DNA from: Gemmatimonadaceae bacterium | GTDB lineage: Bacteria; Gemmatimonadota; Gemmatimonadetes; Gemmatimonadales; Gemmatimonadaceae | DNA: 64,000 nt | Assembly (NCBI GenBank): GCA_024710705.1 | Contig: JANJUF010000104.1 | Span: forward strand, 62,001-126,000 | Direction: 5' to 3' | Shown: one piece after another, positions 1-64,000 of the stretch | How the letters are laid out: the number at the start of each line of letters is the position of its first letter | How positions within the stretch are numbered: position 1 is the first letter of the stretch | Translations under genes and position numbers: made by a program | Notes under the pieces: model-generated | Database searches by the model: none | Seen by the model: only the letters and a program-made list of their open reading frames with translations | What the model was told of the DNA's origin: nothing

Positions 1-389
1 GGCACGGCGTCCGGATGCTCCAGCGCGGTGGCGAAGAGATGCCCCTCCATGTGGTGCACGCCGACCACCGGCTTGCCGGTGGCGAAGGCCAGCGCCTTGG
101 CGTAGCTCACCCCGACCAATAGCGCGCCGACAAGGCCGGGCGCGTGCGTCACCGCGATCGCATCCACCTCGGCGAGGGAGACTCCCGCCTCGGCGAGGGC
201 GCGTTTCGTCACCGGGACGATGGCGGTGAGATGCTCGCGCGAGGCGATCTCCGGCACGACGCCGCCGAAGATCGCGTGGATGTCCTGCGATAGGATCACG
301 AGCGAATCGAGCGTCGGTCGCGAGGACGGACCTCGCACCACTGCGGCCGAAGTCTCGTCGCAGGAGCTCTCGATCCCGAGGACGCGCAT
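1..389 (-). CDS. tsaD: tRNA threonylcarbamoyladenosine transferase TsaD (partial, C-terminus off window)
   Basis: N-terminal 129 residues of the enzyme that, with TsaB and TsaE, transfers the threonylcarbamoyl group onto A37 of ANN-decoding tRNAs. The start ([18 protein letters not shown]) is the typical ASKHA-fold opening of TsaD. The metal-binding HxxxH appears near residue 112 as GVHHMEGH. The gene runs off the left edge, so the second metal site and C-terminal half cannot be checked. It lies 2 nt downstream of the YbbR-like gene and is the last visible gene of the run that begins with rsmB. The assignment is secure from the N-terminus alone. Confidence 0.95.
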
Positions 390-391
390 CG

Positions 392-820
392 TCAGCGCTC
401 GGCGGCGGGCGGCATCGGGCGGAAACGTAGCGTGAACACGTTCGGGCGCACTTCACGCGCCGTCGCCTCCACGCCGAGCGGAAACTCCACGTCGGCTGCG
501 ACGAGCGTGACGCGCAGGCGCGCCGGCGTGCTCTCGTCGAATCGGCGCCGCACGATCGGCGGCTGGCTCCGCAGCTTGAGCAGCTCGCGCGTGCGGCCCG
601 AAACCACCACCTGCACCGAGTCCGGCGCCCCGGCGGTGAGCTCGATGGCCCCGTCCATCACGGGGACGAAGCGGGCAGCCATCACCAGTTCGGTGGGCTC
701 CTCGCCGCGCACGATGGCCCAGAGCAGCACCGCCAGCATCAGCGCCGCGATCTTCGTGGGGACGCGCTCCGTGAAGGCAGCCGCGAGCCGCCCGCGGCGC
801 GGCGCGGGCACCGGGTTCAT
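392..820 (-). CDS. YbbR/CdaR-like single-repeat membrane protein
   Basis: 142-residue protein with one N-terminal membrane segment (about residues 23-37, [14 protein letters not shown]) followed by a single beta-rich repeat resembling the YbbR domain ([18 protein letters not shown]). In Firmicutes, multi-repeat YbbR/CdaR proteins regulate the diadenylate cyclase CdaA, but no cyclase gene lies next to this one, so that role should not be assumed here. The N-in anchor predicts an extracytoplasmic repeat. The ATG overlaps the TlpA stop in an ATGA arrangement, implying translational coupling. The family call rests on pattern similarity and is moderate. Confidence 0.6.
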
Positions 821-1371
821 CGCGGTGCCGGCTCCGCGAGCAGGCGCTCGAGGAAGGCCACGTTGGCCGGGCTCGCCCAGTCGTCTGCGCCGATCACGCG
901 ACGGCGCACCTTGCCGTCGCGGCCGATGATGAACGTCTCCGGCACGCCGGTGGTCTGGTAGATGCGCTGGATGGAGCCTGGTGCGTCGTGCAGGATCTCG
1001 AAGCTGAGCTGCATCTCCTCCACGAATTCGTTGATGCGCGGTTCCATGCCCGACACATCCACGCTCACCGCGACGATGCGCAGGCCCTTCGGTCCCAACT
1101 GCTGCTCGAGTCGCTCCATCGACGGCATCTCGACGCGGCAGGGCCCGCACCAGGTGGCCCAGATGTTGAGCAGCACGACCTGGCCGCGATAATCGTCGAT
1201 GCCCTTCGGCGCCGCCCCCGGCGCCATCGGCAGCGCCGTGAAATCCGGCGCGTCGGAGCCGATTCGCAGCGGGAAGAGCTCGGCACCCAGCTGGGCCCGC
1301 GCCGACCACACGCCAAGTCCCAGCAGCGAGACCAGGGCGGCGATGATCACCCACTGGACCTTCGAGCTCAC
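817..1371 (-). CDS. TlpA/ResA-like membrane-anchored thioredoxin
   Basis: 184-residue periplasmic thiol-disulfide oxidoreductase. An uncleaved anchor or signal occupies residues 8-26. The AhpC/TSA-thioredoxin core follows, with the redox motif in NIWATWCGPCRVEMP near residue 72 and the cis-proline in TTGVPETFIIG near residue 147. TlpA/ResA proteins reduce apocytochrome c or other periplasmic disulfides; the substrate here is not shown. It overlaps rpe by 4 nt upstream and the YbbR-like gene by 4 nt downstream, so it is firmly part of the rsmB-rpe operon, although its function is unrelated. Confidence 0.9.
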   Translation of the reverse strand: MSSKVQWVIIAALVSLLGLGVWSARAQLGAELFPLRIGSDAPDFTALPMAPGAAPKGIDDYRGQVVLLNIWATWCGPCRVEMPSMERLEQQLGPKGLRIVAVSVDVSGMEPRINEFVEEMQLSFEILHDAPGSIQRIYQTTGVPETFIIGRDGKVRRRVIGADDWASPANVAFLERLLAEPAPR

Positions 1372-2042
1372 ACCCGCTCCGAGCAGAGGGCGCGCAGGGC
1401 CGCAATCTCGGCGCGCGGATCCTTGGCCGAGAAGATCGCATTGCCCGCCACGAAGGTATCGGCGCCGGCGCGCCAGCAGGCGGCGATGGTCTCGCGGGAG
1501 ATGCCGCCGTCAATCTCCAGCACCGCGTGCGAGCGGGCATCGTCCAACAACAGCCGCGCCCGCGCCACCTTCTCCACCGCGCCAGGAATGAACCGCTGCC
1601 CGCCGAAGCCCGGATTCACGCTCATGATGAGAAGCAGATCCAGATCAGCAGCCACTTCGCGCAGCGTCTCGAGCGAGGTGGACGGATTGAGCGTCGCCCC
1701 CGCCTTGGCGCCGAGCTCCTTGATGCGCATCACCTGGCGATGCAGGTGCGGCGCCGCCTCCACGTGGATCGTGATGGTGTCGGCGCCGGACTTCACGAAG
1801 CTCTCGAAGTACTTCTCCGGCTCCACCACCATCAGGTGACAGTCGAGCGGCAGCTTCGTGAGCTTCTTGCAGGTCTCAATCACCTTTGCGCCGAACGTGA
1901 GGTTGGGCACGAACACGCCGTCCATCACGTCCACGTGCAACCAATCGGCGCCGCCGGCCTCGAGCATCGCCAAATCCTCGGCGAGCTTGCCGAAGTCCGC
2001 CGAGAGCAGCGAGGGGGCGATGCGCACGCGCGAGGCCGGCAT
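1368..2042 (-). CDS. rpe: ribulose-phosphate 3-epimerase
   Basis: 224-residue TIM-barrel enzyme interconverting ribulose 5-phosphate and xylulose 5-phosphate in the pentose phosphate pathway. Diagnostic segments are IAPSLLSADF at the N-terminus, the metal and catalytic residues in HVDVMDG, CHLMV and MSVNPGFGGQ, and the phosphate-binding EIDGGI near residue 177. The ATG at 2042 shares one base with the rsmB stop (TGATG). The open frame continues upstream, but the family length (about 220 residues) fixes this start. Linkage of rsmB and rpe is common in bacteria. Confidence 0.96.
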   Translation of the reverse strand: MPASRVRIAPSLLSADFGKLAEDLAMLEAGGADWLHVDVMDGVFVPNLTFGAKVIETCKKLTKLPLDCHLMVVEPEKYFESFVKSGADTITIHVEAAPHLHRQVMRIKELGAKAGATLNPSTSLETLREVAADLDLLLIMSVNPGFGGQRFIPGAVEKVARARLLLDDARSHAVLEIDGGISRETIAACWRAGADTFVAGNAIFSAKDPRAEIAALRALCSERV

Positions 2043-3367
2043 CACTCCGCTCCCCGGCGCAGTCGCGCCGCGAAGGAGCCGTCGGCGCCGTGACGGTGGG
2101 GCAGCACGCGCAGGCGTCCGGCGTCGAGCACGGCGTCGGGCACCGTGCCGGCCGGGGGCGGCTCCAGCGTCCAGCCCGGATGGTCGGACAGGAAGGCCTC
2201 GACCTGCCCGTCGTTCTCTTCCGGCTCGAGCGAGCACGTTGAGTACACCAGCAGGCCGCCCGGCTTCACGTTCTGTGCCGCACCGCGGAGCACGGCGCGC
2301 TGGGCGGCGGCCATCACGGCGAGATCGCTGGTGCGCAGGCGCCAGCGGGCGTCGGGGTGGCGGCGGAATGTTCCAGTGCCGGTGCACGGTGCGTCCACCA
2401 GCACGGCGTCGAACTGCCCCAGCGTGCCATCGCGTGCATCGGCCACGACCGGATCCACGTTCTCGAGCTCGAGGCGCCCGATGGTCTCGATGATCCGCGT
2501 GATGCGGGCCTCGGACGAATCCGCCGCCGTGACGTGCGCGGCCGTACGTGACAGTTCCACGGACTTCCCTCCCGGCGCGGCGCAGAGGTCAGCCACCTGC
2601 GCGCCCTCCGGGAATGCCGCGTAGCGCGTGACCAGCGTGGCAGCGGGATCCTGCACGAAGCAGTTCCCCTGTTGGAACGCGCCGAGCGAGGTGAGCATCG
2701 TCCCCGGTGCGAGCACCAGCGAGTCTTCCACCAACGGCGCGTCGGCAACCTGCACGCCCGCGCTTTCGAGCATGGCTTCCAACTGCTCGCGCACCACGCC
2801 CCAGGGGCGCACGATCAAGGGCGCCTCACGGTTGTTGGCTTCGAGCAGGGCACGCGTCTCGTCGGCGCCCCAACGGGCCACCCAACGCGCCACCATCCAG
2901 CGTGGGTGCGAGTGTTCGATGGCCAGCGCCTCCACCGGATCGGCGGGCAGTGTCGCGCCGAGCGACTCACGCTCACGGTCGAGACGGCGGAGCACGGCGT
3001 TGGCCAGCTTGCTCGCGCCGAGCCCGTGCCGGGTCTTGGCGAGTTCCACCGTCTGCGCGATGGCAGTGTAGGCGGGGACGCTGCCCATGTAGAAGAGCTG
3101 GTGCACGCCGAGCCGCAGGAGGTCGGCGAGGTCGGCATCGAGGCGGGCAAGGCCACCGCGGACGCGGGGCGCGAGGAGATGGTCGATCCAGCCGCGCTTG
3201 CGCAGCATCCCCCACACGAGTTCCTGCGTCCAGCGCCGGTCCCGCGCGTCGAGGTCGGCGGCGCGGCGGTCGAAGGCGGCATCGAGCAACGCACCGCTGC
3301 GGAGATCGGCGAGCGTCTCGGCGGCGGCGATGCGGGCGTCAGTCACGAGCAGGAGGGTGCTTGGCAT
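2042..3367 (-). CDS. rsmB: 16S rRNA m5C967 methyltransferase RsmB (Sun/Fmu)
   Basis: 441-residue enzyme with an N-terminal NusB-like RNA-binding domain (about residues 1-140) and a C-terminal class I SAM methyltransferase. Visible motifs are the SAM site VADLCAAPGGKS, the motif IV cysteine in DAPCTGTGTFRRHPD, and the catalytic motif VI in YSTCSLEPEEND. I chose the ATG at 3367; a TTG lies three codons further upstream. GGAGG precedes the ATG by only about 2 nt. rsmB normally follows fmt directly, but here a three-gene cassette separates them (fmt ends at 5740). Confidence 0.95.
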   Translation of the reverse strand: MPSTLLLVTDARIAAAETLADLRSGALLDAAFDRRAADLDARDRRWTQELVWGMLRKRGWIDHLLAPRVRGGLARLDADLADLLRLGVHQLFYMGSVPAYTAIAQTVELAKTRHGLGASKLANAVLRRLDRERESLGATLPADPVEALAIEHSHPRWMVARWVARWGADETRALLEANNREAPLIVRPWGVVREQLEAMLESAGVQVADAPLVEDSLVLAPGTMLTSLGAFQQGNCFVQDPAATLVTRYAAFPEGAQVADLCAAPGGKSVELSRTAAHVTAADSSEARITRIIETIGRLELENVDPVVADARDGTLGQFDAVLVDAPCTGTGTFRRHPDARWRLRTSDLAVMAAAQRAVLRGAAQNVKPGGLLVYSTCSLEPEENDGQVEAFLSDHPGWTLEPPPAGTVPDAVLDAGRLRVLPHRHGADGSFAARLRRGAE

Positions 3368-3419
3368 ACCCTCCAAAGATAGTCGGTTCTCGGAGCGACT
3401 GAGTATCCCCAGTCAGGAT

Positions 3420-4094
3420 CTACGTTCCGCCCACTGCTCGAACCCTGAGAGAAGCATTTACGTGTCGTTCGAACCACGCAATCGGCGGAACGCCCTCCCA
3501 TAGCTCCCGTCCGATCACGAAAGTCGGGGTGCCGCGCAAGTGAAGGGTCCTTGCAAGCAGGACATCGCGTTCCACTTTACCGGAGTGAGCTTCGGTTTCA
3601 AGGCAGGAAGTGAACGCCGTGACATCAGGAATGCGGACGCGGCCTGCAATCGACGACCAATCAATCCTGCCAATCGAATCCTGAATCTCGAAGAGCGCAT
3701 CGTGATAGGCCTCGAACATGCCCTGCTCACCCGCGCATTCGGAGGCCAGCGCCGCCGTCCATGCATGCGGGTGTAAGGTCTCGAGGGGTAGGTGGCGATA
3801 TACGAATGACACCTGCTCGGGAAACAATGCCGCGACAGAGTCCATGGTCGACTGTGCGCGAGCGCAGAACGGGCACTCGAAATCAGAAAATACGGCGATG
3901 CGGATCGGCGCATCGTTGGGACCCAGCACGTGTCCCACCGTAAAGAGTCCGGGAACTTCGGCAAGTCGCCTGCCCGACGTGCTCTTGAGGCTGCTCGCAG
4001 ACATCGTTCGATACGTCGCGAGTGCCGTCAACACGATGGCGCAACACGCAAGCGCGACCGTGGCGAGGTCCGCGATGGACCGAGGGCGCTTCAT
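3420..4094 (-). CDS. membrane-anchored DsbA-like thiol oxidoreductase
   Basis: 224-residue protein with an N-terminal membrane segment (residues 10-28) and a DsbA/thioredoxin_4-type domain. The active site is FSDFECPFCARAQ near residue 75, and the cis-proline loop is LRGTPTFVIG near residue 190. Such proteins make or reshuffle disulfides in exported proteins. GGAG lies about 8 nt before the ATG. It is the last gene of the cassette, 37 nt after the propeller gene and downstream of a secreted peptide with six cysteines, so that peptide is an obvious candidate client; this is inference. Base composition is visibly less GC-rich than in rsmB or fmt. Confidence 0.85.
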   Translation of the reverse strand: MKRPRSIADLATVALACCAIVLTALATYRTMSASSLKSTSGRRLAEVPGLFTVGHVLGPNDAPIRIAVFSDFECPFCARAQSTMDSVAALFPEQVSFVYRHLPLETLHPHAWTAALASECAGEQGMFEAYHDALFEIQDSIGRIDWSSIAGRVRIPDVTAFTSCLETEAHSGKVERDVLLARTLHLRGTPTFVIGRELWEGVPPIAWFERHVNASLRVRAVGGT

Positions 4095-4131
4095 TGCCCT
4101 GTCTCCATCGTCGATGGATCAATGCGCACGG

Positions 4132-5316
4132 TCAGCGGACCTGCACTATGCGAGGCTTCCATATCTCAACTCTCAGCAGACCATCCGGTCCTTCGCTGGT
4201 TGTGTAGATGCGGCCGTCGGAGGTAAACCGCTGCAAATAGCGGTCGAAGCGTTGTGACACAAGCACTCGCCCCGTGGTTGGGTCGACGACGTCGAGGACA
4301 GTGTCAAAGCGTGTATCGAAATCCTCAACTTGCGGTGCGACGTACTCACCCACGACCCGTGCACCGCTTCCGGAGCGCCGGGGTGGCTGACGGTTGGGTG
4401 CGCGACGATCTGTCACGACGCCGAGAATCCAAACCTGCTGAAGAGAATCCGCGAACACCCCCTCGACTCTTGGAAAAGGTGGCGCACCGGGTCCCGCTGC
4501 GAGGAGGTCGGTCTGCGTCCAACGCTCAAACCACGAAGCCTCTACCGTCCGCTGCGAGATCCGGGTTCCTCCAGTGCTCCAAACCTCCACTCCGTAGCGG
4601 TAGTTTCGTGCTACTGCGGCAAAGCGGTTAGCACCAAGCGAGGCGACCCAGTACTGAATTGCATCTGAGTCAGATTTCGACTCCTCCGGTGTTCGCGGAC
4701 CGAACGACCGCACAACCGTGAGGCTCGAGTCAAGCAGAACGAAAGCGGGATGGCCTGGCATGTAGTTGTTCACTACGATGTGGCCATTACCGACGCCTGC
4801 GAATCGAAACGCGCGAACTCCGGGTGGGAGTGACACCTGAGCTGAAATCCGGCCACCCGATCCGACTGCGGAGAGGCGCGCGCCGTCGAGGACCCCGACG
4901 ACCTCGGAGGAGAGATTCCCGACAAATCGAACGCGGCCGAGCTCGCCGGGTCCCTGGCCGAATCGACCCACCGATTGCCTGAAGGAGCCGGCGCTGTCGA
5001 AGGACAGCAACTCGCCCGGCGAGAACGACGGTCCGACTACGTACGAGCCCCTCGGACCACGGGCCACGAACGCAGAAGGACTGATTGCGGGAGCGGCGGT
5101 ACTACTCGATCGAAGCAGGAGGTCAAGAGAAAGTACGATCCTGCAGGAACACGAGCGGTCTTCCTCGGTTGACTGCAACTCTTGCTGCGCCTGGGCGTCA
5201 CGAGCGCTCAGCGCGAGGCCGAATACCACCGCCAGCCCGAAGTTGCCGATGTCTAATAGGGTTCGCACGGGTTGTGATACTGATGGCAGTAGCCGATATA
5301 TGTGCTCAGGTGACAT
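4132..5316 (-). CDS. exported 6-bladed beta-propeller protein
   Basis: Up to 394 residues. A signal peptide is best seen in the stretch ending GLALSARDAQAQ. Propeller-type repeats follow, including the recurrent segment SVGRFGQGPGELGRVRFVG, which is typical of 6-bladed propeller proteins abundant in Gemmatimonadota and Bacteroidota. The start is uncertain. The ATG at 5316 would overlap the peptide gene by 64 nt and puts 16 extra residues before the signal. A GTG at 5268 gives VRTLLDIGNFGLAVVF, a cleaner signal peptide with a 16-nt overlap. It sits between the peptide and DsbA-like genes. Its ligand is unknown. Confidence 0.75.
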   Translation of the reverse strand: MSPEHIYRLLPSVSQPVRTLLDIGNFGLAVVFGLALSARDAQAQQELQSTEEDRSCSCRIVLSLDLLLRSSSTAAPAISPSAFVARGPRGSYVVGPSFSPGELLSFDSAGSFRQSVGRFGQGPGELGRVRFVGNLSSEVVGVLDGARLSAVGSGGRISAQVSLPPGVRAFRFAGVGNGHIVVNNYMPGHPAFVLLDSSLTVVRSFGPRTPEESKSDSDAIQYWVASLGANRFAAVARNYRYGVEVWSTGGTRISQRTVEASWFERWTQTDLLAAGPGAPPFPRVEGVFADSLQQVWILGVVTDRRAPNRQPPRRSGSGARVVGEYVAPQVEDFDTRFDTVLDVVDPTTGRVLVSQRFDRYLQRFTSDGRIYTTSEGPDGLLRVEIWKPRIVQVR

Positions 5317-5531
5317 CCAGCGTCACCGGGACCACACGAGTACTGCGCGCCGGAGCCGAACTCGTGCCCCGTCCCGCTAGGCCCCGCATCGCCCTCGTCG
5401 CAATAACCTTGCGGTTCATTGCCACAGGCGCTCGCGGACTCCGCGTAAACTCCGCTTGGCGCGAGGACTGATATCAGTCCGAACCCCACCACGCAGACTC
5501 CCAGGAAGACCCGCCGGAACTCCTTGTTCAT
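5253..5531 (-). CDS. small secreted six-cysteine peptide
   Basis: 92-residue precursor. A Sec signal peptide starts MNKEFRRVFLGVCVVGFG and probably ends at GVYA. The mature part is about 60 residues, rich in Gly, Tyr and His, with six Cys spaced across it (ACG, YCD, SCG, GCH, YCH, PCE). That allows three disulfides. I chose the second ATG (5531) because GAGG precedes it by about 9 nt and a basic N-terminus follows; an ATG at 5555 would add 8 residues. It is the first gene after the C-tract promoter. I do not recognise the family. The layout (tiny exported peptide, propeller, thioredoxin) resembles Bacteroidota NVEALA-type neighbourhoods, by analogy only. Confidence 0.75.
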   Translation of the reverse strand: MNKEFRRVFLGVCVVGFGLISVLAPSGVYAESASACGNEPQGYCDEGDAGPSGTGHEFGSGAQYSCGPGDAGCHLSTYIGYCHQYHNPCEPY

Positions 5532-5621
5532 AGTGGATACCCTCGCGAAGGTCATGGGTCACCGCTTCTCCGCTAGATGCCGAAGCGCGCAGACGAGTGA
5601 TTCACGTTCGGCGCCGCTACG

Positions 5622-5650
5622 ATTGCGAGGGGGGGGGGGGGATGTGTCAA
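5622..5650 (-). promoter_or_regulatory. promoter with 13-C spacer tract, upstream of the peptide operon
   Basis: Read on the minus strand: a perfect -35 hexamer TTGACA (5645-5650), then CAT and an uninterrupted run of 13 C (5629-5641), then T. The hexamer CGCAAT (5622-5627) starts exactly 17 nt after the -35 box and keeps the AAT end of the -10 consensus. Predicted transcription starts near 5615, about 85 nt before the peptide ATG. A change in tract length would change promoter spacing. The rest of the 5532-5739 gap holds the leader and the end of fmt; I see no other gene there. Confidence 0.65.
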
Positions 5651-5739
5651 GTAACAGTTTTCAGAGTGGGTATCTGTGCTGGCGCGAGCTCCCGTCTGAT
5701 GGGCAAGTAAGGTGTTGAATCGCAACAGATTGCATTCGC

Positions 5740-6666
5740 TCAGAAGCAGTCACCCACGGCGACACCACGCCCCTGCGCCCAGTCCAGCGCGGTGACGCGC
5801 CGCCGCCCCGCGGGATGCACCGTCTCCACTGCCACCGCCCCGGACCCGCAGGCCACGATCATTCCCATCTCCCCAATCTCCAGGACCTCCCCCGGCTCGC
5901 CGCGTCGGTCACTCAGCACGCGGACGCCGAAGAGCCGCGTCTCCGCGTTGCGCAGCACGCCCCAGGCGCCTGGGCGCGGGTCGAAAGCCCGAATGGCCCG
6001 CGAGACGTCCACCGCGTCCTTCCGGAAGTCGAGCCGCGCCATCGCGCGATCGATCTTCGGCGCGTAGGTCGCCAGCGATTCATCCTGCGGCGTGGCCTCC
6101 AGCCCGCCGAGTTCCATCAGCACGAGCGCCTCGACGATCGCCTCGGCGCCGAGTTCGGAGAGCCCTTCGGTGAGCTCGCCACCGGTGATGTCGTTGCGCA
6201 GCTCCACGCGCGATTCAAACAGCACCGGTCCGGCGTCGAGCTTGAGCACCATCTGCTGGATGCTCACGCCGGTTTCGGCATCGCCGGCGAGGATCGCGGC
6301 CTGGATCGGCGCCGCCCCGCGCCAGCGCGGGAGCAAGGAGGCGTGGATGTTTACCGTGCCGCGCGCGGGGAGATCGATCACGTCCTGTCGCAGGAGTTCG
6401 CCGTAGGCCACCACCACGCTCAGGTCGGCTTCGTAGGCGCGGAGCTGCGCCAGGAACTCCTCGCCGCGCGGCTTGTCCGGCTGCAGCACCGGAATCCCTT
6501 CCTCCAGCGCGACCTGCTTCACGGGCGGCGCCACGAGCGTGGACCGCGAGCGCCCCTGCGGCCGGTCGGGCTGCGTGATCACTGCCGCGACCTCGTGCCC
6601 CTCGCCGATCAACGCACGAAGGGCGGGCGTGGCGAAGTCAGGGGTTCCCCAAAACAGGAGGCGCAC
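5740..6666 (-). CDS. fmt: methionyl-tRNA formyltransferase
   Basis: 308-residue enzyme that formylates initiator Met-tRNA. The N-terminus VRLLFWGTPDFATPALRALI fits the family. The catalytic SLLPRWRGAAPIQAAIL motif is near residue 110, and the C-terminal OB-like domain follows. The GTG at 6666 is chosen because it gives the usual length and start. The frame is open further upstream only because it reads through the heptamer repeat. def lies 130 nt upstream on the same strand, and the peptide cassette follows 90 nt after the stop, where rsmB would be expected. Confidence 0.94.
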   Translation of the reverse strand: MRLLFWGTPDFATPALRALIGEGHEVAAVITQPDRPQGRSRSTLVAPPVKQVALEEGIPVLQPDKPRGEEFLAQLRAYEADLSVVVAYGELLRQDVIDLPARGTVNIHASLLPRWRGAAPIQAAILAGDAETGVSIQQMVLKLDAGPVLFESRVELRNDITGGELTEGLSELGAEAIVEALVLMELGGLEATPQDESLATYAPKIDRAMARLDFRKDAVDVSRAIRAFDPRPGAWGVLRNAETRLFGVRVLSDRRGEPGEVLEIGEMGMIVACGSGAVAVETVHPAGRRRVTALDWAQGRGVAVGDCF

Positions 6667-6680
6667 TGGGCTGAGAGCGA

Positions 6681-6793
6681 GACGGAAGACGGAAGACGGA
6701 AGACGGAAGACGGAAGGGAACATCGTTCGAGGACGCGTAACCCAATGTAGCTCCAGGGCGCCCTCCTCCGCCTTCCGTCTTCCGTCTCTCGTC
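6681..6793. repeat. GACGGAA heptamer array with inverted partner (fmt-def gap)
   Basis: Five perfect tandem copies of GACGGAA (6681-6715) followed by GGGAA. After about 57 nt there are two perfect inverted copies TTCCGTC (6773-6786) and one degenerate copy (6787-6793). The two arms could pair in RNA or single-stranded DNA. The same unit recurs at 11749, 37690 and 50214. Confidence 0.85.
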
Positions 6794-6796
6794 TTG

Positions 6797-7366
6797 CTAG
6801 AGCGCTTCCTCCGCCGCGTGCCCACTCTTCGACGGCTCGTCCCGATCTCCCGGCTTCAGCACCCGCAGCAGGTTCGGGTACTTCTCCCGCTCCTCCTCCC
6901 ATTCCGCCAGCGCCCGGCGGCGGTTCAGGAAGCTCAGGTGGTCGAGGAAGAGCTTGCCGTCGAGATGGTCAATTTCGTGCTGCAGGCACACCGCGAGCAG
7001 TTCGCTGCCCTCGAGCTCGAAGGGCTGTCCGTCCAGCCCGAGGGCGCGGACCTTCACCTTCGCCGAGCGTTCCACCCAGCCGAAGACTTCGGGAATGGAG
7101 AGACAGCCTTCCTCCCATTTGATCTTCCCTTCGCGCTCGATGATCTCGGGGTTGAACAGCGCCGCCGAGACGTCACCCACTTCCACGACGCAGAGCCGTT
7201 CCGAGCGCCCGACCTGCGGGGCGGCCAATCCCACGCCCGAGGCCATGCGCATGGTCTCGAACATGTCGGCGGCGAGGGCGCGCAGCTCGTCCGTCACCTC
7301 GGTCACCTCCGTGGTGACCTGGCGAAGGATCGGTGCGCCGAGGACGGTGATCGGGAGAACGGCCAT
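6797..7366 (-). CDS. def: peptide deformylase
   Basis: 189-residue metalloenzyme that removes the formyl group from nascent proteins, partner to fmt. All three family motifs are present: SGVGLAAPQVG near residue 43, EGCLSIPEV near residue 91 (metal Cys) and QHEIDHLDGKLF near residue 132 (the two metal His and the catalytic Glu). The C-terminus has a roughly 25-residue polar tail (PGDRDEPSKSGHAAEEAL). It starts 6 nt after the yajC stop. Confidence 0.96.
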   Translation of the reverse strand: MAVLPITVLGAPILRQVTTEVTEVTDELRALAADMFETMRMASGVGLAAPQVGRSERLCVVEVGDVSAALFNPEIIEREGKIKWEEGCLSIPEVFGWVERSAKVKVRALGLDGQPFELEGSELLAVCLQHEIDHLDGKLFLDHLSFLNRRRALAEWEEEREKYPNLLRVLKPGDRDEPSKSGHAAEEAL

Positions 7367-7372
7367 CGGCGC

Positions 7373-7735
7373 CTACGAGGCGACCTCCGTGCTGCCGCCC
7401 ACCGACGCGATGCGACCGCGCGTGACGATGAGCTTGGACTCGCCGGAGCGGATGGTGATGTGGTCGGTCAGGGCGGTCACCGGCACGCCCTCCTTCAGCG
7501 ACTCCTTGATGTGCACCACTTCGCCGACGATGCCGCCGGCCGTCACCACGTGGTCGCCCTTCTTGAGCGCCATGATGGTCGCTTCATGCGCCTTCCGCTG
7601 CTTCTGCTGCGGACGGATCATCAGGAAGTAGAAGATCGCGAAGATGGCGCCGATCTGGAACAGGAACGCCGGCAGGGCCGAGCCGCCGGCGGCGGGCGGG
7701 GCGGTCTGGGCGAAGATGACGAGCAGCGAGGACAT
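7373..7735 (-). CDS. yajC: preprotein translocase subunit YajC
   Basis: 120-residue accessory subunit of the SecDF-YajC complex. One membrane helix (about residues 22-42, FQIGAIFAIFYFLMIRP) ends in the diagnostic IRPQQKQRK. A small cytoplasmic domain with KKGDHVVTAGGIVGEVV follows. secD and secF are not adjacent. Its position next to queA matches a common gene order, although tgt, which is often present between them, is absent here. Confidence 0.93.
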   Translation of the reverse strand: MSSLLVIFAQTAPPAAGGSALPAFLFQIGAIFAIFYFLMIRPQQKQRKAHEATIMALKKGDHVVTAGGIVGEVVHIKESLKEGVPVTALTDHITIRSGESKLIVTRGRIASVGGSTEVAS

Positions 7736-7788
7736 ATCGGGCGGGGTCTGGAGTCAGGTGCTGATGGTGGGGGACCGCTGGAATCTAA

Positions 7789-8832
7789 TCAGCGCAGGAG
7801 CATGGCATCGCCGTAGGAGTAGAACCGATACCCCTCGCGTACGGCGGTGGCGTAGGCCTCCATCGTGAGGTCATAGCCGGCGAAGGCGGCGACCAGCATC
7901 AACAGGGTCGAACGCGGCAGGTGGAAGTTGGTGACCAGCAGGTCGGCCGACTGCACGTGGTAGGGAGGACGAAGGAAGATCGCCGTCTCGCCCTCACCCG
8001 CCACGTAGCGCCCGTCGGGCCGGTAAATCGTCTCCAAGGTGCGCAACGATGTCGTGCCAACCGCGCAGACGCGCCCGCCGGCCTGGCGCGTGGCGGTGAG
8101 CAGCTCGGCTGCGGTCCGTCCCACGTGGAACCACTCCTCGTGCATCTCGTGCTCGTCGGGATTTTCAACTTCCACCGGCCGGAAGGTCCCGGCCCCCACG
8201 TGCAGGACCAGGTCGGCGCGCGACACACCGTTCGCGTCCAGCGTCTCGAGCAGCTCGGGCGTGAAGTGCAGGCCGGCGGTAGGCGCTGCCACCGAGCCTT
8301 CCTGTCGCGCGAACACCGTCTGGTATCGCTCGGCGTCAGCCGAGGCATCGCCGCGCGCGATGTACGGCGGCAGCGGCACATGGCCATGCAGCGCGATCGC
8401 GCTCGCCACCGTGCGCTCGTGCACGTGCAGCCGCACCATGCGCGTGCCGCGGTCGGTCACGTCGAGGATCTCCACCTCGAATCCCGGCGCGATATGTACG
8501 CGGCGTCCCGGCTTGAGCTTGGCTCCCGGCTGCACCATCGCCTCCCAGGTGTCACCCTCGAGCGAACGCAGCAGGAACACCTCGGCGGGCGCGCCGGAAT
8601 CGCGGTGGCCGAGCAGCCGCGCCTTGAACACGCGCGTGGTGTTGAGGGCCAGCGCATCGCCGGCGCGCAGGAACTGCGGGAGGTCGCGAAACTGGTGGTG
8701 GGCGATCGTCCCGGCGCTGCGATCCACCACCATCAGGCGGCTCTCGTCACGGCGTGCCGCCGGCTGCTGCGCGATCCGCTCGGGCGGGAGCGCGAAGTCG
8801 TAGTCGGAGGTGCGGCGGCCGCGCGTGCTCAG
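7789..8832 (-). CDS. queA: S-adenosylmethionine:tRNA ribosyltransferase-isomerase (CTG start proposed)
   Basis: 347-residue enzyme that builds epoxyqueuosine on tRNA by transferring the ribosyl part of SAM. The first ATG (8733) would remove the conserved N-terminus, which reads [20 protein letters not shown] in the same frame. The only plausible upstream start is a CTG at 8832 lying in a CTGA overlap with the ruvB stop. Later motifs include [11 protein letters not shown] near residue 180, [14 protein letters not shown] near residue 215 and [19 protein letters not shown] near residue 308. The family call is firm; the start codon is inferred. Confidence 0.92.
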
Positions 8833-9860
8833 AACAGCTCGGGCTGCCCGTCGACGCTGCGCGCCGGCGGCGGAAAGCCCAGGTGGCGATACGCCTGCGG
8901 CGTGGCCACGCGTCCGCGCGGCGTCCGCTGGAGGAACCCGTGCTGCACGAGGAAGGGCTCGTACACCTCCTCGATGGTGTCGGCGTCCTCGCCGACGGCG
9001 GCCGCGATGGTGCTCACCCCCACCGGACCGCCTTCGAACTTCTCTATGATGGCGCGCAGGAGCCGCGTGTCCATCTCGTCGAGGCCGAACTCATCCACGT
9101 CGAGCATGGCCAGCGCCTCGCGCGCCACCTCGCGCGAGATGTGGCCGGCGGCCTTCACCTGGGCGAAGTCGCGCACACGGCGCAGCAGGCGATTGGCCAC
9201 GCGCGGCGTGCCACGCGCGCGGCCGGCCAGCTCCTTCGCCCCCGGCGCATCCAGGCTCGCGCCGATCACCGCCGCCGTGCGATGCACGATCTCCTCCACC
9301 TCGCCGGCCGGATAGTAGTTGAGCCGCAACTCGATGCCGAAGCGCGCGCGCAGCGGTGCCGTGAGCATCCCCAACCGCGTCGTCGCGCCGATCAGCGTGA
9401 AGCGCTCGATCGGCATCGTTATGGTCTGCGCCTTCGGGCCGTCGGAGAGCCGGATGTCGATCTTCCAGTCCTCCATGGCCGGATACAGGAACTCATCGAT
9501 GATCGGCCGCAGCCGGTGGATCTCGTCGATGAAGAGGATGTCGCCGGCGCGGAGGTTGGTGAGCGTGCCCACAAGGTCGCCCGGCTTCTCGAGTGCTGGG
9601 CCGGAGGTCGTGTGGATGTTCACGCCCATTTCGCGGGCGATGAGCTCGGCGAGGGTGGTCTTGCCCAGACCCGGCGGACCGAAGAGCAGGGTGTGGTCCA
9701 GCGGCTCGCGGCGCGCCGTGGCGGCATCGATGTAGATGCGCAGCGCGTCCTTCACCTTGCCCTGGCCGATGAATTCCTCGAGGCGCTGCGGACGCAGCGA
9801 GAGCTCCACGACGGATTCGTCGGAGAGCGCTTCGGGGGTGGTGATCTCGGCGCGGCTCAT
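8829..9860 (-). CDS. ruvB: Holliday junction branch migration ATPase RuvB
   Basis: 343-residue AAA+ motor that drives branch migration with RuvA. It shows Walker [14 protein letters not shown] near residue 60, Walker B FIDEIHRL near residue 113, sensor [21 protein letters not shown] and arginine-finger region, and a C-terminal winged helix ([17 protein letters not shown]). It lies 10 nt after the ruvA stop and overlaps the proposed queA CTG. Confidence 0.97.
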
Positions 9861-9870
9861 CTCGGGGAAT

Positions 9871-10470
9871 CTACTTCGCGAGTGCGGCCAGTGACCGGCG
9901 GATCAGGTCGGCGGTGGTCTCGCCCTTCGGCGCGTCGTCCAGCGACACCCGTACGGCGCGTTCGGCGTCGGCGGGGGCGTAGCCGAGCGCGACGAGCGCC
10001 CGCACCGCATCGGCCGCTGGGCCTCCGCTGGGCAGCGGCTTGCCCGGCACAGCGGCGTCCGCGGCACCGTCGAGCTTGTCGCGCAGTTCCAACACCAGGC
10101 GCTCCGCCAACTTCTTGCCCACCCGCGGCACACGGGTGAGCGTGGCCAAGTCGCCCTCGCGCACGGCCCGCACGAGGCGATCGCCCGTGAGCGTGCTCAG
10201 CAGGTTCATCGCCAACGCCGGGCCCACGCCGGTGGTGCCCATCAGCCGCTGGAAGAGTTTCCGCTCCTCGGCGCTGGGGAAGCCATAGAGCGTCCAGGCG
10301 TCCTCGCGCACCACCATGGCCGTGTGTAGCGCCACCTCGCCGCCGAGGCGCGGCAGCGCCTCGATCACGCCCAGCGGCACGAGCACTTCGTAGGTCACCC
10401 CACCGGATGTGCGGAGCTCGATGCGGTCGAGCCCGTGGGCGGCGAGCGTGCCTTCCAGCCGCGCAATCAT
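9871..10470 (-). CDS. ruvA: Holliday junction DNA-binding protein RuvA
   Basis: 199-residue junction-binding subunit. It has an N-terminal OB domain ([27 protein letters not shown]), a helix-hairpin-helix domain ([17 protein letters not shown] and [15 protein letters not shown]) and a C-terminal UBA-like domain that contacts RuvB ([18 protein letters not shown]). Its ATG overlaps the ruvC stop by 4 nt. Confidence 0.96.
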
Positions 10471-10982
10471 CGGCCACCCCGGGCCCTGCCGCGCACGCCG
10501 GCCACGGCCCTCTCCAGCGGCAGGCGCATGGCGCAGGTGAGCGCCGCCGCCACGCCATCGGCGGCGTCGGCAGGCTGTGGGGCGGCCTTGAGGCGGAGGA
10601 GCTTGGTGAGCATGAACTGCACCTGGGTCTTGGTGGCCGCGCCGGTGCCGACGACGGCCTTCTTGATATCGGCGGGCGCATACTCGTGGATCGGCACGCC
10701 CGCCTCGGCACCGGCCAGCAATATCACCCCGCGGGCGTGACCGAGTACGAGTGTGGTACGCACGTTACGTGCGTAGAACACATCCTCCACCGCCATCGCT
10801 CCGGGCTTATGCCGCGCGAGCAGTTCGCGCACGCCCTCGGCGATGTCCTTGAGCCGCTCGGGGAGCGCTTGCTCCGGCCTGGTGCGGATCACGCCGCACT
10901 CCACCAGCTCGAAGCTCGTCCCCGTACGCACCACGCCGTAGCCGGTGACGGCCGTACCCGGGTCAATCCCGAGAATCAGCAC
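10467..10982 (-). CDS. ruvC: crossover junction endodeoxyribonuclease RuvC
   Basis: 171-residue resolvase of the RNase H fold. The acidic catalytic residues are visible at D7 (MLILGIDPGTAVTGYGVV), in MAVEDVFYARN near residue 67 and in QPADAADGVAAALT near residue 138. It is coupled to ruvA by a 4-nt overlap and follows yebC by 19 nt. The yebC-ruvC-ruvA-ruvB order is conserved across many phyla. Confidence 0.96.
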   Translation of the reverse strand: MLILGIDPGTAVTGYGVVRTGTSFELVECGVIRTRPEQALPERLKDIAEGVRELLARHKPGAMAVEDVFYARNVRTTLVLGHARGVILLAGAEAGVPIHEYAPADIKKAVVGTGAATKTQVQFMLTKLLRLKAAPQPADAADGVAAALTCAMRLPLERAVAGVRGRARGGR

Positions 10983-11001
10983 GCCCGCACGGCGCGCACG
11001 G

Positions 11002-11742
11002 TCACTCGGCGATCTCCGAGAGTTCCATGTCGAAGTTCGCGTCCACCTTCTGCACGTCGTCGAGGTCTTCGATGGCCTCGAGCAGCTTGAGCAAGGCGCT
11101 GGCGTTCTCGCCCTCCACCTTCACGAGGTTCTTCGGGATCCAGGCGAGTGCGGCCTCGGTGGCGATGAGCCCGGCGTTCTCCAGCGCCTGCTTCACCGCG
11201 TGCAGGTCGGCCGGCGCGGTAGTGATGGTGAACTGCTCGTCCTCGCGCGTGAAATCCTCGGCGCCGGATTCGAGCACCACTTCCATCACGTCGTCCTCGC
11301 TCTTGCCGTTGGTGGGGACGTAGATCTGTCCCTTGCGGTCGAACATGAACGAGACGGAGTTGCTGGCGCCGAGGTTGCCGCCGCCGCGCGAAAGCTTGGC
11401 GCGGATCTCGGCCACCGTGCGCGTCGGATTGTCGGTGAGGGCCTGGATCATGAGGGCCACGCCGCCTGGGCCGTAGGCCTCGTACAGCACTTCGCTGTAG
11501 TCCACCCCTTCGAGCTCGCCGGTGCCCTTCTTGATGGCGCGCTCGATGTTCTCCTTGGGGCAGGACTGCGCCTTGGCGTTCTCGATGGCCGTGCGCAGCC
11601 GGGCGTTGCCGTCCGGATCGCCGCCGCCGGCCTTGGCAGACACGGTGATCTCACGCAGCAGCTTCGTGAAGAGCGCGCCGCGCTTCTTATCCGTGGCGGC
11701 TTTGTAGTGCTTGATCTGCTTCCACTTACTATGGCCGGCCAT
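11002..11742 (-). CDS. yebC: YebC/PmpR family protein
   Basis: 246-residue member of the YebC family, described both as transcriptional regulators and as ribosome-associated factors that help translate proline-rich stretches. The signature N-terminus MAGHSKWKQIKHYKAATDKK and the acidic C-terminal half (ESGAEDFTREDEQF) are typical. It heads the ruvCAB-queA-yajC-def-fmt series. The heptamer repeat at 11749 begins 7 nt upstream of its ATG, so the repeat lies where its leader or promoter would be. Confidence 0.95.
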   Translation of the reverse strand: MAGHSKWKQIKHYKAATDKKRGALFTKLLREITVSAKAGGGDPDGNARLRTAIENAKAQSCPKENIERAIKKGTGELEGVDYSEVLYEAYGPGGVALMIQALTDNPTRTVAEIRAKLSRGGGNLGASNSVSFMFDRKGQIYVPTNGKSEDDVMEVVLESGAEDFTREDEQFTITTAPADLHAVKQALENAGLIATEAALAWIPKNLVKVEGENASALLKLLEAIEDLDDVQKVDANFDMELSEIAE

Positions 11743-11748
11743 ACTCGA

Positions 11749-11776
11749 GACGGAAGACGGAAGACGGAAGAGGGAA
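11749..11776. repeat. GACGGAA heptamer array (upstream of yebC)
   Basis: Three perfect tandem copies of GACGGAA (11749-11769) and a fourth degenerate copy, GAGGGAA (11770-11776), immediately 5' of the yebC start codon on the opposite reading strand. No inverted partner is seen nearby. It ends in GGGAA like the other arrays. Confidence 0.8.
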
Positions 11777-11801
11777 GGAGCTTGAGTGGAATCTAAACGC
11801 G

Positions 11802-11836
11802 GAGGGGGGCGGTCGCCTCTTGGCGCCGCCCCCCTC
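11802..11836 (-). terminator. hairpin terminator after the outer-membrane protein gene
   Basis: Perfect 11-bp inverted repeat (GAGGGGGGCGG at 11802-11812 and CCGCCCCCCTC at 11826-11836) with a 13-nt loop. It lies 20 nt past the stop of the outer-membrane protein gene at 11857. On the minus strand it is followed by CGCGTTTAGATT, a weak T-stretch only. Confidence 0.65.
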
Positions 11837-11856
11837 GGGCCTGCTGGCGTTCGGGG

Positions 11857-12951
11857 TCAGTTCAGGCGGACCGTGAGTGAGCTGCGGAATCCGGTGACGC
11901 CGTTGGCGGCGCCGTCCACCAGGGAGTAGATCGTCCCGACGGAATACCCGAGCTGCGGGAAGAGCGCGAACCTGCCGGCCGGGATGCGCATGCGCGCGCC
12001 GAGGTTGACCAGATTGCCGGCGCGCGCGCCGCCCGCCTGCCACAGGCGCGTCTCGACGCTCGGCTGGACGAGGTAGCGGCCAATGGGGATGCTGACGGCA
12101 GCGGACACGTTGAAGACGTTCTCGTTCGGGGCATCGCCGCCGAGGATCTCTCCCTCCATGCGGTAGAGATTCCACGCGCTGAGGAAGACGTCGTTGCCGC
12201 GGTACGGGAAACTCCAGCCGGCCGTCGCGATGATGCGGTCACCGGTGCTGTAGGTCGTGGTGTCGGCAAAGTCCTCGCCGAAGGCGGAGTAGGTGAGGCC
12301 GAGGGAAATCGCCCCATCGCCGACCGGACGGTCGGCATTGAGCTGCGCGCGGTACTCATCGGCCGGCGTGAAGCGGAAGTCCTCCGACGCGACGGTGAAG
12401 GCGCTGAACTCGGCGGATTTCCGCCCGCTCGCCCCTACACCCACGTTCCAGTCGCCCATGGGGCGCGCGTAGGCAATCCCGCCGGTCGCGGCGAGGCCAT
12501 TGCCCATAGATGAGATCGGGTAGTACAGGAAGTCGTTGCCGATCTGCCCAGCCGCTTCCTGCTCCCCTTCCGGCACAGAGTACCGGCCCGTCGGGATGTT
12601 CAGGCCGGCCGTCAGCAAGATGCGCTCATTGCCCAAGCGGAAGTTGGCGCGGATCTGCGTGTCGGTGAGTCCGGAGATCTCGCTGGTGGTGGTCCCGTCG
12701 TTCGAGACCGTCGAGTTCGCGAACGCGGTGGAGACATCCACCGAGATGCGCTCGCCGAACGGCAGCACGACGACCATCGGCAGCGCGAACTGCGAGACCG
12801 TCCGCTTGCCCGAGGGCAGGTCGAAGGTCAGTTGGGTGAACGTCGGTGACGCGATGACCGCCGCATCCTGCAGGAGCTGCGCCGATGCCCCTGTTGCGCA
12901 GAGGAGGAGCAGGGCGGCGGAGGCGACGGCGCGAGGCTTTGAGAAAATCAT
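11857..12951 (-). CDS. outer-membrane beta-barrel protein
   Basis: 364 residues with a Sec signal peptide (AVASAALLLLCATGASAQ). Repeated amphipathic strands ending in aromatic residues follow, with Gly/Asn/Asp turns and a C-terminal strand FRSSLTVRLN. The pattern fits a monomeric barrel of the putative-transporter or OmpL-like kind; I cannot name a specific family. It starts 3 nt after the TPR/CsgG-like gene, so the two are probably made together, and a hairpin follows. No ligand is suggested by the sequence. Confidence 0.7.
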   Translation of the reverse strand: MIFSKPRAVASAALLLLCATGASAQLLQDAAVIASPTFTQLTFDLPSGKRTVSQFALPMVVVLPFGERISVDVSTAFANSTVSNDGTTTSEISGLTDTQIRANFRLGNERILLTAGLNIPTGRYSVPEGEQEAAGQIGNDFLYYPISSMGNGLAATGGIAYARPMGDWNVGVGASGRKSAEFSAFTVASEDFRFTPADEYRAQLNADRPVGDGAISLGLTYSAFGEDFADTTTYSTGDRIIATAGWSFPYRGNDVFLSAWNLYRMEGEILGGDAPNENVFNVSAAVSIPIGRYLVQPSVETRLWQAGGARAGNLVNLGARMRIPAGRFALFPQLGYSVGTIYSLVDGAANGVTGFRSSLTVRLN

Positions 12952-12954
12952 GTC

Positions 12955-14301
12955 TTACGGTCGGCGGACGATGATGGTCACGGTGCCAGTGCGCGCGACC
13001 GGCTGGTCGGTTCCGGTCGTGGAGGTCGTGGCGTCACGCACCGGCGCGGTGGGCGCTGCCTCCCCGCCACTGGACGTCGTGGTGTTCGCCGTCGGCGTCA
13101 CGGTAGGCGGATTCACGTTCTGGGCCACCGCGGTGAGCGTGTTGCCGGAACTCGAAGCTGGAAGCTGCCCGCGCTCGGCCGAGGTCACGGTCTGGCTCTC
13201 GACGCCCGTGAGCCCGCTCTCGATGTTGGCCGAGCTCACCTGCGCGCCGACGGCGGCAGTCTGCGCGGCCTGGAAGCGCGCGCCAGCCGCCCCGAAGCCC
13301 GGATCGAGCACGCGGGCCTCGTTGAAATACCGCGCAGCGTCCTCGAAGCGCCCATCGTCCGAGGCCAGCAGGCCGCGGCTGTAGGCCAGGAACGCATTGA
13401 GGTTCGTGGTCGCCTCGCGGTCCACCAACTGCCGCTCGGCCGGTGTGAGCGTGACGCCGAGTTGCTCGAACACGCGGATCACGAGCTGCTTTTGCAGCAC
13501 GAAGAAGTTGTCGAGGTCGTTGGTGGCCTGCACGGGCTCGGTGAGCTGCGAGGTGGCGACATCAATCACGTTCGACTGCACCGTGAGTTGGTTGCCCAAC
13601 TGCACCATCGAGCCGTTCACCAGCCGGCCGGCCTGCAGGAGCTTCCCCGCGCGCACGGCCGTCGAGGCGTCCGCGCGGTCGGATTCGCCCAGCCGGATCT
13701 CGTCTGCAATCGCCTGCATGCGATCACGCTCGAGCACGGTCAGCTGCGACGAGCGCGAGAGGTCCGTGATCATCAACTCGGCGAAGCCACGCTCGAGCGG
13801 GGCAAGGATCTCGGCATCGGGGCCGGAGAACCGGAACGGGGGAACCGCGATGGTGCGGCGGTCGCCCGGCGTCTGCGAGAGTACCGCCTCATTGGCGACG
13901 GCGGCCCGCGCCGCCGCCAGGGTCTCCTCACGGGCCAGCGCGACGAGCCGCGCCTGGATGTCGGCGCGGGCGCGACGCGAGCGCCCGTGCTCGAGATAGG
14001 CGTTGTAGGCCGCCTTGGCGGCGGTGAAGTCGCCCGTCTTCTCCGCGCTGAGCCCGGCATAGAGCGCGGAGACGCCGTCGCGCGGATCGAGTGTGCGCGC
14101 CTGGTCCAGCACGCTGCGCGCCTCGGCAAAGCGCTCGGCCTTGAAGTACGCCACGCCGAGCGCACGCAGCGCCGCGACGTTGGCCGGATTGGCGCTGCGC
14201 GCCGCCTCGAGGCGGGAAATCGCATCGGTCCGCTGTGCCGCGATGGGCGGGGCGGCGACGGTGAGCAGCAGCAGGGCCAGCAGGGGTCGCACGGATCGCA
14301 T
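12955..14301 (-). CDS. periplasmic TPR protein with CsgG/FlgO-like domain
   Basis: 448 residues. A signal peptide (MRSVRPLLALLLLTVAAPPI) is followed by three TPR-like repeats (about residues 25-125; VAALRALGVAYFKAERFAEA). A domain like CsgG/FlgO or TolB-N follows (IAVPPFRFSGPDAEILAPLE; LTVLERDRMQAIADEIRLGE; GRLVNGSMVQLGNQLTVQSN), then another TPR and a low-complexity Thr/Pro tail. CsgG-like domains form or assist outer-membrane export channels. The frame is open further upstream, but the signal peptide sets the start. It is co-transcribed with the barrel protein. Confidence 0.75.
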   Translation of the reverse strand: MRSVRPLLALLLLTVAAPPIAAQRTDAISRLEAARSANPANVAALRALGVAYFKAERFAEARSVLDQARTLDPRDGVSALYAGLSAEKTGDFTAAKAAYNAYLEHGRSRRARADIQARLVALAREETLAAARAAVANEAVLSQTPGDRRTIAVPPFRFSGPDAEILAPLERGFAELMITDLSRSSQLTVLERDRMQAIADEIRLGESDRADASTAVRAGKLLQAGRLVNGSMVQLGNQLTVQSNVIDVATSQLTEPVQATNDLDNFFVLQKQLVIRVFEQLGVTLTPAERQLVDREATTNLNAFLAYSRGLLASDDGRFEDAARYFNEARVLDPGFGAAGARFQAAQTAAVGAQVSSANIESGLTGVESQTVTSAERGQLPASSSGNTLTAVAQNVNPPTVTPTANTTTSSGGEAAPTAPVRDATTSTTGTDQPVARTGTVTIIVRRP

Positions 14302-14309
14302 CACATCTC

Positions 14310-15122
14310 CTAGCGGTCGGGGTCCAGCATGTCCTCGAAGCGCAGCCATTGCTTGTAGAAGTACAGGTCCACGTACCCAGTGGTGCCGTTGCGGTTCTTG
14401 CGGACCAACAGTTCCGTCGCTCCCTCCACGCCGTAGCCGGGGGCGTACATCTCCTCGCGATAGATCGCGAGGACCACGTCGGCGCACTGCTTCACCGCGC
14501 CGAGCGCACCGAAGTCCTCGAGCGTCGGGCGGGGGTCGGGACGGGCGCGCTCCCACTTCGGGAGATGCGCGGTGACGAGGACGATCAGGTCCATGTCGAG
14601 TGCGACGGCCTTCAGCGCGCGCACCGCCGCCGCCAGGGCCTCGTCCTGCGCGCCGTCGCCCAGGGCCAGGGCCTGCAGCGAGTCCACGATGACGACCTGC
14701 ACGTCGAGCTCGCGGATGCGGGTGCGCAGTGCGTCGAGCGAGGCACTCGGGAGCGGTTCTACCCGCGGCGTCCGGTCGCGCAGCCGCAGTGCCGCCGCGC
14801 CCACGCTGGCCCGCGTCATCTCGTCGAGCTTCCCGCTGCGCAGGTCATCCACGCGGACGCGTCCTTCAACCGCCAACGCCCGCTCCATCACCCGCTCGGC
14901 GGTCATCTCGCCGCTCAGGAAGGCGACCATCGTGCCCTCCTGTGCCATGCGAAGCGCCATCGCCAGCGACAGTGCCGACTTCCCGGCGCCGACGTCCCCG
15001 CCCAGCACGATCAGGTCGCCGCGGCGAATGCCTCCGCCCAGCCACCGATCGACGCTCGGGAACCCCGTGCGGACCGTGTCCGACGGCGCCTGGCCGTCGG
15101 ACGCAAGGTCCACCCGCCGCAT
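14310..15122 (-). CDS. stand-alone DnaB-type RecA-fold ATPase
   Basis: About 270 residues matching only the C-terminal motor domain of replicative helicase DnaB. Visible are Walker A GGDVGAGKSALSLAMA near residue 45, Walker B VVIVDSLQALAL, and the DnaB-specific end with GAVKQCADVVLAIYREEMY and VRKNRNGTTGYVDLYFYKQW. The N-terminal helical collar that binds primase is missing, so it is not the replicative helicase. A RadA/KaiC-like regulatory role is possible. ATG at 15122; a GTG lies one codon earlier. It precedes the TPR/CsgG-like gene by 8 nt. Confidence 0.75.
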   Translation of the reverse strand: MRRVDLASDGQAPSDTVRTGFPSVDRWLGGGIRRGDLIVLGGDVGAGKSALSLAMALRMAQEGTMVAFLSGEMTAERVMERALAVEGRVRVDDLRSGKLDEMTRASVGAAALRLRDRTPRVEPLPSASLDALRTRIRELDVQVVIVDSLQALALGDGAQDEALAAAVRALKAVALDMDLIVLVTAHLPKWERARPDPRPTLEDFGALGAVKQCADVVLAIYREEMYAPGYGVEGATELLVRKNRNGTTGYVDLYFYKQWLRFEDMLDPDR

Positions 15123-15192
15123 CACGCGCGAGATCGGGGAGATGTCGTTCGGTCGCAGACGGACCTCAGGGAATAAAGAAGGGACTCGCGCC

Positions 15193-15630
15193 CTATTCTA
15201 CGGGGCGGTCAGCCGGGGCGGCAAGCAGGCCGCCGTCCTGCCGCAGCGATTCGCCAAGGCGCAGCAGTTCCAAACGTGCCACGCGATCGAGGTGGGACGC
15301 GGTGATGTCGGTCACCGCCGTCAGGGCATCCGCCATGGCCAGGCGATTCGAGCCCGCGCTGGCGGCGAAGGCTTTTTGGAGCGCGGCGCGCAGCTTCGAC
15401 GGGAGCGTCAGGGCCGTCAGCCACTGCGTGGCCTGCGCCGCGCGGGCCCGACGCACCGCCGCCGGCAGCGGGTGCGGCGGACGCATACCCGACGCCAGGC
15501 GCACCGCCATCAGTGCGCCAAGCAGAGCCTCGCGGGCGCCCCCCCAGGGCGCCCGCGCCGCCGCCGACACGAGGCCAGGGGCCGGAAAGCGCGCGCGGGC
15601 GGGTGCAAACGGGGGCAGGGCGTCGGGCAC
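15193..15630 (-). CDS. hypothetical helical protein
   Basis: A roughly 145-residue frame from a GTG at 15630, 70 nt upstream of the DnaB-type ATPase gene on the same strand. The product is Ala/Leu/Arg-rich and probably all-helical (LPSKLRAALQKAFAASAGSN; VTDITASHLDRVARLELLRL). There are no motifs I recognise and no strong ribosome-binding site. The same frame stays open far upstream only as antisense of the ABC transporter. It could be a partner of the ATPase, or a chance frame in GC-rich DNA. Confidence 0.45.
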   Translation of the reverse strand: MPDALPPFAPARARFPAPGLVSAAARAPWGGAREALLGALMAVRLASGMRPPHPLPAAVRRARAAQATQWLTALTLPSKLRAALQKAFAASAGSNRLAMADALTAVTDITASHLDRVARLELLRLGESLRQDGGLLAAPADRPVE

Positions 15631-15723
15631 GAGGCGGAAACTGTCGCTCCGCCCTCCCCCCGGGAAGGGGCTATCTTGCGTCCCGATGCCACGCGTCGTT
15701 CCCGCCCTCGCCACCGCACCCTG

Positions 15724-17544
15724 ATGCGGCTCTACCGCCGCCTCCTGGTCTTCCTCCGGCCGCACTCGTGGCGGCTCGTCGGGAACGTCCTGCTGAACGT
15801 GATCGCCGCACTCCTCGACGGCATCGCCTTCACCCTGCTCATCCCCTTCCTCAACACCCTCTTCGATCGGCCCCAAGCCATCGCCGAGGACATGGGCTGG
15901 CTGACTGCGCTGCAGGACCGGTTGATCGGCTCCTTCCTGGTGGCTGGCGACCCCATGGGCTCGCTGCGCAGCGTGATCCTGGTGATCATCGCCATGGTGG
16001 CCCTGAAGAACGTGTTCCTCTGGGCCGGCGGCCAACTCGGGGCCTCGCTCCAGGAGTACATCACGCGCGACCTGCGCGCCGCCGTGTTCACGCACATGCA
16101 GCGCCTGCCGATGTCCTGGTTCGGGCGCACCAAGACCGGGCAGATCATCGCCCGCATCCTCACCGACTCGGAGCAGACCAAGGCGATCCTCGCCGAAGTC
16201 GCCACGCGCACCATCCAGAACGCGGCCCAGATCATCGTGACGATCTGGATCCTCTTCACGATGTCGCCGCGGCTCACGCTCTATGCGTTGGTGGTGGCGC
16301 CGTTGTTGATCGCGATGCTGCAGCCGATCCTGCGGAAGCTGCGCAAGGGCCATCGCCGCCTGCGCGCCGAGTACGGCGAGATCACCAGCGTGCTGCAAGA
16401 GGTGATCAGCGGGATCCGGCTCGTGAAGTCGTTCCGCGGCGAGGCCTACGAGGACTCGCGCTTCCTTGGGGCATCGGCGCGCTATTCCAAGGGGATGACC
16501 CGCATCCAGCGGCTGTCGCTGCTGGCGGGGCCGCTCACCGAGGTGCTGGGCACGGTGGTGGCGGTCGGTGTGCTTTGGGTGGGTGCGCGCGAGGTGTTGA
16601 TTCTTGGCACCATGGATCCCGGCACGCTCATCACGTTCATGATCCTCGTGATGCGGCTGCTGCAGCCGCTCAAACAGATGTCGCAGGCGCCCACGGTGGC
16701 GCAGCAATCGCTGGCGGCGGCGGAGCGCCTGTTCGACGTGCTCGATCATCCCACTGAGGCGCAGGCCGACACCGGCACGCGCGTGGTGGACGGGCTCGCA
16801 GAGGGCATCGCGTTCGAACAGGTCGGGTTCGCGTATGGCGGCGACCCCGTGCTCGCGGATGTCTCGTTCTCGGCGCGGAAGGGTGAAGTCATCGCGTTGG
16901 TCGGCGCGAGCGGGGCGGGGAAGAGTACGCTGGTGGATCTCATCCCGCGGTTCATCGAACCAACGGCAGGCCGCATCCTCGTGGACGGCGTGGACGCGCG
17001 GGAGATCAAGCTCCCGTCGCTGCGTGCCCTCACCGGGATCGTCAGCCAGGACACGGTGCTCTTCAACGACACCGTGAAGGCCAACATCGCCTACGGGGCC
17101 GAGGAGCGCTACACGCAGTCGCAGATCGAGTTGGCGGCGAAGGCGGCCAACGCGCACGAGTTCATCGTCGCGCTGCCCGAGGGCTACGAGACCGTGCTCG
17201 GCGAGCGCGGCACACGGCTCTCCGGCGGCCAGCGCCAGCGCTTGGCCATCGCCCGCGCGCTGCTCACCGATCCACCCATCCTCATCCTCGACGAAGCCAC
17301 CTCGGCGCTCGACACCGAGAGCGAGCGGCTGGTGCAGGAGGCGCTCGACCGGCTGCTGGCCGGGCGCACGACGTTCGTCATTGCCCACCGCCTCTCGACC
17401 ATCATCCACGCCACGCAGATCCTCGTGCTGGATGCCGGGCGGGTGGTGGAGCGTGGGACGCACGACGAACTGCTCTCGCGCGGCGGTCCGTACGCGCGCC
17501 TGCACACCATGCAGCAGCGGAATAGTCGAAATGGCGACGGCTGA
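15724..17544 (+). CDS. msbA: MsbA-like ABC exporter (fused membrane and ATPase domains)
   Basis: 606 residues. Six membrane helices occupy about residues 1-310 (VLLNVIAALLDGIAFTLLIP). The nucleotide-binding domain has Walker A LVGASGAGKSTLVDLIPRF, signature LSGGQRQRLAIARALL, Walker B ILILDEATSALD and the switch His in VIAHRLSTI. MsbA flips lipid A-core across the inner membrane. The overlapping LpxL-like acyltransferase gene downstream supports this substrate, but the family is broad. A TATCTT box at 15672 could be its -10; no good -35 was found. Confidence 0.85.
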   Translation: MRLYRRLLVFLRPHSWRLVGNVLLNVIAALLDGIAFTLLIPFLNTLFDRPQAIAEDMGWLTALQDRLIGSFLVAGDPMGSLRSVILVIIAMVALKNVFLWAGGQLGASLQEYITRDLRAAVFTHMQRLPMSWFGRTKTGQIIARILTDSEQTKAILAEVATRTIQNAAQIIVTIWILFTMSPRLTLYALVVAPLLIAMLQPILRKLRKGHRRLRAEYGEITSVLQEVISGIRLVKSFRGEAYEDSRFLGASARYSKGMTRIQRLSLLAGPLTEVLGTVVAVGVLWVGAREVLILGTMDPGTLITFMILVMRLLQPLKQMSQAPTVAQQSLAAAERLFDVLDHPTEAQADTGTRVVDGLAEGIAFEQVGFAYGGDPVLADVSFSARKGEVIALVGASGAGKSTLVDLIPRFIEPTAGRILVDGVDAREIKLPSLRALTGIVSQDTVLFNDTVKANIAYGAEERYTQSQIELAAKAANAHEFIVALPEGYETVLGERGTRLSGGQRQRLAIARALLTDPPILILDEATSALDTESERLVQEALDRLLAGRTTFVIAHRLSTIIHATQILVLDAGRVVERGTHDELLSRGGPYARLHTMQQRNSRNGDG

Positions 17545-18472
17545 TCGCGTCGTCGCCCGCCCGACGTTCGCGCAGCACGTCGAGTACTGGATCCTGCGCG
17601 TGATCTCCACGGCGTTGCGGCCGTTCAGTTGGCGCACCGCGTCGCGGATCGGTGCGTTCATTGGAGGACTGGGCTACTCGCCGTTCCGTATCCGGGCCGA
17701 TCGCGTGGAGCGGGCCATCCGCGCCGCCTTTCCCGAGTTCAGCGAGGCGCGGGTGCGCGAGGTGGCGCGCGAGTCGTATCGCGGACTCGGGCGCGTGACC
17801 ATCGAGAGCATCGTGCTCTCGCGGGAGGGCCAAGCGGCGGTGCTCGGTGCATTCTCCGGTGAGGATGGTTGGGAGCGACTCGAGGCCGCCTTGGCGCGCA
17901 AGCAGGGCGTGGTGCTCGTGAGCGGGCACATCGGGAGTTGGGAACTCTGTGCCGCCTACATGGCGGCACGCGGCGTGCCGGTGGACGCCATCGCGATGCA
18001 TATGGCCAATCCCCTCAGCGACGGGTTCTTCAAGCGCACCCGCGAGCGACTCGGCGTGCGCGTGCTCTTTGACGACGAGGCGGTTCGCGCCATCCCGCGT
18101 GCGCTGAAGGAAGGTCGCGCGGTGGGGTTCCTGTCCGATCAGGGCGCGAAGGGCTTGGCCTCCACCTTCGTGGATTTCTTCGGACGTCCCGCCAAGACGC
18201 CGCGTGGTGCGGCGGTGTTCGCCATCCGGAGTCAGCTCCCGATGCTGTTCGTGGCGGCCATCCGGCAGCCCGACCTGCGCTACCGATTTGTGGTAGAGCC
18301 GGTGCCCCTGGCCAACAGCGGCGACCGCGAGCGCGACGTGGACGACACGGTGCGGAACTACACCGCGGTGATCGAGCACGCCGTGCGGCAGCATCCCGAG
18401 CAGTACTTCTGGCAGCATCGGCGCTGGCGTCGCCAGCCGGCTGACACCCCCGAACACCTACGAGAGCCGTGA
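17531..18472 (+). CDS. LpxL/HtrB-like lysophospholipid (lipid A) acyltransferase
   Basis: 313-residue acyltransferase. The H-x4-D/E motif is in VLVSGHIGSWELCAAYMAAR (H and E four residues apart, near residue 136), and GFLSDQGAKG near residue 200 is the family's second block. An N-terminal amphipathic or membrane segment is present. It probably adds a secondary acyl chain to lipid A. The ATG lies inside the MsbA-like gene (14-nt overlap), so the two are coupled. The 3' end overlaps the next gene's GTG (GTGA). Confidence 0.88.
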   Translation: MATADRVVARPTFAQHVEYWILRVISTALRPFSWRTASRIGAFIGGLGYSPFRIRADRVERAIRAAFPEFSEARVREVARESYRGLGRVTIESIVLSREGQAAVLGAFSGEDGWERLEAALARKQGVVLVSGHIGSWELCAAYMAARGVPVDAIAMHMANPLSDGFFKRTRERLGVRVLFDDEAVRAIPRALKEGRAVGFLSDQGAKGLASTFVDFFGRPAKTPRGAAVFAIRSQLPMLFVAAIRQPDLRYRFVVEPVPLANSGDRERDVDDTVRNYTAVIEHAVRQHPEQYFWQHRRWRRQPADTPEHLREP

Positions 18473-19656
18473 CGCCGCACGCCAAGCCCTTGGGCGCGTC
18501 GTATCCGGCGAACCTGCTGGACCTACGCGCCCGCGAGTATCCCTGGGAGGCGCGCGGTGAGGCCGTGCACTTCGACCACGCCAGCATCGGGGTGATTCCC
18601 CAGCGCGCTCGCGATGCCGTGGCCGCCTACAACGACAAGCGTGCGGAGATGCATCGGATGCGCGCCGATGACTTCTTCCCGCAGTTGGATCGCTCGCGCG
18701 CGCTGGTGGCGCAACTGATCGGGGCGCGGCCCGAGGAGATCGCGCTCACGACCAACACGAGTTGGGGCGTGAACCTCGCCGCCTATGCGCTGCCGCTCGG
18801 GCCGGGCGACATCGTCCTCGGGAGCGACGGCGAGTTTCCGGCGAACGTGTACCCGTGGATGGCGGCGGCGAAGCAGCGGGGCTTCACTTTCGAGCTCGTG
18901 CCGATGCAGGGCCACGCGGTGGACGAGGCGGAGATCCTTCGCCGTGTGCAGACCGACAGGCGCGTGAAAGGTGTGGCGTTGAGCTGGGTGTCGTTCTGGA
19001 CGGGGATTCGCATCGATGCGATGACCCTCGGTGCCGCTTGCCGCGCGAGCGGCATTTGGTTCGCGCTCGACACGATCCAGGGCCTAGGCGCCTGCGCGCT
19101 TGATGTGCGAAAGCTTCCGGTGGACATCGTCTCCAATGGCGCGCAGAAGTGGCTCTGCGCGCCCTGGGGCTCGGCGTTTGCGTACGTCCGCGCGGAGCTC
19201 ATCGCGCAGATGGAGCCGCCGGCCGCGGGCTGGCTGAGTCAGGCGAGCGCCGGCGACTTCGCGCGCTTCCTCGCCTACGATCCGGCCTGGCGCGATGACG
19301 CGCAGCGCTTTGAAGTGGGCTCGCTGCCCATCCAGGACTTCGTGGGGATGAATGCATCGCTGGAGCTGTTCCTCGAGCTCGGGCCCTCCGCCATCGAGGA
19401 CTACCTTGGCGGTCTCACGGGCGAGCTCTGGAACTGGGCCTCGTCACGCAGGGACATCCGCTGCCTCACCCCGCCCGAGCGTGCGCGCCGGGCGGGCATC
19501 GTCGCGATCGTCACGGCGGACGTGCCCGGTGACTCGGCGCGCCTGCGTAGTGCCGGGATCGTGCACTCCGTGCGCGAAGGGGCGATCCGATTGGCGCCCC
19601 ACTTCCACAACACGCCCGATGACGCCCGCCGCGTGATCGAGACACTCGGCGAGTAG
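18469..19656 (+). CDS. class V PLP-dependent aminotransferase
   Basis: 395 residues with the cysteine desulfurase/isopenicillin N epimerase-like fold. Visible are TTNTSWGVNLAAYALPLGPG (cofactor phosphate site), FALDTIQGLGA (Asp contacting the PLP nitrogen) and the Schiff-base Lys in VSNGAQKWLCAPWG near residue 226. Substrate unknown: no desulfurase Cys-loop partner or Fe-S gene is adjacent, so a desulfurase role is not supported. GTG start in a GTGA overlap with the acyltransferase gene. Confidence 0.85.
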   Translation: MTPHAKPLGASYPANLLDLRAREYPWEARGEAVHFDHASIGVIPQRARDAVAAYNDKRAEMHRMRADDFFPQLDRSRALVAQLIGARPEEIALTTNTSWGVNLAAYALPLGPGDIVLGSDGEFPANVYPWMAAAKQRGFTFELVPMQGHAVDEAEILRRVQTDRRVKGVALSWVSFWTGIRIDAMTLGAACRASGIWFALDTIQGLGACALDVRKLPVDIVSNGAQKWLCAPWGSAFAYVRAELIAQMEPPAAGWLSQASAGDFARFLAYDPAWRDDAQRFEVGSLPIQDFVGMNASLELFLELGPSAIEDYLGGLTGELWNWASSRRDIRCLTPPERARRAGIVAIVTADVPGDSARLRSAGIVHSVREGAIRLAPHFHNTPDDARRVIETLGE

Positions 19657-19664
19657 CGCGCCCC

Positions 19665-20924
19665 TCAATTCACACGGCAACCGGCCGGCGGCGTGATGCC
19701 CTCGAGTTCCGGCAGCGACCACCAGTGGTGCGATTCCACGTCGTCGTCATCGCGGGTGGCGATGAAGACGCGGGCCGAGTCCACGGCGAGGAGTCGCGAG
19801 CCGACCGGCACCACCAGCCGCCAGGCACGGCCACGGTTGCCGTCCACGATGGTCCAGTGGTCCTCCACGTCGGTGGCGCTGCCGCGGTAGCGCTGCACCC
19901 ACAGCGCGCCGTCGCGGCTGCCGAAGACGCGGGTGAAGTGGGGCGTGGAGTCCGGGAAGGTCACGTGTTCGCGCAGGGCCTTCTCGTACCGCGTGGTGAA
20001 GTCGCTGGGCCGTTGCTGGCGAATCGTGTTCGTGATGTAGCGCTCGCGCAGTTCCGGCGTGATGGGATCCACCGGATCGTCCGGTGCGCGGATCACGGCC
20101 TGCGTGACGAGCTTGCCATCGGGGCCACGGGCATCGAGCTGGAAGTGCCAGCGATCGCTGTACCCGTAGGCCACGCAGCGGCCGAGCGGACGCCATTGCG
20201 CGTTCCGGCCCATGGGCACGCTGATCATCGTTTCGGGGAGCACGCCAGCGGGCAGGATCAGGTACTCGCCGAAACGGCGCCGGTCGCTCATCACGGGGCT
20301 TTCCGTCCCAATGACCCAGGTGCCGAATCCCATCTCGGACGCGTATCGCCCCGGTGCGCGCTGCATGTCGTTCAGTGCGAACTCCACCACGCCCGTCGTG
20401 TCACCGGTGATGCCGGTCCAGATCGAGAAGCCGGTCTCGGAACGCCACATCGGTTGCAGCACGCTCCGGGTATACTGGAGCGACGGTGAGAACCGGGAGA
20501 GCCGCCGCGTCGCCATGTCCACCACCCAGATGGAATCGTCGGCGCCCTGCCAGAACCCGGAGAGGCTGCCGATCTCGCCCGGACCCTGGCCCTGGCGCGC
20601 GAACGGGCCCGCGTGTGCGCCGTCGGCGCTGAACAGCGCGAAACTGCTCCCGTCGCTGAGGATCGTCCGCCCGTCGTTCAGGGGAAATACGATCTGGGGA
20701 TTGTTGCTGAAGAGGTCCTCGGGCGCGCCCCGCAGGGTCAGGGTGTCGGCCACCCGCAGGAGGGGCAGGCTGCGCGGGTCGCCGGCCACGCTGACCACGG
20801 TGACGCCGGCGCTATCGGTGACGGTGACGCGCTCGGCCGTCGCGGATGACTCGGAGCCGCAGGCGGACAGCGCGAGCGCGGCAGCGGCGCAGCGGACGAC
20901 GGAGGGCAGGGGCCGACAGGGCAC
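19665..20924 (-). CDS. 6-bladed beta-propeller lipoprotein
   Basis: 419 residues. The signal ends in a lipobox (ALALSACGS, Cys near residue 22), so the protein is probably lipid-anchored. The propeller repeats include GPFARQGQGPGEIGSLSGFW, near-identical in kind to the segment in the cassette propeller at 4132, and SIWVVDMATRRLSRFSPSL. Lone gene between convergent and divergent neighbours. Ligand unknown. It is a paralogue in type, not obviously a recent duplicate. Confidence 0.8.
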   Translation of the reverse strand: MPCRPLPSVVRCAAAALALSACGSESSATAERVTVTDSAGVTVVSVAGDPRSLPLLRVADTLTLRGAPEDLFSNNPQIVFPLNDGRTILSDGSSFALFSADGAHAGPFARQGQGPGEIGSLSGFWQGADDSIWVVDMATRRLSRFSPSLQYTRSVLQPMWRSETGFSIWTGITGDTTGVVEFALNDMQRAPGRYASEMGFGTWVIGTESPVMSDRRRFGEYLILPAGVLPETMISVPMGRNAQWRPLGRCVAYGYSDRWHFQLDARGPDGKLVTQAVIRAPDDPVDPITPELRERYITNTIRQQRPSDFTTRYEKALREHVTFPDSTPHFTRVFGSRDGALWVQRYRGSATDVEDHWTIVDGNRGRAWRLVVPVGSRLLAVDSARVFIATRDDDDVESHHWWSLPELEGITPPAGCRVN

Positions 20925-21021
20925 TCAGGACTCCAAGGCTGAGGTCGCGGCCATTATCGGGCTGGGTACGGATCGAGGCAAGCATCGGGGATTAGGGTTC
21001 GATGACGATTAGATTGGAGTC

Positions 21022-22698
21022 GTGACCGCCCCCGCCACTTCCGGTGCGCCGCTCGCCGAAGCCATCGCGCGCCGCCGCACGTTCGCCATCATCTCGCACC
21101 CCGACGCCGGGAAGACGACCCTCACGGAGAAGCTCCTCCTGTACGGGGGCGCCATCCATCAGGCCGGCTCGGTGAAGGCGCGCAAGGCGCAGAAGCACGC
21201 CACCTCCGACTGGATGGCGCTGGAGCAGGAGCGCGGCATCTCGGTCACCTCGTCGGTGCTGCAGTTCGAGTACCACGGCTTCCAGGTGAACCTTCTCGAC
21301 ACGCCGGGCCACGCCGACTTCGGCGAGGACACCTTCCGCACCCTCGTGGCCGCCGACTCGGTCGTGATGCTGCTCGACAATCGCAAAGGCGTCGAGGAGC
21401 GCACGCGGCAGCTCTTCGAGGTCTGCCGACGCCGGCGCATGCCCATCTTCACGATGGTCAACAAGTGCGACCGCTACGGCGAGGATCCGCTCAAGTTGGT
21501 CAGCGACCTCGAGGCCGAGCTCGGCATCGTCGCGGTGGCGGCGCATTGGCCCATCCATATGAGCGATGCCGTGCACGGCACCGTCTTCCGTGGCGTCTAC
21601 GACCGCCGCCGCAAGCGTGCCTTCCTCTTCGAGCGCGACGAGCGCCACGGGGCCGACAAGGTCGCGACCACGCATCTCCAGCTCAGCGGCCCCGACGACC
21701 ACGCCCTCGTCACCGCCCTCGGTGGCACCGACGAAGCCGTGGACGCCGTCGCCAAGCTGGCGCACGACATCGAGCTGCTCGACATGGCCGGGCACGAGTT
21801 CGACCCCGAGGCGATCATCCACGGCGAGATGACGCCGGTGTACTTCGCCTCGGCCCTCACGAACTTCGGCGTGGAGCCCTTCCTCGAGGATTTCCTGCCG
21901 CTGGCGCCGGCACCGTTGGGGCGCGAGAGCAATGCCGGCGTGATTCCCCCGAGCGAGGACGCCTTCACCGGCTTCGTGTTCAAGGTGCAGGCCAACATGG
22001 ACCCGCGGCATCGCGACCGCGTGGCCTTCCTGCGCGTGTGCAGTGGGCGCTACGCCGCCGGGCTCGAGGTCACGCACGTGCGCACCGGCAAGAGCTTCAA
22101 GCTCGCGCCGCCGCAGCAGTTCCTCGGGCGCGAGCGTGCGTTCGCCGAAGAGGCGTTGCCTGGCGACGTGGTGGGCGTGCACGACCGCGGCTCACTGCGC
22201 ATCGGCGATACGCTCGCGGCGCCCAACGCGCCGAAGGCCGAGGGTGGGAAGCTGCTGGAGTACGTGGGCATCCCGCGCTTCGCCCCGCAGCACTTCGCGC
22301 GCATCCTCTCCAAGGATCCGCTGCGCCGCAAGGCGCTCGACAAGGGACTGCGCGAGCTCTCCGACGAAGGGGCCGCGCAGGCCTTCTACGCCGAGTCGCA
22401 GATGGGGCCGGTGCCGATTGTCGGTGCGGTGGGCATGCTGCAGTTCGACGTGATGGTGCACCGGCTCGAGAACGAGTATGGGGCGCCGTGCACGCTGGAG
22501 AACCTGCCGTATCGCTATCCGCGCTGGGTCACGGGGCCCGAGGCGGCGATCCAGCGGCTCGGTGAGTCGCAGGATCTCACGCTGCTCACCGATGCCAAGG
22601 GGAACAAGGTGCTCGTGTTCCGCGATGAGTGGCGCTTGCGCTGGGCGCTGGAGAAGGGGGTAGAGCAGGGGCTGACGTTCTACACGGAAGCGCCCTGA
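21022..22698 (+). CDS. prfC: peptide chain release factor 3
   Basis: 558-residue translational GTPase that recycles RF1/RF2. G1 is IISHPDAGKTTLTEKLLLYG, the switch region reads DWMALEQERGISVTSSVLQF (RF3 wording rather than EF-G), G3 is DTPGHADFGEDT and G4 is MVNKCDRYG. The domain II/III region ends in ALEKGVEQGLTFYTEAP. Slightly longer than the E. coli protein (529). GTG start at 21022. It faces the divergent propeller lipoprotein across 97 nt. Confidence 0.95.
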   Translation: MTAPATSGAPLAEAIARRRTFAIISHPDAGKTTLTEKLLLYGGAIHQAGSVKARKAQKHATSDWMALEQERGISVTSSVLQFEYHGFQVNLLDTPGHADFGEDTFRTLVAADSVVMLLDNRKGVEERTRQLFEVCRRRRMPIFTMVNKCDRYGEDPLKLVSDLEAELGIVAVAAHWPIHMSDAVHGTVFRGVYDRRRKRAFLFERDERHGADKVATTHLQLSGPDDHALVTALGGTDEAVDAVAKLAHDIELLDMAGHEFDPEAIIHGEMTPVYFASALTNFGVEPFLEDFLPLAPAPLGRESNAGVIPPSEDAFTGFVFKVQANMDPRHRDRVAFLRVCSGRYAAGLEVTHVRTGKSFKLAPPQQFLGRERAFAEEALPGDVVGVHDRGSLRIGDTLAAPNAPKAEGGKLLEYVGIPRFAPQHFARILSKDPLRRKALDKGLRELSDEGAAQAFYAESQMGPVPIVGAVGMLQFDVMVHRLENEYGAPCTLENLPYRYPRWVTGPEAAIQRLGESQDLTLLTDAKGNKVLVFRDEWRLRWALEKGVEQGLTFYTEAP

Positions 22699-22730
22699 GG
22701 CGTCGCCGCGGCCGCTAGTGGCGCGCTTCC
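22686..22730. terminator. bidirectional hairpin spanning prfC and tyrS stops
   Basis: GGAAGCGC (22686-22693) pairs perfectly with GCGCTTCC (22723-22730), and the loop includes both stop codons of the convergent prfC and tyrS genes. No U-tract follows on either strand. It may act as a transcript-end stabiliser rather than a classical terminator. Confidence 0.45.
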
Positions 22731-24001
22731 ACCACCGCGATCTCCCGCGCGCCCTTCCGAACCAGCATCCACCGCCCGCGCACCGCATCCGCCATCGGCG
22801 CGGTCGTGGCCTCGGCGCCCAGCTTGCCACCGTTCACGCTGACCGCGCCCTGCTGGATGAGTTTGCGCGCGGCAGTCTTCGAGAGCCCAAATCCTTGGGC
22901 CAGCACTTCGACGATGTCCACGCTATCGCCTGAGAGCGGCACCACCACCGACGGCATCTCCGCCGCCAGCATCGTGAACACCGCGTCCGACAGCGACGCC
23001 GCCTCCACCTTCTTGTCGAACACCGTGCGCGACACGGTCTCCGCCAATTCCGCCGCCTCGGCGCCATGGATCAGCGTCGTCACTTCGCGGGCCAGCCGCT
23101 TCTGCGCCCCTCGCTCGTGCGGCGCGGCTGCGTGCGCAGCGTCAATCGCCGCGACCTCCGCCGCGTCAAGCAGCGTGAACGTGCGCAGCAGCTGCCCCAC
23201 GTCGCCATCCTCGGCGTTGATCCAGAACTGGTAGAACTTGTAGACCGAGGTGAGCCGCGCGTCGAGGTACACCGCGCCCGCCTCGGTCTTCCCAAACTTC
23301 TTGCCGGCGGAGTCCGTGAGCAGCGGGAACGTGAGCCCGTGCGCCTCGCCGCGCACGGTGCGCCGAATCAGCTCCGTGCCGGCCGTGATGTTCCCCCACT
23401 GGTCGCTGCCGCCGATCTGCAACGTGACGCCCTCCGCCACGTGCATGTGCTGGAAGTCGTAGGCCTGGAGCAGCATGTAGCTGAACTCGGTGAAGCTGAT
23501 CCCAGTCTCCATGCGGGACTTCACCGAATCCTTCTGCATCATCCAGTTCACGGTGAAGTGCTTGCCCGTGTCGCGGAGGAACTCGATCAACCCCTGCGGG
23601 CCCAACCACTCGGAGTTGTTGCGCACCGCGAACCGCGCCGCTGCCTCGGACCCGAGGGCGTTCGCTGCCACCCGCTGGATCTGCTGCCAGATCAGCTTGG
23701 CGTTGAGGTCAATCTCCTCGGCGGTCCGCATCGGCCGCTCTTCGCTCTTGCCCGAGGGATCGCCGATCATCGCCGTCCCGCCGCCCACCAGCGCGACGGC
23801 CCGATGTCCCGCCCGCGCCAGCCGCACCAACCCCATCAGCGAGACGAGATTCCCCACGTGCAGGCTCTCGGCGGTGGGATCAAACCCGCAGTACCCGATG
23901 GCCGGACCCTTGGCCAAGTGCGCCTCGCAGCCCTCGGTCTCCTGGTGGAGGAGGCCGCGCCAGCGGAGTTCGTCGTGCAGGGAGGGAGAAGAAGACGCCA
24001 T
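22715..24001 (-). CDS. tyrS: tyrosyl-tRNA synthetase
   Basis: 428-residue class I synthetase. The HIGH-type motif is PTAESLHVGNLVSLMGL near residue 44, the tyrosine-binding and dimer region contains QAYDFQHMHVAEGVTLQIGG, and the KMSKS-type loop is GKKFGKTEAGAVYLD near residue 233. A C-terminal S4-like RNA-binding domain follows (GLSKTAARKLIQQGAVSVNG). It is monocistronic, divergent from the PBP1A gene with 93 nt between starts. Confidence 0.96.
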   Translation of the reverse strand: MASSSPSLHDELRWRGLLHQETEGCEAHLAKGPAIGYCGFDPTAESLHVGNLVSLMGLVRLARAGHRAVALVGGGTAMIGDPSGKSEERPMRTAEEIDLNAKLIWQQIQRVAANALGSEAAARFAVRNNSEWLGPQGLIEFLRDTGKHFTVNWMMQKDSVKSRMETGISFTEFSYMLLQAYDFQHMHVAEGVTLQIGGSDQWGNITAGTELIRRTVRGEAHGLTFPLLTDSAGKKFGKTEAGAVYLDARLTSVYKFYQFWINAEDGDVGQLLRTFTLLDAAEVAAIDAAHAAAPHERGAQKRLAREVTTLIHGAEAAELAETVSRTVFDKKVEAASLSDAVFTMLAAEMPSVVVPLSGDSVDIVEVLAQGFGLSKTAARKLIQQGAVSVNGGKLGAEATTAPMADAVRGRWMLVRKGAREIAVVEARH

Positions 24002-24094
24002 GGCGGGTAAAACTAGGGTCCCTCCGCAGGGAAGTCACTCCGCGCCCCCGCCCACGGGTCGCCCCGGACCAAGCCATTCCGCTAACTTCCTCCC

Positions 24095-26194
24095 GTGAAC
24101 GACAAAGCCAAGCGCTACCTCCTGTTCGGCGGCCTCGGGCTGGTCGGCCTCGGATTCCTCGGGCTGCTGACCTTCAGCGTCTATTGGACCTGGTTTCTCT
24201 GTTCCGACGTGACCTGCCCGAGCATCGCGCAGTTCGACGAGTACAAGCCGTCCGAGCCGGCCATCCTCTACGCCGCCGACGGGCGCTTCATCGGCGAGAT
24301 CGGACTCGAGCGGCGCTCGGTCGTCACGCTCGACCAGATTCCGCGTCACGTGGTGGACGCGTTCGTCATCACCGAGGACAAGCGCTTCTACCGGCACCGC
24401 GGCATCGACTACCTGCGCGTGGTGGGCGCGCTCTGGGTGAACGTCCGGGCGATGTCGTTCGCCGAGGGTTTCTCGACCATCACGATGCAGTTGGCCCGCA
24501 ACATATTCCCCGAGCAGTTGCCGTCCCGCTCGCGGGCCAAGAGCGCGCTCGACAACCTCACGCGCAAGTTCCGCGAGGCCAAGGTCGCGCGGCAGCTCGA
24601 GAAGCGCTTCTCCAAGGAGCGCATCCTCGAGCTCTACCTGAACCAGATCGCCCTCGGGGCCGGCGCGTATGGCGTGGAGTCGGCGTCGCGGCGCTACTTC
24701 GGGCGTCCGGTGGCCGAGATCACGGTGGCCGAGGGGGCCATGCTGGCGGCCCTCCCCAAGGCGCCCTCGCGCTACAATCCGCGCCGGTTCCCTGACCGCG
24801 CGATCCAGCGCCGCAACACCATCCTCGAGCTGATGCGCCGCGCCGGCGCGCTCAACGATGCCGATGCGTCGGTGGCCAAGGCCTATCCGCTGCGCCTCAA
24901 TCGCTCGGCGCGCGGCACCGGCGAAGTCGCACCGTACTTCGTGGAGTGGGTGCGCGCCGAACTCGAGCGGCGCTTCGGCAAACAGGTCTACGAGAGCGGC
25001 CTGCGCGTGCTCACCACGCTCGACCTCGACATGCAAGGGGCCGCCGAGCGGGCGATGGAACGGCAGCTGCGGGCCATCGAGGGCGGGGCGTTCGGCGAGT
25101 TCCCGCATCTTTCATACGAGGGCTATCTCGCGCGGGCCGCCAGCGGCACCGGGGCCGGGAGTGGCAACAACTCCCCGTACCTGCAGGGGAGCTTCGTGGC
25201 GATCGATCCCCGCTCCGGCGCGGTGCGCGCGCTCGTTGGCGGTCGCGACTTCGACGACTCCAAGTTCGACCGCGCCGTCCGCGCCATGCGGCAGCCCGGC
25301 TCGACCTTCAAGCCGCTGGTCTATGCGGCCGCCATCCGTTCCGGGCGCACCACCACCTACTTCCTCGACGACGAGCCGATCGAGGTGCCCCAGCTCGACG
25401 GCTCGCTCTGGACGCCGCAGAACTACGACCTGCAGTTCGAGGGACGCATCCCGATGCGTCGTGCGCTGATGCACTCGCGCAATCTCCCCGCCATCCGCTT
25501 GGCCATGGAGATCGGCGAGGCCAGCATCGCCGATCTCGCCAAGAACTTCGGCATCTCCACGCGCGTGCCGCCGTACCCGTCCATCGCCCTCGGCTCGGCC
25601 GACGTGATCCCGCTCGAGATGGTGGGGGCCTACTCGACCTTCGCCAACCTCGGCTGGCGTGTGCAGCCGAATCCGATCCTCCGCGTGGAGACCCTCGACG
25701 GGCGCAAGCTCTACGAGGCCAACCCCGAGCGCATCCAGGTGCTCTCGCGTGAGGAGGCGTGGATCATGACCGACATGCTCAAGGACGTGGTGCGCGCCGG
25801 TTCGGGCGTCCGTGTCTGGAACTCGGGATTCCGCATTCCGTCGGGCGGCAAGACGGGCACTACCAACGACTACACCGACGTCTGGTACGTGGGCTTCACC
25901 ACCGACCTGGTGGCCGGTGTCTGGATCGGGTTCGACGCGCCGAAGGAGATCATGAACAACGCGCAGGGCGGGCGCCTCGCCGCGCCGGCGTGGACGGCAT
26001 TCATGCGCGAGGTGTACGAGCGCAAGCCGTCGCCTCCCGACTGGCCGCGTCCGCCGGGCATCCTCGCCATCCAGATCGACCCGGCCACCGGCCTGCGCGC
26101 CGGCCCCGGCTGCATCTCCGACGCCATCCGCACCGAGTACTTCATCCAAGGCACCGAGCCGCTGACGGAGTGCCCGAGGCGCGGAATCTTCTGA
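24095..26194 (+). CDS. bifunctional penicillin-binding protein 1A
   Basis: 699 residues: one N-terminal membrane helix (residues 6-31), a GT51 glycosyltransferase domain (catalytic Glu in FVITEDKRFYRHRGIDYLR; GFSTITMQLARNIFPEQLPS) and a transpeptidase domain (SxxK serine in RQPGSTFKPLVYAAA, SRN-type motif in MHSRNLPAIRLA, and SGGKTGTTNDYTDVWYVGF). It polymerises and cross-links peptidoglycan in the periplasm. GTG start at 24095. Its stop overlaps the next ATG by one base (TGATG). Confidence 0.95.
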   Translation: MNDKAKRYLLFGGLGLVGLGFLGLLTFSVYWTWFLCSDVTCPSIAQFDEYKPSEPAILYAADGRFIGEIGLERRSVVTLDQIPRHVVDAFVITEDKRFYRHRGIDYLRVVGALWVNVRAMSFAEGFSTITMQLARNIFPEQLPSRSRAKSALDNLTRKFREAKVARQLEKRFSKERILELYLNQIALGAGAYGVESASRRYFGRPVAEITVAEGAMLAALPKAPSRYNPRRFPDRAIQRRNTILELMRRAGALNDADASVAKAYPLRLNRSARGTGEVAPYFVEWVRAELERRFGKQVYESGLRVLTTLDLDMQGAAERAMERQLRAIEGGAFGEFPHLSYEGYLARAASGTGAGSGNNSPYLQGSFVAIDPRSGAVRALVGGRDFDDSKFDRAVRAMRQPGSTFKPLVYAAAIRSGRTTTYFLDDEPIEVPQLDGSLWTPQNYDLQFEGRIPMRRALMHSRNLPAIRLAMEIGEASIADLAKNFGISTRVPPYPSIALGSADVIPLEMVGAYSTFANLGWRVQPNPILRVETLDGRKLYEANPERIQVLSREEAWIMTDMLKDVVRAGSGVRVWNSGFRIPSGGKTGTTNDYTDVWYVGFTTDLVAGVWIGFDAPKEIMNNAQGGRLAAPAWTAFMREVYERKPSPPDWPRPPGILAIQIDPATGLRAGPGCISDAIRTEYFIQGTEPLTECPRRGIF

Positions 26195-27546
26195 TGCCGG
26201 CGCGTGTCCGCTGGCACGCGCGCTGGGTCGTCCCCGTGGCCACGCCGCCCGTCGCGGAAGGCACGGTCATCACCGAAGGAGCCCACATCGTATGGGTGGG
26301 GGAGCGTGCCTTCGCGCCCGCCGGTGGCCACGACGAGGAGTTGGGCGACGCGATTCTCACGCCCGGGCTGGTGAACACGCACACGCATCTCGACCTGACA
26401 ATGCTGCGTGGCGCGCTCGACGGCCTCGGGTTCTTCGACTGGGTGCGCACCGTCACGGCAATCGGCACCGAGGTGCTGGGCGACGAGGACTTCGCGGCGG
26501 CGGCGTCGCTGGGCGTGGCGGAGGGCCTCGCTGGCGGTGTGACGACCTTCGCCGATACCGCGCCGCGCGAGGCGGCCTTCGAGGCGATGCGCGCGATGGG
26601 CGTGCGCGGCATCGCGTTCCGCGAAGTGTTCGGGCCCGACGCCCGTCACTGTGCGTCGGCGCTGGCAACCCTGCGCGACCAGATGGCCTCGATGCGCCCA
26701 CGCGAGTCCCCGCTGGTGCGCGTCGGCGTCTCGCCGCACGCGCCCTACTCCGTGAGCGACGAACTCTTCGCCGCGGTGGGCGGCTTCGCCGCCGCGGAGC
26801 GCTTCCCGTTGGCGGTGCACATCGCCGAGAGCGAGGAGGAGCAGCAGCTGGTGGTCTCCGGCACGGGACGGTTCGCGGAGTTCCTCAGGGGCCGCGACAT
26901 CCCGGTGGTGCCACGCGGGCATGAACCCCTGGAGATCATCGAGCGTGCGGGTCTCCTCCGCGCGCACACACTCCTGATCCACGGCGTGCACGTCGGCGAC
27001 GCCGCGCTCCCGCGCGTGGCCGCGTCCGGCTGCGGCGTGGCGCACTGTCCGGCGTCGAACGCGCGGCTCGGTCATGGCATCGCGCCGGTGCGCGCGCTGC
27101 TCAAGGCCGGCGCGCGGGTGGGCCTCGGCTCCGACTCCATGGCCTCGAACGACCGAATGGACCTTCTCGAGGAGGCGCGCCTCGCCTCGCTGCAGCAGCG
27201 CTCGAAGCTCCGCAGCCCCGAGGCGTTGCCCGCCAAGACCGCCTTCCGCCTCGCCACGCTCGGCGGCGCCGAGGCACTGCGGATGGACGAAGACATCGGC
27301 TCGCTTGAGGTGGGGAAGCAGGCGGACCTCGCCGTCTTCCACGTGCCGCCGCAGGGCAGCCCGGTGACCGACCCGCTCCACGCGCTCGTGTTCGGGCCGC
27401 GTCCCCGTACCGACCGCGTCCTCGTCGCCGGTGTGGAGCGCGTGCGCGATGGCGTCGTACTCGGTGCCGATCCGGCGTGGGCCCTGCGCGCGGCCGACGC
27501 CGCGGAGCGCGTGAAACGGTGGCGGGCGCAGCGCTCCCCCGGTTAG
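26194..27546 (+). CDS. amidohydrolase (cytosine deaminase/aminodeoxyfutalosine deaminase-like)
   Basis: 450-residue metal-dependent deaminase of the SsnA/TrzN/MtaD group. Metal ligands are visible in LVNTHTHLDLTMLRG, the substrate and metal His in HIAESEEEQQ, HGVHVGD, and the metal Asp in GLGSDSMASNDRMDLLEE. CPASNARLGHG is the family's nucleobase-side loop. It may deaminate aminodeoxyfutalosine in menaquinone synthesis, or another purine-like substrate; nothing adjacent decides it. The open frame extends upstream inside PBP1A, but the ATG at 26194 gives a normal N-terminus. Confidence 0.82.
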   Translation: MPARVRWHARWVVPVATPPVAEGTVITEGAHIVWVGERAFAPAGGHDEELGDAILTPGLVNTHTHLDLTMLRGALDGLGFFDWVRTVTAIGTEVLGDEDFAAAASLGVAEGLAGGVTTFADTAPREAAFEAMRAMGVRGIAFREVFGPDARHCASALATLRDQMASMRPRESPLVRVGVSPHAPYSVSDELFAAVGGFAAAERFPLAVHIAESEEEQQLVVSGTGRFAEFLRGRDIPVVPRGHEPLEIIERAGLLRAHTLLIHGVHVGDAALPRVAASGCGVAHCPASNARLGHGIAPVRALLKAGARVGLGSDSMASNDRMDLLEEARLASLQQRSKLRSPEALPAKTAFRLATLGGAEALRMDEDIGSLEVGKQADLAVFHVPPQGSPVTDPLHALVFGPRPRTDRVLVAGVERVRDGVVLGADPAWALRAADAAERVKRWRAQRSPG

Positions 27547-27594
27547 GTTCTCCCTGTTGCCGTTGGCTGCCCTCTTCCCACGACCACTTCCGAC

Positions 27595-28542
27595 TTGTCC
27601 CGCGGCACTGGCGCGACCGACCTGATCTGGCGCAACGGCACCCTTGTCCCCTGGGACGAGGCCAACCTGCACGTGATGAGCCATGTCGTGCACTATGGCT
27701 CAAGCATCTTTGAAGGGATCCGTTGTTACAAGACGCCCACCGGCGGGGCCGTCTTCCGGCTCCGCGAGCACATGCGGCGCTTTCTCGACTCGGCGAAGAT
27801 CTACCGCATGCCAATGCCGTACACCGTCGAGCAGCTCTGCGAGGCGGTGACGGGGACGATCACGGCGAACGGCCTGGACCAGTGCTACATCCGTCCGCTG
27901 GCGGTGCGGGCAGGGCAGGAGATGGGAGTGCTTCCGACGGGTGCCCCGGTCGAGACCTTCGTCATCTGTTGGCGGTGGGGTGCCTACCTGGGCCACGACG
28001 CACTCGAGCAGGGCGTGGACGTGACGGTCTCCAGTTGGCGGCGTGCCGCGCCGGGGACCTTCCCCGCCATGGCCAAGGCGGGGGGGAACTACCTCAACTC
28101 CCAGCTCTCCAAGATGGAAGCCAAGCAGGACGGCTATGTGGAAGGCATCATGCTCGACGTCCACGGGCATGTATCGGAGGGGAGTGGGGAGAATCTGTTC
28201 GTGATTCGTGACGGGGTCCTCTACACGGCGCCCCTCGCCGCGAGTATCCTCAATGGGATCACCCGCGACGCCGTGGTGGCGATCGCGACCGATCTCGGGT
28301 ATGAGGTGCGGGAGGTCCTGATGCCACGGGAGTTCCTGCTCATCGCGGACGAAGTGTTCTTCACCGGCACGGCGGCCGAGATCACGCCAGTCCGCAGCAT
28401 CGATCGCAGTGCCGTGGGAGACGGGAAGCGAGGTCCCATCACCCGCGCGATCCAGGAACGATTCCTCGCCATCGCGACCGGCCAGGCCCCCGATCCCAGA
28501 GGGTGGCTGACCCCGGTTCCTGCGGCTCCGAAGAGAAGTTGA
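27595..28542 (+). CDS. ilvE: branched-chain amino acid aminotransferase
   Basis: 315-residue fold type IV PLP enzyme for the last step of Val, Leu and Ile synthesis. Key segments: HYGSSIFEGIRCYKTPTGGA, the PLP Lys in AMAKAGGNYLNSQ near residue 160, LDVHGHVSEGSGENLFVIRD and EVFFTGTAAEITPV. The start appears to be a TTG at 27595; no ribosome-binding site is evident before it, so a leaderless transcript is possible. No other ilv genes are nearby. Confidence 0.94.
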   Translation: MSRGTGATDLIWRNGTLVPWDEANLHVMSHVVHYGSSIFEGIRCYKTPTGGAVFRLREHMRRFLDSAKIYRMPMPYTVEQLCEAVTGTITANGLDQCYIRPLAVRAGQEMGVLPTGAPVETFVICWRWGAYLGHDALEQGVDVTVSSWRRAAPGTFPAMAKAGGNYLNSQLSKMEAKQDGYVEGIMLDVHGHVSEGSGENLFVIRDGVLYTAPLAASILNGITRDAVVAIATDLGYEVREVLMPREFLLIADEVFFTGTAAEITPVRSIDRSAVGDGKRGPITRAIQERFLAIATGQAPDPRGWLTPVPAAPKRS

Positions 28543-28593
28543 CCGTCCGCCGACGGCCATCCCGCTTCGAAGCCCTCACTTGAGGAGGTGGAT

Positions 28594-29196
28594 GTGACCG
28601 TCGGTTGTCTCGCGCTCAACGCGTCCTTCGAGCCGTTGACCATGGTGCCGCTCAAGCGGGCCCTGCGTCTCGTCATCGATGGCAAGGCCGAGATCGTCGA
28701 GGCCGACAGCGGGAAGGCGGTGCGCTCCGAGCACCTCGCCCTTCCGCGACCGGTGGTCATTCGCCTGCGCAAGTTCGTGCACGTGCCGCGGCGCTTCCGT
28801 CGGCAGGTGACCAACACCTTCCTCTTCGCCCGCGACGGCTATCGCTGCCAGTACTGCGGCCGTGCGAGCTACGAGCTGCGTCCGCGCGAGTCCCTCACGC
28901 GCGACCACGTGGTGCCGATCTCGCGCGGCGGGCTCAACGTGTGGACCAACGTCGTCACTGCCTGCTCGAGCTGCAACACCCGGAAGGCGAACCACCTCAC
29001 CGTCGAGTGCGGGATGCACCTCCTGCACGCGCCGGTGGAGCCGCACTTCGTGCACCTCTCGTGGGCGGTGCGCCGCCTCACCGAGACGCAGGCGCGCTAC
29101 ATCAAGCTCTTCTATGGCGGCGATGTCGTCCGTCAGCTCGAGGCGCTCGAGAAGCGCAATGGCGGGACGCTGCCGCCCGAGGCGCAGGCGATCTGA
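28594..29196 (+). CDS. HNH endonuclease domain protein
   Basis: 200-residue HNH protein of the widespread chromosomal type. Zinc-binding CQYCG and CSSCN flank the catalytic RDHVVPISRGG, and ALNASFEPLTMVPLKRALRL is the conserved N-terminal helix-turn region. A near-perfect AGGAGGTG (28583-28590) lies just before the GTG at 28594, which I prefer to the in-frame GTG at 28588 that overlaps it. Homologues are usually single housekeeping-like genes of unknown role; I see no inteins or mobile element around it. Confidence 0.85.
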   Translation: MTVGCLALNASFEPLTMVPLKRALRLVIDGKAEIVEADSGKAVRSEHLALPRPVVIRLRKFVHVPRRFRRQVTNTFLFARDGYRCQYCGRASYELRPRESLTRDHVVPISRGGLNVWTNVVTACSSCNTRKANHLTVECGMHLLHAPVEPHFVHLSWAVRRLTETQARYIKLFYGGDVVRQLEALEKRNGGTLPPEAQAI

Positions 29197-29199
29197 CGT

Positions 29200-29223
29200 C
29201 GCCCGCGCTCAGCGCGGCGGGCG
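29200..29223. terminator. convergent-gene hairpin (HNH gene / DUF4390 gene)
   Basis: CGCCC plus GCGC (29200-29208) pairs with GCGC (29212-29215) and GGGCG (29219-29223), with a 3-nt bulge. It begins just after the HNH stop and covers the DUF4390 stop codon. No U-tract on either side. Confidence 0.4.
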
Positions 29224-29859
29224 GAAGGTTGACGTACGCGCGGCGTATTCGCGCTTCTCCCCGCCGAGCAGCCGCGTGGTGAGCGAGCGGATGCCACGAG
29301 AGATCGCGGTGCCGGCATTCCGCTCCCCGCTCACCGCCGGGCGCAGCTCGCCGCGCAACCAGGCGTTCACCTCATCGAGGTCGGACACGGAGAGGGTGCG
29401 CACCGTCAGCGTCGCCTGGTAATAGAAACGCCGCCGCGACGCCGGCGCGGCCAGGGGCACGCGCAACGGCCGTTCCACCGCCGACTCGGCATCCTCGATC
29501 CGCACGAAGCTGCCCAGCGAGAGCACTTGGTCGCCCACGCGCTGCGTGACCTCGTACTGCTGGTCCACGCCGCGCCACCGCACCAGCACCTCCCATTCGG
29601 CCACGCGATGGAGTTCGTCGAAAAAGCGCTCACTCGACCAGAGCTCCGCGCGATAGCTCAGGCGTGCGGGAAAGCCGCTGGCGAGGAGTTCGCGCATCCG
29701 AGGGTCGGACAGCACGCCTCGCGCCTGTACGAGCGGTCCCTCCGCGGTGAGCCGAGACGGCGTCGGGAGCTGCAGCTCAAGCCGCGGGCCGCGCTGCGCC
29801 GAGAGCGGGGCCACGAGGGCCACGCTCAGCAGCACGAGGAGGACGGCGCGGCGGCGCAT
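29209..29859 (-). CDS. DUF4390-type exported protein
   Basis: 216 residues with a Sec signal (LLVLLSVALVAPLSAQ) and a single beta-sandwich-like domain (FPARLSYRAELWSSERFFDE; EWEVLVRWRGVDQQYEV; RFYYQATLTVRTLSVSDLDE) consistent with DUF4390. In beta-proteobacteria DUF4390 genes sit beside ntrY/ntrX-type sensor genes. Here too the NtrY- and NtrX-like genes are in the same operon, which supports the call. It starts 4 nt after the Omp85 gene. Molecular role unknown. Confidence 0.7.
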   Translation of the reverse strand: MRRRAVLLVLLSVALVAPLSAQRGPRLELQLPTPSRLTAEGPLVQARGVLSDPRMRELLASGFPARLSYRAELWSSERFFDELHRVAEWEVLVRWRGVDQQYEVTQRVGDQVLSLGSFVRIEDAESAVERPLRVPLAAPASRRRFYYQATLTVRTLSVSDLDEVNAWLRGELRPAVSGERNAGTAISRGIRSLTTRLLGGEKREYAARTSTFRPPR

Positions 29860-29863
29860 CAGC

Positions 29864-31555
29864 TCAGAATCGGCGCCCGAGGCGCACGAGGAAGTTCATC
29901 GGCTCGGCGCCGGTGGTCACCGACTTGGCGAGATAGAGGCCCAGTCCGCCGAAGTCCACGCCCACCCCGAGCGAGCTCCGGAAGCTCGAGAGTGGCGGAA
30001 GCCCGCGGTCCTGCCGGATGGCAGGATCGCCATCGCCCACTGTCCAGCCGCGTCCCGCATCCGCGAACAGCACCCACTGGCCGCGGCCGTTGAAGCCGGG
30101 ACGCCACCACTCCTCGTGACGGTCGGTGCGGACCCAGTCCACATAGAAGTCCTGACGCAGCTCGACCTGCGCGAGCGCGATCCGGTCGCAGAGCGTCGCC
30201 CGGCCCGGCTTGGTGGCAATCCCGCCGCAGGTGAAGACGTCGTCGTCGTTCGGCGAGCGACGGAAGTCGTAGCCCTCGACCGAGCCCGGGCCGCCCACCG
30301 ACAGCTTGCGTTGCGCCGGCAACTCGTCCCCACCCAACTGCCCACCGGTCACGATGCGGAAGTTGAGTTGTGTGCCGGGGGAGAGGTTGTTGTACCGGCG
30401 GGCGTCCACGAACCCGCGCGTGTACGTCACCGCGGGCGAGAGGGTCGGAGCGGCGTCGGGGTCCAGTACGGTCTGCTGGTTACGCAGGAGCGTGCCCTCG
30501 CCGCGCTCCAACTCGGCGCGCATGAACCAACCTCCCGTCCAGGGGGAGCGTGTGCGCTGCCGCGTGTCGAGATTCAACCGCACCCCGAACTGGTCAATCG
30601 TGCCCTCGTCCACGCCGGGATTCACGCGCCAGCGTTCCATGTCCCGCAGCAGCGACCACGGGCCGCGTTCCTCCACCGAGCGCCAGCGCTCCGAGGCGAA
30701 CACCAGGTGGAGCGACAGCTCCTCGCCAATCCGCCCGCCGATGGTGCCCTCGGCGCCGTGCCGACCGTAGTGGTCGCGCAGGTCGCGATGCAGGACCCAG
30801 GTGGCGAGCCCCGCTTCCTTCTCGAGCAGTTGCCACGACTCCACCGGTTCGACGACGTCGAACAGCCGACCACCGAGCACCAGCCCATAGTTCACGCCCC
30901 AGCGCAGCTCGGCGCGCGCATCGTGGCCGATCGAACCGCGGTCCCATCGCAGCGGTCCGGCGGTGCGGACCACCCCCCGCGCCTCGACCTGCACGCGTCC
31001 CCAATCCGTGGTGCGGCGGAAGCGCGGCCCGACGAGCACCGGGAGCCCCTCCACCCGGTTGTACGTCCGCGCTGAGACGAAGAACAGGTCCGTGTAGGCG
31101 TCGGCGTCGTTGCGCGTGGCGCCGAGCCGCGGCCGCCAGTCGCCGGCGCGCCCCTCGTCCGGGATGATGCGGTCCCCATCCATGGTGTAGCGCAGCAATT
31201 CCGCTTGGGTGCGCACCTCGCCCGCGACGCGCGACCCCTCGGCCCGTCGCACCACGCCGCCGACAACGATGAGATCCCCGCCGATGTCGGCGCCCGCCTC
31301 CAACCGCACATCGGCGTTGATGGCGATGAGGTCGCCCGTGACGCGCCCTTCGATCACCACCGGACCATTCAGCACGGCGATGGTGCCCGTCACCTCCTGT
31401 CCGGCCGTGACGTCAAAGGCGCCGACCACGCGCACCGTGCCGCTCGCGTTCCACGTGGAGACGGCGACCGCCGCCACGCTACGGGACTCGCGTCCCTGGG
31501 CGAGGGCCGTCGAGGCGAGGGCCATCAGTCCGCACAGCAGCAGCAACGTCCGCAT
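29864..31555 (-). CDS. beta-helix (bactofilin-like)/Omp85 barrel fusion
   Basis: 563 residues. A signal peptide (MRTLLLLCGLMALASTALAQ) is followed by a short polymer-forming repeat region of about 80 residues with hexad-like periodicity (VTGTIAVLNGPVVIEGRVTG; AGADIGGDLIVVGGVV). The rest is a BamA/TamA-type barrel including the motif KLSVGGPGSVEGYDFRRSPN and the terminal strand NFLVRLGRRF. No POTRA domains are visible. I chose the second ATG (31555), which has GGAG 6 nt upstream; the first (31576) lacks one. Probably an outer-membrane translocase or surface protein. Confidence 0.75.
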   Translation of the reverse strand: MRTLLLLCGLMALASTALAQGRESRSVAAVAVSTWNASGTVRVVGAFDVTAGQEVTGTIAVLNGPVVIEGRVTGDLIAINADVRLEAGADIGGDLIVVGGVVRRAEGSRVAGEVRTQAELLRYTMDGDRIIPDEGRAGDWRPRLGATRNDADAYTDLFFVSARTYNRVEGLPVLVGPRFRRTTDWGRVQVEARGVVRTAGPLRWDRGSIGHDARAELRWGVNYGLVLGGRLFDVVEPVESWQLLEKEAGLATWVLHRDLRDHYGRHGAEGTIGGRIGEELSLHLVFASERWRSVEERGPWSLLRDMERWRVNPGVDEGTIDQFGVRLNLDTRQRTRSPWTGGWFMRAELERGEGTLLRNQQTVLDPDAAPTLSPAVTYTRGFVDARRYNNLSPGTQLNFRIVTGGQLGGDELPAQRKLSVGGPGSVEGYDFRRSPNDDDVFTCGGIATKPGRATLCDRIALAQVELRQDFYVDWVRTDRHEEWWRPGFNGRGQWVLFADAGRGWTVGDGDPAIRQDRGLPPLSSFRSSLGVGVDFGGLGLYLAKSVTTGAEPMNFLVRLGRRF

Positions 31556-31580
31556 CGATCGCTCCGTGAAAGTCATCGGC

Positions 31581-32957
31581 TCACTCTACCCCGCCGATGC
31601 CCAGCCGGCGCATCCGACGATACAGGTTCGGCCGGTCGGTCTGCAGCCGCCGCGCCGCCTCGGCCACGACGCCGTTGGCCGCCTCCAGCGCACGCTGGAT
31701 CAGTAGCCGCTCATATTCGTCGAGCTGGTCGCTGAGGCCCACGTCGAGGCGCGCGGCATCGGGCAGCGACGCCGGCGCGGCGGTGGCCACGTCCAGCGCC
31801 GGCAGCACCTCACGCACATCGTCGGCCGTGATGGTGCGCCCGGCGTGCAGGATGCCGAGCCGCTCCACGATGTTCGCCAACTCCCGCACGTTGCCGGGCC
31901 AGCGGTAGCGTGCCAGGGCCTGCACGGCCTCGTCGCTCCACGCCGGGGCCGGCTGGCCGCTGCGACGCTTGTGGATCATGGCGAAGTGGAGCACAAGGTC
32001 GGGGATGTCGCCCGGGTGCTCGCGCAGCGGGGGCACCGACATCGGAATCACATTGAGGCGGAAGTACAGGTCCTCGCGGAATCGTCCCTCGCGCACTTCC
32101 TTCGTGAGGTCGCGATTCGTGGCCGCGATCACGCGGACGTCCACGCGGATGTTGCGCCCTCCGCCCACCCGCTCGATTTCTCGGGCTTCGATGGCACGCA
32201 GGAGCTTGGCCTGCGCTTCCGGCGACAGCTCGCCCACCTCGTCGAGGAGCAGGGTGCCGGTGTGGGCCAGCTCGAAACGCCCGATGCGCCGCTCGGTGGC
32301 GCCGGTGAAGGCGCCGCGTTCGTGGCCGAACATTTCGCTCTCCACGAGGTCGCGGGGAATGGCGGCGCAGTTCACCCGCACGAATGGTTTGTCGCGCCGC
32401 GGGCTCTGGGCGTGGATGGCGGCCGCGACGAGCTCCTTGCCCGTGCCCGACTCCCCGTGGACCAGCACGCGTGCATCGCTCGGCGCCACGCGGGCGATCA
32501 TCGCACGCACGGAGTCCATGGCCTGGCTGGTGCCGACGAGTTGGCCAGCGAGGCCGAGGTCGGCGCGCAGGGCGCTGCGCTCACGACGCGCCTGCCGGAG
32601 TTCCAGCGCACTGGAGATGGCGAGCAGCACGCCCTCTGGCGTGAGGGGCTTCTCGAGGAAGTTCACCGCGCCCAGCCGCGTCGCCTTGACGGCGTCGGCC
32701 AGCCCCGCCCGCCCCGACATCATCACCACCGGCAAGTCGGGTGCGCGCTCGCGCAGCTTCTCGAGGAGGTCGAGCCCGTCGGTCGGGTTCGGCATCATCA
32801 GGTCAAGCAGCACGAGATCGGGGTCCGTCTCGATGGCCTTGGCCAACCCCGCCGCGCCGTCCGGCGCCTCGTGGACCTCGAATCCCTCGGACCCAAGCAA
32901 CGCCCCCACCATCCGGCGGATGTTGGGTTCGTCGTCGACGATCAGGATGCTCGGCAT
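31581..32957 (-). CDS. sigma-54-dependent response regulator (NtrX/NtrC-like)
   Basis: 458 residues: an N-terminal receiver with phospho-acceptor Asp in DLVLLDLMMP, a central AAA+ domain with Walker A HGESGTGKELVAAAIHA, the sigma-54-contacting loop ERGAFTGATERR and Walker B TLLLDEVGEL, and a C-terminal Fis-type HTH (GVVAEAARRLQTDRPNLYRR). It should activate sigma-54 promoters in response to the kinase encoded 310 nt upstream. Targets are not known; I found no convincing sigma-54 promoter in the window. Confidence 0.93.
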   Translation of the reverse strand: MPSILIVDDEPNIRRMVGALLGSEGFEVHEAPDGAAGLAKAIETDPDLVLLDLMMPNPTDGLDLLEKLRERAPDLPVVMMSGRAGLADAVKATRLGAVNFLEKPLTPEGVLLAISSALELRQARRERSALRADLGLAGQLVGTSQAMDSVRAMIARVAPSDARVLVHGESGTGKELVAAAIHAQSPRRDKPFVRVNCAAIPRDLVESEMFGHERGAFTGATERRIGRFELAHTGTLLLDEVGELSPEAQAKLLRAIEAREIERVGGGRNIRVDVRVIAATNRDLTKEVREGRFREDLYFRLNVIPMSVPPLREHPGDIPDLVLHFAMIHKRRSGQPAPAWSDEAVQALARYRWPGNVRELANIVERLGILHAGRTITADDVREVLPALDVATAAPASLPDAARLDVGLSDQLDEYERLLIQRALEAANGVVAEAARRLQTDRPNLYRRMRRLGIGGVE

Positions 32958-32991
32958 CAGCGGGATGCCGGGAGCGGGGACGCGTGCGCCA

Positions 32992-33267
32992 TCAGCGACC
33001 GTCCGTAGGTGGCAGGGCGACTTTCGCGGTGTCGCGCTCGGCGAGGAGCTTGGTCACGAATCGCTGCCCTTCGCTGATGCGCTCGACCTCCACCGCCATC
33101 GCCTCGATGGCCGTCTCGATGCGGGCCAGCCGCGCCGCGTCGGCCAGCTGCTGCTTCGGCGGCTCCAGCTCCCGTCGCCGGGTGTAGGCGCGCACCAGCG
33201 GATACCCCAGCGTGAGCACGATGACCGTGAAGAAGAATCCACCAATGGCAAGAATGTCCTCGTTCAT
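32992..33267 (-). CDS. small membrane protein with coiled-coil tail
   Basis: 91 residues: one N-terminal membrane helix (about residues 5-27, ILAIGGFFFTVIVLTLGYPL), then a charged segment and a likely coiled coil (LADAARLARIETAIEAMAVE). The ATG shares one base with the kinase stop (TGATG), so it is made with the kinase. The position between kinase and regulator suggests an accessory role in signalling, but no family is recognised. Confidence 0.75.
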   Translation of the reverse strand: MNEDILAIGGFFFTVIVLTLGYPLVRAYTRRRELEPPKQQLADAARLARIETAIEAMAVEVERISEGQRFVTKLLAERDTAKVALPPTDGR

Positions 33268-34487
33268 CACCCCTCCGATGTGTTGGTCCCGGGCCGCTGC
33301 GCCGGGAGATGCAGGCGGATCTCGGTGCCCTCGCCGGGCGCGCTCGAGGCGTCCACGCGCCCCCCGTGTGACACGATGGTCTGCTTCACGATGGCGAGTC
33401 CGAGTCCCGTGCCGCCGGTCTTGGCCGTCACGTAGGGCTCCCAGATGCGGTCGAGCGCGTCGGGAGCGATTCCGATCCCGTTGTCCCGTACGGCGAGCGT
33501 GAGTGCGCCGTTTCGTTCGCTGACGCGCACCACCACCCGGCCGCGACCCGCGGTGGCATCCACCGCGTTGAGCAACACATTGGCCAGTGCGCGCATCAGG
33601 GCGTCGTGCTGGCCGTGCACCACGTAGGGTCCTCCTGCCGCCTCGATGGCGTGCGTCATCGTCGGCGGCAGGGTCGAGCGGAGCGTCTCGCGCGCGAGGT
33701 CGACGAGATCCACATCGGACGATGGACCCTCGGGGAGCCGCCCGAACTGCGCGAAGTTCTTCGCCATGGCTTCGAGGCGCGCCGATTCGGCGTCCAGCAC
33801 CTCGACCGTCTCGCGCAGCTCTGGGGCCACCTTCTGTCGCAGCGTGGCCACCGCGAACCGGATCGGGGTGAGCGGATTCTTGAGTTCGTGCGCCACCTGC
33901 CGCGCCGATTCCCGGAAGGCCGCGAGGCGTTCGGCTTCGATGGCCGACCGGCGGCCTTCCTCGAGGTCGGCGGCCATGATCCGCATCCGCTCGCGCAACA
34001 TCCCGAACTCGGGTGCGCCCCGGGCCTCGGCCTCGGTGGGGAGGGGTAGCCGCTCGCCACGGGTGATCCGATCGGTCCAGCCCACCAGTTCGTCCAGTGG
34101 CCGCGAAAGCTGGCGGCTCAGGTGCCCCGCCACGCGGGAGGCCAGCAGGGTGAGTGCCGCCACGAGCAGGAGCCCGAGGACGAGGAAGAGCACCGCCGCC
34201 CGCTCCGCCAAGAAGGAGAACCGGCGGGCCTGCACCCGGGACTCGCCGAGGGCCTCCTCGTGCGCCCGGAGCGCCGCGAGGGCCTGCGGTGAACCCGGTG
34301 CCTCGCGGGCGGCCTTGATGGCCTCCTCGCCACTGGTGGCGATCTGCTCCCAGGCGGCCACGCCGCTCATCCGCGGCAACACGCGCGCCGTCAGCCCGCT
34401 CCAGGCCAGCGTCATCACGATGGCCGGGACGAAGGCGAAGAGGCCGAGAATGGCGAAGAGCCGGGTGCGAAAACGCGGTTGCGGCAC
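33267..34487 (-). CDS. sensor histidine kinase (NtrY-like)
   Basis: 406 residues. Two membrane helices (about residues 8-30 and 96-115) bracket a short periplasmic loop. A HAMP segment follows (SRPLDELVGWTDRITRGERL), then HisKA with the phospho-His in ARQVAHELKNPLTPIRFAVA and a HATPase domain (N box NVLLNAVDAT, G boxes RDNGIGI and GGTGLGLAIV). The HELKNPLTPI wording is characteristic of NtrY-type kinases. It heads a five-gene operon ending with DUF4390. The 265-nt gap up to the NYN gene holds no convincing gene and should contain both divergent promoters. Confidence 0.92.
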   Translation of the reverse strand: MPQPRFRTRLFAILGLFAFVPAIVMTLAWSGLTARVLPRMSGVAAWEQIATSGEEAIKAAREAPGSPQALAALRAHEEALGESRVQARRFSFLAERAAVLFLVLGLLLVAALTLLASRVAGHLSRQLSRPLDELVGWTDRITRGERLPLPTEAEARGAPEFGMLRERMRIMAADLEEGRRSAIEAERLAAFRESARQVAHELKNPLTPIRFAVATLRQKVAPELRETVEVLDAESARLEAMAKNFAQFGRLPEGPSSDVDLVDLARETLRSTLPPTMTHAIEAAGGPYVVHGQHDALMRALANVLLNAVDATAGRGRVVVRVSERNGALTLAVRDNGIGIAPDALDRIWEPYVTAKTGGTGLGLAIVKQTIVSHGGRVDASSAPGEGTEIRLHLPAQRPGTNTSEG

Positions 34488-34752
34488 CCCTCAAGATTAC
34501 GCCTCCCCCTATCATTTGCGACCTGCCCCGCTAGTTTTCCCAGTCGGGACGCGCTCGGCGCGTCGATGATCCGCAGCCCTCCGTGCGCAGACCATCGGCA
34601 CGTCGAGCCCGCGCTCCCCCAGCGGGCGAGTCGTCCGCGCCAGAGGCGTCCTCCGGTGGCCCCAGCGGCCCGGATGAGTTTGTGAGCGCGTTCACTCGGA
34701 CCACAGTGGTCGGTCCCGCGGCTACCTCATCGGCGTACTTCGCCAGGACCAG

Positions 34753-36450
34753 ATGCATCCTCGTACCAGTCTTTCCGCCGCCGCGCGCCCTGTGCGCGGC
34801 GCGGTCGCCCCGTTGCACCGGGGCCCCCAGGCCAGCGCCCTCGGCGGTTCCTCCGCCCACGCGCCCAACGCCGCCCTCCTCATCGACTTCGACAACGTCA
34901 CGATGGGGATCCGCTCCGACCTGCAGACGGAGCTCCGCAACCTCCTCAGCAGCGCCATCATCTCGGGCAAGGTCGCCGTCCAGCGCGCCTATGCCGACTG
35001 GCGCCGCTACCCGCAGTACATCGTCCCGCTCAGCGAGTCGTCCATTGACCTCATCTTCGCCCCGGCCTACGGGTCGTCGAAGAAGAACGCCACGGACATC
35101 CGCCTCGCGGTGGACGCCATCGAGCTCGTGTTCACCCGCCCCGAGATCGGCACCTACATCCTGCTCTCGGGCGACAGCGACTTCTCGTCGCTGGTGCTCA
35201 AGCTCAAGGAGTACGGCAAGTACGTGATCGGCGTGGGCATCCGCGAGAGCTCCAGCGACCTGCTCGTGCAGAACTGCGACGAGTACTACTCGTACAACGC
35301 CCTCGCCGGCCTCGTGAAGACGGGCGACGAGACCGGAGCCGCCAAGAAGTGGGATCCCTGGGAGCTCGTCACCGAGGCCATCGGCCGCATGCAGAAGAAC
35401 GGCGATGTGATGCGCGCCGACCGCCTCAAGCAGGTGATGCAGGAGATCGACGCCACCTTCGACGAGAAGGACCTGGGCATGTCGAAGTTCTCGCGCTTCT
35501 GCATGGAGGCCGCCCAGAAGGGGCTGCTGCACGTGTCCAAGCTCGAGAATGGCCAGCTCGAAGTCGGACCGCCCAAGAAGGGCGATGGCACCGCGGCCGC
35601 TCCGTCCGCCGCCGCGCCGCGCGCCGAGGGTGAGCGTGAGGAGCGTGAGGGTGGACGTGGACGCCGTGGCCGTCGTGGCCGCGGGGGTCGTGGCCGCGAT
35701 CGCGAGGATCGTCCCACGCCGACGCAGGGTGAAGTGGCGGTGGACGCCGAGGCACCGGCGGCAGCGGCCGCCCCGGCGGCGCCGCGCGGCCGCCCCGAGC
35801 GCCAGCCCCGTCCCGACCGCGTGCCGCGTCCCTCGGCCGCGCCAGTCGTGGACGCGTCCATCGGCGCGTCGGGCATCCGCCTCACGCGCGACGAGGCCTT
35901 CGGCCTGGTGCGCGATGCCGTCGCGGCCGTGACCGCCGGAGAGGATCCAGTGCCGAGCGAGACGGTGCGCGCCAAGGCCTTCGCCCTCCTCGGGCGCGAC
36001 TCCGAGTCGCTCTCGGACAAGAACTTCGCCCGCATCCTCAAGGATGCGCACGATGCCGGCTTGCTCGACCTCCGGAAGCGTGGCGAGCACTTCGAGGTGA
36101 CGGCCGTGTCCGGCGCCCCGAGCATCGCCGACCAACTGAAGGTGGCGGAAGCCGCCCACACGCCGGCGGTGACGCCGAGCGCACCGGCGCCGCGTGGCAT
36201 GGGTGTGCGCTCGGCACCGGCCCGTGGTGGTCGGGCCAGCGCCCGTCCGGCGATCCCGGCCGGCCTGCTGCTGCTCGGCATGGTGGACGAACCGGCCGCT
36301 CCGGCGGCGTCCACGTCGGACGATGCCGACGAGAAGCCTTCCAAGACCAAGGCCAAGAGTGCCAAGAAGAAGGTGGCGCCGAAGGCCGAGGCCAATGGCA
36401 AGGCACCAAAGAAGAAGGCGGCTGCCAAGAAGAAGGCAGCCGCCGTCTGA
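34753..36450 (+). CDS. NYN-domain nuclease-like protein with two OST-HTH (LOTUS) domains
   Basis: 565 residues. A NYN/LabA-type PIN-fold domain (about residues 38-180) has the acidic residues of the metal site in ALLIDFDNVTMG and LLSGDSDFSSLVLKLKEYGK. A first OST-HTH-like domain follows (WELVTEAIGRMQKNGDVM; QKGLLHVSKLENGQLEVG), then an Arg/Gly-rich RGRRGRRGRGGRGRDRED linker, a second OST-HTH-like domain (KNFARILKDAHDAGLLDLRK) and a Lys/Ala tail (GKAPKKKAAAKKKAAAV). It is likely an RNA-binding, perhaps RNA-cutting, protein. AGGA lies 4 nt before the ATG. Confidence 0.83.
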   Translation: MHPRTSLSAAARPVRGAVAPLHRGPQASALGGSSAHAPNAALLIDFDNVTMGIRSDLQTELRNLLSSAIISGKVAVQRAYADWRRYPQYIVPLSESSIDLIFAPAYGSSKKNATDIRLAVDAIELVFTRPEIGTYILLSGDSDFSSLVLKLKEYGKYVIGVGIRESSSDLLVQNCDEYYSYNALAGLVKTGDETGAAKKWDPWELVTEAIGRMQKNGDVMRADRLKQVMQEIDATFDEKDLGMSKFSRFCMEAAQKGLLHVSKLENGQLEVGPPKKGDGTAAAPSAAAPRAEGEREEREGGRGRRGRRGRGGRGRDREDRPTPTQGEVAVDAEAPAAAAAPAAPRGRPERQPRPDRVPRPSAAPVVDASIGASGIRLTRDEAFGLVRDAVAAVTAGEDPVPSETVRAKAFALLGRDSESLSDKNFARILKDAHDAGLLDLRKRGEHFEVTAVSGAPSIADQLKVAEAAHTPAVTPSAPAPRGMGVRSAPARGGRASARPAIPAGLLLLGMVDEPAAPAASTSDDADEKPSKTKAKSAKKKVAPKAEANGKAPKKKAAAKKKAAAV

Positions 36451-36462
36451 CCGGTTGGTGCG

Positions 36463-36493
36463 GGCCGGCGTGGCTTATTTCAGCACGCCGGCC
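36463..36493. terminator. bidirectional hairpin between NYN gene and kbl
   Basis: Perfect 10-bp inverted repeat GGCCGGCGTG (36463-36472) and CACGCCGGCC (36484-36493) with an 11-nt loop that contains the kbl stop codon. It starts 12 nt after the NYN stop. No U-tract. Confidence 0.55.
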
Positions 36494-37677
36494 TTCTGCC
36501 CAACCTTCTTGATCGCCCGCACCGCGTAATCGAGGTCCTCGCGCGTGTGCGCTGCCGAGATCTGGCAGCGAAGCCGCGCCGTCCCGTGCGGCACCACCGG
36601 GAAGCCGAACCCGGTCACGAAGATCCCTTCGTCGAGCAGCATCTCGCTCATCTTGATGGCGTCGGCCGTCTCGCCGATGATGATCGGCACGATTGGCGTG
36701 GCGCCGTCGAGCGGCTTGAACCCGGCCTCGGTAATGGCCTGGCGGAACCAGGCCGCATTCTCTCGCAGGGTCCGCACGCGCTCCGGGTGCGCCTCGATGA
36801 ACTCGATGCTCGCCAGCGCGCTCGCGGCCACGGTGGGCGGTAGCGCGTTCGAGAACAACTGTGGACGCGAACGCTGGGTCAGCGTGTCGCAGAGCGCTGC
36901 CGGACCGGCCACGAATCCGCCAGCCGCGCCGCCCAGCGCCTTGCCAAGCGTGGACGTGATCACATCCACCTCGCCGAGCACGCCGAAGTGTTCGGCCGTG
37001 CCGCGCCCGAGCTCGCCGAGCACGCCGGTGGCATGGGAGTCATCCATGATCAGGACCGCGTCGTGGTCTTTCGCGACCTGGATCAGCTCAGGCAGCTTGG
37101 CGATGCTGCCTTCCATCGAGAACACGCCGTCGGTCCAGATGAGGCGCCGCTTGGCACCCTTGTTGGCCTTCAGCTTCTCGACGAGGTCGTCGAGGTCGCT
37201 GTGCTTGTACACGGCCGTCGTGCACTTGGTGATGGCCTTGGCGAGGCGGATCGAGTCAATAATGGACGCGTGGTTCAGCGCGTCGGAGATGACGAAGTCG
37301 CCTTCCTCCACCACGCTGGCGGTGAGCCCCTCGTTGGCGTTCCACGCCGAGACGTAGCTCATCGACGCCTCTGTGCCGACGAAGCGGGCGATGGCCGTCT
37401 CGAGCTCGCGGTGCACGGTGAAGGTGCCGCAGATGAAGCGCACGCTGCCGGTACCGGCACCGAACTTCTTCAGCCCGTCAATACCCGCCTGCACCACGCT
37501 CGGCTCGTCGCAGAGCCCGAGGTAGTTGTTGGACGAGAGGATGAGCACCTCGCCGCGCCCTTCCATCTGGACGCGCGCCGCCTGGGGCGAGGCGAGGTGG
37601 TTGAGCTTCTTGTAGGTGCCGGAAGCCTTGAGGGCGTCGAGGCCTGACTGCAGGTCGGAGATGAAAGTCTGGTTCAT
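36475..37677 (-). CDS. kbl: glycine C-acetyltransferase (2-amino-3-ketobutyrate CoA ligase)
   Basis: 400-residue PLP enzyme that cleaves 2-amino-3-ketobutyrate to glycine and acetyl-CoA. Markers: SSNNYLGLCDEPSVVQAG, the cofactor residues in IMDDSHATGVLGELGRG, and the PLP Lys in TSTLGKALGGAAGGFV near residue 243. It works after Tdh, whose gene lies upstream on the same strand; the hairpin-forming heptamer repeat separates them. The frame continues upstream through that repeat, but the ATG at 37677 gives the family length. Confidence 0.95.
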   Translation of the reverse strand: MNQTFISDLQSGLDALKASGTYKKLNHLASPQAARVQMEGRGEVLILSSNNYLGLCDEPSVVQAGIDGLKKFGAGTGSVRFICGTFTVHRELETAIARFVGTEASMSYVSAWNANEGLTASVVEEGDFVISDALNHASIIDSIRLAKAITKCTTAVYKHSDLDDLVEKLKANKGAKRRLIWTDGVFSMEGSIAKLPELIQVAKDHDAVLIMDDSHATGVLGELGRGTAEHFGVLGEVDVITSTLGKALGGAAGGFVAGPAALCDTLTQRSRPQLFSNALPPTVAASALASIEFIEAHPERVRTLRENAAWFRQAITEAGFKPLDGATPIVPIIIGETADAIKMSEMLLDEGIFVTGFGFPVVPHGTARLRCQISAAHTREDLDYAVRAIKKVGQKAGVLK

Positions 37678-37689
37678 AGTCGGAGATGG

Positions 37690-37747
37690 GACGGAAGACG
37701 GAAGACGGAGGGAAACTGCGGGATCCTTCCGTCTTCCGTCTTCCGTC
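37690..37747. repeat. inverted GACGGAA heptamer hairpin (tdh-kbl gap)
   Basis: Two perfect copies and one near-perfect copy of GACGGAA (37690-37710), then GGAAACTGCGGGATCC, then three perfect copies of TTCCGTC (37727-37747). The arms can form a stem of about 20 bp with a loop of about 16 nt. It sits exactly between tdh and kbl, where it could attenuate or stabilise the shared transcript. Confidence 0.85.
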
Positions 37748-37753
37748 AAGTCG

Positions 37754-38782
37754 TTAGCTGATTTCAAACACCACTTTGCCCGCTTCTCCCGACTTGATCA
37801 CGGCGATGGCCTCTGCGTGCTGCTCCAGGGGGAAGCGGTGAGTGATGACCGGCGTGGGATCGAACTGGCCGGCGCGGAGGAACTGGGTCATCTGGATCCA
37901 GGTGTCGTACATGCGGCGGCCGACGACGCCGTACACGGTGATGCCCTTGAAGATGACCTCGGTGGCGAAGTCCACGTCCATCGGCTTCGCTGGGATGCCC
38001 AGCATCTGCACGCGGCCGCCCACGCGGACGAGCTTGAAGCCCTGGTGGATGGCCGCGGGGACGCCGCTCATCTCGAGGACCACGTCCACGCCGAGCCCGT
38101 GCGTGGCCTTCCGCACTGCCTCGTCGGCGTCCTTGGGGTGCACGGCGCTGTGCGCGCCCATGGCGGTCGCCAAGGCGAGGCGCCTGGGGTTCACGTCACT
38201 GGCCACGATGTGCGAGGCGCCAGCCGCCTTGGCGATGCCCACCGCGAAGATGCCGATCGGGCCGCAGCCCGTGACGAGGACCGTTGCGCCCGGGAGGTCG
38301 GTGCCGTGCAGCGCCGTGTGGAAGGCGTTGCCCATCGGATCGTGGATGCCGCCGATCTCGAAGGAAATGTCGACGTCGAGCTGCCACACATTGGTGGCTG
38401 GCATGGCGATGTAGTCGGCGAAGGCCCCGTCGCGATCCACCCCGATGATCTTGGTGTTCGGGCAGACGTGGGCGTTGCCCGTCCGGCAGAGGTGGCAGCG
38501 TCCACAGACGATGTGGCCCTCGGCCGTGACCCGGTCCCCGAGCTTTACATCGGTCACCAGCGCACCCACCTTCTCCACCTCACCGGCAAACTCGTGTCCC
38601 ACGGTGAAAGGGGGCTTGCAGCGCCCCTGCGCCCAGGCATCCCATTCGTGGATGTGTACGTCGGTGCCGCAAACACCGGCCCGGCGGACGCGAATCAGCA
38701 CCTCGTCGTCGCGGATGGTGGGAACAGGGACGTCCTTCAGGGTAAATCCCGATGTGGGAGATTCCTTGACCAAAGCGCGCAC
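37754..38782 (-). CDS. tdh: L-threonine 3-dehydrogenase
   Basis: 342-residue zinc-dependent dehydrogenase. Catalytic zinc residues are in RRAGVCGTDVHIHEWDAW and GHEFAG, the structural zinc site is CGRCHLCRTGNAHVCPN, and the NAD site is VLVTGCGPIGIFAVGIAKAA near residue 175. It oxidises threonine to 2-amino-3-ketobutyrate, the substrate of Kbl, whose gene follows after a 76-nt gap filled by the heptamer hairpin. It is divergent from the MASE1-type kinase gene. Confidence 0.95.
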   Translation of the reverse strand: MRALVKESPTSGFTLKDVPVPTIRDDEVLIRVRRAGVCGTDVHIHEWDAWAQGRCKPPFTVGHEFAGEVEKVGALVTDVKLGDRVTAEGHIVCGRCHLCRTGNAHVCPNTKIIGVDRDGAFADYIAMPATNVWQLDVDISFEIGGIHDPMGNAFHTALHGTDLPGATVLVTGCGPIGIFAVGIAKAAGASHIVASDVNPRRLALATAMGAHSAVHPKDADEAVRKATHGLGVDVVLEMSGVPAAIHQGFKLVRVGGRVQMLGIPAKPMDVDFATEVIFKGITVYGVVGRRMYDTWIQMTQFLRAGQFDPTPVITHRFPLEQHAEAIAVIKSGEAGKVVFEIS

Positions 38783-38876
38783 GCGGCGGACTCATCGAAT
38801 GAGGGTGGATTACCGATACTGAAACGTCGCCGCGCCGCCCCTCGGATGAAAGGGGCGACGCGCCATTCTTGCCCCC

Positions 38877-40883
38877 GTGACCATCAAGACGTCGCGCCTC
38901 ACCTCTCCCGAGGGCATTCCCCTCGGCGTCGCGCTCGCCGCGACCGTCCTGCTTGCCCTCGTGACGTGGGTGGCCGGGCCGGTGCTGCGGCATTTCGAGG
39001 GGGCGCTCGTGCCTTGGCCGGTGCACGGCATCTCGCTGGCGATCTTGATGGCCGCGCGCCGGCAGGACCGCACGCTGCTGGCGGCCTGCATCGGAGTGGC
39101 TGTCGCCGTCGGAGGCTTCGGGCACACCGGGGAGTTCCTGCGTGCCATCGCCGCCGGCGCGCAGATCAGTGCGCAGACCATCGTCATCGCGCTGTTCCAC
39201 GAACGCCTCACCCGCGGCCGGCATCCCCTGCGCGGCACGATGGCGTACGCGTTCTTCGGGGTGGCCATCCTCATCGGCGTCCTGCCGACCACGCTGCTCG
39301 TCACGGCGATGCGGGAGTTCATCGGCCCGCAGTTCATCCCGGGGTACTCCACCGGCATCTGGTGGGTGGCTGCGGTGACGTCCATGGCGGCGTTGAGCCC
39401 GGCGCTGCTGGCGCCGACCGCCCCGCACCAGACGACGGCCCGCGGCGGCGTGGGATCGCGCTGGGAGTTTGCCGCACTGGTGACGGTCTACACGATCGCG
39501 CTGCTGAATACCTTCTTGATGGTCGGCGCGAGCGTGCTCGAACTGCCGTCCGCGGTGGCGACGATTCCGTTCCTGATCTGGGCCGGCCTGCGGTTCGGCG
39601 TGCGCGGATACGCCACCTTCACGTTGCTCTTCGCGACGATCGTGGTCACGTCCACCATCCTGAACATCGGCCCCTTCGAGCAATGGGGACCGGACGCCAT
39701 CGTCCGCGGCCGCCGGGCCTGGATCTACGTGGCATCGCTTGCCGGCCCGGCCATGATCTTTCCGGTGGCCCTGGCCGAGCGCGCGGCCGCCGAGTTGCGC
39801 GCCCGCGGCGCCTTCGCGCAGCTCGCGGCCATCATCGAAGGCTCGGGCGATCTCATCGCCGCGGTGGACCGCGACATGGTCATCATCGCTGCCAATCCGG
39901 CCTGGGTGCAGGAGTTCGCCCGCATCAGCGGCGTCACCGTGCACACCGGCATGCCGATGAAGGAGGCGCTGGCCGGCGTACCGAACGACGCGCCCAACTC
40001 GCTGGCGCAATGGCGCCGTGCGCTCTCCGGCGAACGCTTCACGGCCATCCGCGAGATCGGCGATCCCGAGCGCGCGCGCGACGAGTACGAGATCACCTAC
40101 GGGCCGGTGCTGGACGCGCGCGGTGACGTCGTCGGTGCGAGCCAGGTGGTGCGCAACATCTCGCTAAGGCGGAAGAAGGAGGCCGAGGACGCCGATGCGC
40201 GCCGGCTCGAGAGCGTCGGGCGCCTCGCCGGTGGCGTGGCCCACGACTTCAACAACCTGATGACTGCGGTCATCGGCTACACCGAGCTCGTGGCCCAGAG
40301 CCTGCCGGAGGACGATCCGCGACGCGAGGACCTGGCCCAGATCGAGCGCGCGGCCACCCGCGCCGGTGAACTCACGCAACAGCTCCTTGCCTTCGCCCGC
40401 CGGCGCATCATCGAGCCGCGGCTGGTGGACCTCGGCGAGCTCGTGGAGGGCTTCACGCGGCTCGTCGCCCCGCTCCTGGGCAGTAACGTGTTCCTCTCGG
40501 TGCGCACGGAGCCGAATTTGCATCGCGTGCGTCTCGATCCCGCGCAGTTCGAACAGGTGCTGATGAACCTCGCTGTCAATGCGCGCGACGCCATGCCGGG
40601 CGGCGGGCGGCTCACCATCGAGATCGCCAACGGACTGCTGGGGAGCGTGCGCGGCGTGCGTCTCGTCGTGCGCGACACCGGCGTCGGCATGCCACCCGAG
40701 GTCGTGGCCAGGGTCTTCGAGCCCTTCTACACGACGAAGCCCCTCGGGAAGGGCACCGGGCTCGGGCTCCCCACCGTGCACGGCATCGTGCACCAGGCCG
40801 GTGGCGAAATCACGGTGGAGTCGGTACCGGACGCCGGGACAGCGTTCACCGTGTTCCTTCCCGCCGCGGAAGACGCGGCCTGA
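38877..40883 (+). CDS. MASE1-type membrane sensor histidine kinase with PAS domain
   Basis: 668 residues. About eight membrane helices in residues 1-300 resemble the MASE1 sensory domain (WPVHGISLAILMAARRQDR; PFLIWAGLRFGVRGYATFTL). A PAS domain (AAIIEGSGDLIAAVDRDMVI) and a HisKA_4/NtrB-like kinase core follow, with the phospho-His in LAGGVAHDFNNLMTAVIGYT and the ATPase boxes VRDTGVGMPP and GKGTGLGLPTVHGIVHQAGG. No receiver domain and no cognate regulator gene are adjacent. GTG start at 38877. Confidence 0.88.
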   Translation: MTIKTSRLTSPEGIPLGVALAATVLLALVTWVAGPVLRHFEGALVPWPVHGISLAILMAARRQDRTLLAACIGVAVAVGGFGHTGEFLRAIAAGAQISAQTIVIALFHERLTRGRHPLRGTMAYAFFGVAILIGVLPTTLLVTAMREFIGPQFIPGYSTGIWWVAAVTSMAALSPALLAPTAPHQTTARGGVGSRWEFAALVTVYTIALLNTFLMVGASVLELPSAVATIPFLIWAGLRFGVRGYATFTLLFATIVVTSTILNIGPFEQWGPDAIVRGRRAWIYVASLAGPAMIFPVALAERAAAELRARGAFAQLAAIIEGSGDLIAAVDRDMVIIAANPAWVQEFARISGVTVHTGMPMKEALAGVPNDAPNSLAQWRRALSGERFTAIREIGDPERARDEYEITYGPVLDARGDVVGASQVVRNISLRRKKEAEDADARRLESVGRLAGGVAHDFNNLMTAVIGYTELVAQSLPEDDPRREDLAQIERAATRAGELTQQLLAFARRRIIEPRLVDLGELVEGFTRLVAPLLGSNVFLSVRTEPNLHRVRLDPAQFEQVLMNLAVNARDAMPGGGRLTIEIANGLLGSVRGVRLVVRDTGVGMPPEVVARVFEPFYTTKPLGKGTGLGLPTVHGIVHQAGGEITVESVPDAGTAFTVFLPAAEDAA

Positions 40884-40885
40884 CG

Positions 40886-40903
40886 CGCGCTCACACGAGC
40901 GCG
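40886..40903. terminator. convergent-gene hairpin (kinase / fdhA-like gene)
   Basis: Perfect 7-bp stem CGCGCTC (40886-40892) and GAGCGCG (40897-40903) with loop ACAC. It begins right after the kinase stop and includes the stop codon of the formate dehydrogenase gene. No U-tract. Confidence 0.5.
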
Positions 40904-43854
40904 GGCCTGTCGGCGGTGATGCGCACCGCGCAGACCTTGAACTCGGGGATCCCCGACGGTCCATCGAGCGCCGGATTGGTCAGGAGGTTGGCGGCGGCCT
41001 CGCGGTAATGCATCGGCAGGAAGACCTGCCGTCGCGCCACGCGCTCGGAGAGCCGCACGGCAATGCGGATGCTGTTCCGGCGCGACGTGATGGTCACCTG
41101 GTCGCCATCGCCCACGCCCAGCGCCTCGGCGTCGTGCGGATTGAGTTCCACCGTCGCCGTGCTCTCGCGCGCATCGAGCGCAGCTGAGCGTCGCGTCATC
41201 GTCCCGGTGTGCCAGTGGTACATCTGACGACCGGTGTTCATGAAGAACGGGAACTCGGCGTCCGGCAGCTCCGCCGGCGGGAGGTACTCCACCGGCGTCA
41301 GCGTCGCCCGGCCATCCGGCGTGGGGAAGGCATCGTCGAAGAGGAAGGCCGTGCCCTCGTGCGCTGCGTCCGGCACCGGATACTGGAGTCCACCGGTGCG
41401 CTCGGCCAGGCGGGCATAGGACACCCCTCGCCAACTGGGCGTCACGCGCGCGATCTCGTCGAACACTTCCGCTGGCGTCGTGTAGGGGGTGGGCACGCCG
41501 AGCCGGCGCGAGAGGTCGAGGACGATCTCGAGGTCCGCACGCGCCTGCCCAGGCGGTTCGACCGCCTTCCGGGAGAGTTGGATGCGACGCTCGGTGTTCA
41601 CGAAGGTGCCGTCCTTCTCGGCGAACGACGATCCCGGAAGCACGACATCGGCCGCGCGTGCGGTCTCGGTGAGGAAGATGTCCTGCACGGCGAGGAACTC
41701 GAGGCCGTGGAACCACTCCTCGGCGTGGGCGATATCCGGATCCGAGATGACGGGGTTCTCGCCCATCACGTAGAGGCCGCGCACCGGGGAATCGTCGGTG
41801 GAAAACTCCGTCACCTTGAGGCCGGGCGTGGGATCGAGCCGTTCCACGGGCACGCCCCAGGCTGCCGCGAAGTCGGCCCGCGCCACCGGATCGTCCACGC
41901 GCCGGTAGTCGGTGAAGGCGAAGGGAATCGCCCCCATGTCGCTCGACCCCTGCACGTTGTTCTGCCCGCGGATGGGGATCATCGGGGCGCCCCAGCGCCC
42001 GATCATCCCGCAGGCCAGCATCAGGTTGAGGAGGGCGGTGACGATGTCCGTGCCGGTGTGGTGTTGCGTGAGGCCCATCGCCCAGAGCGTGGCCGATTTG
42101 GGCCCACGCGCATACAGCTCGGCCGCACGGCGGATATGCTCGGCCGGCACGCCGGTGATGCTCTCGGCGAGTTCCGGCGTGTAGCGGGCCACTGCCTCGC
42201 GCACCGCGTCGAATCCCTTCGTGCGCGCGGCGATGAAGCCGCGATCCTCCAGCCCGAGCGAGAGCACGTGGTGCAGCATGGCGTTGAGCAGGGCGACATC
42301 GGTGCCCGGGATCAGCTGCAGGTGGATGTCTGCGCGCCCGGCCAGTTCGATGCGGCGCGGGTCGGCCACGATGAGGGTCGCGCCGCGCTTGAGGGCGCGC
42401 TTGATGGCCGCGCCGAATACCGGATGGCTCTCAGTGGTGTTGGCGCCGAGGATGAAGATGACGTCCGACTCGTGCTCCACCTCGCGCATGGAGCCCGAGG
42501 CGGCGGACGTGGAGATGGCGCGCTGCATCGCGCTCACCGACGAAGCGTGGCAGAGGCGCGTGCAGTGGTCCACGTTGTTGGTGCCGATGCCGGCGCGGAA
42601 GAGCTTCATGAGGACGTAGTTCTCCTCATTGGCGCACTTGGCCGATTCGAGCACGGCGAGGCTCTTGGGGCCATGCGAGTCGCGGAGCCGGGCCAGTTGC
42701 TGCGCGGTGAGGTCCAGGGCTTCCTCCCAGGTGGCCTCGCGGAAGGGCGCGAACCAGGAGGCCGGCGTGGCGAGGCGGTCGCGCGGATCGCCGAGCACCG
42801 GGTTGGCCACGGCCTCGGCGCCGCCATCGGCTCGGCGGCGCAACGGGTTGGTCTTGGGGCGGTGCGCGCGCGGGCCATCGCCTTCGTCCTCGACGGTCTT
42901 CCACGGCCCGCCTCGCTTCGGCCACTGCGCGGCGTCGGCGTCGGTGGGATCGAATCGCCAGGTGCCCGAGGCGTCGCGCGTCCAGCCGCGGCGGATCAGC
43001 GGCGTGGTGAGCCGGTCGCGATGCATCACGAAGTCGGTGCCGAAGCGACCTTTCACGCAGGTGGAGCCGGCGTTGGGCGTGTCCTCCTCGATCCACGGCG
43101 AGCGCACACGGGTGACTTGCCCGTCGCGCACCTCGAGGTCGAGCTGGCATCCCACTGCGCAGTACGGGCAGACGGAGCGCACCGTCGTCGCCGGTTGCTC
43201 CATGGTGCCGGCCTTCATCCTGGCCAGCGGGAGGATGTCGTGGATGGCGCCGGTGGGACAGACGCGCACGCACTCTCCACACCAGGTGCAGCCGGCGTGC
43301 TCGGGGTTGCCATCGGCGCCGACGACGATCTCGGCGTGCTCCCCGCGCTGCGCCATCTCCAGCACGCCCACCACCTGGATGTCCTCGCAGGCGCGCACGC
43401 AGCGAGTGCATAGGATGCAAGTGGACATGTCGTGCGTGATGATCGGATCGGTGGGACGCTCGTCGCCGCTGCGGAGCGGGAGGTCACCGGAACGGGCGCG
43501 TGGCACCTGATAGCGATGGACCAGCGCCTCGAACTCGTTGCGGCCGTGGTCGGCCGGGATCGCATCAACCGGATAGCGCTCGAGCAGCAGCGAGAGCACG
43601 CCCTGGCGATTCTTCACCGCCGCCCGCGACTCGGTGTGCACCACCATGCCGTCGGCAGCCGGCGTGGCGCAGGAGGGCAGCAGCTTGGCCGTCCCCTCGA
43701 CGCTCACGAGGCAGATGCGGCAGTTGCCGACGGTCGGGAGCTGTGGATACCAGCACAACGTCGGCACGTCGATCCCCGCCGCCCGCGCGGCGTCGAGGAT
43801 CGTGGCACCCTCGGCGGCCGCGCAGGGGCGGCCGTCGATCGTGAGTGTGGGCAT
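40891..43854 (-). CDS. formate dehydrogenase catalytic subunit (Mo-bisMGD, NuoG-like N-terminus)
   Basis: 987 residues. An N-terminal [2Fe-2S] domain (LCWYPQLPTVGNCRICLVSV) is followed by a His/Cys cluster region, an 8-Fe ferredoxin segment (CILCTRCVRACEDIQ; CTWCGECVRVCPTGAIHDI) and the molybdopterin domain with its own 4Fe-4S site (VCPYCAVGCQLDLEV). The active-site region reads CTRLCHASSVSAM, so the metal ligand is cysteine, not selenocysteine. Such FdhA proteins oxidise formate and pass electrons to NAD-reducing partners, but no FdhB-like or FdhD gene is present here. ATG at 43854 from family fit. Confidence 0.88.
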   Translation of the reverse strand: MPTLTIDGRPCAAAEGATILDAARAAGIDVPTLCWYPQLPTVGNCRICLVSVEGTAKLLPSCATPAADGMVVHTESRAAVKNRQGVLSLLLERYPVDAIPADHGRNEFEALVHRYQVPRARSGDLPLRSGDERPTDPIITHDMSTCILCTRCVRACEDIQVVGVLEMAQRGEHAEIVVGADGNPEHAGCTWCGECVRVCPTGAIHDILPLARMKAGTMEQPATTVRSVCPYCAVGCQLDLEVRDGQVTRVRSPWIEEDTPNAGSTCVKGRFGTDFVMHRDRLTTPLIRRGWTRDASGTWRFDPTDADAAQWPKRGGPWKTVEDEGDGPRAHRPKTNPLRRRADGGAEAVANPVLGDPRDRLATPASWFAPFREATWEEALDLTAQQLARLRDSHGPKSLAVLESAKCANEENYVLMKLFRAGIGTNNVDHCTRLCHASSVSAMQRAISTSAASGSMREVEHESDVIFILGANTTESHPVFGAAIKRALKRGATLIVADPRRIELAGRADIHLQLIPGTDVALLNAMLHHVLSLGLEDRGFIAARTKGFDAVREAVARYTPELAESITGVPAEHIRRAAELYARGPKSATLWAMGLTQHHTGTDIVTALLNLMLACGMIGRWGAPMIPIRGQNNVQGSSDMGAIPFAFTDYRRVDDPVARADFAAAWGVPVERLDPTPGLKVTEFSTDDSPVRGLYVMGENPVISDPDIAHAEEWFHGLEFLAVQDIFLTETARAADVVLPGSSFAEKDGTFVNTERRIQLSRKAVEPPGQARADLEIVLDLSRRLGVPTPYTTPAEVFDEIARVTPSWRGVSYARLAERTGGLQYPVPDAAHEGTAFLFDDAFPTPDGRATLTPVEYLPPAELPDAEFPFFMNTGRQMYHWHTGTMTRRSAALDARESTATVELNPHDAEALGVGDGDQVTITSRRNSIRIAVRLSERVARRQVFLPMHYREAAANLLTNPALDGPSGIPEFKVCAVRITADRPALV

Positions 43855-43925
43855 GCAGTCAACTCCGGAGGGGGTCCGCGTGTCTGAACGTTCGCATGGG
43901 CGCGGCGCGTACACAATCCACGGGG

Positions 43926-43931
43926 TATATT
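43926..43931 (+). promoter_or_regulatory. possible -10 box for the TldD/TldE locus
   Basis: TATATT differs from the consensus at one position and stands out in a GC-rich 128-nt divergent gap, about 50 nt before the first tldD-like GTG. No matching -35 box was found at normal spacing, so this is tentative. Confidence 0.3.
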
Positions 43932-43982
43932 CGCCGCAGACCGACCGTTCGGCTGTCGTCGTCCACATCACGAGGGATCCGC

Positions 43983-45596
43983 GTGTCTTCTTCTCGTCGG
44001 GAGTTCCTGCAGCAGTCCGCCGCCGCGGCCGCCGCCATCGGCATCATCACCGCCGACCGCGCCAACGCCGCGCCGCTATCGCAAAGCCAGCCGACTGGGC
44101 AAAGCGACCACCGCGAACTGGCGCTCCGCGCCATTGATGCCGCGCGCGGCGCCGGCGCGCAATACGCCGACTGCCGCATCTCGTCGGCGCGGTCGCAGAA
44201 CATCGGCACCCGCGAGCGCCGCGTCACCAACATCGGCGACAACGAGACCTTCGGCTTCGGCGTGCGCGTGCTGGTGGATGGCTGCTGGGGCTTCGCCGCC
44301 TCGGCCGACGTGACCGCCGACGAGGTGGCCCGCGTCGCCCGACAGGCCGTGGCCCAGGCGCGCGCCAACCGCGCCGCCATGGTGCGTCCGGTGGAGATGG
44401 CACCCACCGATCCCGTGCCGAACGGTGTCTGGCGCTCACCGGCGCGCATCGATCCGTTCACGGTCGCCATCGAGGACAAGGCCGCCTACCTGCTCGAAGC
44501 CAATGCCGCCGCGCTCGATGCCGGCGCACGCTTCGTGAACTCGCAGATGTTCTTCCTCAAGGACGAGAAGACCTTCGCGAGCACGCTCGGCACCGTCACG
44601 CAGCAGACCATCATGCGTGCCCAGCCGGGCATGACGGTGACGATGGTCTCCGCCGACAATCGCGACTTCCAGACCCGCCAGTCCACCGACATCCAACCCA
44701 AGGGACTCGGCTACGAACACGTGCTCGACGCTGACCTGAAGCGCCACGCCGCCCGGTGGGTGGAAGAGGCGCGCCAGAAACTCACCGCCAAGCCGGTGGA
44801 AGTCGGCCGTTACGACCTCGTCCTGCACCCCACGCATCTCTGGCTCACCATCCACGAGGCCATCGCCCACCCCACCGAGCTCGACCGTGCCTACGGCTAC
44901 GAGGCCAACTACGCCGGCACCAGCTTCCTCGCACCGCCGGAGGACTTCCTCGGCAAGTTCCGCTACGGGCCCGATTTCATGAACGTGCTCGCCGATCGCT
45001 CCGCCCCCGGCTCGCTCTCGGCCTGCGGCTGGGACGACGAGGGCGTGGCCCCCGAGGACTTCTACATCGTGAAGGACGGCATGTTCGTGGACTACCAGAC
45101 CACCCGTGAGCAGGCGATGTGGCTCGACGCCTGGTACAAGTCGCGCAACATGCCCACCCGTTCGCACGGCTGCTCCTACGCCCAGACCTGGGCCGACGTG
45201 CAGTTCCAGCGCATGCCCAACGTGAACCTGCTGCCGGGCGAGCAGGATCTCGTGTGGGATGACCTCATCGCCGCCACCGAGAACGGCATCGCCATCATCG
45301 GCGACGGCTCCTTCTCCATCGACCAGCAGCGCTACAACGCCCAGTTCGGCGGCCAGCTCTTCTACGAGGTGAAGAACGGCAAGATCACCGGGATGCTGAA
45401 GGACGTGGCCTACCAGATCCGCACCCCGGAGTTCTGGAACGCCATGGACATGATCGGGGGACGCCGCAGCTACGAGCTCGGGGGTGCCTTCGGCGACGGC
45501 AAGGGCCAGCCCGCGCAGTCCAATGCGGTGAGTCACGGCTGCCCGCCCACCCGCCACAAACAAGTGAACGTGATCAACACCGGGAGGAACGCGTAA
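43983..45596 (+). CDS. TldD-like metalloprotease with Tat signal (copy A)
   Basis: 537 residues. A twin-arginine signal (SSSRREFLQQSAAAAAA, then GIITADRANAAP) predicts folded export. The TldD core carries the zinc HExxxH motif in WLTIHEAIAHPTELDRAYGY near residue 300. TldD proteins pair with TldE/PmbA to form a protease that trims unfolded peptides; the E. coli pair is cytoplasmic and matures microcin B17. The GTG at 43983 has GAGG 7 nt upstream. The C-terminus SHGCPPTRHKQVNVINTGR retains one Cys. It overlaps its TldE-like partner by one base (TAATG). Confidence 0.88.
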   Translation: MSSSRREFLQQSAAAAAAIGIITADRANAAPLSQSQPTGQSDHRELALRAIDAARGAGAQYADCRISSARSQNIGTRERRVTNIGDNETFGFGVRVLVDGCWGFAASADVTADEVARVARQAVAQARANRAAMVRPVEMAPTDPVPNGVWRSPARIDPFTVAIEDKAAYLLEANAAALDAGARFVNSQMFFLKDEKTFASTLGTVTQQTIMRAQPGMTVTMVSADNRDFQTRQSTDIQPKGLGYEHVLDADLKRHAARWVEEARQKLTAKPVEVGRYDLVLHPTHLWLTIHEAIAHPTELDRAYGYEANYAGTSFLAPPEDFLGKFRYGPDFMNVLADRSAPGSLSACGWDDEGVAPEDFYIVKDGMFVDYQTTREQAMWLDAWYKSRNMPTRSHGCSYAQTWADVQFQRMPNVNLLPGEQDLVWDDLIAATENGIAIIGDGSFSIDQQRYNAQFGGQLFYEVKNGKITGMLKDVAYQIRTPEFWNAMDMIGGRRSYELGGAFGDGKGQPAQSNAVSHGCPPTRHKQVNVINTGRNA

Positions 45597-46966
45597 TGGC
45601 CCCCCGTTCCCTGCGCGCCGTGGCGCGCCACCTCTCGCGCACCGAGTGCGAGCAGATCGCCAAGCGCGTGCTCGAGTTCTCCAAGGCCGACGAGTGCCGC
45701 GTGTCCATCAATAGCGGCGTGCGCGCCAACACCCGCTTCGCGGTGAACCAGATCTCCACCGCCGGCGACAACTACAACAACAGCGTCTCCATCCGCTCGG
45801 TGTTCGGCAAGAAGGTCGCCAACGTCACGATCAACCGACTCGACGAAGCCTCATTGCGCTTGGCGGTGGAGAACTCCGAGCGCATCGCGCGCCTCGCCCC
45901 GGATGATCCGGAGCTGATGCCCGAGCTCGGCCCCCAGACCTACGACGAACCCATCGTCTGGAACGATGCCACCGCGTCACTCGAGCCCGAGCTTCGGGCC
46001 GAGGCCGTGCGCGCCATCACCGAGCGCTCGCGCGCCGCTGGCCTCGTCTCCACCGGCTACCTCGAGGCCCAGGCGCAGGCCTTCGCCATCGCCAACAGTG
46101 CCGGGCTTTTCGCCTACCAGCGCTCCACGGGAGTGGCGTTCACCACCACCGTGCGCACACCGGACGGCACGGGCTCCGGCTGGGCCGGCGCCTCGGACAA
46201 CGACTTCACGCGGATCAAGCCGGTGGAGCTGGCCGAGCGCGCCATCGAGAAGGCCCGCCGCTCGATCAACCCGGCGGCGGTGGAGCCGGGCCGTTACACC
46301 GTGGTGCTCGAGCCCACGGCGGCGGCGAACCTCGTGCAACTCATCGGCGGCGCGCTCAATGCCCGCAATGCCGACGAAGGGCGCTCCTTCTTCTCCAAGG
46401 CCGGCGGCGGAAACAAGATCGGTGAGAAGGTCGTAGACGAACGCGTGACCCTCGTCTCCGATCCGCTCGATCCCCGCGTACCGGCCAACACGGCCGGTGG
46501 CGACGGCACGCCGGCCAGGCGCGTGACCTGGATCCAGAACGGCGTGGTGCGCGACCTGGCCTACGATCGCTTCTGGGCCCAGCGCATGGGCCGACAGCCC
46601 AGCGGCACTGCCGGCACGCTGCGCATGGACGGCGGCGACAGCTCCCTCGAGGACATGATCGCCTCGACTGAGCGGGGCCTGCTCGTCACGCGCTTCTGGT
46701 ACATCCGTCCCGTGGATCCCCGCACGATCCTCTTCACCGGCCTCACCCGCGACGGCACCTTCCTCATCGAGAACGGCCGCGTGACCCGCCCGGTGAAGAA
46801 CCTCCGCTACAACGAGTCCCCGATCTTCATGCTCAACAACCTGCAGGCCATGGGCCGTCCCGAGCGCGTGAGCGCCTCGGAGTCCGGCGGGCCAGGCCAG
46901 GCCATCATGATCCCGGCCATGAAGATCCGGGACTTCACCTTCACCAGCACCAGCGACGCCATCTGA
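45596..46966 (+). CDS. TldE/PmbA-like partner subunit (copy A)
   Basis: 456 residues resembling the non-zinc subunit TldE/PmbA: N-terminal RVLEFSKADECRVSINSG, middle VEPGRYTVVLEPTAAANLVQ, and C-terminal IRDFTFTSTSDAI. No HExxxH is present and no signal peptide is visible at the N-terminus (MAPRSLRAVARHLSRTECEQ), unlike its TldD-like partner. It is translationally coupled to copy A of the TldD-like gene through a GGGAGGAA sequence embedded in the end of that gene. It probably forms a heterodimer with the partner. Confidence 0.88.
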   Translation: MAPRSLRAVARHLSRTECEQIAKRVLEFSKADECRVSINSGVRANTRFAVNQISTAGDNYNNSVSIRSVFGKKVANVTINRLDEASLRLAVENSERIARLAPDDPELMPELGPQTYDEPIVWNDATASLEPELRAEAVRAITERSRAAGLVSTGYLEAQAQAFAIANSAGLFAYQRSTGVAFTTTVRTPDGTGSGWAGASDNDFTRIKPVELAERAIEKARRSINPAAVEPGRYTVVLEPTAAANLVQLIGGALNARNADEGRSFFSKAGGGNKIGEKVVDERVTLVSDPLDPRVPANTAGGDGTPARRVTWIQNGVVRDLAYDRFWAQRMGRQPSGTAGTLRMDGGDSSLEDMIASTERGLLVTRFWYIRPVDPRTILFTGLTRDGTFLIENGRVTRPVKNLRYNESPIFMLNNLQAMGRPERVSASESGGPGQAIMIPAMKIRDFTFTSTSDAI

Positions 46967-46967
46967 C

Positions 46968-48587
46968 ATGACCGACCGCCGTGAGTTCCTCCGGACCACC
47001 GGAGCAGCGGCTGCGGCCCTCGCCCTCGCGTCGGCACCTCGACGCGCTGGCGCCGCCCCGGCCTTGAAGGACCTCGAGCGCTTCCAAAGCGGGGCGTCGA
47101 AGGAACTCCTCCTCGACGCCATCAACGCCGCCAAGATGGCCGGCGCCTCCTACGCCGACGCCCGCATCGCCCGGAACCGGCAGAACTTCGTCGTCACGCG
47201 CGAGCAGCAGATCGTGAACGTGGTGGACACCGACACCCTCGGATGCGGCGTGCGCGCCCTCGTGGATGGCTGCTGGGGCTTCGCCGCCACCCGCGAGCTC
47301 TCCCGCGAGGCCGTCACCGGCGCCGCCCGCGAGGCGGTGGCCATCGCCAAGGCCAACCGCGTGGCCCGCGACCGCTCGGTGGAACTCGCGCCGGTGCAGG
47401 CCTACCCGAACGCCACCTGGCGCACGCCCGGCGTCACCGACCCCTTCGAGGTGCCGCTGGAACAGAAGGTGGATCTGCTCCTCAAAGCCAACGCCGAGGC
47501 GATGAAGATCGCCAACGTCCGCTTCGTGAACTCGGTCCTCTTCTTCGTGAAGCAGGAGAAGCTCTTCGCCTCCACCGAGGGGACGGTGACCGACCAGACC
47601 CTCGTCCGCAGCTGGCCGCTGTTCAACGCCACGGCGGTCTCGGCGGACTTCTCCGACTTCCAGACTCGCACCGGCGCCGAGGCGGCGCCGATGGGACGCG
47701 GATGGGAGTACGTGCTCCAGTGCGACCTGATCGGCAACGCGCGGAAGTGGGGCGAGCAGGCCGCCGAGAAGCTCTCGGCCCGCCCGGTGGAGGTCGGCAA
47801 GTACGACCTGGTGCTGGCGCCGTCGAACATGTGGCTGACCATTCACGAGAGCATCGGGCACCCGACGGAGCTCGACCGTGCGATGGGTTACGAGGCCAAC
47901 TACGCCGGCACCAGCTTCATCGCGCCGCCCGAGGCCCAGCTCGGCATCCTCAAGTACGGTCCGAGCATCATGAACGTGCAGGGGGACCGCTCGCAGGAAG
48001 GCGCGCTGTCGTCCATCGGATACGACGACGACGGCGAGCGCCCCGATGACTTCCTGATCGTGAAGGACGGCATGTTCAACGACTACCAGACCACGCGCGA
48101 ACAGGCCCCATGGCTCCGCGAGTGGTACGCCAAGCAGGGGCGTCCCGTGCGCTCGCACGGTTGCTCCTACGCCGACTCCTGGGGCAGCGTGGCCTTCCAG
48201 CGCATGCCCAACGTCTCCCTGCTCCCCAGCACCGACAACACCAGCTGGGACGACCTCATCGCCGGCGTGGACCGCGGCATCGCCATCGTCGGCGACGGGT
48301 CGTTCTCGATCGACCAGCAACGCTACAACGCCCAGTTTGGCGGACAGGTGTTCTACGAGATCCGCGGCGGCAAGCTGGCCGGGATGCTCAAGGACGTGGC
48401 CTACCAGATTCGCACGCCGGACTTCTGGAACTCCATGGACGGCATCGGCGGGCGCGCGAGCTACGAGCTCGGCGGCTCCTTCTTCGATGGCAAGGGCCAA
48501 CCGCCGCAGGTGAATGCGGTGAGTCACGGCTCGCCGCCGGCCCGGTTCCGTCAGGTCAACGTGATCAACACCGGGAGGAAGGGATGA
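46968..48587 (+). CDS. TldD-like metalloprotease with Tat signal (copy B)
   Basis: 539 residues, clearly paralogous to copy A. A Tat signal (MTDRREFLRTTGAAAAALAL, then APRRAGAAP) precedes the core, which keeps the zinc motif in WLTIHESIGHPTELDRAMGY. The C-terminus reads SHGSPPARFRQVNVINTGR, with Ser where copy A has Cys. Other blocks are nearly identical to copy A, for example VRSHGCSYADSWGSVAFQRM and DGSFSIDQQRYNAQFGGQ. It begins 1 nt after the copy A TldE-like stop, so four genes form one tight run. Confidence 0.88.
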   Translation: MTDRREFLRTTGAAAAALALASAPRRAGAAPALKDLERFQSGASKELLLDAINAAKMAGASYADARIARNRQNFVVTREQQIVNVVDTDTLGCGVRALVDGCWGFAATRELSREAVTGAAREAVAIAKANRVARDRSVELAPVQAYPNATWRTPGVTDPFEVPLEQKVDLLLKANAEAMKIANVRFVNSVLFFVKQEKLFASTEGTVTDQTLVRSWPLFNATAVSADFSDFQTRTGAEAAPMGRGWEYVLQCDLIGNARKWGEQAAEKLSARPVEVGKYDLVLAPSNMWLTIHESIGHPTELDRAMGYEANYAGTSFIAPPEAQLGILKYGPSIMNVQGDRSQEGALSSIGYDDDGERPDDFLIVKDGMFNDYQTTREQAPWLREWYAKQGRPVRSHGCSYADSWGSVAFQRMPNVSLLPSTDNTSWDDLIAGVDRGIAIVGDGSFSIDQQRYNAQFGGQVFYEIRGGKLAGMLKDVAYQIRTPDFWNSMDGIGGRASYELGGSFFDGKGQPPQVNAVSHGSPPARFRQVNVINTGRKG

Positions 48588-49960
48588 GCGCCCCCAAGAG
48601 ACTCCGCGACGGCGTCCCGGCGGGATCGGTGCTGTCCCGCGAGGACGCCGAGGCCATCGCCGAGCGCGTGATGCGCTTCTCCAAGGCCGATGGCGTCGAT
48701 ATCAACCTCGGCTCGAACCACACCACCAACGTCCGCTTCGCTGACAACCAGATGAGCACGGCCGGCGCGGTGACGGACGCCGGGCTGGCGGTGCAGAGCT
48801 GGTTCGGGCCCAAGCACGCCGTGGTGACGACCAACGACCTGTCCGACGCCTCGCTGCGGCGCTGCGTGGAGCAGTCGGAAATCCTGGCGCGCCTCGCCCC
48901 GGACGATCCGGAGGCGATGCCGCTGCTGGAGCCGCAGCAGTACCTGCCGGTGCAGGCGTACTTCGAGTCCACGGCCAATGCCGGCGCAGGCGACCGCGCC
49001 GCCGCCGCGCTGACGGCCCTGCGCCCGGTGCGTGCCGCCGGCGACCTCAAGGCGGCCGGCTACCTCGTGGCTGGCGCCGGCGCGACGGCGCTCGCCAACA
49101 GCAACGGCATGTTCGCGTACCACCGGAGCACGAGCACCAACTACACCATCACCGTGCGGACGTCGGATGGTACCGGCTCTGGCTGGGCCGCCGCCGACCA
49201 TCCCGACTGGGCGCAGGTGGATTTCAGCCGCGTCTCGCAGCGCGCCATCGACAAGGCCCGCGCGTCGCGCGATCCGCGCGCCGTCGAACCCGGGCGCTAC
49301 ACGGTGATCCTCGAGCCGCAGGCGGTCGGCGACCTCGTGCAGCTCATCGCCTTCTACGCCGACGCGCGCCTGGCCGATGAGGGTCGCTCGCCGTTCTCGA
49401 AGCAGGGTGGTGGTAACAAACTCGGGGAGAAGATCGTCGATAGCCGGGTGACCCTGTTCTCCGATCCCACCGATGCGCAGTTGCTCGGTCAGCCCTTCGA
49501 CGGCGAAGGGATGCGTCTCGCGCGGCAGACGTGGGTCGAGAACGGCGAACTGCGGACGTTGCAGACCTCGCGGTTCTGGGCACAGAAGCAGAATCGGACG
49601 GCGACCGGCGGCGCGACATCGCTCAAGATGCAGGGCGGTTCGAGCTCGATGGAGGAGATGATCCGCAGCACCGAACGCGGCATCCTGGTCACCCGGTTGT
49701 GGTATTTGCGCGAGGTCGATCCCCGCACAATTCTTTATACGGGCTTGACACGCGACGGAACTTTCCTTATCGAACAGGGAAGAATTTCGCGTTCAATTCG
49801 GAATTTGCGGTTCAACGAGTCGCCGCTGTTCATGCTGAACAATCTGGAAATGCTCGGCGCGGCAGAGCGGCTCGGAGGCACGGAAGCTGGCGGAGCGGTG
49901 GTGATGCCGGCGCTGAAAGTTCGAGATTTCAACTTCACCAGCCTGTCCGAGGCTGTCTGA
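48584..49960 (+). CDS. TldE/PmbA-like partner subunit (copy B)
   Basis: 458 residues, paralogue of the copy A partner. It starts in an ATGA overlap with copy B of the TldD-like gene, preceded by GGGAGGAAGGG. N-terminus MSAPKRLRDGVPAGSVLSRE has no signal peptide. Shared blocks include AERVMRFSKADGVDINLGSN, EPGRYTVILEPQAVGDLVQL and RDGTFLIEQGRISRSIRNLR. From about 49720 onward its codons become clearly A/T-richer while the amino acids stay like copy A, which suggests an overlapping DNA signal. Confidence 0.88.
   Translation: MSAPKRLRDGVPAGSVLSREDAEAIAERVMRFSKADGVDINLGSNHTTNVRFADNQMSTAGAVTDAGLAVQSWFGPKHAVVTTNDLSDASLRRCVEQSEILARLAPDDPEAMPLLEPQQYLPVQAYFESTANAGAGDRAAAALTALRPVRAAGDLKAAGYLVAGAGATALANSNGMFAYHRSTSTNYTITVRTSDGTGSGWAAADHPDWAQVDFSRVSQRAIDKARASRDPRAVEPGRYTVILEPQAVGDLVQLIAFYADARLADEGRSPFSKQGGGNKLGEKIVDSRVTLFSDPTDAQLLGQPFDGEGMRLARQTWVENGELRTLQTSRFWAQKQNRTATGGATSLKMQGGSSSMEEMIRSTERGILVTRLWYLREVDPRTILYTGLTRDGTFLIEQGRISRSIRNLRFNESPLFMLNNLEMLGAAERLGGTEAGGAVVMPALKVRDFNFTSLSEAV
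49745..49773 (+). promoter_or_regulatory. possible promoter inside the end of the copy B tldE-like gene
   Basis: A perfect TTGACA (49745-49750) is followed after exactly 17 nt by TATCGA (49768-49773), which keeps the first three bases of the -10 consensus. It lies within an A/T-rich patch of the coding sequence and would drive the 21-codon gene about 300 nt downstream. The -10 match is weak. Confidence 0.4.
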
Positions 49961-49965
49961 TTTCT

Positions 49966-50070
49966 GGTCCGGGATGCTCCGGACCGCACGAAATGCGGAA
50001 GTCGTAAGGCTTTCGCATGACCCACCGATCCACCGGGGGATCGGCCGGGAAAGAACCTCCTTTTCAGGAG
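49966..50070 (+). promoter_or_regulatory. structured leader with sequestered ribosome-binding site
   Basis: Between the tldE-like stop and the 21-codon gene there are four hairpins in a row: GGTCCGG/CCGGACC (49966-49985), CCGCA/TGCGG (49984-49998, sharing two bases with the first and so possibly alternative to it), CCGATCC/GGATCGG (50025-50044) and CTCCT-TTTC-AGGAG (50057-50070). The last contains the Shine-Dalgarno AGGAG itself, so the site is masked unless the small stem opens. Confidence 0.55.
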
Positions 50071-50078
50071 ATAGTACA

Positions 50079-50144
50079 ATGGCTGCCAAGAAGAAGAAGG
50101 CCGCGAAGAAGGCCACGAAGAAGAAGGCCGCGAAGAAGAAGTAG
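50079..50144 (+). CDS. 21-residue Lys/Ala-rich basic micro-protein
   Basis: ATG at 50079, TAG at 50142-50144. The product has 21 residues: 12 Lys, 7 Ala, one Thr and the initiator Met, in the AAKK/AKKK pattern of histone H1 tails. AGGAG ends 8 nt before the ATG, and a strong intrinsic terminator starts 16 nt after the stop, so this has the full set of gene signals despite its size. It resembles the Lys/Ala tail of the NYN protein at 34753. A DNA- or RNA-compacting peptide is plausible. Alternatively it could be a regulatory leader peptide. Confidence 0.65.
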   Translation: MAAKKKKAAKKATKKKAAKKK

Positions 50145-50160
50145 TTCGGCCAGCTTCACA

Positions 50161-50205
50161 CACACGGGGATCGGCGCCTAGCGTCGGTCCCCGTGTGCTT
50201 TTCTA
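50161..50205 (+). terminator. intrinsic terminator of the 21-codon gene
   Basis: Perfect 10-bp stem CACACGGGGA (50161-50170) and TCCCCGTGTG (50188-50197), followed by CTTTTCT. One of only two hairpins in the window with a proper U-tract. Confidence 0.85.
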
Positions 50206-50213
50206 GAAGGCGG

Positions 50214-50234
50214 GACGGAAGACGGAAGACGGAA
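50214..50234. repeat. GACGGAA heptamer array (between two terminators)
   Basis: Three perfect tandem copies of GACGGAA (50214-50234) followed by GGGAAAAG. It lies between the plus-strand terminator at 50161 and the minus-strand terminator at 50244. Confidence 0.85.
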
Positions 50235-50243
50235 GGGAAAAGC

Positions 50244-50276
50244 AGAGGGCGCTCAGCCGGTGGCCGAGCGCCCTCT
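50244..50276 (-). terminator. intrinsic terminator of the 54-codon gene
   Basis: Perfect 11-bp stem AGAGGGCGCTC (50244-50254) and GAGCGCCCTCT (50266-50276) with an additional GCC/GGC pairing inside the loop. On the minus strand it is followed by GCTTTTCCC, giving a U-tract. It lies 18 nt past the stop of the small gene at 50295. Confidence 0.8.
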
Positions 50277-50294
50277 TGTCGCTTCCATCTTCAG

Positions 50295-50459
50295 TCACGC
50301 AGCCCGGTTTGACCCGCTGGTCCGCGGCTCGTGCTCTTCCGGCACCGGACCCCAGACGTATTCACGCACGCGGGAAACGGCCTCATCGCGGCTCCCCCGC
50401 GAGATGATGATTCCCACCGGCTCCTGCTCGAGTTCGTCCTGCATCGCGATTTTCACCAT
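50295..50459 (-). CDS. 54-residue hypothetical acidic protein
   Basis: ATG at 50459, TGA at 50295-50297. A hydrophobic strand-like core (EPVGIIISRG) is followed by a helix (SRDEAVSRVREYVWGP) and an acidic tail. AGGAGG lies 9 nt before the ATG, partly inside a 6-bp hairpin (GTCCCC/GGGGAC, 50465-50482). An intrinsic terminator follows. No family is recognised. The roughly 210-nt gap upstream (50460-50669) is A/T-richer than its surroundings and holds no other gene I can see; it should contain this gene's promoter. Confidence 0.7.
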   Translation of the reverse strand: MVKIAMQDELEQEPVGIIISRGSRDEAVSRVREYVWGPVPEEHEPRTSGSNRAA

Positions 50460-50669
50460 ATGGCGTCCCCTCCTGTGGGGACTGAAGACACCCGCTCGCC
50501 GGCCGCAACTCGGCTGGCACTCATATGGTATGACTCAGCACGGAACGTACCAGTTTCTGGCATGGTCCATCGCGTTGCTGGAAAACGAGTTAGCTCACAT
50601 TGGTGCCCGTCCGAAAGTGACACCTGTCGCTGAATGACACTCCCGGTTCGGCCGGTTCGTGTCGCTCCG

Positions 50670-51449
50670 TTACGCTACGTGCTTCTTGGCCACGAAAGTC
50701 TTGGAGGCGCCGGGCTCCGGCACCAGCTTGATCTCCCAGCCGTCGTAACGGGTCCTCAACTCCTCCTCCGTCAGGACCTGCTGGCCCGCCACCAGCGTCT
50801 CAATCAGGTGCACCCCGCCGTCGAGGGTCGCGCGCTGGAGGATACGAATCACCTGTTCGATCTCCACCGACGAGAGTCCCGAGAACGCCGCCGGCGTGCA
50901 CACCACCGCCGCCAGCGGACCGTCGGGCGTGAAGCTCACCAAGTCGGCCACGAAGCCGCGCAGCTTCTCGGTGAGCCCGGCGTCCTGGGCCGCTCGGAGC
51001 ACCCGGTTCACCACCGCCACCTCGGACTCCACCGCGGTCACTTCGCAGCCGTTGGCGGCGAGGTACAGTGCCGACCCCTCCACCCGCGGTCCCGCCACCA
51101 GGACCTGCGCCGAGGAGGCGCGAGCGGGAATCGCCTGCGTCAGCGGCGTATCCGGGCGCAGTCCCCAGTGCTCGGGGCGTCGCAGCTCGTTCGCGTTCTT
51201 CAGCCGGCGTTTCCGCCACGTCTCATAGCTTGGCAGGCGCAGGCGCTTGGCGATGATCCGGTCCACTTCGTCCGCCAGCATCACCTCGCGCATGCCCAGC
51301 TGGGCGCCTTCGTCCAGCGTGCGCGCGGCTTCGGTGGCGATGCTGTGCAGGAACGTGGTGGACACCGAGTTCTTGTAGTCCTCGATCTCGCGCTCCACGT
51401 AGAGCTGGTACTCAGCTCGGAGGGAGCGGGGAGAGGAGCGCGGGGTCAT
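50670..51449 (-). CDS. degenerate class I methyltransferase-like protein
   Basis: 259 residues. The C-terminal 150 residues follow a Rossmann methyltransferase pattern (SSAQVLVAGPRVEGSALYLA as strand 1, then CEVTAVESEVAVVNRVLRAA with the acidic end of strand 2, then LAAVVCTPAAFSGLSSVEIE). The usual glycine-rich SAM loop is replaced by GPRVEGSAL. The N-terminal 100 residues are helical and charged. SAM binding may be lost. Lone gene; substrate unknown. Confidence 0.6.
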   Translation of the reverse strand: MTPRSSPRSLRAEYQLYVEREIEDYKNSVSTTFLHSIATEAARTLDEGAQLGMREVMLADEVDRIIAKRLRLPSYETWRKRRLKNANELRRPEHWGLRPDTPLTQAIPARASSAQVLVAGPRVEGSALYLAANGCEVTAVESEVAVVNRVLRAAQDAGLTEKLRGFVADLVSFTPDGPLAAVVCTPAAFSGLSSVEIEQVIRILQRATLDGGVHLIETLVAGQQVLTEEELRTRYDGWEIKLVPEPGASKTFVAKKHVA

Positions 51450-51499
51450 GATGGCTCCAAGCTAGGAGCTTTCGCAGGCGCGACAACCCCGCCATGGGA

Positions 51500-52360
51500 C
51501 TAGGCCGGCTCGATGTGCACCACGACGTCGGCCGCGCCGCCCAACGTAGCGCACACGGACGCCTCCACGGCGTCGGCAATCGTGTGTCCCTGCGCCACCG
51601 TCGCCGACCCAGCGACCGTCACCGTCACCTCGGCGAACACCAGCCCGGAACTGTTGGTGCGTGACCGTACGACTGGCGCCCCAACCACTCCCGCGACGGC
51701 CACGGCGGCCGCCCGGATCCGCTCGGCGTCGGCGCCGCGCTCATCTACCAGTACGGGGATCGTCACCCGAAGGATCTGCCAGCCGCTCCAGGCGATCAGC
51801 GCCGCAACCATCATCGCCAGCACGGGGTCGGCCCACGCCAGCGCGAGGTGGCCGCTGAGCAGCGAGGCCACGGCCAGCCCCGTCACAAAGAGGTCGCCGG
51901 TGGTGTGGGCGGCGTCGGCCAGGAGGAGCGGGCTGCTGAGCTCACGCGCCTTGCGCCGCTCGTACCAGACCACCGCGATGTTCACCAGCGCCGTCGCCGC
52001 GAGGAATGCGACCTCGGTGGTGGCAGGTGGCTCGATCGGTACCGGCGTGATCAGCCGCACAACCCCGCCGCGAATCAGCTCGAAGCAGGAGATCGAGAGG
52101 AACCCGACGATCGCGAGCGCCCCCATCGTCTCGAACTTGTCGTGACCGTAGGGGTGATCGTCATCGGGGCCGCGCGCGGCCATCGCCACGACGACGATCG
52201 CTACGACATTATTCATGGCGTCGAGGAAACTCTCGAGCGTCGCCCCGAGCACGGTCAGGTTCCCCGTGCGCAGCGCCACCACGAGCTTCACGCCCACCAC
52301 CACCGCATTGAGCAGAAGGATGATGGCCAGCGTCCGCTGGATCCCGGCCGTGCGCGACAT
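51500..52360 (-). CDS. cation diffusion facilitator (CDF) transporter
   Basis: 286 residues with six predicted membrane helices. The family's metal-site helices are visible: ESFLDAMNNVVAIVVVAMA (helix 2), HPYGHDKFETMGALAIVGF (loop and helix 3) and LLADAAHTTGDLFVTGLAVA (helix 5, HxxxD). A C-terminal cytoplasmic ferredoxin-like dimerisation domain follows. It probably exports Zn or another divalent metal by proton antiport. Only 17 nt separate its ATG from the divergent mutM ATG. Confidence 0.92.
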   Translation of the reverse strand: MSRTAGIQRTLAIILLLNAVVVGVKLVVALRTGNLTVLGATLESFLDAMNNVVAIVVVAMAARGPDDDHPYGHDKFETMGALAIVGFLSISCFELIRGGVVRLITPVPIEPPATTEVAFLAATALVNIAVVWYERRKARELSSPLLLADAAHTTGDLFVTGLAVASLLSGHLALAWADPVLAMMVAALIAWSGWQILRVTIPVLVDERGADAERIRAAAVAVAGVVGAPVVRSRTNSSGLVFAEVTVTVAGSATVAQGHTIADAVEASVCATLGGAADVVVHIEPA

Positions 52361-52377
52361 GGCTGAAGTGTGCGCCG

Positions 52378-53163
52378 ATGCCTGAGCTGCCGGAAGTCGA
52401 GTTCGCCGTCCGACGGCTTCGGCGCGCGGTCCGCGGGCGCGTGATCGCCCAGCTACGCGCCCATCACCCCTCGCAGCGGCGCACGCTCACCCCGAGCGTC
52501 ACCCGCGCGGCGGAGGGGCGCCGGATCGTCGAGGTCGTGCGGCGCGGAAAGCACCAGCTGCTCCTCCTCGACGACGGCGCCACGCTGCTCGTGCACTTCA
52601 AGATGGACGGCGACTGGGTCCTGGATCGCCGCGACCGCGCGCTCCCGCCGCACGCGCGGGCCACGCTCGATCTCCACGACGGCCGTCGTGCCGTACTCGT
52701 GGACCCACGGGCCCTTTGTACGATCTCCTGGCACGCGCCGCACGCGCCTCCGACACTGGACCTTGGTCCCGAACCGGAGGATCCCGCACTCACGCCAGCG
52801 CGCTTCCGCAGTCGGCTCGCCCGCAAACGTGGGCCGGTCAAGCCAGCGCTGCTCGACCAGTCGGTGGTGGCCGGGGCGGGGAACATCTACGCCGCCGAGG
52901 CCTGTTGGCACGCTGGCATCTCGCTGCGCGCGCCCGCGTCGGCCCTCTCGCTCGCTCGCGCCGCCCGCCTGCTCGACGGACTGCGAGCGGCACTCGGCGA
53001 CGGTCACGTGAACGCCGGGCGCTACCATCGCGGTGAGCGGCCCCTCCCCTTTCGCGTCTACGATCGCGAAGGCCAACCCTGCGATCGCTGCGGGAGCCGG
53101 ATCAGGCGCATCGCGCAGGCGGGGCGGAGCACGTACTTCTGCCCACGCTGCCAAGCGCGCTGA
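52378..53163 (+). CDS. mutM: formamidopyrimidine-DNA glycosylase (Fpg/MutM family)
   Basis: 261-residue base-excision repair enzyme. The start is fixed by MPELPEVEFAVRRLRRAVRG, in which Pro2 becomes the N-terminal nucleophile and Glu3 is catalytic. Also present: the H2TH region (LARKRGPVKPALLDQSVVAG, AGNIYAAEACWHAGI), the DNA-contact Lys in RRGKHQLLLLDD and the C-terminal zinc finger CDRCGSRIRR plus YFCPRCQ. It removes 8-oxoG and ring-opened purines; an Nei-like specificity cannot be excluded. Confidence 0.92.
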   Translation: MPELPEVEFAVRRLRRAVRGRVIAQLRAHHPSQRRTLTPSVTRAAEGRRIVEVVRRGKHQLLLLDDGATLLVHFKMDGDWVLDRRDRALPPHARATLDLHDGRRAVLVDPRALCTISWHAPHAPPTLDLGPEPEDPALTPARFRSRLARKRGPVKPALLDQSVVAGAGNIYAAEACWHAGISLRAPASALSLARAARLLDGLRAALGDGHVNAGRYHRGERPLPFRVYDREGQPCDRCGSRIRRIAQAGRSTYFCPRCQAR

Positions 53164-53178
53164 GCCCGCCACGGGCTC
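53162..53178. terminator. convergent-gene hairpin (mutM / rlmI-like gene)
   Basis: Perfect 7-bp stem GAGCCCG (53162-53168) and CGGGCTC (53172-53178) with a 3-nt loop, overlapping the mutM stop codon. No U-tract. Confidence 0.45.
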
Positions 53179-53193
53179 CCGTCGCCCGCTCGG

Positions 53194-54366
53194 TCAGTCG
53201 CCAGCTTCGAGCAGCGCGCCTTTGAGGTAGCCGGTCTCCGGGATCGTCAGCACTTCCGGATGGTCCACCGGCTGCCCGGTGACGGCGCGGAGGATCATCC
53301 GCCGGCCGCTGGCCGCCGCCGACTCCCGCAGCATCTCCAGGAAGTCTGGCTTGCTGAGGTGGTAGGAGCAGCTTGCCGTGTACAGCATCCCGCCCGGCGC
53401 GAGGAGCTTCATCGCGCGAAGGTTGATGTCGCGGTAGCCGCGGATGGCACCGGCCAGCGAGGCGCGGTTCTTGGCGAAGGCCGGGGGATCGAGCACGATG
53501 CTGTCGTAGCGCGCGCCCAGCTTCTCCTCGGCCCGCAGGAAGTCAAACGCGTCGGCCTCCACCGGCTCGATGTTCGTGAGACCGTTGAGCGCGGCGTTCT
53601 CCCGCACACGGGCCAGCGCGGCCGTCGAGGCGTCCACCGCCCGCACGCGCCTGGCGCGGCGGGCCAGGTGCAGCGCGAACGAGCCGTGGTAGCTGAACAC
53701 GTCCAGCGCCACGCCGCGCGCCACGGTGCCGACCAACACCCGCGCCTCGCGCTGGTCGAGGAAGGCGCCCGTCTTCTGGCCGTCGTGCGGGGCGGCGAGG
53801 TAACGCACGCCGTGCTCCCGCACCTCGATGGTCTCAGGCACGATGCCCACCAGTGGCTCCACGCCCTTGGACAACCCTTCCCGCGTGCGCACCGAAGCGT
53901 CGTTGCGCGCGAGAATGCCCTCGGCACCCGTCAGCGCCACCAGCGCCTCCACGATCTCGCGTCGGTAGGCCTCGAGTCCGGCCGAGAGGAGTTGCACCAC
54001 CAGCCAGCGGTCGTAGCGGTCCACCACGAACGAGGGGAGGCCATCGCCCTCGCCGTGCACGAGTCGGCAGGCGTTGGTGTCGGCGTCGAGCAGGGCTGCG
54101 CGCCGCTGCACCGCCGCGCCGATGCGCGCTCGCCACCACGCTGCATCGAGCGACTCCTCGCCGCGGGATACCAAGCGCAACGAGATCTCCGACGCCGGGC
54201 TCCATAGGGCCGTGCCGAGGAATCGTCCGGCTTGGTCGGTGACGCCAACGGCGCCGGCCGGCGACTCCGGGCGCGAGACGACATCCGACTTGAAGATCCA
54301 CGGATGTCCGTCCTGCCAACGGCGGGCGCCGCGGGCGGAGATGACGGCCTGCGGGGCGTTGGGCAT
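53194..54366 (-). CDS. class I rRNA methyltransferase (RlmI-like, PUA domain)
   Basis: 390 residues. An N-terminal PUA domain (RGARRWQDGHPWIFKSDVVS), a linker domain (LPSFVVDRYDRWLVVQLLSA) and a Rossmann methyltransferase follow in order: VALDVFSYHGSFALHLAR (SAM loop), SIVLDPPAFAKNRASL (motif IV) and YTASCSYHLSKPDFLEML with the catalytic Cys. RlmI makes m5C at position 1962 of 23S rRNA; the domain order matches this family, but other YwbD/RlmI-type targets are possible. Confidence 0.88.
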   Translation of the reverse strand: MPNAPQAVISARGARRWQDGHPWIFKSDVVSRPESPAGAVGVTDQAGRFLGTALWSPASEISLRLVSRGEESLDAAWWRARIGAAVQRRAALLDADTNACRLVHGEGDGLPSFVVDRYDRWLVVQLLSAGLEAYRREIVEALVALTGAEGILARNDASVRTREGLSKGVEPLVGIVPETIEVREHGVRYLAAPHDGQKTGAFLDQREARVLVGTVARGVALDVFSYHGSFALHLARRARRVRAVDASTAALARVRENAALNGLTNIEPVEADAFDFLRAEEKLGARYDSIVLDPPAFAKNRASLAGAIRGYRDINLRAMKLLAPGGMLYTASCSYHLSKPDFLEMLRESAAASGRRMILRAVTGQPVDHPEVLTIPETGYLKGALLEAGD

Positions 54367-54414
54367 GCGAAAAAACTAGCTTATCGTCGAGGCTCCGTCT
54401 TGCTCGACGTGGTT

Positions 54415-56244
54415 TCAGCCGCGCGCGGCACTAGGGCACCAGTAGTCGAATACGACGCTTCGCTCAACCGACGCGCCGTTCTCCGGGGCGCCGGTGCCGA
54501 ACGCCTCGATGAGGAATGGATAGCACGGATTCGTCAGTGAGGGCGCCCAGGCGGGATCGAATGTGGGCGACGTCGTCATTCTGGGGAGCGAAAGTTCCCA
54601 GCGATCGCCCCCGGCGAGGTAACCGGACGCGACCGTCAGCTTGGTGCGCAGATAGGACACGGTCACCGAATCGGGGTACTCGGGCTGCACCGGCAGAAGA
54701 AACTCCACGGCCGCCGGGCTGCCACTCACCAGCGTGCGGCGTTCGGGCTCCGCGAGAATAGGGCCGAACGTGAGGTTGCGATTCACGACGTCAGTGAATC
54801 GCAGAGCGAGGTATCGCTCGTAGTACCCGAGCTCCTCACGGACAGCGGTCGTGTGCCGTTCCCCTGGCTCGAGCACGCTGGCCGGCGCGCCCTGGTACGA
54901 AAATGTCGTCGACGGGTAGAGGTTGAAGAGCGTATACGCCGAAAGGACGAAAACCGAAGCTCTGACCGAGGCCCCTGCACGCGCGTTCGTGAACGTCATC
55001 GTTGCGCTCTCCAGCGGTTCCGCCTCGGGCCCGTCAAAGTCCAGTCGCGGAATGCTGCCGTGGTTCGGCAGGTCCACACCGCGCCGCACGACGATGCGTC
55101 CATCGGCGAGATTCGGGCCCGTGCGAATTGCCGACAGCGTCAGCGGGCCATCGGGAAGTCCCACGAATCCATAGGACGAGTCTGGGCCCGTGAGCCCATC
55201 AGACCCTCCTCCCGATACCGATCCCATAGAAAAGTTTGCGTGCTGGCCCTCGGCCACGCCGGCTGCGATGCCCGAAAGCTCCTTCTCGTTCACTGGCGGC
55301 ACGAGAGCGCAGACGGTGTTGCGCAACGATGCCATCTGCTGCAGTTCGGCGACGGAACCGCGGTAGACGTGGGTGGTGGCGCCATCGAACCACGCAATCG
55401 ACCCCGTAGGCTGGCTCAGCGAGACGGTATGCATGGTGCCGCCCGCAGAAGTCGCTTCGTGCCACGCGCCGTTCCGGTTGGCGTAGCCCACCCACTGCAC
55501 GTGGTCGGAGCAGAAGTCCACGGTGATGGGCGTAATCGCGCCCTGCGGCCCGATCGTCACCGAGAGGATTGTCGTATCGCTCTTCCACTCCGCTGCGCTC
55601 GCGATGACCTCCACCTGGTGCGTGCCGATCGGCGTCGTCGGCGAAGCGGTGAGTGCCAGTACGGTGCTCGTCCCGGGCACTGACGACGGGAGGAACGCTG
55701 CCACCAGACCCTCCGGAAGTTCGCCGGTGCTCATCGATGCCGGTCCGACGAAGGACCCCTCGCGGCTCACCGTCAGCTCCACCTGTCCCCCATCGTCCTG
55801 GTCGAACGCGAGGCCGCCATCGGGCACGCTTACCGTCACTCCTCCCGTCAACGAAATCACAACCGTGAGAAAGAGCTCCGCACTGAACCCCCCTGGTCCA
55901 GCGGCCGCGACGCGAATCGAGTGGCTGCCGACACTCGCGAAGGTGCCCGCCACCAGCTCAATCGTGGCCTCGGGAAACCCCGGTGCGACCGAGCTTGGGG
56001 TGAACGTCACCGCCAAGCCCGACGGGACCCCTGTCGCGGAGAATTGGACTTGCCCGGTATAGTTTGTCCGAGTCAGGGTCAGCGTAAACGACACCGTGTC
56101 GCCTTGCGCAAGGGCGAACGACGAATCCGACGTCGCAATCGCGATCGCGGCCGGCAACGGCGGCTCCGTCGGAGCATCACGCCCCGAACAGGAGAGCAGG
56201 ATGAGCGCAGCGCACGGCAGCAGAAGCGAGGGGCGCATGGGCAA
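54415..56244 (-). CDS. large hypothetical lipoprotein with Ig-like repeats
   Basis: 609 residues. A lipobox in LLPCAALILLSCSG predicts lipidation near residue 20. Two or three bacterial Ig-like/BACON-type repeats follow (SSFALAQGDTVSFTLTLTRT; TPSSVAPGFPEATIELVAGT; FLPSSVPGTSTVLALTASPT), then a roughly 350-residue region of unknown fold ending with four spaced Cys-containing segments. Codon use is less GC-biased than in neighbours such as rlmI or mltG, hinting at a less constrained or acquired gene. No function can be assigned. Confidence 0.7.
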   Translation of the reverse strand: MPMRPSLLLPCAALILLSCSGRDAPTEPPLPAAIAIATSDSSFALAQGDTVSFTLTLTRTNYTGQVQFSATGVPSGLAVTFTPSSVAPGFPEATIELVAGTFASVGSHSIRVAAAGPGGFSAELFLTVVISLTGGVTVSVPDGGLAFDQDDGGQVELTVSREGSFVGPASMSTGELPEGLVAAFLPSSVPGTSTVLALTASPTTPIGTHQVEVIASAAEWKSDTTILSVTIGPQGAITPITVDFCSDHVQWVGYANRNGAWHEATSAGGTMHTVSLSQPTGSIAWFDGATTHVYRGSVAELQQMASLRNTVCALVPPVNEKELSGIAAGVAEGQHANFSMGSVSGGGSDGLTGPDSSYGFVGLPDGPLTLSAIRTGPNLADGRIVVRRGVDLPNHGSIPRLDFDGPEAEPLESATMTFTNARAGASVRASVFVLSAYTLFNLYPSTTFSYQGAPASVLEPGERHTTAVREELGYYERYLALRFTDVVNRNLTFGPILAEPERRTLVSGSPAAVEFLLPVQPEYPDSVTVSYLRTKLTVASGYLAGGDRWELSLPRMTTSPTFDPAWAPSLTNPCYPFLIEAFGTGAPENGASVERSVVFDYWCPSAARG

Positions 56245-56363
56245 TCTATGGGGTGAGGTTCGCTTCAGGACACCTGTCCTAGTGTAACGTGCCGTATTGA
56301 GGTCAACAATTCACGAGGAGGGTGGTCGTGGACAGGCCGGGCGCGTCGGCACATCTTCGAACC

Positions 56364-56750
56364 ATGCCGCAGTCCAACCGCCCTCGAGTCGTCCGTGCCG
56401 TCCGCGGCGCGACCACCGTCACGGCCGACGAACCGGCCTTGATCCGCGAGGCGGTCACCGAGCTACTGGAGACCGTGCTCGACGACAACGACCTCGCGCC
56501 CGCCGATCTGGTCTCGGCGATCTTCACCGCCACGCCGGATCTCGTCAGTGAGTTCCCGGCGCACGCGGCGCGACTCTACGGCTGGACGGACGTTCCGTTG
56601 CTCTGCGCCCAGGAGCTGCCGGTCCACGGCGCGCTGCCGCGCTGCATCCGCGTGATGGTGCACGCCGAGACGCGGCGCACGCGCAGCGAGATCCGGCACG
56701 TGTATCTCCGCGATGCCATTCTGCTGCGCGCCGACCTGCTCGCCGACTGA
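56364..56750 (+). CDS. aroH: chorismate mutase, AroH type
   Basis: 128-residue enzyme converting chorismate to prephenate for Phe and Tyr synthesis. Diagnostic features: RAVRGATTVTADEPALIREA at the N-terminus (active-site Arg), SAIFTATPDLVSEFPAHAAR in the middle and LPRCIRVMVHAET near residue 90. Family proteins are about 120-127 residues, so the ATG at 56364 is preferred over a GTG 42 nt upstream. Lone gene, not linked to other aro genes here. Confidence 0.93.
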   Translation: MPQSNRPRVVRAVRGATTVTADEPALIREAVTELLETVLDDNDLAPADLVSAIFTATPDLVSEFPAHAARLYGWTDVPLLCAQELPVHGALPRCIRVMVHAETRRTRSEIRHVYLRDAILLRADLLAD

Positions 56751-56789
56751 TGCGCGGCTGAGGGCGGCCACACGAGTCCGAGCGCGCCC

Positions 56790-57893
56790 CTACGGCGCCG
56801 GACGCCGCCTCGCCACCGAGTCAATCGCGCTGCGGTCGAGCCCCACCGCGCTCAGCGCCGAGTCCACCGCCGCCGATGCTGCGCGCCGCCGCCGCTCGAG
56901 CGAATCGCGCCGCGCCACATCGCGCACGAACTGGATCGCCTTGAGGTGCTCGGCGTAGGTGTTCCGGAACTCGTGGTGCCCATCGGGATGGGCCACGAAG
57001 TAGCGGAAGGTCACGTCGGCAGGGTAGAGCGCGGCGTGCAGGCTGGCCTCGCCGGGCGACGCGATCGGGCCAGGGGGCAGTCCCTTCCGACGGTAGGTGT
57101 TGTAGGGCGACACCACGTTGAGGTCGCGGTACAGCACGCGCCCCGGACGCCGGCGCCCGAGCGCGTACTGGATGGTCGGGTCGGCCTGCAACATCTGCCC
57201 GATGCGGAGCCGGTTGTGGTACACCGCCGAGACCACCGGACGTTCGTGGCCCTTGCGCACCTCTTTCTCGACGATGGACGCCAGCGTCACGACCTGGTGC
57301 CGCGAGAGCTTGAGCTGCTGGGCGCGGGCCGTCCACTCGGGCTTCCACACCCGCTCGAAGCGCTGGATCATCAACTCCACGGCCTGCCGTGCCGTGGCGC
57401 CTTCGGGAAGCAGGTAGGTGTCAGGGAAGATGTAGCCTTCGAGGTCGCGCACCGTGCGCGGCAGTCCGAGGCGTCGGAGGAAGACGGTGTCGCGCACGGC
57501 CGCGGCCACCGAGTCCTCCGGAATGGTGAGCGCGGTGGCGACGGCCGGGATGACGTCCCAGAGGGCGTGCCCCTCGAGGATCCGCACCGGGTGCACGATG
57601 CCGTGCCCCTGTTCGAGCGCCGTGAGGATGTCGTTCCAGCTCGAACCCACGGGGAGCAAGTACCGTCCGTAGCGGATGCGGCGATCGCGGCCGAAGGCGC
57701 GGGCGTAGTAGCGGAAGATCCGAGGCGAACGCACCAGCCCGTGCGCCGCGAGCGAGTCGGCCGCCTCACGGAAGTTCGCGCCCTTCCGGATGTTCACCGC
57801 GACCTGCTCGCGCTCCGACGTCCCGCAGGCGGCGAGAGCGCCGAGCGCGACCGCCAGGGCGAGCGCGACGGGGCCGCGGCAAGCCTTACGCAT
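56790..57893 (-). CDS. mltG: endolytic transglycosylase MltG (YceG-like), predicted lipoprotein
   Basis: 367-residue peptidoglycan terminase. The catalytic Glu lies in VVTLASIVEKEVRKGHERPV near residue 218. Other family blocks are DLEGYIFPDTYLLPEGAT, NRLRIGQMLQADPTIQYALG and YNTYRRKGLPPGPIASPG. Unlike E. coli MltG, which has a membrane helix, the N-terminus ends in a lipobox (LAVALGALAACGTS), suggesting lipid anchoring. It overlaps ruvX by 8 nt; the ruvX-mltG linkage is common. Confidence 0.93.
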   Translation of the reverse strand: MRKACRGPVALALAVALGALAACGTSEREQVAVNIRKGANFREAADSLAAHGLVRSPRIFRYYARAFGRDRRIRYGRYLLPVGSSWNDILTALEQGHGIVHPVRILEGHALWDVIPAVATALTIPEDSVAAAVRDTVFLRRLGLPRTVRDLEGYIFPDTYLLPEGATARQAVELMIQRFERVWKPEWTARAQQLKLSRHQVVTLASIVEKEVRKGHERPVVSAVYHNRLRIGQMLQADPTIQYALGRRRPGRVLYRDLNVVSPYNTYRRKGLPPGPIASPGEASLHAALYPADVTFRYFVAHPDGHHEFRNTYAEHLKAIQFVRDVARRDSLERRRRAASAAVDSALSAVGLDRSAIDSVARRRPAP

Positions 57894-58338
57894 CGGGCAC
57901 CTCACGCAGTTCCATCGTGCGCAGGGCATGCTGGAGCAGGACCGTCGCCGCGAGTGCGTCCACATCTCCCTTCCGGCCGCGGGTGCTGCCCTCCATGTCC
58001 TGCACGGCCCGCAACGCCGCCGCCGTGGTGAAGCGTTCATCCACCAGCTCGGTGGGCAGGCCGGTGCGCGTAGCGAGCTCGTGGGCCAGTCGCCGCGCCT
58101 CCTCGGCGCGCGGTGAGTCCTCTCCCCGGTGGTCCAGCGGCAATCCCACCACGAAGCCCTCGGCCTCGAGCTCGGTGGCGCGCGCCAGCATCGCCGTGAG
58201 CGGCGGGCGCTTGCCGGGACGGCGGTCAATGTGGCCGGCCGGGGACGCGATCATCCCCGTCGGATCGCACACGGCCAGGCCGATGCGGCGATCCCCGAGG
58301 TCAATCGCGAGCCAGCGTCGCCGCCACGATGTCGTCAT
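57886..58338 (-). CDS. ruvX: RuvX/YqgF putative Holliday junction resolvase
   Basis: 150-residue RNase H-fold protein involved in 16S rRNA 5'-end maturation and proposed as a junction nuclease. Acidic motif residues are visible in WLAIDLGDRRIGLAVCDPTG (Asp near 12), FVVGLPLDHRGEDSPRA and ELVDERFTTAAAL, with the final Asp in KGDVDALAATVLLQHAL. Its ATG overlaps the rho stop (ATGA). Confidence 0.94.
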   Translation of the reverse strand: MTTSWRRRWLAIDLGDRRIGLAVCDPTGMIASPAGHIDRRPGKRPPLTAMLARATELEAEGFVVGLPLDHRGEDSPRAEEARRLAHELATRTGLPTELVDERFTTAAALRAVQDMEGSTRGRKGDVDALAATVLLQHALRTMELREVPDA

Positions 58339-59591
58339 CCGCCCTCCGCCATGCGCTGGAAGAACTCCTCGTTGCTCTGCGTCTCCGCCAGCTTCCGCAG
58401 GAGAAAGAGCGTCGCGTCTTCCGGGGCCATGTCGCCGAGGAAATGGCGCAGGAGGAAGATGCGGTTCCGCTCCTTCTCCGTGAGCAGGAGCTCCTCCTTG
58501 CGCGTCCCCGACTTGTTGATCTCGATGGCGGGGTAGATGCGGCGGTTGGCGATGTCGCGGTCGAGGACGATTTCCTGGTTGCCCGTCCCCTTGAACTCCT
58601 CGAAGATCACCTCGTCCATCCGCGAGCCGGTGCTGACCAGCGCGGTGGCGACGATGGTGAGCGAGCCGCCGTTGTCGATGCGCCGCGCCGCGCCGAAGAA
58701 GCGCTTGGGGCGCTCCATGGCCTTGGCATCGATGCCGCCCGACATGATCCGCCCCGACTGCGGCATGATCGTGTTGTGGGCCCGGGCGAGGCGCGTGATG
58801 GAGTCGAGCAGGATCACCACGTCGCGCCCGCCCTCCACCAACCGCTTGGCCTTCTCGATCACCATCTCGGCCACCTGCACGTGGCGCTTGGCCGGCTCGT
58901 CGAAGGTGGAGGCCACCACCTCGGCCTGTGGCACCGTGGCGATGAAGTCGGTGACTTCCTCGGGGCGCTCATCAATGAGCAGCACGAAGAGATGAATCTC
59001 CGGATGGTTCTCGGCGATGGCGTTGGCCATGCGTTGGAGGAGCAGCGTCTTGCCGGCGCGCGGCGGGGCGACGATCAAGCCGCGTTGGCCCTTGCCCAGC
59101 GGGGCGATGAGGTCGGCCACCCGCATGGCCAACCCGCCGCTCTTCGACTCCAGCCGGATCCGTTGGTCGGGATAGCGTGGCTTGAGGGCATCGAAGTTCA
59201 CGCGACCGGCGATGGCTTCCGGCGGGCCACCGTTCACGGAATCCACCTGCAGCAGCGCCAGGTACTTCTCCCAATGCTTCGGCGGCCGCACCTCGCCGCG
59301 CACGGTATCCCCGGTCTTCAACCCGAAACGCCGCACTTGCGTGGACGACACGTACACGTCGTCGGGCGTGGCGAGGTAGCTGTGCTGGGCGCTGCGCAGG
59401 AAGCCGTGCCCCTCGGCCACCAACTCCAGCGTCCCCTCCGCGACCAGCGTCTCCCCACGCGCGAGCAGGGCGCGTTCCACCTTGAGGATCAACGGCTGCG
59501 GCAGCAACTCGTCGGCATCGGGTACTTGGAGTTCGGCACCCAGTGCACGGAGCTCGGCCACAGGCAGGCGGCGGAGGGACGCAGTTTCCAC
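58335..59591 (-). CDS. rho: transcription termination factor Rho
   Basis: 418-residue hexameric RNA helicase. It has a Rho_N helical domain ([18 protein letters not shown]), a cold-shock-type RNA-binding domain ([20 protein letters not shown]) and a RecA-type motor with Walker [18 protein letters not shown], Walker [16 protein letters not shown] and the R/Q-loop region [19 protein letters not shown]. The frame extends upstream into the tRNA gene, so I take the GTG at 59591, giving the usual length. It heads rho-ruvX-mltG. A C-rich leader precedes it. Confidence 0.95.
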
Positions 59592-59692
59592 GCGGTCGGA
59601 GTTTTTGGGGAGGGGATGTCGCGGGTCGTCGCCGGGCCCGCGCACGTGGGGCGGGGAGGGGAGGGGCGTGACCGGGTGATTCGGGGAGAGGA
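59592..59692 (-). promoter_or_regulatory. C-rich, G-poor leader before rho (rut-like)
   Basis: On the transcribed strand this 101-nt stretch between tRNA-Arg and rho contains roughly three times more C than G by hand count, in runs such as CGCCCCTCCCCTCCCCGCCC and ATCCCCTCCCC. Unstructured C>G RNA is what Rho loads on, and autogenous control of rho by Rho-dependent termination in its leader is known in E. coli. Function here is inferred. Confidence 0.45.
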
Positions 59693-59766
<74 letters not shown>

Positions 59767-59940
59767 GAAGCATCAAAGCTATCGCGCCCACCCCGCACGG
59801 GGTAGGTCGGGCGACGATTTTCCCACCCGTGGCCGGGGATGCGGACCTCGTGCCGGCGCGGTATAGTTGCCGTACGCCAACGGCTCCCCACGGCCGCGCG
59901 TTACCCCTGCGATGCCCCGCCTTCTCTTGAGGAATGCTTG

Positions 59941-61185
59941 ATGTCGTCTACTTTCGCGCCGATCGACCCGGCCACCATCGCGTCCCTGAATGCCGGCGGC
60001 GAGCGCGCCCTCGAACAAATATTCCGCGAACACTACCCCTGGCTGCTCGAGAAGGCCCTCGAGCGCCTCAAGGGAGAGAATGCCGCCGCCCCGCGCCTCA
60101 TCATCGCCACGGTCCGTGAGTTCTGGGAAGAGCGCGATGGGTTCCACACCTCGGCTGAGATCGAGGCCTTCTTCAGCGAGGAACTCCGGCACCGAGCCCG
60201 CGCCATTCGCGCCCGCATGACGGCCGTGCACCGCTTCGAGAAGGCCGAGGGCGTGCACGTGCCGCCGCCGTCGTCGCCGCCGTCGGTGGATGCGCTGTGG
60301 GCCGAGATCTCCACCGCGCTGCACCAGCCGGTGGTGGACGCGGCCACCGCGGCCAAGCGTCGCCGGGAGCACCGCTCGCACGAAGTCGCCGAGCACATCA
60401 ACACTGTCACCCAGCGGACGTCGTGGAAGACGCCGGCGATCATCGTCATCGTCGCCGCGGTCGTGGCGCTCGGTGGCGCCTGGTGGTTCAGCCAGTTGAG
60501 CCGCGCCGAGGTCGTGAACCAGCTCCTCGGTTCGGCCGAGGCGCAGACCATCGTGACGCGCGCCGGACAGATCGGCAGCGCCACGCTCGCCGACAACTCC
60601 GTGGCCCGCTTGGCCCCGGAGTCGCGTTTGGTCGTCATCCCGCGCTTCGGCAGCGACTATCGCACGCTCAGCGTGGCCGGTTCCGCGGCGTTCCACGTGG
60701 CCGCCGGAAACAGCAATGCCTTCGAGGCGCGGTTGGGCGACATCACCGTGCGCTCCAACGGCGGCGCGTTCAGCGTGCGCGATTTCGCCGATGAATCGCA
60801 TCGCCTGGTCCGCGCCGACTCGGGGTCGCTCGAAGTCATCCTCCCCAACGGGTCGCGCACCCTCGCCGCCGGCGAGGCCATTCAGGTGGATCGGGCCGGA
60901 CAGGCGGCGACGCCGTCTGACGCCGCGGCCACGCAGGGCTTCTCGTGGACCAACGGGCTCTTCGTGCTCCGCGACGTGACGGTGCCCGACGCCGCGCAGG
61001 CCCTGTGGCGCTGGTACGGCATGGACGTCGCCGTGACCGACTCCACCGCCGCCGGGCGCACCCTCTCGCTTTCCGTACCGCTGGAGTCGTCGCAGGGCGC
61101 GATCTCGGCCATCGAGACGGCTGGCCAGGTGCGCTTCGTGTACGTGGACGGCAAGATGACCTTCCAACCGGCGCGTCGCCGCTGA
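59941..61185 (+). CDS. sigma-like/FecR/STN fusion membrane protein
   Basis: 414 residues. The N-terminal 90 residues are helical and read like a decayed sigma-70 region 2 (ALEQIFREHYPWLLEKALER; ATVREFWEERDGFHTSAEIE) with no region 4. A membrane helix (about residues 163-184, PAIIVIVAAVVALGGAWWFS) is followed by a FecR-type beta domain (LSVAGSAAFHVAAGNSNAFE; SGSLEVILPNGSRTLAAGEA) and an STN-like end (SLSVPLESSQGAISAIETAG). FecR proteins transmit signals from TonB receptors to ECF sigma factors. The ATG has AGGA 7 nt upstream and a TATAGT box lies at 59862. Confidence 0.75.
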   Translation: MSSTFAPIDPATIASLNAGGERALEQIFREHYPWLLEKALERLKGENAAAPRLIIATVREFWEERDGFHTSAEIEAFFSEELRHRARAIRARMTAVHRFEKAEGVHVPPPSSPPSVDALWAEISTALHQPVVDAATAAKRRREHRSHEVAEHINTVTQRTSWKTPAIIVIVAAVVALGGAWWFSQLSRAEVVNQLLGSAEAQTIVTRAGQIGSATLADNSVARLAPESRLVVIPRFGSDYRTLSVAGSAAFHVAAGNSNAFEARLGDITVRSNGGAFSVRDFADESHRLVRADSGSLEVILPNGSRTLAAGEAIQVDRAGQAATPSDAAATQGFSWTNGLFVLRDVTVPDAAQALWRWYGMDVAVTDSTAAGRTLSLSVPLESSQGAISAIETAGQVRFVYVDGKMTFQPARRR

Positions 61186-63374
61186 GTCGCGCGTCGGCGG
61201 TCCTCATCGGGCTGGTCTTCGCGGTCCCTGCGTCGCTCGCGGCGCAGGGACCGCCTGACATTTCGATCAGCGCGTTCTACAGCGTTCCCTCCTTGATCGG
61301 CACCGAGCCCCGTGCGGCCGCCTGGAGCGCCGACAGCCGGCGCGTGGCGTTCCTCTGGAACGACGAGGGGCTGAACTTCCTGGACGTCTGGATGACCGAC
61401 GTCGCGACCGCGCGACCCGTCCGACTGACGCGCTTGCCGCGCGCGGCCGTGTCGAACGACCTCGGCACGGATACGCTTGCCCAGCGCGCCGCCATTGCCG
61501 CCGAGCTGGATCGCGGTGCCGGCAGTCCGTTCTGGCATCCCGACGGCGAGCGCGTGCTGTACTCCTTCCGCGGCACGCTGTGGAGCGTGCGTCCCGGTGG
61601 CGAGCCGACGCCGTTCACCGGCATCCCGGGGCCAAAGCTGCGTCCCACGTTCTCGCCGGACGGCCGCGCCTTCGCTTGGCTCGCGCGCGGCGATCTCTGG
61701 TGGGCGCCGCTCGAGGGCGATTCCCTCGGAGCCGCACAACGCGTCACCACCCTCGCCACTGGGGCAAAAGCGGTTGAGAGCTTCGCCTGGGCGCCCGACG
61801 GCTCGGCCTTCGCCGTCGTCGAGACCGACCGCAGCGCGATTCCCACTCGCGGTATTCCCGACTACCTCGGCGACGAGACCGTGCTGCGCGAGGTGCGACG
61901 CAACTACCCGGGCGAGCCGTCTGAGTCGCGCCGCCTGGGCATCGTGCCAGCAGCGGGAGGCGAGGTGCGCTGGGTGGATCTCGGCCCCGAGCCGATGGAT
62001 CTCATCTTCTCGTACTCGTGGTCCCCGCGCGGCGGACAGCTCGTAGTGGACAAGAGCGACCTCTTCGTGAAGGACCGCCGCATCCTCCTCGTGGATGCCG
62101 CCTCCGCGGCCACGCGAGTGCTGGTGCAGGAGCGCGATTCGATGAACGTGAGCGCCGAGTGGCGCACAGCGTGGGCCGCTGACGGCCGCGGCGTGTTCTT
62201 CACGTCTGACCGTGCCACCGATTACCACATCTGGTACGCACCCGTGGACGGACGCGCGCCGCGCCCCATCACCAGCGGCGACTGGGCCGTGTTCGGCTAC
62301 ACGCTCACGCCGGACGGACTCGTGGCGGTCACGAATGCGGGTCGCCCCGAGGAGCGGCAGCTCCTGCGCGTGCCGCTCGCCGGCGGCGCCGCCACGCGCG
62401 TGTCTGTGCGCCCCGGAACCCACACCCCATCTGTGTCGCCGGACGGCCGATGGGCCGCGGTGGTCTTCTCCAGTGACACCGTGCCGCCCGATCTCTATCT
62501 CACCGACCTCTCGGCGCGCCGTCCGAGCCTCGCCAGCGAACGTCGCGTGACGACGTCGCCCCGCGCCGAGTTCGTGCGCCATAGCTGGGTCGCGCCGCGG
62601 TACGTCACCTTCCCCAGTCGCGCCGATGGTGCCACGCTGCACGGGCGCTTGCTGCTGCCGCCGGGCTACGAGCCTGGTCGTCGGTACCCGGTGATCATCG
62701 GCTCCGCCTACAGCAACACCGTGCGCAACCAGTGGGGCGGGCGCAACGCGCACCCGCTCTGGGGACTCGACCGCGTCCTGCTCGAACGCGGCTACGTCAT
62801 CCTGGCGGTGGATGTCGCCGGCAGCTCGGGGCACGGCACCGCCTTCCGGCGCCGCATCCGGCTCGACTACGGCGGCATTGATGTGGAGGACCTGCACTCG
62901 GGCGTCGAATGGCTCGTTGCCCAGGGCATCGCCGACTCCGCGCGCGTGGGCATCTGGGGCAGCAGCTACGGTGGCCTGCTCACCACGATGTCGTTGTTCA
63001 CCAAGCCCGGCGTGTACAAGGCCGGCATCGCCGGCGCCCCCGCCACCAACGTGTTCCACGCCCTCACCGGCGAGCAGCGCGTGATGATGCGTCCGCAGGA
63101 GCAGCGCGAGGCCTACATCAGCGCCAGTTCGCACACCAAGGCGGCGGGGATGCAGGACCATCTCCTCCTCATCCACGGCATGCGCGACGCGGTCGTGCTG
63201 TACAAAGACTCCGTGTGGCTCACGCAGTACCTGATGCAGCTCGGCAAGGATGTCGAGTTGCTGACCCTGCCCGATGCCGGACACGGGTGGGACCTCGAGG
63301 CCAACTACCAGACGCGCTATGCGTTCGAGAAGATGCTCGAGTATTTCGATCGCCACCTGAGGGGAGATCGCTGA
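61182..63374 (+). CDS. secreted S9 family peptidase (DPP IV-like), CTG start proposed
   Basis: About 730 residues. A signal-like N-terminus (SAVLIGLVFAVPASLAAQ), then a beta-propeller of TolB/DPP IV type (AWSADSRRVAFLWNDEGLNF; YTLTPDGLVAVTNAG), then an alpha/beta-hydrolase domain with the catalytic Ser in VGIWGSSYGGLLTTM, Asp in LIHGMRDAVVLY and His in LPDAGHGWDLEA. It cleaves short peptides, typically after Pro or Ala. No ATG or GTG precedes the signal in frame; a CTG at 61182 in a CTGA overlap with the upstream stop is the likely start. Confidence 0.88.
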   Translation: MSRASAVLIGLVFAVPASLAAQGPPDISISAFYSVPSLIGTEPRAAAWSADSRRVAFLWNDEGLNFLDVWMTDVATARPVRLTRLPRAAVSNDLGTDTLAQRAAIAAELDRGAGSPFWHPDGERVLYSFRGTLWSVRPGGEPTPFTGIPGPKLRPTFSPDGRAFAWLARGDLWWAPLEGDSLGAAQRVTTLATGAKAVESFAWAPDGSAFAVVETDRSAIPTRGIPDYLGDETVLREVRRNYPGEPSESRRLGIVPAAGGEVRWVDLGPEPMDLIFSYSWSPRGGQLVVDKSDLFVKDRRILLVDAASAATRVLVQERDSMNVSAEWRTAWAADGRGVFFTSDRATDYHIWYAPVDGRAPRPITSGDWAVFGYTLTPDGLVAVTNAGRPEERQLLRVPLAGGAATRVSVRPGTHTPSVSPDGRWAAVVFSSDTVPPDLYLTDLSARRPSLASERRVTTSPRAEFVRHSWVAPRYVTFPSRADGATLHGRLLLPPGYEPGRRYPVIIGSAYSNTVRNQWGGRNAHPLWGLDRVLLERGYVILAVDVAGSSGHGTAFRRRIRLDYGGIDVEDLHSGVEWLVAQGIADSARVGIWGSSYGGLLTTMSLFTKPGVYKAGIAGAPATNVFHALTGEQRVMMRPQEQREAYISASSHTKAAGMQDHLLLIHGMRDAVVLYKDSVWLTQYLMQLGKDVELLTLPDAGHGWDLEANYQTRYAFEKMLEYFDRHLRGDR

Positions 63375-64000
63375 TGCGTCGGGTCGTGCTTGTTGGGCTC
63401 TGCCTCCTGTTCTCTGCGAACGGCCTCCCAGCCCAGTCCGACGCCACGCGCGATTCGCTGGTCCAGCTGTTTGAAGACCTGCGCCGGCTCCGTCAGCCGA
63501 CAGTCAATGACGGCGTGCCTGACTACTCGCCAGCCGCCGAGCAGCGCTGGCGCGAGGGCCTCGCGGCGCTCCGCTCAAGGCACGCCGCGTTCCGCACCCG
63601 CGACTGGTCCGTGCCCGACCAGGTAGATCACATCCTTGTCGGCACCCAGCTCCACGCCCTCGACTTCGATCTCCGGGTGGTCCGGGCCTGGGAGCGCGAT
63701 CCGAGCACTTGGGTGGGTCTGGTCGCGCGCGTCCCGTACGCGAGCACGCCCGTGCCCGCTGCGCAGCGCGAGCGGCTCGTGCAGCAGCTGCGGGCCGTGC
63801 CGCGCATCCTCACCGAGGCGCGCGCGCGACTCACGCGTCCCTCGGCCGAACTCAGTGGCATCGCGATCTTCGCGCTCAGCAAGTCCGACGGCGTGAACCA
63901 GGGCGAGCCGCGTCGCGATCCGCCACCCGAAGGCGTGATTGGTTGGTACGAAGAATTCCTCGCCCGGGCGCGCGTCGCCGACCGCGCCCTCGTGCCCGAC
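63374..64000 (+). CDS. exported protein, possibly DUF885 family (partial, runs off window)
   Basis: First 209 residues of a longer protein: signal peptide MRRVVLVGLCLLFSANGLPA, then a helical region (LVQLFEDLRRLRQPTVNDGV; VDHILVGTQLHALDFDLRVV) suggestive of DUF885, a family of probable peptidases. The catalytic part lies beyond the right edge, so the call is tentative. The ATG shares one base with the S9 peptidase stop (TGATG), making both parts of one operon with the FecR-like gene. Confidence 0.55.
   Translation, partial: MRRVVLVGLCLLFSANGLPAQSDATRDSLVQLFEDLRRLRQPTVNDGVPDYSPAAEQRWREGLAALRSRHAAFRTRDWSVPDQVDHILVGTQLHALDFDLRVVRAWERDPSTWVGLVARVPYASTPVPAAQRERLVQQLRAVPRILTEARARLTRPSAELSGIAIFALSKSDGVNQGEPRRDPPPEGVIGWYEEFLARARVADRALVPD

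What the first reader, a model, noticed from the sequence alone, without database searches (positions are those of the whole stretch)
5622..5650. Run of 13 C sits exactly in the -35/-10 spacer of a perfect TTGACA promoter
Seen: TTGACA, then CAT plus 13 C, then CGCAAT beginning 17 nt after the -35 box. Known: poly-C or poly-G spacers of this kind drive phase variation of surface genes in Neisseria (opc, porA), where gain or loss of one base changes promoter strength. Inferred: the secreted-peptide cassette is phase-variable. I noticed no other mononucleotide run this long in the 64 kb. The weak -10 fits the idea that spacing decides activity.
Basis: partly seen in the sequence, partly recalled or inferred. 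Interest (0 to 1): 0.9.

Follow-up and report, generated by a model that had tools for sequence, protein, structure and literature searches.

The report
Slippery DNA switch before secreted-peptide genes
In an uncultured environmental bacterium, a run of 13 C bases lies inside the promoter of a small set of secreted-protein genes, and unrelated copies of these genes in relatives carry similar runs in the same place, so the genes are probably switched on and off at random, a trick known mainly from human and animal pathogens.

Summary
C13 (minus strand, 5629-5641) starts 3 nt after a perfect TTGACA; the next-longest G/C run in the window is 7. The proposed -10 at 17 nt (CGCAAT) is weak; AATCGT at 20 nt fits the family pattern at least as well.

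The tract lies about 100 bp inside a 2.36-kb, lower-GC insert that splits fmt from rsmB. The insert encodes a secreted Cys-rich peptide, a six-bladed-propeller protein and a membrane-anchored DsbA-like protein.

The arrangement recurs. The genome's only other contig-interior tract of 11 or more lies just upstream of a second, divergent peptide/DsbA-propeller cassette. TTGACA-N2-9-(G/C)10+ occurs at 26 sites in 288 genomes of the order, against 1 for the reversed control. 15 of the 26 precede such cassettes and 9 precede lipoproteins. Among tracts found without using promoters, exact TTGACA is adjacent in 5/12 cassette tracts and 0/42 others. Related promoters differ in tract length (11/12/13 in one genome; 11 versus 15 between species).

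Best explanation: slipped-strand phase variation by promoter-spacer length, as at meningococcal opc/porA, here on exported disulfide-peptide cassettes in Gemmatimonadaceae. Length variation among cells of one strain, the transcription start and the peptides' function are untested.

The parts
5629..5641 (-). C13 homopolymer tract (G13 on the + strand) in the promoter spacer
   Evidence: sequence; only G/C run above 7 in the window
5645..5650 (-). -35 box TTGACA (perfect consensus)
   Evidence: sequence; recurrence of the box beside tracts
5619..5624 (-). candidate -10 AATCGT at spacer 20 (preferred by the pattern of comparable sites)
   Evidence: inference
   Evidence: sequence
5253..5531 (-). 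secreted Cys-rich peptide, 92 aa with signal-like N-terminus (an upstream in-frame start exists at 5555)
   Evidence: no Pfam or NCBIfam match
4132..5268 (-). secreted six-bladed-propeller-like protein; GTG start overlaps the end of the peptide gene (longer ATG form from 5316)
   Evidence: relatives match PF17170, some above the gathering score; own match weak, E 0.36; start
3420..4094 (-). DsbA-like thioredoxin-fold protein with N-terminal anchor and CPFC motif
   Evidence: PF01323 68.2 bits and PF13462 64.7 bits, above gathering scores
3388..5743 (-). approximate extent of the acquired insert between fmt and rsmB
   Evidence: fmt and rsmB adjacent in relatives; junction comparison; lower GC
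5740..6663 (-). fmt (methionyl-tRNA formyltransferase), last codons altered by the insert
2042..3367 (-). rsmB/sun (16S rRNA methyltransferase-like), next gene after the insert

Best explanation
The C13 run is the variable part of the -35/-10 spacer of a sigma-70-type promoter that drives a horizontally acquired operon: secreted Cys-rich peptide, propeller protein, DsbA-like oxidoreductase. Slipped-strand mispairing at replication adds or removes C residues, which changes the distance and helical phase between TTGACA and the -10 and so switches transcription between high, low and off in different cells. Shown: the tract and -35; the insert; recurrence of the same geometry upstream of divergent cassettes; positioned -10-like hexamers; tract-length differences between related promoters. 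Inferred: that length varies among cells of this strain, that this promoter is the one used, and which lengths are ON (with AATCGT at spacer 20, C13 would be weak or OFF and about C10 ON; with CGCAAT at 17, C13 would be ON). Inferred, less certain: the DsbA-like protein oxidises the exported peptide, and bet-hedging is selected because the product is exposed outside the cell.
For: Outlier tract beside a perfect TTGACA. The other contig-interior tract of the genome also precedes a peptide/DsbA-propeller cassette. 26 TTGACA-tract sites versus 1 reversed control in 288 genomes; 15 of 26 lead into such cassettes, 9 into lipoproteins. TTGACA adjacent in 5/12 cassette tracts versus 0/42 other tracts. 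Cassette loci found by protein only: tract upstream 10/60, downstream 0/60. Positioned xAxxxT hexamers at spacers 15-21. Related promoters with C11/C12/C13 in one genome and G11 versus G15 between species. Known precedent for the mechanism: porA, fetA, opc (PMC2791445).
Against: No within-strain length variation was or could be observed. The window's -10 is weak and ambiguous. Most sampled cassette homologues have no tract (50/60), and several cassette tracts (L019, L206, L190, L179) do not fit a clean spacer model. Homopolymer lengths in draft assemblies are uncertain by a base or two.
Confidence: 0.74

Rival explanations
1. The tract is a fixed promoter or DNA-structure element: it sets constitutive strength or binds a regulator, with little length switching in life.
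For: Position next to -35 boxes is also expected for a structural promoter element; no within-strain variation was seen because none could be tested.
Against: Both C and G orientations occur, which a base-specific binding site would not allow; lengths differ among related promoters; runs of 10-15 are generally unstable (general knowledge).
Confidence: 0.14
2. The tract acts after transcription: it lies in the 5' untranslated region or ribosome-binding region and tunes RNA stability or translation; the true promoter is elsewhere.
For: In L190 G11 abuts the start codon and in L206, L179 and L019 no -35 sits at the expected place; the window's -10 is weak.
Against: The window tract is 74-97 nt before the start codon; TTGACA is specifically adjacent to cassette tracts and -10-like hexamers are positioned just downstream.
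Confidence: 0.06
3. The tract is an assembly or sequencing artefact, or chance.
For: Several other tracts in this draft genome are at contig ends and look like poly-G junk; exact length in draft assemblies is uncertain.
Against: It lies in the interior of a 150-kb contig with normal flanks; the architecture is shared by few-contig assemblies; directional and gene-specific associations.
Confidence: 0.04

Closest known systems
Promoter-spacer homopolymer phase variation of opc, porA and fetA in Neisseria meningitidis (tracts between -10 and -35; PMC2791445, PMC3960869)
   Same: Poly-C or poly-G run between a -35 and a -10, upstream of exported or surface proteins; length differs between related alleles
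   Different: Environmental Gemmatimonadaceae, not host-associated; drives an acquired operon of secreted Cys-rich peptide, propeller and DsbA-like protein rather than a single outer-membrane protein; switching not yet observed
Homopolymeric-tract regulation in prokaryotes generally (survey, PMC2831843, abstract only read)
   Same: Homopolymer runs as a general device for gene regulation
   Different: That abstract concerns tracts within coding genes; here the tract is intergenic and tied to one kind of cassette
Bacteroidota NVEALA-type exported peptide / six-bladed propeller / thioredoxin-fold gene clusters (lead from memory, not tested)
   Same: Small exported peptide with a PF17170-type propeller and a thioredoxin-fold protein (lead from memory)
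   Different: The peptide here matches no NCBIfam or Pfam model; the thioredoxin-fold partner is DsbA-like; not tested further

Membership tests
opc/porA-type promoter-spacer phase variation | Long homopolymer directly downstream of a -35 box, inside the spacer | tested here: met
   TTGACA-CAT-C13; recurrence 26 versus 1 control
opc/porA-type promoter-spacer phase variation | A -10 box at about 16-18 nt for at least some tract lengths | tested here: inconclusive
   Window: weak CGCAAT at 17 or AATCGT at 20; across sites xAxxxT is positioned at 15-21
opc/porA-type promoter-spacer phase variation | Tract length varies within a strain or among close isolates | not testable with these tools
   One genome per species and no reads; length differences seen only among paralogues and between species
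opc/porA-type promoter-spacer phase variation | Expression depends on tract length | not testable with these tools
   Needs a reporter or transcript measurements
opc/porA-type promoter-spacer phase variation | Controls an exported or surface product | tested here: met
   Signal-like N-terminus on the peptide; 24/26 comparable sites lead into exported, lipoprotein or anchored products versus 31% background by a crude rule
DsbA-like thioredoxin (PF01323/PF13462), window 3420-4094 | Match above gathering score with CxxC motif | tested here: met
   68.2 and 64.7 bits against 25.6 and 23.2; CPFC in the translation
PF17170 six-bladed propeller, window 4132-5268 | Match above gathering score | tested here: inconclusive
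   Own protein 10.4 bits against 22.9; homologues L051, L237 and L176 pass; structure prediction failed

The most novel reading that the evidence does not exclude
Gemmatimonadaceae, free-living environmental bacteria, carry a dispersed, horizontally moving set of operons that make hypervariable secreted disulfide-rich peptides with their own oxidase, each with a private slippable promoter, so that a clone becomes a mosaic of cells exporting different peptide sets: a contingency-locus system outside host-associated bacteria, possibly for competition, phage evasion or surface variation.
Probability: 0.45. Interest if true: 0.88.

Novelty: new variant of a known kind. Interest (0 to 1): 0.74.

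Why it matters
Phase variation is known almost entirely from host-associated bacteria; a 2025 review names soil and ocean bacteria as a knowledge gap (PMC11868660). Here a recognised switch type recurs on one kind of exported-peptide operon in a little-studied environmental phylum, with statistics that separate it from chance. It gives a concrete list of loci to test in existing metagenome reads, and it marks an unnamed peptide/DsbA/propeller cassette as something whose exposure is worth hedging. No paper linking this phylum to phase variation was found in the held library.

Tried and rejected
DNA search of the intergenic region found no relative; one 30-bp hit lies in a hemA-like gene and is chance. 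The peptide has no convincing homologue by single-sequence search. Single-sequence structure prediction of the propeller failed (mean pLDDT 34), so no fold search was made. The idea that the tract marks the insertion junction was rejected: it lies about 100 bp inside the insert. The idea that all tracts are promoter spacers was rejected: 0/42 non-cassette tracts have an adjacent exact TTGACA. The contig-end tracts of this genome that were checked show no cassette next to them. The sampled tracts are not a random draw: the listing was truncated and genus g39 is over-represented.

Full report
OBSERVATION. The run is an outlier: there are 69 G/C runs of at least 5, 10 of at least 6, 3 of at least 7, and then only this one; extrapolating the decay gives about 1e-4 expected runs of 13 or more in 64 kb. 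Genome-wide (3.0 Mb, 137 contigs, 87.6% complete), 10 tracts of 11 or more are listed; all but this one and one on contig C89 lie within about 150 bp of a contig end.

SURROUNDINGS. The tract precedes three co-directional genes: a 92-aa Cys-rich peptide with a signal-like N-terminus (5253-5531); a secreted propeller-like protein whose GTG start (5268) overlaps the peptide's end (4132-5268); and a DsbA-like protein with a membrane anchor and CPFC motif (3420-4094). The unit is an insert: in genus relatives fmt and rsmB are adjacent wherever both are held, and reading the junctions shows that the insert replaces the last fmt codons at about 5743 and ends at about 3388, just before a conserved rsmB leader. 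The insert is about 60% GC against about 70% around it. Promoter and tract lie about 100 bp inside it, so they came with it.

RECURRENCE. The other contig-interior tract of this genome (C89, G14) lies 68 bp before a different secreted Cys-rich peptide followed by a DsbA-propeller fusion. In family genomes, tracts precede further peptide, DsbA or propeller genes; 12 of 54 clean interior tracts that I sampled do, and in the roughly 70 fetched tract loci (up to 10 kb each) the only DsbA/propeller HMM hits were the tract-adjacent cassettes. Conversely, loci found by DsbA or propeller homology alone have a run of 9 or more C/G upstream in 10/60 cases and downstream in 0/60 (p 0.0013).

PROMOTER GEOMETRY. 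TTGACA-N2-9-(G/C)10+ was searched in 288 genomes of the order, with the reversed pattern as control: 26 distinct sites against 1 (one site, L227, counts its first G as spacer). 15 of the 26 lead into peptide/DsbA/propeller cassettes (L227, L229-L237, L240, L244, L251, L259 and the window), 9 into lipoprotein genes, 2 are unclear. Exported or membrane-anchored first genes are 24/26 against a 31% background by the same crude hydrophobicity rule (the 24 were assigned by eye). Among tracts chosen without regard to promoters, exact TTGACA lies within 9 nt in 5/12 cassette tracts and 0/42 others (p 2.5e-4). Downstream, xAxxxT hexamers occur 29 times at spacers 15-21 and twice at 22-28 (p 1.6e-7), with peaks at 16-17 and 19-20. 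A mixture of near-optimal and over-long spacers is what a population of ON and OFF alleles would give; that reading is inference.

LENGTH VARIATION. In genome G257 related lipoprotein promoters with near-identical downstream DNA but unrelated upstream DNA carry C11, C12 and C13 (L264, L266, L268). L232 and L424, from different families of the class, read TTGACAGAAC-G11-aTAGCGT and TTGACAGAAC-G15-aTAGACT: the same flanks, four bases of difference in the tract. Three orthologous DsbA-first cassettes in different species keep the -35/tract block (G11-12) while the surrounding intergenic DNA diverges. In G104 the assembly breaks inside the tract (C14-N10-C10). These support slippage over evolutionary time; none shows switching within a strain.

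MECHANISM AND LIMITS. The best-supported account is slipped-strand change of promoter spacing, as for porA, fetA and opc (PMC2791445; PMC3960869). Shown: anatomy, insertion, recurrence, positional statistics and length divergence. Inferred: within-strain variation, use of this promoter, ON/OFF lengths, oxidation of the peptide by the DsbA-like protein, and the benefit. Some cassette tracts (L019, L206, L190, L179) do not fit the simple spacer model; L190's G11 abuts its start codon. About five sixths of sampled cassette homologues lack a tract, so the switch is an optional module.

NOVELTY. The switch type is known; its use on exported disulfide-peptide operons in Gemmatimonadaceae appears unreported in the held library. 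The family name is inferred: two genome contigs records titled Gemmatimonadaceae (L341, L348) show the same tract promoters and genes as family members G156 and G108. A 2025 review calls soil and ocean bacteria a gap in phase-variation knowledge (PMC11868660).

Noticed in passing
window 6680-6717, 6771-6792, 11748-11777, 37690-37747, 50214-50236: A 7-base repeat (GACGGAA)n recurs at several places in the window, twice as inverted pairs that could form hairpins; shuffles give none. A similar TTCCGTC repeat sits beside a C14 tract near a contig end (L005).
   Followed up: partly
L019 8787-10141 (own genome, C89): A second tract-preceded cassette in the same genome, with G14 on the coding strand, a different Cys-rich peptide, and the DsbA-like and propeller parts fused in one frame that runs off the contig.
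   Followed up: yes
L220 (own genome, C82:29700-35040): A third propeller locus, two propeller genes in tandem before a lepA-like gene at a contig end, has no tract in the DNA held.
   Followed up: partly
L302-L381 (genome-contig scan): TTGACA-N2-9-C11 sites occur in many phyla (for example Planctomycetota), and several of those read lead into genes with signal-like N-termini, so slippable promoters may be more widespread.
   Followed up: partly
L208-L215 (genome G010, same genus): One small genome has eight C/G tracts of 11-14, some apparently inside or at the start of other genes; no cassette nearby.
   Followed up: no
propeller N-termini, alignment A1: Many of the propellers carry a CxxC or CxC motif just after the signal sequence (for example CTTC, CPNC, CVSC; CSC in the window), which may link them to the DsbA-like partner.
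   Followed up: no
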